Shown: piece by piece, positions 1 through 21,777 of the stretch
Position numbering within the stretch: position 1 is the stretch's first letter
How the letters are laid out: each line of letters opens with the position of its first letter
Notes under the pieces: generated by a model
Databases searched by the model: none
What the model saw: the letters and a program-made list of their open reading frames with translations, nothing else
What the model was told of the DNA's origin: nothing
IMG/VR virus record: IMGVR_UViG_3300021962_000745
Location: 1-21,777 of that record
DNA from: a virus
Strand: one strand, 5' to 3'
DNA length: 21,777 nt
Made by a program: the position numbers and the translations under genes

Positions 1-1
1 G

Positions 2-1612
2 AAGGGAGCGTCAAAAGATATTATTAAGAATGTGCCAAAAGCATTCGCTTCAATCCTTAAAACCGTGAACGGTAAAGAGGGTGGAGACCCGTATTGGATC
101 AATCGATACAAAGAGTTCTATGAAAATGGTGGTCAGAACGTACTGAACCAAATGTCAAACCTGATGAGCGCTTCTCAGGACATCCAAGGTACAATCAGGG
201 ACATTGTTGGCGCAGACAATCAAGGCTTAACACAAAAGGTAAAGAACGGTTTTATAGGTAAGGGTGCAAGTGTTCTTGGTTACATTGAGGCATTGAACAC
301 TGCGGTTGAAAACTCAACTCGATTAGCTTTCTTTGACCGAATGGCATCAGAGCTCAGTGCTCAAGGTGTTCCGCAGAAAGAAGCGTTAAGACGAGCAGCG
401 TTTGCAGCCCGTAACCTAACAACAAACTTTGCTAAAGGCGGTGAGTACAAGAACGGACTTAACTCACTGTACTTGTTCTTCAATGCATCAATGCAAGGAT
501 CTATGGCTATCTTTAACTCTCTCGCCAACAGCAAGAAAGCGAGAAAGCTTGCCGGATCTATCGTTGTGATGGGCTTCTTGATGGATCAAATCAATGCCGC
601 TTTGTCAGATGAAGATGAAGCGACAGGCATCAAGAACTATGATGACATCAGTGAATACACCCTAGGCCATAACCTAATCCTTCCAGACCTCAATGGTGAT
701 GGAAATTATGTAAAGATACCAATGGCTTATGGGTTAAATACATTATTCAACTTTGGGCGCATAACATCGAACCTCATTCGAGGTGCTATGGGGACTGAAG
801 GAACATACACACCATCGCAAGCTGGCAAAGAACTTGTTGGTTATGTCACTGAGATGATCAATCCGTTTGGTGGCAATAGCCCTCTTACGTTCCTGTCTCC
901 AACGGTTGGCGATCTGCCAATTGAACTACTGACCAACAACGATTTCCGTGATGCTCCAATCTATAAAGAGCTATCGCCATATCAGCCGTACCTGTCGCGC
1001 AGTGGGTTGTATTGGTCAACCACTAGCCCGTCAGCGGTTTGGATTTCAAAGTTCATTAACGACACCGTGGGTGGTGGAGATGACTATGTGCCGGGTGAAA
1101 TCCTTGGTATGCGTGTCGATATCCAGCCCGATGTGATTGAACACATCTTTGGCTTTATGACTGGTGGAGTTGGCAGACTGTTAAGTCAGACCGTAGACAC
1201 GGCAACATCAAGCATTCCAAATGCCGCGATGGGTCAGTGGGAATCTGACATGATCAAAACCACTCCGTTCTTGAACAAATTCCTCACGGCAGTGACAGAT
1301 AAAGACAGGTCTTCCGATTACTACGACAAACGGGATGACGTGTTTGCTGTACGCCGATCATTCAGAGCAGCCCTCGAAGATGGGGATCGTCAGCAGGCAC
1401 TGGCTATTCGCCAGAAAAATCCTGAAATTGTAAGGGTTATGGAGCCAATCAATAAGATTGATCGCGCCATTACAAAACTTCGCAAAAGATTGAAGATGAT
1501 AAAATCCAGCAAACAGATTGGAGAAGCTCAAAGAAAAGATCTCATCGACAAGGTCGAAGACAGGATATACCTACTTCAGTCTCGCGGCATACAATTAATG
1601 CGAGGTATTTAA
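2..1612 (+). CDS. Large polyvalent (virion-type) protein, LPD38-like C-terminal part, 5' end outside window
   Basis: The frame is open from the first bases of the window, so this is the last 536 codons of a longer gene. The sequence resembles the LPD38 domain of phage large polyvalent proteins: an amphipathic region with LYLFFNASMQG, a hydrophobic stretch around AGSIVVMGFLMDQINAAL, then an acidic loop followed by YTLGHNLILP and VKIPMAYGLN. In known phages such domains sit near the end of giant multi-domain proteins that are thought to be packaged and ejected with the DNA. The last 60 residues are basic and helical, probably a coiled coil. The gene is on the plus strand, like the packaging and portal genes at the other end of the window, which fits a late virion gene at the end of a circularly permuted map. 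The domain assignment is from recognition by eye; the ejection role is inferred. Confidence 0.75.
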   Translation, partial: KGASKDIIKNVPKAFASILKTVNGKEGGDPYWINRYKEFYENGGQNVLNQMSNLMSASQDIQGTIRDIVGADNQGLTQKVKNGFIGKGASVLGYIEALNTAVENSTRLAFFDRMASELSAQGVPQKEALRRAAFAARNLTTNFAKGGEYKNGLNSLYLFFNASMQGSMAIFNSLANSKKARKLAGSIVVMGFLMDQINAALSDEDEATGIKNYDDISEYTLGHNLILPDLNGDGNYVKIPMAYGLNTLFNFGRITSNLIRGAMGTEGTYTPSQAGKELVGYVTEMINPFGGNSPLTFLSPTVGDLPIELLTNNDFRDAPIYKELSPYQPYLSRSGLYWSTTSPSAVWISKFINDTVGGGDDYVPGEILGMRVDIQPDVIEHIFGFMTGGVGRLLSQTVDTATSSIPNAAMGQWESDMIKTTPFLNKFLTAVTDKDRSSDYYDKRDDVFAVRRSFRAALEDGDRQQALAIRQKNPEIVRVMEPINKIDRAITKLRKRLKMIKSSKQIGEAQRKDLIDKVEDRIYLLQSRGIQLMRGI

Positions 1613-1622
1613 TTTCGGCCAA

Positions 1623-1686
1623 CCTATTGCTGTGTTGTAGATTCCAGTGGTTTTGTTTTTTGTAATTAGTTTATTTGAACTTTTTA
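1623..1686 (-). repeat. Dispersed ~65-bp repeat, copy 1
   Basis: First of four related copies. On the plus strand it starts CCTATTGCTGTGTTGTAG, continues through a T-rich stretch with GTAATTAG, and ends in a degenerate palindrome GTTTATTTGAAC (1669-1680) followed by a T run. It lies just after the stop of the LPD38 gene. Read on the minus strand, one frame of the left half spells TTGIYNTAIG. No open reading frame of useful length contains it. Confidence 0.85.
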
Positions 1687-1706
1687 AACTGAACTCAAAT
1701 CACTAA

Positions 1707-1770
1707 CCTATTGCTGTATTATAGATACCGGTAGTGTTTGTTTTTGTAATTAGTTCATTTGAACTTTTTA
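1707..1770 (-). repeat. Dispersed ~65-bp repeat, copy 2
   Basis: Second copy, starting 84 bp after the first. It contains the perfect-arm palindrome GTTCATTTGAAC at 1753-1764 and ends on the TAA stop codon of the minus-strand DUF4102 gene. The minus strand again spells TTGIYNTAIG, with codons that differ from copy 1 at third positions only. Confidence 0.85.
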
Positions 1771-2193
1771 TTCTATAAGCTGGAATACGTCATTGGCGTT
1801 TTCTCCAGCTATAACCCTTCGTAAAGATTGAACTAGAAACACTCTCTCTTCATCATCAAGAGGTGTATCACTTTTAATTTTGCGACCTAAATATCCTAGA
1901 TATGATCTCATCCTGAGATCTGTTTTATATTTTTTTCTTTCTTCAATTGGATCTCTTCCATTCAAAATAATACGCCTATTGTCTTTTGAGAGTTTCTGTG
2001 CCGCCTCTAAGCTTACGAGATCCAGAGAACCCAATCCCATCTCTCTCCGTTTCTTGGTGACTGGGCTGGTAAATCTAAATATCCATGATTTAGTTCCTTG
2101 CTTTGAGACCTGAAGGTAAAGGTTTTTCCCGCAAGGATGACAGCCAACTTCCTCTATTTCATTAATGCTTTTTTTTGATTTTAGAACAGCCAC
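1768..2193 (-). CDS. Stand-alone integrase N-terminal (DUF4102-like arm-binding) domain protein
   Basis: A 141-aa protein starting at GTG (2193) behind GGGAGAG. Residues about 10-90 match the N-terminal domain of P4-type tyrosine integrases (DUF4102): NLYLQVS (24-30), KSWIFRF (35-41), EMGLGS (51-56) and GRDPIEERK (79-87). In full integrases this domain is followed by a SAM-like domain and a catalytic domain carrying R, H-x-x-R and Y. Here only about 55 further residues follow (acidic-basic, helical, DLRMRSYLGYLG), so there is no recombinase active site. It may be an arm-site or repeat-binding accessory protein, a regulator, or a truncated relic with a new tail. It is bracketed by two repeat pairs (copies 1-2 and 3-4). 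The domain call is fairly secure; function is unknown. Confidence 0.75.
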   Translation of the reverse strand: MAVLKSKKSINEIEEVGCHPCGKNLYLQVSKQGTKSWIFRFTSPVTKKRREMGLGSLDLVSLEAAQKLSKDNRRIILNGRDPIEERKKYKTDLRMRSYLGYLGRKIKSDTPLDDEERVFLVQSLRRVIAGENANDVFQLIE

Positions 2194-2204
2194 TTTATTC
2201 TCTC

Positions 2205-2252
2205 CCTATTGCTGTATTGTAAGTACCAGTGGTGTTGGTAATTAGTTTGTTA
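2205..2252 (-). repeat. Dispersed repeat, copy 3 (shortened)
   Basis: Third copy. It begins CCTATTGCTGTATTG but lacks the T-rich middle segment, and its palindrome has decayed (AGTTTGTTAAAAAAC). It overlaps the Shine-Dalgarno region of the DUF4102 gene: on the minus strand the repeat's ATAGG runs into GGGAGAG. The minus strand spells TTGTYNTAIG. Confidence 0.75.
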
Positions 2253-2263
2253 AAAAACATTTA

Positions 2264-2328
2264 CCTATTGCTGTGTTATAGATTCCAATGGTGTTTGTTT
2301 TTTGTAATTAGTTCACTTGAACTTTTTA
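2264..2328 (-). repeat. Dispersed ~65-bp repeat, copy 4
   Basis: Fourth copy, with palindrome GTTCACTTGAAC at 2311-2322. The TGA stop of the neighbouring nuclease gene lies inside the palindrome, so the last codons of that gene (F-K-K-F-K) are encoded by repeat sequence. The minus strand spells TIGIYNTAIG. Confidence 0.85.
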
Positions 2329-2732
2329 AATAAACCAAGATCAATGTGACAGACGGGCTCAACATCTTGCGGATCTGATCTGTCTGTTCTGCCGCCCATC
2401 TTTACGGTGGTCTTTACGTTGCCCATGTTAACGTAGCCCACACCATCAACCCACTGCACAACTAGGAAGCATGGCAGTCCAGTTGCTGTGCCTGTGATAG
2501 ATGCGTTGATGACCTTGGTCATGGATATCATGTACGTTGGATAGTGCTGCATCTTATTGCTGCGCGTTTTCATTTCTACGAACGCAACAACTTCTCCGTT
2601 TCTTACAGCCGCGTAATCGAAGTGATCGCGCGGCTGTAATTTCTGCATTGTGCACTTCCATTGTTTTGAAACAATGTTGCTCAGAGACAACTCATTACGA
2701 AGGTCTTTATCTGTTTCGTAAATCGGTCTCAT
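2313..2732 (-). CDS. Small PD-(D/E)XK nuclease (resolvase/endonuclease-like)
   Basis: A 139-aa protein whose centre reads HFDYAAVRNGEVVAF followed by VEMKTR, the D-(x)n-E-x-K core of PD-(D/E)XK nucleases. The core is preceded by a helical N-terminus and followed by a serine/threonine-rich strand region. Proteins this small with this core are often phage Holliday-junction or structure-specific endonucleases, or VRR-NUC-like nickases; I cannot choose between them. Its ATG overlaps the stop of the upstream AlpA-like gene by four bases (ATGA), so the two are probably translated together. The C-terminal five residues come from repeat copy 4. Confidence 0.65.
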   Translation of the reverse strand: MRPIYETDKDLRNELSLSNIVSKQWKCTMQKLQPRDHFDYAAVRNGEVVAFVEMKTRSNKMQHYPTYMISMTKVINASITGTATGLPCFLVVQWVDGVGYVNMGNVKTTVKMGGRTDRSDPQDVEPVCHIDLGLFKKFK

Positions 2733-2926
2733 TTATCTAGTTTGCTTTGTATCCAAGCCTTGATGTCTTCAACTCTCCAGCGCCTCATGCGAGGGCCAAA
2801 GGTTATTGGCTTCGGAAACGTCTCATCCTTCTGGATGATTGCATACATAGTCTTAGGATGAATAGCCACCATCTCTGCGATGTCATTCACATGAAGCAAC
2901 AGCTTTTCTTTTACGTTTGTATCCAT
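2729..2926 (-). CDS. AlpA/excisionase-like helix-turn-helix DNA-binding protein
   Basis: A 65-aa protein of MerR/AlpA type: LLHVNDIAEMVAIHPKTMYA forms the helix-turn-helix (about residues 9-30), followed by a wing-like FPKPITFGPRMRRWRVEDI and a C-terminal helix WIQSKL. This is the classic layout of AlpA-type regulators and excisionases: a short winged HTH with an R-W-x-x-x-D/E-I motif. In known elements they activate integrase genes or act in excision. Here it starts an overlapping chain, sharing 16 bp with the upstream gene and 4 bp with the nuclease downstream. With the lone DUF4102 domain nearby it hints at a temperate ancestry. The fold is confident, the role inferred. Confidence 0.8.
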   Translation of the reverse strand: MDTNVKEKLLLHVNDIAEMVAIHPKTMYAIIQKDETFPKPITFGPRMRRWRVEDIKAWIQSKLDK

Positions 2927-3339
2927 TCTCTAAACCCTTCCCTTAGTTGTTCAAACTTATCTCTAGCAACTATGTTATCTCTAAACTCTGAGCGTGATCT
3001 GATGCTACAGATATCTCGTATAACTTCGGCTGCTTCGGTCTCTGAAGTAGCCTCGTACCCCAGTTCTCGTAGGTACTTCCAGAACTCATCGTTGCGACAA
3101 ATCAATCCGGCAGATGCAATCAAACGCTCCACACGCCTCTGTTCCTCGCGTGTCTCTGGTTCGTCCTGATCGTTGAGCCGAACCATCCCAACCATGTAAC
3201 GTGTGCCAACCCAGTCTGTATGTAGTTCTGGTGGGCAATCGTTAGGGTGCACGTTCAGCCGCAGGATTATTCCGTTTTTATCCTGAGACATTGAAACCTT
3301 TACAGCCTCGAAACCAATAGCTGCATCTCTAATGTTCAT
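2911..3339 (-). CDS. Conserved phage protein of unknown function (142 aa)
   Basis: The start is set at ATG 3339 because GGGGGAAATATA precedes it; a longer frame exists back to 3387 but has no such site and would overlap the HNH gene by 59 bp instead of 11. The N-terminal half is beta-rich (GIILRLNVHPND, then GTRYMVGMVRLNDQDEP). The C-terminal half is helical, with a cysteine pattern around LICRNDEFW and ICSIRSRSEF. I recognise this layout, a GTRY-type strand then a C-x-I-x-SR-x-E/D C-terminus, from small proteins in recombination and replication regions of many phages, but know no function. It is embedded in the recombination operon. Confidence 0.7.
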   Translation of the reverse strand: MNIRDAAIGFEAVKVSMSQDKNGIILRLNVHPNDCPPELHTDWVGTRYMVGMVRLNDQDEPETREEQRRVERLIASAGLICRNDEFWKYLRELGYEATSETEAAEVIRDICSIRSRSEFRDNIVARDKFEQLREGFREWIQT

Positions 3340-3613
3340 TATATTTCCCCCAGTTCTTTGACGCCCATTCCTTGGCATCAATGCCAATCAAGTCCCACCA
3401 TGCCTGCTCGTTTCCGAATGCATGTAGTTCCATGTGACACTTGTGACAGAGAGGGACGGCCCAATTGTCTCCTGTCTTTCGGGCCATCCCCCGTTTCTCT
3501 GCTCTCATTAAGTGGTGAGCTTCACCACCCTGACCACACACCAAGCAAGGTTGTCCCCGCAAAGATTGCAGATACTTTTCATTGACTAGGCGCTTGGTCT
3601 TTTCGAGGGTCAT
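3329..3613 (-). CDS. HNH-type zinc nuclease, DUF968/Ref/YbcO-like
   Basis: A 94-aa protein with a beta-beta-alpha metal site: C23-x2-C26, the catalytic-type pair H33-H34 (EAHHL), C56-x2-C59 and H60/H64 in LCHKCHMELHAFG. This Cys4 plus His arrangement matches the DUF968/YbcO family, related to the P1 Ref (RecA-dependent) nuclease. Such proteins nick or cut DNA during phage recombination. The gene starts at ATG 3613, overlapping the stop of the SSB-like gene by one base (TAATG), and it overlaps the next gene by 11 bases. A general homing-type HNH is less likely, because the gene sits inside a tightly packed operon and is very short. Confidence 0.8.
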   Translation of the reverse strand: MTLEKTKRLVNEKYLQSLRGQPCLVCGQGGEAHHLMRAEKRGMARKTGDNWAVPLCHKCHMELHAFGNEQAWWDLIGIDAKEWASKNWGKYNEH

Positions 3614-3927
3614 TAAAAAGGAACCTCATCATCGAGGTCTTGGTTGCTCTGCCTGTAACCATTGGGAGCTTGGCTCTTATACGAAGCGTTGTTCTTGCGC
3701 TCCTGAAGCAGGCTGCTACGCAGAGAGAGGAAAGGCTTTCCATTCTTGGACACCTTTCTCCATCCAGCCAGCGATGCCTTTGGCCTTTCATTGCCTGACT
3801 GAAGCTGGTCCCATAGATCTTTCACAACCTCTGGGTCCATCTCCATGCTGCCAGTGTAGTCTGGCTGCGTTTCTTTTTGCTTCTTGTCGTTCTGAAACAA
3901 GATGCCTGATGCCGGGTACTGACTCAT
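3613..3927 (-). CDS. Small SSB-like/DUF736-like phage protein with acidic C-terminal tip
   Basis: A 104-aa protein. The N-terminus SGILFQNDKKQKETQPDYTG resembles small phage proteins of DUF736 or single-strand-binding character, with a beta-strand stretch around GWRKVSKNGKPFLSLR. The protein ends in DLDDEVPF, very close to the acidic DDDIPF tip by which bacterial SSB recruits partner proteins. The gene lies between the annealing protein and an HNH nuclease, as expected for a recombination-linked ssDNA-binding protein. It starts at ATG 3927 behind AAAAGGAG and overlaps the upstream stop as ATGA. DNA binding itself is inferred from the tail and context, not from a recognisable full OB fold. Confidence 0.6.
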   Translation of the reverse strand: MSQYPASGILFQNDKKQKETQPDYTGSMEMDPEVVKDLWDQLQSGNERPKASLAGWRKVSKNGKPFLSLRSSLLQERKNNASYKSQAPNGYRQSNQDLDDEVPF

Positions 3928-4649
3928 GCTGCTTCTCCTTTTAGCTCAGCGTTTCTCTTCTTGAATGCATCGACGACTTCTTCGTAATCGTCTGGCCTAG
4001 CTTCCTTCAATTGTTGAAGGGCATCTTTGTTGGCAGACCAAAACTGCCTGACGGTTTCTTCCGTGGTGTGGATGGGAAGAAACTTAATGAAAGCTTGTGT
4101 GACCATGTCCCAGCCGCCCGTCTTATGTGACCCCTCTTCACCCTCGACACTCACGACATCAGGGGTAGAGTGATAATCCTCTTTAGAGGGGGCAGGAGTG
4201 GCGGCTTTAGCTTTCGGCTGGGGAGCTTCGTCTTTCTTGCTGGCGTCGCCTTGACGCGCCTCTGTGGCGCTCTGAGGGATGTCCTCACCAGCGTAGATGT
4301 AATGACCCAGTCCGTGCATGGCGATAGCCTTGGCAAAGCAGCGCATACGAGCGTCGCTTATGTCTCTGGATGTCGGTCCAACAATAGCTTTGTTGCGGTA
4401 GTCCATGACTGGCAACCACATTAGGTGGGTTTGATCTGCCACCGTGACGCTAACCCTGACCTCGACAGTGCTATCGGGGTAGATGATGTTGTCGTGAACC
4501 TCGTAGGTGGCATCAGGGTAATTGTTTTTCACCTCACCCCATGCCCAAGCCCAAGACAAGTAACTCAAACCGTTCTTGTCTTCCTTGTGATCGTTCACAT
4601 TAACTGCTGACAATGTTTCCCAAACAGATTTACTCTCGGCTTTTGCCAT
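3924..4649 (-). CDS. Single-strand annealing protein, DUF1071 (Sak3-like)
   Basis: A 241-aa protein. I place the start at ATG 4649 because GGAGAAG precedes it; the ATG at 4661 lacks a ribosome-binding site. Residues about 28-125 match the DUF1071/SSAP family typified by Sak3: LSYLSWAWAWGEVKNNYP, VEVRVSVTV, MWLPVMDYRNKAI, SDARMRCFAKAIAMHGLG and YIYAGEDIP. These Rad52-like proteins anneal complementary ssDNA during phage recombination. A lysine/alanine/proline-rich linker (about 130-175) leads to a helical acidic C-terminus. It pairs with the RecB-like exonuclease upstream and the SSB-like protein downstream, which is the usual phage recombination set. Confidence 0.85.
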   Translation of the reverse strand: MAKAESKSVWETLSAVNVNDHKEDKNGLSYLSWAWAWGEVKNNYPDATYEVHDNIIYPDSTVEVRVSVTVADQTHLMWLPVMDYRNKAIVGPTSRDISDARMRCFAKAIAMHGLGHYIYAGEDIPQSATEARQGDASKKDEAPQPKAKAATPAPSKEDYHSTPDVVSVEGEEGSHKTGGWDMVTQAFIKFLPIHTTEETVRQFWSANKDALQQLKEARPDDYEEVVDAFKKRNAELKGEAA

Positions 4650-4666
4650 CTTCTTCTCCATCTTTT

Positions 4667-4678
4667 GTTCTATTGAAC
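4667..4678. promoter_or_regulatory. Palindrome GTTCTATTGAAC (operator candidate)
   Basis: This 12-bp element, with GTTC/GAAC arms, fills the gap between exonuclease and annealing-protein genes and directly abuts the exonuclease stop codon. It belongs to a set of eight similar sites in the window (consensus GTTCAATTGAAC, flanked by A and T runs). Binding by a regulator is inferred from recurrence only. Confidence 0.5.
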
Positions 4679-5569
4679 TTATTTATCTTGCATACTCTGG
4701 AACTGTGGGCAGAAGTCTGCGACCGAACAGTAGTTACCAAGACACCTAGTGGCTTCGCCCTTTCGGAACTCAACCATCAGGCTGCTATCTTGATCAGCAT
4801 GTTCGATAGCTGCCGCCTCGGTATCGTGTACCTTCAGTGCCCTCTTGAGCCCCTTCTTCTTAACAGCCCAAGTGTCTGGCTTTGCCCACTGTTCTTCAGC
4901 GGTGCATGTACCAAACTCACCATCTAAATCGTAGGCCATCTGCGCCTGTTGGTGCATGGCAACACGATCATTGATGTATTCGAGCCGCTTCTCTGTAGTC
5001 CACAATGGTAGCTCAATGGTTACCACTGGTGACTGCGGATACTCGTTGTCGAACTCCGCCTTCTTGCGCTGCCAATCTCTGAGGATTGCACAGATGCGGA
5101 TGCTGCTGACCTTCTTGTCTCGGTTGGTTCCAGCTAAAGAGTTCTCGACCAGCCAAGCGTAGCAGTTTTGCTGCCGCTCCCACTCAACCTTGCCAAGGAT
5201 AACTGACCAAGCTGATGTCACCTTGTAGTCTGTTATTTGAACTGTGCCGTCAGGCAGAACCTCTTGGTGATCAAGAGCGCCTGATATCTGCCAGCCTTGA
5301 AGGTCAGCATACAACCGCTCTTCCATAGTAACTGAACCATTACTGTCAGTGCTTTCCAAGACATGATGAACGGCAGTGCCAAACAAAGACCACACACGGT
5401 CCACCACATCCATTTCAAGGTAGTCCTCAAACTGTTGACGTTTGATCCTGATGGATGGGCTGTCGATAAGTTGGGTGACACTGATGTCTGACTTGCCGCG
5501 CGTGTACTTATCGGCGCGTACAAAATTTTCAAAGACCTCTGGGAGGTTGAATCGATTTGTTATCTTCAT
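4679..5569 (-). CDS. RecB/Cas4/AddB-type PD-(D/E)XK exonuclease with probable Fe-S cluster
   Basis: A 296-aa nuclease. Motif I is the histidine helix GTAVHHVLE (64-72), followed by the metal-binding residues in SGALD (D100) and TDYK (D114, K116): the D-(x)n-D/E-x-K core. Four cysteines (C222, C276, C281, C287; RCLGNYCSVADFC) fit the Cys pattern that staples an iron-sulphur cluster in AddB and Cas4-type nucleases. It probably resects DNA ends to expose single strands for the DUF1071 annealing protein encoded 18 bp downstream. ATG 5569 follows GAGGAAC. On the minus strand a TTGACA (5617-5622) sits upstream, so this may be the promoter-proximal gene of the leftward recombination operon. Confidence 0.85.
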   Translation of the reverse strand: MKITNRFNLPEVFENFVRADKYTRGKSDISVTQLIDSPSIRIKRQQFEDYLEMDVVDRVWSLFGTAVHHVLESTDSNGSVTMEERLYADLQGWQISGALDHQEVLPDGTVQITDYKVTSAWSVILGKVEWERQQNCYAWLVENSLAGTNRDKKVSSIRICAILRDWQRKKAEFDNEYPQSPVVTIELPLWTTEKRLEYINDRVAMHQQAQMAYDLDGEFGTCTAEEQWAKPDTWAVKKKGLKRALKVHDTEAAAIEHADQDSSLMVEFRKGEATRCLGNYCSVADFCPQFQSMQDK

Positions 5570-5643
5570 TGTTTGTTCCTCTATCGATATAGTGGTATGC
5601 CATTACGGTTAAACAATGTCAATTAATTCTTTTGGAGGTAAGA
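5570..5643. promoter_or_regulatory. Divergent promoter region
   Basis: This 74-bp gap separates the leftward recombination operon from the rightward resolvase/helicase genes, so both promoters should lie here or overlap the gene starts. A perfect minus-strand -35 hexamer TTGACA lies at 5617-5622, but the -10 at 17-bp spacing (CATACC) is weak. No convincing plus-strand promoter was found. Confidence 0.4.
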
Positions 5644-6018
5644 GTGGAGAGTGTATCGTTCACTATCCTTGGTGAGCCTGCATCGAAGGCAAACAGTCGT
5701 AAGGCTGTTGTCATCAGGGGAAGGCCAGCCTTCATCAAATCCGACAAAGCCAGAGCTTACGTCAAAGCTTTTGCTGACCAGTGCCCAATGCTTGAAGTGC
5801 CGTTTGAGAATGACGTGATGGTAGAGATGGTTATCTACTACTCCTCACGCCGACCTGACTTGGACGAGAGCCTGATCCTCGATTGTATGCAGGGAATGAT
5901 CTACAAAAATGATAGACAGGTGAAACAAAAAAAGATTTATTGGGCACTCGACAAGACCCAGCCACGGTCTGTCATTCGGGTTAGTGCCTGCAACGCAAGT
6001 GATATCCCGCCTATATAA
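5644..6018 (+). CDS. rusA: RusA-family Holliday junction resolvase
   Basis: A 124-aa protein. The GTG at 5644 is chosen because GGAGGTA lies seven bases upstream; a TTG at 5632 is in frame but has no such site. It begins with the beta strand SFTILGEPASKANSR and carries the conserved RusA active-site stretch RRPDLDESLILD (D72, D74, D80), then MIYKNDRQV (D90), with lysines following. RusA dimers cut four-way DNA junctions symmetrically; in phages this resolves recombination or replication intermediates before packaging. It is divergent from the exonuclease/annealing operon and is followed by a long structured 3' region. Length matches the family (about 120 aa). Confidence 0.88.
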   Translation: MESVSFTILGEPASKANSRKAVVIRGRPAFIKSDKARAYVKAFADQCPMLEVPFENDVMVEMVIYYSSRRPDLDESLILDCMQGMIYKNDRQVKQKKIYWALDKTQPRSVIRVSACNASDIPPI

Positions 6019-6102
6019 TATATATATTATATAAGTAATTATATAATATATCTCTCTCTCTTATTAAGAGAGAGAGAGTAATAATAGAGTTATTATTAGG
6101 CG
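6008..6102 (+). other. Three-way-junction inverted-repeat element, copy A (AT/CT hairpins)
   Basis: A 95-bp structure starting inside the end of the RusA gene. The outer stem pairs CGCCTA-(T)-ATAATA (6008-6020) with TATTATTAGGCG (6091-6102), 12 bp with one bulge. Inside are two perfect 12-bp hairpins: TATATTATATAA with loop GTAA (6023-6050), and TCTCTCTCTCTT with loop ATT (6051-6077). A similar arrangement recurs at 16751-16840. Possible roles are an RNase III or processing site, a transcription block, a replication origin or a cruciform; none is shown by the sequence. Confidence 0.7.
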
Positions 6103-6174
6103 AGATAGAAAAGCAAAGTTGACTGGCACGTTGCCCACGCATATGATCGTGGCATCGATAGAGAGGAGCCAACT

Positions 6175-7947
6175 GTGCAAATTGAAACACAATTGCGCGG
6201 CGAGGCTTACAGGTTAGGAACAGGTCAACATAAAATAGTCTGCCCAGCTTGTAGCCAAGGCCGCAAAAAGAAAAGAGACAAAACGCTTTCACTAAAAATC
6301 GAAGACGACACTGTGTTCTGGCAGTGTTGGCACTGCAATGAGAAGGGCGTCATGCCCGTCAATAACAAGATCGATTTGAAGGTGAGACCGATGACTGTCG
6401 CTAAGAAAATAGACACAACCCCATTGTCCGATGCTGCCGTTGAGTACCTGAAGAGCAGAGGCATATCCAAAGAGACCGCTGAGAAGGCAGGGCTTCGATC
6501 AGGCAGGCACTGGGTGCAGGCCATAGGCGAAGAGAGCGAATGCTTGTTCTACCCTTACAAAAATCAGGGTCAGGTCTACGCTTCAAAGATTAGATCGACG
6601 ACCGCAAAAGGCTTTTCATGCAACGGATCACCTCAAACATTCTTTAACATCGAGAATGTGGTTGCCGACGATGTGCTAATCATTGTCGAAGGTGAGATGG
6701 ATGTGCTCGCATTCATGGAAACAGGGTATGATAGCGTAGTCTCAGTCCCGAACGGCGCGGTTATGAAAGTTGTGGACGAGCCCTTCGATCCATCAGAAGA
6801 CAACAAGTTTAAATTTCTCTGGGAAGCCAAGGCCCAGATCGACCGAGCTGAAAAGATAATCCTTGCGACAGATGCTGACCCCGCTGGTGAAGCAATGGCA
6901 GAAGAGATGGCACGTCGCATTGGCAAGGATCGATGCTGGGTTGTCGAGTTCCCAGAGGGATGTAAGGATGCCAATGATGTGCTGTTGAGGCACGGCACAG
7001 ATGGTATCGATAGCGTTATCGCCAAGGCAAAACCGTGGCCTGTCTCTGGCCTGTATGATGCCAGTCATTTCTACGATCAGATCGATGACATCTACGAAAG
7101 CGGCATGGGGCGCGGCGAGAGCACGGGCTACCCCAACGTGGATGAACTCTACAGCATTGTCCCCGGACAGCTAACGGTAGTGACAGGACATCCATCCAGC
7201 GGCAAGTCGGAGTTCATTGATCAGATCATGGTTAACATGGCGCAGGCCAAGGGCTGGCCCTTTGCAATCTGTTCTTTTGAAAACGAACCACGTCTTCACA
7301 TCGCCAAGCTAATCAGCAAGTTTATCCGCAAACCTTTCTTTGAAGGTGCAACTCAGCGGATGACGCCGGACGAATTAAAACGCGGCAAGGAATTTGTTCA
7401 ATCGAACTTTTCTTTTCTGTATCAGGCTGATGGTTCGCTTTCATCTATCGAAAGCATCATCGAACGTCTGAAGGTTGCGGTGATGAGGCACGGTGTACGC
7501 GGTGCAATCATCGATCCATACAACTACATCCAGAAGAGCAAGGATATCAGCGAGACTGACTGGGTCTCTGAGGTGCTGACTAGGCTCCGAGTGTTTGCCC
7601 AAGCACACGGCATTCACATCTGGTTCGTGGCACACCCAACTAAGATGATGCGTGACAAGGACGGTGTAGTCCCAGCGCCAAAGGGATATGACATCAGTGG
7701 CAGTGCTGCTTGGTTTGCCAAGGCAGACATTGGTTTGACAGTGCATCGACCAGATCCAGTTGGATCAATGACATCAGAGATCCACATCTGGAAGTGTCGG
7801 TTCAGTTGGGTGGGTAAGCAGGGTGTGGCCGAGCTGGACTTCGATACGGTGACATCGACCTACAAGGAACACACGTTTGACCCGTTCCTTGAGAACCCGC
7901 CAGCACCCCGTGCATACAAAGATGACGATGACCCTTTCCAACTCTAA
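6175..7947 (+). CDS. T7 gp4-like DNA primase-helicase
   Basis: A 590-aa protein starting at GTG 6175 behind GAGAGGAG. Domains in order: a zinc ribbon (CPAC 23-26, CWHC 51-54) that reads priming sites; a TOPRIM primase core (VEGEMD 171-176, DADPAG 233-238, KDANDVL 264-270); a linker; and a RecA-like DnaB-family helicase with Walker A GHPSSGKSE (338-346), a following SFEN catalytic region, Walker B GAIIDPYN (443-450) and VAHPTK. T7 gp4 is 566 aa, so the length fits. The C-terminus is acidic (DDDDPFQL), like the T7 gp4 tail that contacts the polymerase. It would unwind the fork and make primers. No phage DNA polymerase lies in this window. Confidence 0.93.
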   Translation: MQIETQLRGEAYRLGTGQHKIVCPACSQGRKKKRDKTLSLKIEDDTVFWQCWHCNEKGVMPVNNKIDLKVRPMTVAKKIDTTPLSDAAVEYLKSRGISKETAEKAGLRSGRHWVQAIGEESECLFYPYKNQGQVYASKIRSTTAKGFSCNGSPQTFFNIENVVADDVLIIVEGEMDVLAFMETGYDSVVSVPNGAVMKVVDEPFDPSEDNKFKFLWEAKAQIDRAEKIILATDADPAGEAMAEEMARRIGKDRCWVVEFPEGCKDANDVLLRHGTDGIDSVIAKAKPWPVSGLYDASHFYDQIDDIYESGMGRGESTGYPNVDELYSIVPGQLTVVTGHPSSGKSEFIDQIMVNMAQAKGWPFAICSFENEPRLHIAKLISKFIRKPFFEGATQRMTPDELKRGKEFVQSNFSFLYQADGSLSSIESIIERLKVAVMRHGVRGAIIDPYNYIQKSKDISETDWVSEVLTRLRVFAQAHGIHIWFVAHPTKMMRDKDGVVPAPKGYDISGSAAWFAKADIGLTVHRPDPVGSMTSEIHIWKCRFSWVGKQGVAELDFDTVTSTYKEHTFDPFLENPPAPRAYKDDDDPFQL

Positions 7948-8095
7948 GACATTGGTCACTGTGAGGGCTGGCTCAGATGGGCCAGTCCTTTTCGTTTGGG
8001 TAGATGGAAAAGAGGTGGCACAGTATGAAATGGATCAGCGCAGTATGTTGTGCCTCATTGAAGACTTAATATCAAAATGTAGAGAAAGTATTTGA
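7922..8095 (+). CDS. Small hypothetical protein after the helicase (57 aa)
   Basis: The frame overlaps the helicase end by 26 bases if ATG 7922 is used, or 20 with ATG 7928; neither has a clear Shine-Dalgarno sequence, so translational coupling is likely. The product has two or three beta strands (TLVTVRAGSDG, VLFVWVDGKEVAQYE) and a C-terminal helix (MLCLIEDLISKC). I do not recognise it. Tight packing between the helicase and a terminator supports it as a real gene. Confidence 0.55.
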   Translation: MTMTLSNSKTLVTVRAGSDGPVLFVWVDGKEVAQYEMDQRSMLCLIEDLISKCRESI

Positions 8096-8163
8096 CCGAC
8101 ACATCAGTCAGTGATATTTACGAATTAGATTTGTTCTCCTCGGACGATCTTCTCTATCGATAA
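8092..8163 (+). CDS. Tiny acidic ORF coupled to the preceding gene (23 aa)
   Basis: A TTG start overlaps the stop of the preceding small gene (TTTGA). The product MTDTSVSDIYELDLFSSDDL plus three residues is strongly acidic and ends three bases before the terminator stem. The only upstream purine stretch is AGAGAAAG. Coupled translation is possible but unproven; it may instead be a chance frame. Confidence 0.3.
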   Translation: MTDTSVSDIYELDLFSSDDLLYR

Positions 8164-8166
8164 ATT

Positions 8167-8198
8167 GGGGGGACAGCGAAAGCTGCCCCCTCTTTTTT
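8167..8198 (+). terminator. Rho-independent terminator of the rightward helicase operon
   Basis: A GC-rich stem (GGGGG and CAGC pairing with GCTG and CCCCC, with one bulged A) is closed by a GAAA tetraloop and followed by TCTTTTTT. It ends the plus-strand genes just before the convergent minus-strand gene at 8197. Confidence 0.9.
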
Positions 8199-8322
8199 AT
8201 TGGTTCTTCAAGTAAATGATTGATTGATTGATCTCTGGTGCTAGTGCAATCAAAGCAAAGCAACCAGCAAAGAATGCCAAGATCGTCAAGAACTCAGCGA
8301 CATACACTAATCCTTTTCTCAT
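8197..8322 (-). CDS. 41-aa single-pass membrane protein
   Basis: This gene is easily missed because of its size. ATG 8322 follows a strong GAGGAGA site, and the frame runs 41 codons to a TAA inside the T-tract of the opposing terminator. The product starts MRKGLVYVAEFL and has one hydrophobic segment of about 20 residues (FLTILAFFAGCFALIALA), then a short polar tail EINQSIIYLKNQ. Basic residues before the segment suggest an N-in orientation. It follows a minus-strand terminator at 8333-8361, so it may have its own expression or rely on read-through. Small phage membrane proteins can be lysis, superinfection-exclusion or host-takeover factors; nothing here decides between these. Confidence 0.7.
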   Translation of the reverse strand: MRKGLVYVAEFLTILAFFAGCFALIALAPEINQSIIYLKNQ

Positions 8323-8332
8323 TCGTCTCTCC

Positions 8333-8361
8333 TCGAAAAAGAAGGGGGGCCGGAGCCCCCC
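8333..8361 (-). terminator. Rho-independent terminator, leftward
   Basis: On the minus strand a perfect 7-bp GC stem, GGGGGGC/GCCCCCC, closed by loop TCCG, is followed by TTCTTTTTC. It lies 41 bp after the stop of the gene at 8402 and directly before the ribosome-binding site of the 41-aa membrane protein gene. Confidence 0.88.
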
Positions 8362-8401
8362 TCAAGTTGACTGGAAAAAGGGGAACATATTTTCCAGCGT
8401 C

Positions 8402-8611
8402 TCAGTGAAGAACGGTCTGTTGCTCTTCATATATCTTAACGGCGCAGATGATCGTGCCTGCATTGATCTCAGCAATCTGATCGAACAACCCGTACCCAAC
8501 AATTATATTTGCGAACAAGTTGCAGATTAGTTCTGGCGTGAGATCCACTGGCAGATCATCAAGGGTTTTCTGTATGAGCTTTAGCTCATCGATGGGTTCG
8601 TTCTCATCCAT
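8402..8611 (-). CDS. Hypothetical protein (69 aa)
   Basis: A small acidic protein starting at ATG 8611 (AGGATAACTGC upstream). It appears helical: an acidic N-terminus MDENEPIDELKLIQKTLDDL, a hydrophobic helix LICNLFANIIVGYGLFDQIA, and AGTIICAVKIYEEQ. I do not recognise the family. It is the last gene before the leftward terminator and follows the 246-aa gene by 21 bp. Confidence 0.6.
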   Translation of the reverse strand: MDENEPIDELKLIQKTLDDLPVDLTPELICNLFANIIVGYGLFDQIAEINAGTIICAVKIYEEQQTVLH

Positions 8612-8632
8612 GCAGTTATCCTACTGTAGTTT

Positions 8633-9373
8633 TTAGTCTAGGAGAAGGTTGGCAACTGTGTCCTTGATGCGTCTGTTGAGAAGGCTCTCAGCGCGACCAA
8701 GCTCAGCATGGAATGCAGAGATGACACGGTCCTCACTGTAGTAAGCCAAGACCCAACCCTCTTCGATCTCGGCTTGCTTGCTCTTAACTTTTAAGGCATC
8801 GACCTTGTAGGCAACATAGCCCTCATCATTAAGCCTTGGCATCTTTACCTCGGTAGCATCCATGATGAAGCGCCAGCCATCGCCAGCCTTGACCATCTCG
8901 ATGTTCTTCTCTTTCACTTTTCGATGCCAAGTAATCTTGATGCCGACCGTGTGGTCACCGTAGTAGGTTGTCTTTCGAGTAAAAGACAATTCGCTGCCTG
9001 TGCTGCAGGACCAATTCATAGAAGGAAAGGTCATGGTCAGAGCCGCCGCAGCATACTGCAAGCTCATCTTGGCAGCATCCTCAAGCACACCGCATGCGGT
9101 GTACTCTCGGAGCATACGACGATGGTAGGAAATCGAGTGGCAGATTTTGGAATAGGTATTCACTGCCGAGTAAGCAGTATCATCTCCATAGTCCTCGACC
9201 ATCTGTCGATACTCTTTGTACTCGGTCATGGCGTACTGCCTGCCCTTCGCGGCCTCCTTACTAAAGGAACCAGTGAAGCCAAAGGTATCCTTCATGTTAT
9301 CTGACGCCTTCTTCAAGTGGCAAAGGCGATTGTATCGGACCACCTCTTCGAGGCGTCTATCTGAAGCGTTCAT
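8633..9373 (-). CDS. Hypothetical phage protein (246 aa)
   Basis: ATG 9373 follows GGGGAACTAGC; the preceding stop is one base upstream, so the gene is in the same transcript as the HTH gene. The N-terminal 110 residues are helical and basic (EEVVRYNRLCHLKKASDN, YKEYRQMVEDYGDD). The middle carries aromatic and serine-rich strands (MNWSCSTGSELSF), and the C-terminus is mixed (WVLAYYSEDRVISAF). No signal peptide, membrane segment or enzyme motif is visible, and I do not recognise it. Confidence 0.7.
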   Translation of the reverse strand: MNASDRRLEEVVRYNRLCHLKKASDNMKDTFGFTGSFSKEAAKGRQYAMTEYKEYRQMVEDYGDDTAYSAVNTYSKICHSISYHRRMLREYTACGVLEDAAKMSLQYAAAALTMTFPSMNWSCSTGSELSFTRKTTYYGDHTVGIKITWHRKVKEKNIEMVKAGDGWRFIMDATEVKMPRLNDEGYVAYKVDALKVKSKQAEIEEGWVLAYYSEDRVISAFHAELGRAESLLNRRIKDTVANLLLD

Positions 9374-9374
9374 G

Positions 9375-9755
9375 CTAGTTCCCCTTCTGTTTATTGTGTT
9401 TCTTCAACCAGTAAGAAAATCTGTTAAGATCTTTAAAGCCTAGCATCTTGGCAACCTTGGTCTTTGAGGCAGACACCTTACCTACCCGACGCTTAGCCTC
9501 CTGAAGGTAGGCGTCGGACAGATCATCAATAGCAGCCTCAAGGTTCATGTCGTCCCTAAACTGAGGCTCTTGGACAACTGGCTCTGGCAGTGTCTCAGTC
9601 TCGTTTAGCTTGATCCTTTGGTTCACGCCAAGGTTGAAGATCAATTCATGCCGGAACTCATTCAAAGCCTGAAAGGCGGCATCTGATCTGTTGCTGAAAG
9701 TCATTGCGCTTTCAATGCGATCAATGACGTAATGCATACATACTCTATCGTCCAT
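9375..9755 (-). CDS. Helix-turn-helix protein, Fis/TrpR-like C-terminus (126 aa)
   Basis: The last 35 residues, AKRRVGKVSASKTKVAKML followed by FKDLNRFSYWLKKHN, form a basic helix-turn-helix of the type at the C-terminus of Fis-like activators. The first 90 residues are helical and acidic (probable dimer or regulatory part). ATG 9755 follows AGAGGATT. A phage transcription regulator is plausible; no target site can be assigned, although the repeated GTTCAATTGAAC sites are candidates. Confidence 0.6.
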   Translation of the reverse strand: MDDRVCMHYVIDRIESAMTFSNRSDAAFQALNEFRHELIFNLGVNQRIKLNETETLPEPVVQEPQFRDDMNLEAAIDDLSDAYLQEAKRRVGKVSASKTKVAKMLGFKDLNRFSYWLKKHNKQKGN

Positions 9756-9759
9756 TTTC

Positions 9760-10875
9760 TTAATCCTCTCGTTTCAAGTAGGTTGTTTCGCCAAATGGTG
9801 CAGGCGTGGCGTCGCCGACTGATGACACCCAAAGTACTGGGTAATCAGGTGCTTCTGGGTATCGGTAAATGCCGAGGTCAGTGAACACCACACAGTTATC
9901 GACATTCAGTGAATGCTCCTCGACGTAATCGAATGCTGCTCGAACGTCAGTGCCACCTCGTCCACCGATCTTAATGTTATCGATGACCTCGCCCTGCTCA
10001 TACCGATGAACGGTTTGAACACGACTATCGAAGGTGATGACAGTGATCGATGAAGGCTTGAGCTCCTCGCTCAAAGCGTTCATCCCGCCAAGAAAGTATT
10101 GCAGTTCACTGTCGTGCACTGACCCGCTGCTGTCGGTCATAAGAACCACATCACCAACCCCGACCTTCTCAATGCTTGGAGCAAAGACATGGGCGGTGTG
10201 GTAGAGCTTCTTATTGGGCCGACGCATTGTGTAGTCGTCTGGTTGATCACCACCGATGAACCGCCGCATCACGTCAAGCCAGTCAACTTGATTGCGCTTC
10301 ATGCGTTGCACGATAGCATCGATAGCGGCAGGTAACTTACCGACCGCCTTGGCACTGGCCGCAGCCATCATAACTTTGGCGTCTATGTCAGCCTCTAGCT
10401 GCTTCTTCTCGGCGTCTGAGAGGCCATCTAGATCAATGACCTCACCCATCTTTGCCAAAGTGCCAAGCTCCTGCACCACATCCTCTGGCAATCGGTAATA
10501 GATAGCCTCGGCACTGAGCCCGTTGTATTGCGGGTCATAAAGTGCTCCCGCTGGTAACGTGAAGCCACTTTCCAGAAGGATGCCGTTGATTGCGTAGTCT
10601 GCCGCAATGTTCCAGCGTTCTGGGTCACGTTCTCCACGTCGCAGAGGATGCTTCATCACAATGTGCATGACTTCATGTGCAGTCACGCCAGTGGTCTCCT
10701 CCCCAGTCATGCCGTCAACAAAGTCGGGTGACCAGAGAATTGACTTGCCGTCAGTGCACATCGTGTCGATGGATGTGTCGTGCTCGACGCGAACCGACAA
10801 AGCAACTGAGCCAAAGAAGGGATGCGACACTACAAGTCGCGTGATGGCCCGCGCCATCTTTGTTTGAGCGTCCAT
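9760..10875 (-). CDS. DUF2201-type metallopeptidase-like/VWA protein
   Basis: A 371-aa protein with two parts. The N-terminal half carries a zinc-peptidase-like helix HEVMH (67-71) followed by RWNIAADYAINGIL and GLSAEAIYYRLP, typical of the DUF2201_N family. The C-terminal half is a von Willebrand A-like domain with a complete MIDAS metal site: DSSGS (248-252), T309/D310 in GGRGGTD and D333 in VVFTDLG. In bacteria such proteins are the partners of MoxR AAA+ ATPases, and that ATPase is encoded immediately upstream. The pair is thought to work as a chaperone or metal-insertion-like remodelling system; its substrate in phages is unknown. ATG 10875 follows CGAGGAAAC. Confidence 0.85.
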   Translation of the reverse strand: MDAQTKMARAITRLVVSHPFFGSVALSVRVEHDTSIDTMCTDGKSILWSPDFVDGMTGEETTGVTAHEVMHIVMKHPLRRGERDPERWNIAADYAINGILLESGFTLPAGALYDPQYNGLSAEAIYYRLPEDVVQELGTLAKMGEVIDLDGLSDAEKKQLEADIDAKVMMAAASAKAVGKLPAAIDAIVQRMKRNQVDWLDVMRRFIGGDQPDDYTMRRPNKKLYHTAHVFAPSIEKVGVGDVVLMTDSSGSVHDSELQYFLGGMNALSEELKPSSITVITFDSRVQTVHRYEQGEVIDNIKIGGRGGTDVRAAFDYVEEHSLNVDNCVVFTDLGIYRYPEAPDYPVLWVSSVGDATPAPFGETTYLKRED

Positions 10876-10892
10876 GATTGTTTCCTCGAAAA

Positions 10893-10904
10893 GTTCAATT
10901 GAAC
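10893..10904. promoter_or_regulatory. Perfect palindrome GTTCAATTGAAC (operator candidate)
   Basis: A 12-bp perfect palindrome 18 bp upstream of the VWA gene start and 32 bp after the stop of the MoxR gene. It is identical to the site at 15846-15857. A bound protein here could act on transcription of the VWA gene; this is inference. Confidence 0.55.
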
Positions 10905-10932
10905 AAAAAGCAGCACCCGGCGGAAAGTCGGG
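10904..10932 (-). terminator. Weak terminator-like hairpin after the MoxR gene
   Basis: On the minus strand a CCCG/CGGG stem with a 9-nt interior (10916-10932) is followed, after TGCTGC, by a T5 run. The short stem and the delayed T run make it weak; it could attenuate rather than stop transcription between the ATPase and VWA genes. Confidence 0.35.
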
Positions 10933-10935
10933 ACA

Positions 10936-11955
10936 CTACAGCACCAATTGCTTGGCGCTGCTGACAATCCACTCTCGAACCGCTGGAACTTGTTTCAGAT
11001 CCTTGTTGCGATTGAGTGCGTCCTTGATAACGAACACCGCGAACTCTTGTTGCGGTATGCGTTTGAGATACTTGATCACGTTGCCTGCGTTCGACTTGTT
11101 AACGCGAGACGAAAGCGCAGCGCAGATCGCATACATAACCGCAGGATCATCTGCTAGTTTGGCACTGTCCGGGTTGGCGATCAGTGCATCGATGTCGGGC
11201 ACTGCATCATAAAGCTTTAGGAAGCCCATGAAGTCTGCTGTTGCAGCGCGACCAACCTGCCCAGCAATAGCCTCTTGCAAGCAGATGGGATCTAGGCTCC
11301 AGCTAAGTATCGATGATACCCGCTCCCAAGAGCGTGGAGACGGGCAGGAGTTGGCGTCTCTATCGAACTTGTGCAACCACTCAGGCCTGAACCGCAAGAA
11401 CGCACAGACACGCTCGTCTGCACCGATGCTGTACAAGTAAGCGATGGCATCCTCTAGATCGGCTTCGATCTCCAAGAACATTAAGCGATCACGCAGGTGG
11501 GTTGGCATGTTGTTAGTGCCAGCCCGGTCAGAGGTGCGGTTGCCAGCCGCCACAATCACCCAACCCGGAGGCAGGTGGTGGTCACCCACGCGCCGCTCGT
11601 TTACGATCTGTGCGGCGATGTTTTGGTTGGCGACAGGAGCCTGTGGAAGCTCGTCCAAGAACAAGATGCCCTTACCACTGGAAGGCATCCAGTCTGGACG
11701 AAGGCGGGTCATGGCGCTGTTGTCAGCGTTAGGTACCAGCCAGCCTGCGATCTCGCCAGCGTCATGCTGGGCCAGCGATACAATCTTGCACTCGACCTCG
11801 CGCTTCTTGGCGATGTCCTTGATTGATGTGGTCTTGCCGATACCAGCGCCAGAGACGAGGTAAGGCACAAGGTACTGAGCATCTCGACCATCCTTCAGAG
11901 ACAAGGCGTGATCGATTGCTGCTTCGACAATGTTTTGAGCTTGTGAAAGTTTCAT
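10936..11955 (-). CDS. MoxR-type AAA+ ATPase
   Basis: A 339-aa ATPase with Walker A GAGIGKTT (36-43), Walker B ILFLDEL (97-103), a sensor-1 asparagine in VIVAAGNR (N139) and an arginine-finger stretch HLRDRLMF. This is the AAA_5/MoxR group, which forms ring ATPases that work with VWA-domain partners. The partner is the next gene downstream (9760-10875), so the phage carries a complete MoxR/VWA unit. The C-terminal 130 residues are helical with no known motif. ATG 11955 follows CGAGGGGAAC. ATPase identity is confident; the biological job in the phage is not known. Confidence 0.88.
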   Translation of the reverse strand: MKLSQAQNIVEAAIDHALSLKDGRDAQYLVPYLVSGAGIGKTTSIKDIAKKREVECKIVSLAQHDAGEIAGWLVPNADNSAMTRLRPDWMPSSGKGILFLDELPQAPVANQNIAAQIVNERRVGDHHLPPGWVIVAAGNRTSDRAGTNNMPTHLRDRLMFLEIEADLEDAIAYLYSIGADERVCAFLRFRPEWLHKFDRDANSCPSPRSWERVSSILSWSLDPICLQEAIAGQVGRAATADFMGFLKLYDAVPDIDALIANPDSAKLADDPAVMYAICAALSSRVNKSNAGNVIKYLKRIPQQEFAVFVIKDALNRNKDLKQVPAVREWIVSSAKQLVL

Positions 11956-11995
11956 AGTTTTGTTCCCCTCGAAACAATTGGTTTATTGTTTAGGC

Positions 11996-12187
11996 TTAGA
12001 AAAACAGAGCCCGTGCTTTATCCCGCAGAGCCAACCCATCTCTGAGCCATTGATGTCTGCGGTCTCGGAAGGCGCGAGACCTTCCATCTTTAGACAGCAA
12101 GTCGTGCGCTGCCCTTACAAAGGCGCGGTTGCTGGCAAATACTCCGCCAGCCTTCCGCTCAACTCTCTTGAACTGTCTCCACGTCAA
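11996..12187 (-). CDS. Small basic hypothetical protein (63 aa)
   Basis: The TTG at 12187 is chosen because AAAGGAG lies eight bases upstream; an earlier TTG at 12235 lacks a site. The gene overlaps the previous one by 29 bases. The product is strongly basic (MTWRQFKRVERKAG, RAFRDRRHQWLRDG) and probably helical, ending RDKARALFF. It could bind nucleic acid, but no family is recognised. Confidence 0.5.
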   Translation of the reverse strand: MTWRQFKRVERKAGGVFASNRAFVRAAHDLLSKDGRSRAFRDRRHQWLRDGLALRDKARALFF

Positions 12188-12365
12188 CGCCTGAACTCCT
12201 TTCGTTTTTGTGTGGAAAGCTTTGAACTGAAACAACTACACCATCTGTACCGCCAAGGAGTGCCTTGGCCTTTTCGAGACCAAGGCGTTCAGCGTCATCG
12301 ATGGTTGCCGCGTCCACCACAACTTGCCGGATTACTTGAACTTTAACTTCGACTGTGTAGATCAT
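12159..12365 (-). CDS. Hypothetical protein (68 aa)
   Basis: ATG 12365 overlaps the stop of the DUF6011 gene by one base (TGATG), with GGGGG just upstream. The N-terminus is beta-rich (IYTVEVKVQVIRQVVVDA), then a helix (IDDAERLGLEKAKALLGG) and a strand (DGVVVSVQSF): a ferredoxin-like or dodecin-like small alpha/beta pattern. No function is recognised. A GTG at 12368 is an alternative start. Confidence 0.6.
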   Translation of the reverse strand: MIYTVEVKVQVIRQVVVDAATIDDAERLGLEKAKALLGGTDGVVVSVQSFPHKNERSSGVDVETVQES

Positions 12366-12910
12366 CACAACCCCCAGTTATCTGCACATATTGGACCGAT
12401 ACCCATCTCGATAGAGATTGGATCTGTTAATTTTCTACCGCAGCAAGAGCACTGCCCAGAAGCTTTACCATGTTTGACTGCTTCACCTCGTGGATCAGCA
12501 GCCACCGAGACCACCGCGTCAGCGGTTGCAGTGTGGCAAGCACCTGCAGGCATGAACCTGCCTCCAGCAATCTTACCTTGGTAGTCTGGTCCGCGCTTGA
12601 CGTAGACCGCGCCAGCGTTGCGACCATGCGCCGGGGCCAGTGAAAAGGCTAGATCACCAGCCCTGAAGACTGGCTTCTTAACCTTGGCCTCGGTCAACAG
12701 ATCCTTGATGCGTGACACATCAACATCTCTAGACATCGATGCTTTGCGCTGGTTGGTTGCCTGAACTTTTAGGATCATGCGCTCCGCAGCATCCCACTGC
12801 TTCTCCGACAGATCACCCTTCGCTTGATGCTGCTGCAGCAGTGAAGCAGCGAAATCGTTCCACTCGACCATCGGCTTTAGTGCCGAAATAATTTCTTCAT
12901 ACTCCATCAT
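12365..12910 (-). CDS. DUF6011-like zinc-ribbon protein (181 aa)
   Basis: The C-terminal 30 residues carry QCSCCGRKLTDPISIEMGIG followed by PICADNWG, the signature of DUF6011 proteins: a Cys-Cys pair, an R-x-LTDP-x-S turn and a final cysteine (C154/C157 and C175), probably binding zinc. The first 75 residues are helical (EWNDFAASLLQQHQAKGDL), and the middle is rich in glycine and basic residues (GRNAGAVYVKRGPDYQGKI). Many phages and plasmids carry such proteins; their function is not established. ATG 12910 follows GGGGAGTG. The gene belongs to the leftward chain of small genes. Confidence 0.72.
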   Translation of the reverse strand: MMEYEEIISALKPMVEWNDFAASLLQQHQAKGDLSEKQWDAAERMILKVQATNQRKASMSRDVDVSRIKDLLTEAKVKKPVFRAGDLAFSLAPAHGRNAGAVYVKRGPDYQGKIAGGRFMPAGACHTATADAVVSVAADPRGEAVKHGKASGQCSCCGRKLTDPISIEMGIGPICADNWGL

Positions 12911-12925
12911 AAGCTTTACACTCCC

Positions 12926-13195
12926 CTATCGGATGCGAGGCCAGTCGCGCATTGGCGCGTCATGCTCATGGTATTTTTCTTCGAGCTTGAACTTGATGCC
13001 CTTCGCCTCAAGAGCCTTGAGGAACAGCGGCATGTGGCAGTCCTCTTCGAGATAGAGCTTGGCGACGTAGTTATCGACACGGGCATAGCTGAAGTCTTTG
13101 AAGTCGTTCAGCGACAGGCCAGCGTTCAGCACGTCACGGTAAGGAACCTCCAGCCAGCCGTGGCCGGGGTCAGTGTGGTAAGTGTAAACTCTCAT
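12926..13195 (-). CDS. Conserved small phage protein (89 aa)
   Basis: The product begins MRVYTYHTDPGHGWLEVPYR and continues with VYL-like strands (YVAKLYLEEDCHMPLFLKAL) and a histidine/aspartate tail (EKYHEHDAPMRDWPRIR). This layout, DPGHGWLEV then YLEED then a final S/APxRxW/Y motif, is one I recognise from small unnamed proteins in many phages and plasmids; no function is known to me. ATG 13195 overlaps the stop of the upstream gene (TAATG). Confidence 0.75.
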   Translation of the reverse strand: MRVYTYHTDPGHGWLEVPYRDVLNAGLSLNDFKDFSYARVDNYVAKLYLEEDCHMPLFLKALEAKGIKFKLEEKYHEHDAPMRDWPRIR

Positions 13196-13389
13196 TACTT
13201 ATCCTTCCCAAAGATTATGACTTTGCCAATTACCTTGGACCGCACGTCAGTCCGGCCAAGGATGTTGGAGACGAAGAACTCTTCGAGAGCCTCGAAGGTC
13301 TCGAACTCCAACCGACGATAAATCTTGCCGTCATGCCCCTTGATTGTTGAGGCGCTGAAGGCGTGTGGAAACAACGACTTGAACTCCAT
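13195..13389 (-). CDS. Hypothetical protein (64 aa)
   Basis: ATG 13389 follows GAGAGAGGAG. A longer frame exists upstream, but it runs backwards through the next gene and a palindrome, so it is not used. The product starts MEFKSLFPHAFSASTIKG and has YRRLEFETFEALEEFFV and a basic end VIIFGKDK. It overlaps the next gene by one base. No family is recognised. Confidence 0.65.
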   Translation of the reverse strand: MEFKSLFPHAFSASTIKGHDGKIYRRLEFETFEALEEFFVSNILGRTDVRSKVIGKVIIFGKDK

Positions 13390-13410
13390 TGGTTCTCCTC
13401 TCTCAAAAAA

Positions 13411-13422
13411 GTTCAAATGAAC
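13411..13422. promoter_or_regulatory. Palindrome GTTCAAATGAAC (operator candidate)
   Basis: The site lies 22 bp upstream of the 64-aa gene, with A6 on one side and TTTAT on the other. It belongs to the eight-member family of GTTC-N4-GAAC palindromes. A GCCTCC/GGAGGC hairpin with loop GCGA (plus strand) lies just beyond it at 13434-13449. Confidence 0.5.
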
Positions 13423-13462
13423 TTTATCGTGCAGCCTCCGCGAGGAGGCCACACTGTAAAGG

Positions 13463-14134
13463 TCACTCGTCCAAGAACGCCGCGACAACGGCATCAACGC
13501 CACCGTTCTCCTCGGCGGCAGCGGCTTCCGCTTCCTTGGCGGCTTTGGTGTTGCGGTAGGCTTCACGAGCGGCCATGAGCTCACGCATGGCGTTCTGGAA
13601 GTCGTCGAGCTCGTCGTCCGACAGGCCGTCCTTGAACACGTCGCCCTGAACAGACTTGCCAGCGTCGTCCTTCTTGGTTGACCACTTGCCGACGACCGCC
13701 TCGGCCAGCCGCTGAGCTTTGGACTTCTCGGCCTCACCGCTCACAATCTTGGCAAGCTTGTTCTCGCTCTGGATGTCGTTGCGAGGATCATCGAACAGCT
13801 CCTTGACCAGCGAAGGCGTGGCCTGCGAGGAAAGCTCATCAGAGAAAAACCGCAGAGCGCCGACACTGTTCTCAAGGTAACGCTTGGCGGTGGCTTCCTT
13901 ACAAGCGCCGAGCAAGGCTTCCTTGACCTGCTTGCTGATGGCCCGTGGCAACTTACCCTTGACCAGCTTGACACCGGACAGGGAGGCAATGAGCTCGTGG
14001 TAGGCGCTCATCTTCTGGGCGTTGGCGATCTCGTTGTTGGCCTTGTTGTCGGCCTTGAGGCCAGAGATAACGGCCTCCGCTTTGGCGATGTGATCAACGG
14101 TAGCGGAAGCAAGTTCAAACTGCATTTTAGCCAT
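13463..14134 (-). CDS. Hypothetical Ala/Glu/Lys-rich protein (223 aa)
   Basis: ATG 14134 follows GAGGAGAT. The product is nearly all helical: residues 1-60 (DHIAKAEAVISGLKADN), a middle segment (KVKEALLGACKEATAKRY-like) and a coiled-coil-prone C-terminus rich in A, E and K (NTKAAKEAEAAAAEENGG), ending VVAAFLDE. This gene is richer in G and C at third codon positions than the recombination block. It stands between a terminator (14161-14180) and a palindrome, so it may be its own transcription unit and could be highly expressed. No family is recognised. Confidence 0.7.
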   Translation of the reverse strand: MAKMQFELASATVDHIAKAEAVISGLKADNKANNEIANAQKMSAYHELIASLSGVKLVKGKLPRAISKQVKEALLGACKEATAKRYLENSVGALRFFSDELSSQATPSLVKELFDDPRNDIQSENKLAKIVSGEAEKSKAQRLAEAVVGKWSTKKDDAGKSVQGDVFKDGLSDDELDDFQNAMRELMAAREAYRNTKAAKEAEAAAAEENGGVDAVVAAFLDE

Positions 14135-14160
14135 GATTGTATCTCCTCAGATTAGGCTAG

Positions 14161-14180
14161 AAAAAAGGGGCCGCAGCCCC
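14161..14180 (-). terminator. Rho-independent terminator, leftward
   Basis: On the minus strand a GGGGC/GCCCC stem with loop TGCG is followed directly by six Ts. It lies 11 bp after the stop of the 146-aa gene and upstream of the Ala/Glu/Lys-rich gene. Confidence 0.85.
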
Positions 14181-14190
14181 GGTGGGTTGG

Positions 14191-14631
14191 TTAAAGGTAA
14201 GGGGTGAAGTGGCAAAGCTTATTGAAGGCATGACCGAAATCTTTGCCAAGCTCCTCGAAACCTATTGGAGCGCAAAGAAACATTTTGCTGCCTTCGGGCA
14301 CTGAAACATGAACAATGTCTCCAACAGACAGGCTGGAGAAGGGTGAGCCGCGCCTGAACAAGCGCTCCACGTTTGGCAGGGCTTTGTGGTTCTCATACTC
14401 GAAGACCATCTCCAAGCCGTCAGTCACCTCCGCATCCTCAATCTTGTAGGCGGCAGCATGACCAAAGACCCCGTGGATCATGGCGTGGAGAAGCTTGGCC
14501 TCTGTGTCGTCGCCGCCAATGAACAACAGGTCAGCGTAGGCCTTACACTCTGGCAGAGAGCTCCAGCCCCCCTTGTTGACCTCGGCAACAGCCGCTGGCG
14601 ACAGGTGTTTTTTAAAGACGTGATATTCCAT
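14191..14631 (-). CDS. Hypothetical protein with YodL-like motif (146 aa)
   Basis: The stretch VERLFRRGSPFSSLSVGDIV followed by LCAPIGFEEL resembles the SLSVGD-I/V ... GF core of YodL-type small domains found in phage polyvalent and plasmid proteins. The N-terminus (MEYHVFKKHLSP) and middle (LLHAMIHGVFGH) are not recognised. ATG 14631 follows GGGAGAAAC. Similarity is by eye and modest; no function is assigned. Confidence 0.6.
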   Translation of the reverse strand: MEYHVFKKHLSPAAVAEVNKGGWSSLPECKAYADLLFIGGDDTEAKLLHAMIHGVFGHAAAYKIEDAEVTDGLEMVFEYENHKALPNVERLFRRGSPFSSLSVGDIVHVSVPEGSKMFLCAPIGFEELGKDFGHAFNKLCHFTPYL

Positions 14632-14645
14632 CGTGTTTCTCCCGA

Positions 14646-14891
14646 TTAGCTGTGTTTGAGGTCCATGCGGTACAAAGCGATGCCACGCTCGAAGATGTCG
14701 TGAGCGTCGCCGTCCTTGTCGAAGCCATACTCGCTGGCGAAGTCCATCGATGATGAGAACGAATAGCTGCCGCCGTAGCCCTCTTCATGCAGGTGGTAAG
14801 CCACCGACTTGGGCGTAGACGCCTCGGCGACAAGGCGCTTTCCGGCGTACATCTCTATCATGCCGTTTTTAGCGGCCACAAAGTCAATCAT
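14646..14891 (-). CDS. Hypothetical protein (81 aa)
   Basis: ATG 14891 follows GAAGGAGAG. The product has IDFVAAKNGMIEMYAGKRLV, an acidic and serine/aromatic-rich middle (YGGSYSFSSSMDFASEYGF) and a short C-terminal strand. The YGGSYSFSSS stretch suggests a small all-beta core. No family is recognised. Confidence 0.6.
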   Translation of the reverse strand: MIDFVAAKNGMIEMYAGKRLVAEASTPKSVAYHLHEEGYGGSYSFSSSMDFASEYGFDKDGDAHDIFERGIALYRMDLKHS

Positions 14892-14902
14892 TGTGCTCTC
14901 CT

Positions 14903-15127
14903 TCAGTAAAGGTATTCCCTCATTCCAACATCACGCTCAAAAAGGCCAAACCTACAGCCCTGATCAAAAATCCTTCTCATTTGCTCTTCATGCCAAGCCA
15001 TCGACATGACCATTGCTCGGCGCTCGGCCTCATTCCTGTCCAAGGTCTTAGTGTTGGTGAAGTACTTTCCGCGCCCCGCATCTACTGCGAAGCTGCCGTC
15101 CTTCAAAACTCTTACGTTGTATCTCAT
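14903..15127 (-). CDS. Hypothetical protein (74 aa)
   Basis: ATG 15127 follows GAGAGGATAATC, and the GAGGATAA also holds the stop of the upstream gene, so the two are coupled. The product begins MRYNVRVLKDGSFAVDAGRG (beta hairpin) and continues as a basic helix (NEAERRAMVMSMAWHEEQM) and an aromatic tail. A longer upstream extension lacks a ribosome-binding site. No family is recognised. Confidence 0.65.
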   Translation of the reverse strand: MRYNVRVLKDGSFAVDAGRGKYFTNTKTLDRNEAERRAMVMSMAWHEEQMRRIFDQGCRFGLFERDVGMREYLY

Positions 15128-15132
15128 GGTGA

Positions 15133-15282
15133 TTATCCTCTCTTCAGCGCTTCCATCAGCGCGGCTAGTTCGACGTTGGTCAGCATGATCGTGCTGAACG
15201 GATGTTTGACGTAGTAGGAAGCAACCCTGTTGGCGTTGGCCGCAGTAGGCGACTTCATGTACTTGGCTATCAATTTCTTCAC
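15133..15282 (-). CDS. Small conserved-type phage protein (49 aa), first gene of leftward operon
   Basis: GTG 15282 follows AGGGGAGAAC. The product MKKLIAKYMKSPTAANANRV continues with ASYYVKHPFSTIM and ends in a helix LAALMEALKRG. The KY-x-x-(S/N)PT-x-ANA-x-R pattern is familiar from short proteins in phage early regions, function unknown. An in-frame ATG at 15405 would add 41 residues but has no ribosome-binding site and runs through the predicted leader RNA, so the GTG is preferred. Confidence 0.65.
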   Translation of the reverse strand: MKKLIAKYMKSPTAANANRVASYYVKHPFSTIMLTNVELAALMEALKRG

Positions 15283-15704
15283 TATGTTCTCCCCTGATTG
15301 CACAATGATGCAGCGCATTCCCGACACGCTGCACTGTTCTGAAATCAAAAGTAGCGCCAGTTTCTCTAACTGCCTTTCCCGTTCTCTACCCTCCCAGCGT
15401 GGCATAACTAACCAATGGCATCTCGGCAGGAGTGCGTTTTGGAGGCGCAAGCCCGCTTTCCCGACAACCACCAGTCAATCAACTGCTTGGTCCGATACTT
15501 GAAATCGGCAGTACCCCGTTTGGTGGGAAGTCCAGTCTTCATGGGGAAGGGTGATGCCGGGGGATGGAAGCCCGACAGCCAATCCGCTAGGACCGAAACT
15601 ACCTCCGAGAGCCGAAGCTCTTCTCTCGTCTGTCGACGTTTGTCTCTCTTCCCCGGAGGTCTGGGGGCGTAAGCCCATGAGGGGCCACGACACCATAAGG
15701 TGCA
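15283..15704 (-). ncRNA. Hairpin-rich leader or non-coding RNA candidate (strand tentative)
   Basis: No convincing gene fits here, yet the sequence is full of complementary segments: TGCAGCG/CGCTGCA (15309-15333), CAGTT/AACTG (15358-15372), GCG-GGC/GCC-CGC (15434-15456), ACTG-CCGAT/ATCGG-CAGT (15482-15512), GAAG/CTTC (15527-15540), TGCCGGG/CCCGACA (15555-15577, one mismatch), ACCTCCG/CGGAGGT (15601-15660) enclosing AGAGC/GCTCT, GGGC/GCCC (15665-15676) and CACC/GGTG (15691-15702). A sigma70-like promoter at 15711-15738 would start a minus-strand transcript at about 15704, right at the last hairpin, and that strand holds a C-UUCG-G tetraloop. The plus strand instead has two GNRA loops, so orientation is not settled. 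It matches no RNA class I know. Confidence 0.5.
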
Positions 15705-15710
15705 TTGGGG

Positions 15711-15738
15711 ATAATATAGATATCTACAGACTTGTCTA
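15711..15738 (-). promoter_or_regulatory. Sigma70-like promoter, leftward
   Basis: The minus strand reads TAGACA (15733-15738), a 16-bp spacer, then TATTAT (15711-15716); each hexamer matches consensus at five of six positions. The expected transcription start is near 15704. It would drive the long leader and the leftward operon beginning at 15282. Confidence 0.6.
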
Positions 15739-15780
15739 CCCCTAAATTGAATTAAATTACTTTATTTAGAATAGGGAGAC

Positions 15781-15811
15781 TAAAACCCCAAGCAGACTGC
15801 GGGTTTGCAGT
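15781..15811 (+). other. Overlapping alternative hairpins
   Basis: ACTGC pairs with GCAGT (15796-15811), while AAACCC (15783-15788) pairs with GGGTTT (15801-15806), which is the loop of the first hairpin. The two cannot be arranged as simple separate stems, so this may be a pseudoknot or switch, or part of the packaging site upstream of TerS. Confidence 0.35.
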
Positions 15812-15845
15812 GACAAAAAAAGTTGGGTGAGGTAGATTGAAAGAA

Positions 15846-15857
15846 GTTCAATTGAAC
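15846..15857. promoter_or_regulatory. Perfect palindrome GTTCAATTGAAC (operator candidate)
   Basis: Identical to the site at 10893-10904 and flanked by AA and TTTT. It lies 71 bp upstream of the TerS start in the divergent control region and so could regulate the packaging/head operon. Confidence 0.55.
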
Positions 15858-15869
15858 TTTTATCAACCG

Positions 15870-15910
15870 TTAGGCGAAGCAGGCGCAACCCAAAACGCCG
15901 AAAGGCCTAG
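15870..15910 (+). other. Nested stem in the TerS leader (pac or 5'UTR structure candidate)
   Basis: The outer stem TAGGC (15871-15875)/GCCTA (15905-15909) encloses the inner stem GGCG (15882-15885)/CGCC (15896-15899). It ends about 10 bp before the GAGG ribosome-binding site of the small terminase gene. Small terminase genes often contain or adjoin the packaging start site; that role is inferred. Confidence 0.35.
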
Positions 15911-15928
15911 CGCAGCGTCGAGGTAACC

Positions 15929-16444
15929 ATGACAGATAAACCCAAGCTAACAGTCGTAGGTGGTACAGGCACTCAAAGAGGGAAGACCAAGAAGGTGACA
16001 AGGAAGAGTGCCATCCAGCCCAATGGGCTCACGGCAAAGCAAGAGGCCTTTGCATTGGCGGTGTTCGAGGGCAAAAGCTTTAGCGATGCATACCGGGAAG
16101 CTTATGACGCTGAGAACATGCAGCCAGCAACGATACACAGGCAGGCTTACGAGCTGGCAATTCACCCCAAGGTAGCAGCAAGGTTGGATGAGCTGCATAG
16201 TCAAAAGGAGAGGGAACGGCGCATGCAGTCGCTCTCTAGAAGCGATCTTGTTTTGAAACAGCTAGAAAAGATAGCTTTGGACGGGGACATGCAGGACGGT
16301 GCACGGGTCCGAGCACTGGAGCTGCTTGGCAAGAGCGTTGCACTGTTCACCGATAGGGTTGAGACCGAGGACAAGACTGACCGCACTGCGGCTGAGATCG
16401 AACGAGACCTCAAAGAGAAACTGAAGCGGCTGGGGCTGGGTTAG
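15929..16444 (+). CDS. Terminase small subunit (TerS)
   Basis: A 171-aa protein starting at ATG 15929 behind GAGGTAACC. A basic N-terminus (RGKTKKVTRKSA) precedes a helix-turn-helix region of the Terminase_2 type: LTAKQEAFALAVFEGKSFSD, AYREAYDAE and IHPKVAARLDEL (about residues 34-90). The C-terminal half is long and helical (oligomerisation), with acidic and basic charge runs up to LKEKLKRLGLG. TerS rings bind the packaging site and hand DNA to the large subunit. The gene starts the rightward packaging operon, two genes before TerL. Confidence 0.85.
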   Translation: MTDKPKLTVVGGTGTQRGKTKKVTRKSAIQPNGLTAKQEAFALAVFEGKSFSDAYREAYDAENMQPATIHRQAYELAIHPKVAARLDELHSQKERERRMQSLSRSDLVLKQLEKIALDGDMQDGARVRALELLGKSVALFTDRVETEDKTDRTAAEIERDLKEKLKRLGLG

Positions 16445-16750
16445 GGAAGGTGAGGTTTTTGCGACAATTATAAGGTATAGGTTTTTTTCCTTTTTTCTCT
16501 GACCCCCACCACCCCCCACCCCCCTTTGATCGGCGCGGCGTCGCGCGATTTACATACATGATATTCCCCACATCCAAACACCATCTAGGTTCACATGGGG
16601 GTCCGGGTACTATACCTAAAAAATTGAAACGCCTTCTAAGGCTCTGAGAGCCTCCGTGGAGTGCCGTCAACACTTCATAGGCTGGGGTAGTACATAATTC
16701 TCGTGATGGTTAGTCAGAGGCCGTCTCTGTGGCAAAGACGATAACTCCCT
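16445..16750. other. Gene-free segment between TerS and the next gene, with C-rich tract and small hairpins
   Basis: No gene with a ribosome-binding site was found. The segment holds a C-rich tract with runs of 5, 2, 6 and 6 Cs (16503-16524), a GC-only inverted repeat CGCG/CGCG (about 16529-16548), GGTA/TACC, GGCTC/GAGCC (loop TGA, near 16637-16649), CTCC/GGAG, and two mutually exclusive stems: CAGAG/CTCTG (16715-16729) versus CGTCT/AGACG (16722-16740). A packaging site or an untranslated regulatory leader would fit. Confidence 0.4.
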
Positions 16751-16840
16751 ATATATAATATATATATATATATAATATACTTATCTCTCTCTCTTTTAGA
16801 GAGAGAGAGAGTATATATAATAATATATAATATATATATA
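16751..16840 (+). other. AT/CT hairpin element, copy B
   Basis: An alternating AT-rich arm (16751-16780) is followed by an 11-bp perfect hairpin TCTCTCTCTCT/AGAGAGAGAGA with loop TTT (16784-16808) and a second AT-rich arm (16811-16840) largely complementary to the first. Layout and composition match the element at 6008-6102. Confidence 0.65.
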
Positions 16841-16923
16841 TTACGCGCGTTTATAATAAGCTGCCTGCGTTTGTCTGGTAATCCTCCACATCCTCCACAA
16901 GTTCCACAAGCTTCACAGGAAAG

Positions 16924-16935
16924 TTCAATAGAACT
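16924..16935. promoter_or_regulatory. Palindrome GTTCAATAGAAC (operator candidate)
   Basis: The site is flanked by AAA and TTTT and lies 52 bp upstream of the Q/P/Y-rich protein gene. It is the rightmost of the eight GTTC-N4-GAAC sites. An AT-rich stretch follows that could hold a promoter, but no good -35/-10 pair was found. Confidence 0.5.
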
Positions 16936-16987
16936 TTTCAATATTGTTTTTAATTGATATATTTGCTGGGCTTTGTTGGAGGGTCTT

Positions 16988-17770
16988 ATGGGCGCTGGTT
17001 CTATTGCTGCAAACACTTTACCACAAACAATGCCTGTTGGTTATGATAAGTTTGGCAATCAAATGCCTCAGTCAGGCAATCTTTTTGATGCGAGGATTAT
17101 GCCAATAGGAGAACCCGGCGTTTATCCACCCGGTGGCGGTAAGGGTGGGGGAAGGTCATATGTAGACAATTCATATGCAGTTGCCCCAACGCCAGTCCAA
17201 AGCCCATATGGCTACAGTTCTCGGAGCAACGTAGGCCAACAATACTCTCCTATGTTTTCTGCTCCTCAATACAATCAACCTCAGTATAGCCAACCTCAGT
17301 ACCAATCTTTTCAATCAATGCCACAGAGTTTTAATTATCAATCGCCAGCAATTGCACCCTATCCAAGCTATGGGGACCAGAATCAAATGGTCCTTCCATA
17401 TCCCGGCACTCGGCAATCTCCACCTCTGTCGCCGTTTGCAAACAGCCAAGAGTATCAGGCACTGATGGATTACAGGAAATCTTTAGCTCCAACTCCAGAA
17501 CAAAAAGCTAGATTGCAAGAACTTCGATCTGCCTTTGAGGGCACAAACGCATATAAAGACTACCGCATCCAGCAGTTAGAAGGACAACTTGGAATGGGTC
17601 GTGGGCTTGGTGGTTATCGTGATATGTATGGACCCAGAATCAATAGGCGGTTTGGCGGCTTCCAGCCATACCCAAGCCCTTCATACCCAAACATTGGAGA
17701 TGATGTTGGCATACCGGGGAAGGGTGGTGGGGTGCCAGTTATGCGAGACCCATCTTCTTTCCTTTACTAG
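16988..17770 (+). CDS. Low-complexity Q/P/Y/S/G-rich protein between terminase genes (260 aa)
   Basis: ATG 16988 follows GGAGGGT; a TTG at 16973 is in frame but less likely. The N-terminal third is glycine/proline-rich (EPGVYPPGGGKGGGRSY). The middle is a repetitive prion-like stretch built on QPQY-type units (YNQPQYSQPQYQSF, then SMPQSFNYQSP). A short helical segment follows (LAPTPEQKARLQELRSAF, NAYKDYRIQQLEGQLG), and the C-terminus is again glycine/arginine/proline-rich (GPRINRRFGGFQPYPSPSYP). No enzyme motif or signal peptide is seen. Its position in the packaging/head operon suggests a virion or packaging accessory protein. Family and function are unknown. Confidence 0.75.
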   Translation: MGAGSIAANTLPQTMPVGYDKFGNQMPQSGNLFDARIMPIGEPGVYPPGGGKGGGRSYVDNSYAVAPTPVQSPYGYSSRSNVGQQYSPMFSAPQYNQPQYSQPQYQSFQSMPQSFNYQSPAIAPYPSYGDQNQMVLPYPGTRQSPPLSPFANSQEYQALMDYRKSLAPTPEQKARLQELRSAFEGTNAYKDYRIQQLEGQLGMGRGLGGYRDMYGPRINRRFGGFQPYPSPSYPNIGDDVGIPGKGGGVPVMRDPSSFLY

Positions 17771-17779
17771 AAACGTGTA

Positions 17780-19288
17780 ATGAGAAAACACTCTTCGGTT
17801 ATCGACAAGATATCAAGCCTGCCAATAGATCAGCAGGCAGAAATACTTAGAGAGCTTGAAGCACTTGACTTGGCAAGGTCAAAGGAAGGTGCAAGAACAG
17901 ACTTCCTAGAGTTTGTTAGGATGATGTGGCCTAGCTTTATTGCTGGCAAACACCATCAAACAATGGCTGAAGCCTTTGAACAGGTGGCAAGAGGCGAGCT
18001 AAAGCGCCTGATCATCAACATGCCACCCCGTCACACCAAGTCAGAATTTGCTTCTTACCTCTTTCCTGCATGGTACTTAGGGCAATATCCCGAAAGAAAG
18101 GTTATTCAGACCGCACACACGGCGGAACTAGCTGTTGGGTTTGGCCGTAAGGTGCGTAACCTTATACAAGGAGAAGACTTTCAGAATGTTTTTTCTGGCA
18201 TCGAACTATCTTCGGACTCAAAAGCTGCTGGAAGATGGAACACCAACAAGAGAGGCGACTATTTTGCTATCGGCGTTGGCGGTGCTGTCACTGGTAAAGG
18301 CGCTGATGTTCTAATTATTGACGATCCACATTCAGAACAAGAGGCACAGCAGGGTCAATTCAACCCAGATGTCTATGATCGTGTCTACGAATGGTACACA
18401 TCTGGCCCAAGACAGCGTCTACAACCGGGCGGTGCTATCATTATTGTGATGACACGCTGGTCAAAGCGTGATCTTACCGGGCAAATCATCAAAAGATCGG
18501 CGGAAATTGAGGGCACTGATGAATGGAAGGTGATTGAACTTCCGGCAATCATGCCTTCTGGTAAATCATTATGGCCTGAGTTTTGGAAAATAGAGGAATT
18601 AGAGGCAATTAAGGCTGAAATTCCTGTATCCAAGTGGAATGCCCAGTACCAACAGAACCCAACCTCTGAAGAAGGCGCTCTTATTAAGCGTGAATGGTGG
18701 AGAGAATGGGAATATGACGAGCCACCCATGTGTCAGGGTATACTTCAGTCTTGGGATACAGCGTTTCTAAAGACACAACGCTCTGACTATAGCGCCTGTA
18801 CAACGTGGGGCATCTTTTACCACCAAGATATAAACGGCGGAACTACACCAAACCTGATATTGTTGGACGCATACAAGGAAAAGCTGGAGTTCCCAGAGCT
18901 CAAGCAACTAGCTTACGAGAAATATTGGGAGTATGAGCCGGATCAACTCATTGTTGAGAAGAAAGCCTCCGGTGCTCCCTTGATATTTGAGCTTCGGGCT
19001 ATGGGTTTACCCGTTACAGAGTTTACTCCTTCCCGTGGACAGGATAAAATTGCGCGTGTAAACGCAGTAACAGACCTGTTTGCTAGTGGAGTTGTGTGGC
19101 ATCCACCTACAAAAGGTGCGTATGATGTTATTGAGGAGTGTGCTTCTTTCCCATCGGGAGAGCACGATGATTATGTTGACTCGGTATCCCAAGCTTTGAT
19201 TCGGTTTAGACAGGGTGGATGGATTAGATCTGCTAACGATGACTATGACGATACACCCAAATATAGAAGACCAGTGGAATATTACTAA
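17780..19288 (+). CDS. Terminase large subunit (TerL)
   Basis: A 502-aa packaging motor. The ATPase domain has Walker A MPPRHTKSE (81-89), Walker B VLIIDDP (177-183) with a following acidic residue, and the coupling motif region IIIVMTRWS. The RNase H-like nuclease domain has SWDTA (D326), IVEKKASG (E393) and HDDYVDS (463-468), giving the three metal-binding acidic positions. It translocates DNA into the prohead through the portal encoded next and cuts it. The start has only a weak ribosome-binding site and lies nine bases after the previous stop, which suggests coupled translation. Length is typical for the family. Confidence 0.95.
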   Translation: MRKHSSVIDKISSLPIDQQAEILRELEALDLARSKEGARTDFLEFVRMMWPSFIAGKHHQTMAEAFEQVARGELKRLIINMPPRHTKSEFASYLFPAWYLGQYPERKVIQTAHTAELAVGFGRKVRNLIQGEDFQNVFSGIELSSDSKAAGRWNTNKRGDYFAIGVGGAVTGKGADVLIIDDPHSEQEAQQGQFNPDVYDRVYEWYTSGPRQRLQPGGAIIIVMTRWSKRDLTGQIIKRSAEIEGTDEWKVIELPAIMPSGKSLWPEFWKIEELEAIKAEIPVSKWNAQYQQNPTSEEGALIKREWWREWEYDEPPMCQGILQSWDTAFLKTQRSDYSACTTWGIFYHQDINGGTTPNLILLDAYKEKLEFPELKQLAYEKYWEYEPDQLIVEKKASGAPLIFELRAMGLPVTEFTPSRGQDKIARVNAVTDLFASGVVWHPPTKGAYDVIEECASFPSGEHDDYVDSVSQALIRFRQGGWIRSANDDYDDTPKYRRPVEYY

Positions 19289-19328
19289 CTAGTCTGTTAT
19301 ATTGTGCTGGAGTGTAGAGGAAAACAAT

Positions 19329-21777
19329 ATGGCTATCACCAAACCAATGGAACCATTTGATCCTGATGAAGTCCAAGGCACGGAAGATGGCGAGCCCGAT
19401 TTAGAAATTGAAATTGTAAACCCTGATGCAATCTCAATGGAGACTGAAGACGGCGGTATTGTTATAGATTTTACTGGTGAAACCGCAGAAGATCTTCTCG
19501 GACCAGACCACGAAAGCAACCTAGCTGAGTTCATGGACGCACAAGAACTTCAAGTGCTTGCGTCTGATCTTATTGAGGAGTTTGAGTCTGATAGAGAGTC
19601 CCGTAAGGATTGGGCACGAGCCTATGTAAAAGGTTTGGATCTATTGGGACTCAAGATTGAAGATAGGCAACAGCCTTGGGCTGGCGCTTCAGGCGTATTC
19701 CATCCATTACTCACAGAATCCGTGGTTCGCTTTCAGGCACAGGCTATGAGCGAACTGTTCCCTGCGTCCGGCCCTGTTCGCACAAAGATTGTAGGCAAGC
19801 TTACAACTGAAAAGTATAAGCAGTCTCAACGTGTCGAAACAGAAATGAACTATCTCTTGACAGAGGAGATGGTTGAGTATCGTGAAGAGACCGAGCAGAT
19901 GCTGTTCAAGCTGCCGCTTGCAGGATCTTCCTTCAAGAAAGTCTACTACGATCCACTCAACATGCGCCCAGCAGCCATGTTTGTTCCAGCTGAAGACTTT
20001 GTTGTTGCGTATGGTTCTTCTGACTTAGAGACATGCGAGCGTTACACGCATGTTATGAAGAAGACCTCTAACGAAATCCTAGAGTTGCAGATCAATGGCT
20101 TTTACCGTGAGGTAGATCTACCAGATCCTTCTCCTGATAGAACAGACATTGAAGAAAAGTACGATGAACTAGACGGTGAGTCGGCTGTAATTGAAGACGA
20201 CGACAGACATACCATCCTTGAGGTTCATGCAAACTTAGACTTGCCCGGAGACCTTGCTGACCCAGATGGACTTGCCCTCCCTTATGTCGTTACAATAGAC
20301 AAGTCATCTTCGACCATTCTTTCTATTCGTCGTAACTGGTACAAAGAAGACGAGAGAAAAAAGAAACGGTTACACTTTGTTCACTACAAATATTTACCGG
20401 GGCTTGGTTTCTATGGGACGGGTCTTATCCATCTTATTGGCGGTCTTGCGAAATCCGCTACATCCATACTTCGTCAGCTTATTGATGCTGGCACGTTATC
20501 GAATTTGCCTGCAGGCCTTAAGGCTCGCGGAATGCGTATTAAAGGAGACGACACTCCTCTTATGCCGGGTGAATTTAGGGATGTGGACGTGCCGGGTGGC
20601 GCTATCCGTGACGCAATTACGTTTATCCCTTACAAAGAGCCGTCGAGTGTGCTTTACCAATTACTTGGCAACATTGTCGAAGAAGGCAGACGCATTGGCT
20701 CGGTTGCTGACATACAAGTAGGAGACATGAACGCACAGGCTCCAGTGGGTACTACACTGGCGCTCATGGAAAGATCCATGAAAGTTATGTCTGGCGTACA
20801 GTCTCGTATGCACGCAGCCATGAAGCGTGAGCTTCGTTTGTTGGCAAAAGTAATCCATGACTACATGCCAGCCGAATACGCTTATGAAATGGACGGTGAA
20901 TACAACCGAACCGAAGACTTTGACGGTAGGGTCGATGTAATCCCAGTTTCCGACCCTAATGCTGCTACAATGGCTCAGCGTATTATGCAGTACCAAGCAG
21001 CATTGCAATTGTCCCAGCAGGCTCCCCAGTTGTACGATATGGGCAAATTGCACCGTCAAATGTTAGAAGTCCTTGGCATTCAAGACGCCGATGACATCAT
21101 TAAACTTCCAGACGAGATCAAGCCAAAAGATCCTGTTACAGAAAACATGGCTATTCTCAAGCAAGAGCCAGTCAAGGCGTTTGCTTACCAAGATCATCAG
21201 GCACATATCCAGACACATATGGCTGCAGCCCAAGACCCAAAGATACAAGAGATGGTTGGTCAGTCTCCGTTTGCTTCCGCAATTCAAGCAGCAATGGCCT
21301 CTCACATCACCGAGCACGTTGCTTTAGAATATCGTAAGCAAATACAGCTAAAGCTTGGTGTCGAGCTTCCAGACCCGGATGCGCCTCTTCCAGAGGATGT
21401 TGAGTACGAACTATCAAAGCTTGTGGCAGAAGCTGCTCAAAAGATCTTGCAAAGCAACCAGCAGCAAGCACAGCAGGCAGAGGCCCAAAGGCAAGCGCAA
21501 GATCCTCTTACACAAATTCAGCAGCGTGAGCTTGCTATCAAAGAACAAGAACTGCAGCACAAAATCCAAATGGATCAAGCAAAACTTGAGCTTGATCGAG
21601 TTAAAGCTGAGTCAAATGCTGACATTCAAGAGATGCGTATTCGTTCAGAAGACAAGAGGGCTGGCGCTCAAATCGGTGCTCGCCTCGCCTCTGACCTTGA
21701 TAAGTCACAACGTGCCGATAAACTTGCTGGAGCTAAGCTTGGCCTAGATATAGCAAAAGAGCTAAACCTAGACGAGA
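19329..21777 (+). CDS. Portal protein, P22-like, 3' end outside window
   Basis: The frame is open from ATG 19329 (GAGGAAAAC upstream) to the window edge, 816 codons. After an acidic N-terminus it reads YVKGLDLLGLKIEDRQQPWA, VFHPLLTESVVRFQAQAMSE, LPLAGSSFKKVYYDP and FVVAYGSSDLETCERYTHVM, then GLGFYGTGLIHLIGGLAKSA and NAQAPVGTTLALMERSMKVM: the wing, stem and crown order of P22-type portals. The visible C-terminus is a glutamine-rich coiled coil (QQQAQQAEAQRQAQ, QQRELAIKEQELQHK), like the barrel region of long portals. It forms the dodecameric head gate that TerL docks on. It directly follows TerL, as usual. Confidence 0.9.
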   Translation, partial: MAITKPMEPFDPDEVQGTEDGEPDLEIEIVNPDAISMETEDGGIVIDFTGETAEDLLGPDHESNLAEFMDAQELQVLASDLIEEFESDRESRKDWARAYVKGLDLLGLKIEDRQQPWAGASGVFHPLLTESVVRFQAQAMSELFPASGPVRTKIVGKLTTEKYKQSQRVETEMNYLLTEEMVEYREETEQMLFKLPLAGSSFKKVYYDPLNMRPAAMFVPAEDFVVAYGSSDLETCERYTHVMKKTSNEILELQINGFYREVDLPDPSPDRTDIEEKYDELDGESAVIEDDDRHTILEVHANLDLPGDLADPDGLALPYVVTIDKSSSTILSIRRNWYKEDERKKKRLHFVHYKYLPGLGFYGTGLIHLIGGLAKSATSILRQLIDAGTLSNLPAGLKARGMRIKGDDTPLMPGEFRDVDVPGGAIRDAITFIPYKEPSSVLYQLLGNIVEEGRRIGSVADIQVGDMNAQAPVGTTLALMERSMKVMSGVQSRMHAAMKRELRLLAKVIHDYMPAEYAYEMDGEYNRTEDFDGRVDVIPVSDPNAATMAQRIMQYQAALQLSQQAPQLYDMGKLHRQMLEVLGIQDADDIIKLPDEIKPKDPVTENMAILKQEPVKAFAYQDHQAHIQTHMAAAQDPKIQEMVGQSPFASAIQAAMASHITEHVALEYRKQIQLKLGVELPDPDAPLPEDVEYELSKLVAEAAQKILQSNQQQAQQAEAQRQAQDPLTQIQQRELAIKEQELQHKIQMDQAKLELDRVKAESNADIQEMRIRSEDKRAGAQIGARLASDLDKSQRADKLAGAKLGLDIAKELNLDE

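Follow-up and report, generated by a model that had tools for sequence, protein, structure and literature searches.

A conserved pseudoknotted RNA beside the terminase small subunit gene of an uncultured phage, probably the 5′ leader of the divergent operon

In an uncultured phage, the minus strand between two gene blocks of opposite direction encodes a conserved, pseudoknotted RNA of about 335 nt, which lies directly behind a leftward promoter of conserved position and keeps the same genomic context in its homologues. This RNA is probably the structured 5′ leader of the leftward operon and would act on the entire transcript or on the polymerase. Not many phage structured RNAs of such size are known, and most are without a function. 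Here the fold is well supported, the promoter is defined, the genomic place is single and constant, and an alignment is available for building models, so the role of this RNA is directly testable. The sequence studied, referred to herein as the window, comprises positions 1-21,777 of IMGVR_UViG_3300021962_000745, in which the RNA region (15283-15738) is flanked by the start of a leftward gene at about 15282 and by the rightward terminase small subunit gene terS at 15929:

15133-15282 (−): first leftward gene, with a GTG start and a GGGGAG Shine-Dalgarno sequence at 15289-15294; 49 aa, no family
15711-15738 (−): leftward promoter, with −35 TAGACA (15733-15738), a 16-nt spacer and −10 TATTAT (15711-15716); TTGAYA-N17-TAnnnn at the same place in homologues
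15929-16444 (+): divergent terS (phrog_51, E=1.3e-18), which adjoins the RNA in all homologues with flank

The rightward block of the window continues with TerL (17780, phrog_38) and portal (19302, phrog_1216). Among the genes of the leftward block are many small unknown ones, together with an ATPase and, after it, a DUF2201/VWA protein; the block ends close to an intrinsic terminator at 8363-8342 and, judged from its gene content, is probably early. Within it, the ATPase (phrog_1297) stands next to the DUF2201 metallopeptidase/VWA protein (9760-11955, −), forming a MoxR/VWA-like pair in a phage. The same block contains a strong intrinsic terminator, GGGGCTGCGGCCCC-TTTTTT (14160-14180, −), which was not seen early in relatives.

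The upstream regions of TerS relatives, compared by blastn and alignment, revealed a conserved element, and two motif scans of viral contigs and a profile search then collected its homologues (IMG/VR); their loci carry L-numbers. The architecture of the window is termed type A and a second one type B. About 38 loci were found, representing 20 distinct sequences. The window matches type A with E=2.4e-42 in nhmmer and with 90.6 bits (E=1.2e-21) against the covariance model R1, whose training set includes it, while L178, outside the training set, is recovered by R1 at 107 bits. In 10 records searched whole, which may be incomplete, R1 finds one copy per record and none twice. Wherever the flank is long enough, terS is encoded divergently, in most cases at 220-340 nt from the start of the RNA, and a motif scan made without terS arrived at the same context. 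On the other side, the distance from the RNA end to the first ATG is mostly 65-86 nt, even though close relatives have unrelated first genes; L018 and L022, for example, have nearly identical RNAs followed by genes that begin with MTAKMILEN and MIMHPVINN, respectively. No T-run terminator separates the RNA from the first leftward gene.

Other candidates were discarded. Two motif-retrieved loci (L195 and L166) are chance matches, and the 18-base 5′ motif, searched in genome contigs for prophages and hosts, gave 91 stretches that are likewise taken as chance because the type A profile recovers none of them at E≤1. The phages HTVC023P, HTVC027P, 023Pt_psg01 and DSL-LC04 have a related TerL; their terS arrangement differs, and R1 matches nothing in the stretches examined.

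The fold of the type A RNA, read on the minus strand from its 5′ end, is composed of the following parts:

15369-15704 (−): structured RNA from the 5′ hairpin to P13; about 335 nt, about ten helices, with a pseudoknot
15690-15703 (−): P1a hairpin, GCACC/GGTGT; GCGGC/GCCGT in L002, a compensatory change
15672-15686 (−): P2 hairpin, GGCCC/GGGCT
15651-15667 (−): P3 hairpin, CCCC/GGGG (CCGC/GCGG in most homologues), whose loop contains the 5′ strand of the pseudoknot
15655-15660 and 15601-15606 (−): P4 pseudoknot, 5′ strand ACCTCC and 3′ strand GGAGGT; double changes in all 5 pair columns
15627-15638 (−): P5 hairpin inside the pseudoknot, CGTC-GACA-GACG; CGCC/GGCG in L002, elsewhere GCC/GGC or GGC/GCC
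15608-15621 (−): extra UUCG hairpin, AGAGC/GCTCT; present in the window and, with a TTTG loop, in L002; most homologues lack it
15529-15600 (−): P6 arm, AGT+CGGTC/GACTG+ACT, which encloses P7
15571-15577 and 15555-15561 (−): P7, TGTCGGG/CCCGGCA
15515-15527 (−): P8 hairpin, CCC-ACCAAAC-GGG, with invariant CAAAC in the loop; stem TCT/AGA in L104
15507-15512 and 15369-15374 (−): P13 long-range helix, 5′ strand ACTGCC and 3′ strand GGCAGT, found by RNAalifold
15492-15508 (−): P9 hairpin, CCGAT/ATCGG, its first two bases common to P13
15382-15387 (−): AGAGAA motif, with hardly any variation in type A (L017 has AGGGAA); within a hairpin loop in type B
15295-15347 (−): P14, the final hairpin before the Shine-Dalgarno sequence, outer stem TGATT/AATCA and inner stem TGCAGCG/CGCTGCA; position and internal-loop layout alike in types A and B

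The evidence for this fold is comparative. Across the 20 distinct homologues, compensatory change is strong in at least seven helices, including the P4 pseudoknot and the long-range helix P13, with the reservation that the 20 rows are not independent because most come from a few clades. The core alignment has 18 distinct rows; of its cells, 91.1% are paired compared with 78.6 ± 1.0 in shuffles, and 15 of 32 pairs show double changes; the score of 0.332, against 0.132, was reached by none of 500 shuffles. Sliding the alignment by 1-3 columns lowers pairing to 31-57%, and all slid controls are beaten. For P13, no cell in the 20 sequences is unpaired, double changes occur in 4 of the 6 pairs, and again 0/500 shuffles score as high. 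True partners pair in 129 of 132 cases (98%), swapped partners in 67%; these helix statistics refer to position-defined helices only, the hand-picked strands of P1, P2, P5, P7, P11 and P12 being illustrative. Folding energy behaves otherwise. The minimum free energy of the region does not lie below that of shuffled controls (z = −0.96 on the minus strand, +0.20 on the plus strand), and ten homologues range from z −0.6 to +2.8 over both strands. A structured RNA had originally been predicted here with both checks in view, and it failed the second while passing the first; the case for it is covariation, not folding energy.

Several of the individual helices had been anticipated. The TGCAGCG/CGCTGCA stem (15327-15333/15309-15315) is present as the inner part of P14. 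The long-range stem ACCTCC(G)/(C)GGAGGT around the hairpin AGAGC-UUCG-GCUCU has become the pseudoknot P4, in which the loop of P3 pairs with the five bases directly ahead of P6. All five of its strand combinations are paired (CTCTC/GAGAG, GATCC/GGATC, GATCC/GGATT, GCTTT/AAAGC and ACCTC/GAGGT), and a sixth pair, C-G in the window and L104, is replaced by A opposite A in the others. The proposed two-part stem was only half right: CCGAT/ATCGG exists (15504-15508/15492-15496), but its local extension ACTG/CAGT is not a conserved pairing, since in all 20 sequences the strand that reads ACTGCC in the window pairs instead with GGCAGT about 140 nt further on. This helix, P13, reads ACCACT/GGTGGT, with the variants AGCACT/GGTGCT, ACCATT/GATGGT and, in the window, ACTGCC/GGCAGT. 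P6b occurs in nine strand combinations with at most one mismatch each. The 5′ hairpin domain varies: P1/P2 is GGTGTCGG/CCGGCACC in L018 and GAAGCA/TGCTTC in L104, whereas the window and L002 have two short hairpins in its place (GCACC/GGTGT or GCGGC/GCCGT, then GGCCC/GGGCY).

The strand is decided by two features. In the position-defined helices read on the minus strand, G-U pairs outnumber A-C oppositions by 13 to 2, which on the plus strand would become 13 A-C and 2 G-U; in addition, the leftward promoter is conserved. Because of this balance and this promoter the RNA is placed on the minus strand. A plus-strand RNA, which GNRA-like loops (GCAA, GTAA) had brought to mind, is ruled out by the same balance and by the side on which the promoter lies. 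The TAGACA-N16-TATTAT promoter and its start at the outermost hairpin are as first described: the first strand of P1a, GCACC, begins at 15703, 7 nt past the −10 hexamer of the window, and the RNA 5′ end is estimated at 15703-15704. In nearly all type A loci, TTGAYA-N17-TAnnnn ends 4-8 nt ahead of the RNA 5′ end.

Ten loci (L004, L005, L012, L019, L020, L109, L194, L301, L307 and L309) belong to type B, which mostly keeps the promoter position, the 5′ hairpin, AGAGAA and P14 but differs from type A in the middle; its AGAGAA sits in a hairpin loop, and the stem below this loop varies in paired fashion. Since L012 and L014 (type B) and L013 (type A) share nearly identical flanks, the middle is apparently swapped as a single module, pointing to recombination. 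L023 may represent a third architecture (type C). A hairpin at L315:2395-2430, TGCAGCCC-TGCG-GGGCTGCA, equals the type B P14 of L109 and stands ahead of an XRE regulator gene in the Rhodobacter phage RcapNL. With 25 nt in common, it was judged a common palindrome rather than a homologue of the RNA. It may point to Rhodobacterales as hosts of some type B phages.

The G-U strand signal, the conserved leftward promoter, the absence of an intervening T-run terminator and the nearly fixed gene distance make a structured leader of the leftward operon the best fit among the three functions originally offered. Transcription from 15738-15711 would start at about 15703, and the first 335 nt or so fold compactly: a 5′ hairpin domain, the P3 loop pairing downstream to form P4 around P5, then the long P6/P7 arm, P8 with its invariant CAAAC loop, and P13 closing the 3′ domain and displaying AGAGAA, before P14 and the Shine-Dalgarno sequence of the first gene. 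As the leader persists where the first gene is replaced by another, it would act on the whole transcript or the polymerase and not on a single gene; its constant place behind the promoter, its independence from the first gene and the modular exchange argue in the same direction. We infer co-transcription with the operon, early timing and an action on elongation. Against the leader reading stand the ordinary folding energy, the two short hairpins that take the place of the 5′ hairpin domain in the window and L002, and the rarity of early terminators: conserved ones, expected for antitermination, were not found, most homologues having none in the first kilobases and only the window a strong early one (14180-14167).

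The main rival is a trans-acting regulatory RNA, cut from the operon transcript or ending near P14, that acts on targets in the host or the phage, or assembles into an RNP, while the leftward genes are only carried along. Its size and complexity resemble those of free-standing ornate RNAs, its unpaired motifs are nearly invariant (in type A the CAAAC loop, in both types AGAGAA), and the first genes are not conserved; however, no T-run terminator follows P14, and the start codon lies at a nearly fixed distance whatever the first gene, so we regard this reading as rather unlikely. A leader could also be processed and act in trans, and if the RNA acts in this way, it would represent a novel type of RNA for host takeover by a phage. 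Still less probable is a riboswitch or attenuator that senses a ligand, a protein or the infection state and switches the leftward operon on or off. A complex pseudoknotted fold in a 5′ UTR with P14 beside the Shine-Dalgarno sequence would suit such a device, but neither a conserved terminator/antiterminator nor masking of the Shine-Dalgarno sequence was seen, the first genes represent no common pathway, and the middle module is swapped between nearly identical flanks (L013 versus L012/L014).

The constant adjacency of terS suggests an RNA or site for packaging tied to the terminase, and beyond this adjacency the idea, part of the original prediction, found no support. Phage phi29 has no TerS, and its pRNA is part of the packaging motor. 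Like that molecule, the present RNA is a phage RNA gene with packaging genes nearby; in contrast, it is transcribed away from terS in a phage that encodes both TerS and TerL, and it has no Rfam match. A pac or cos site would be DNA, whereas base-pair conservation that includes G-U pairs argues for RNA. A packaging role in either form is therefore very improbable. Even more so is a small protein-coding gene with incidental hairpins: the region does contain an open frame of 76 aa on the minus strand (15475-15705) and another of 85 aa on the plus strand (15415-15672), but each homologue carries 7-12 indels that are not multiples of three and break the frame, the open frames differ with none in common, and the helices show double compensatory changes.

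Returning to the structured leader, comparison with known RNAs offers an analogy but no family. As predicted, the region does not resemble RNase P, tmRNA, introns or riboswitches: no Rfam 15 family, including these and ROOL and GOLLD, exceeds the gathering threshold in the window, relaxed thresholds gave chance-level matches only (window, L018 and L109), and ARAGORN found no tRNA or tmRNA in the window. Annotated phages contain no homologue for the window, L018 or L163, apart from one 24-nt chance match for the window, and a literature search of open-licence papers found no description of the RNA. By these Rfam, annotated-phage and literature tests it qualifies as a new RNA family. ROOL and GOLLD, too, are large and elaborate RNAs found in phages and prophages, and their function is unknown; they range from 659 nt (a ROOL example) to more than 800 nt and often lie beside tRNA islands (PMC12286853), whereas the RNA described here is shorter, adjoins terS and precedes an operon.

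The closest parallel in logic is put of phage HK022 (putL/putR), an element of about 70 nt with two stem-loops, present at both early promoters, that binds the β′ zinc-binding domain of RNA polymerase and suppresses termination (PMC9378689). As a nascent RNA, put works in cis close to an early phage promoter and targets the polymerase instead of a single gene, a logic that the RNA described here is proposed to share. The latter is much larger (about 335-400 nt), has a pseudoknot and a long-range helix, and occurs once per genome instead of twice; with such differences in size, fold and copy number, it is not assigned to put. Tentatively, the nascent leader might modify host RNA polymerase in a put-like manner or otherwise secure expression of the long leftward operon, and an action on the polymerase would extend RNA-only antitermination far past the small put elements. 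More speculatively still, a large modular nascent RNA of uncultured phages could, with no protein dedicated to the task, reprogram the RNA polymerase (or the ribosomes) of the host for the early operon as a whole, its central modules (A, B, perhaps C) being swapped between a common 5′ hairpin and a 3′ AGAGAA/P14 end.

A separate promoter, located further to the right, serves the rightward transcript (GTGACA-N17-TAGATT, 15810-15838, +); it is conserved as GTGACA-N17-TAnnnT directly 5′ of a palindrome and terS, and a conserved CCGAAAGGCCTAGCGCAGCG block lies just ahead of the terS start. Between terS and the next gene, 16740-16800 is AT-rich, with a TATATA run and C/T tracts. The palindrome, AAGTTCNNNNGAACTT, occurs in five copies on the plus strand with at most one mismatch (1751, 2309, 13409, 15844 and 16921), against 0.09 expected, and none of 100 shuffles reaches five. 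The copy at 15844 lies just past the terS promoter; relatives keep the palindrome at this place, with GTTCGAGCGAAC and GTTCAATTGCAC as further forms. These palindromes are probably operator sites of a phage regulon.
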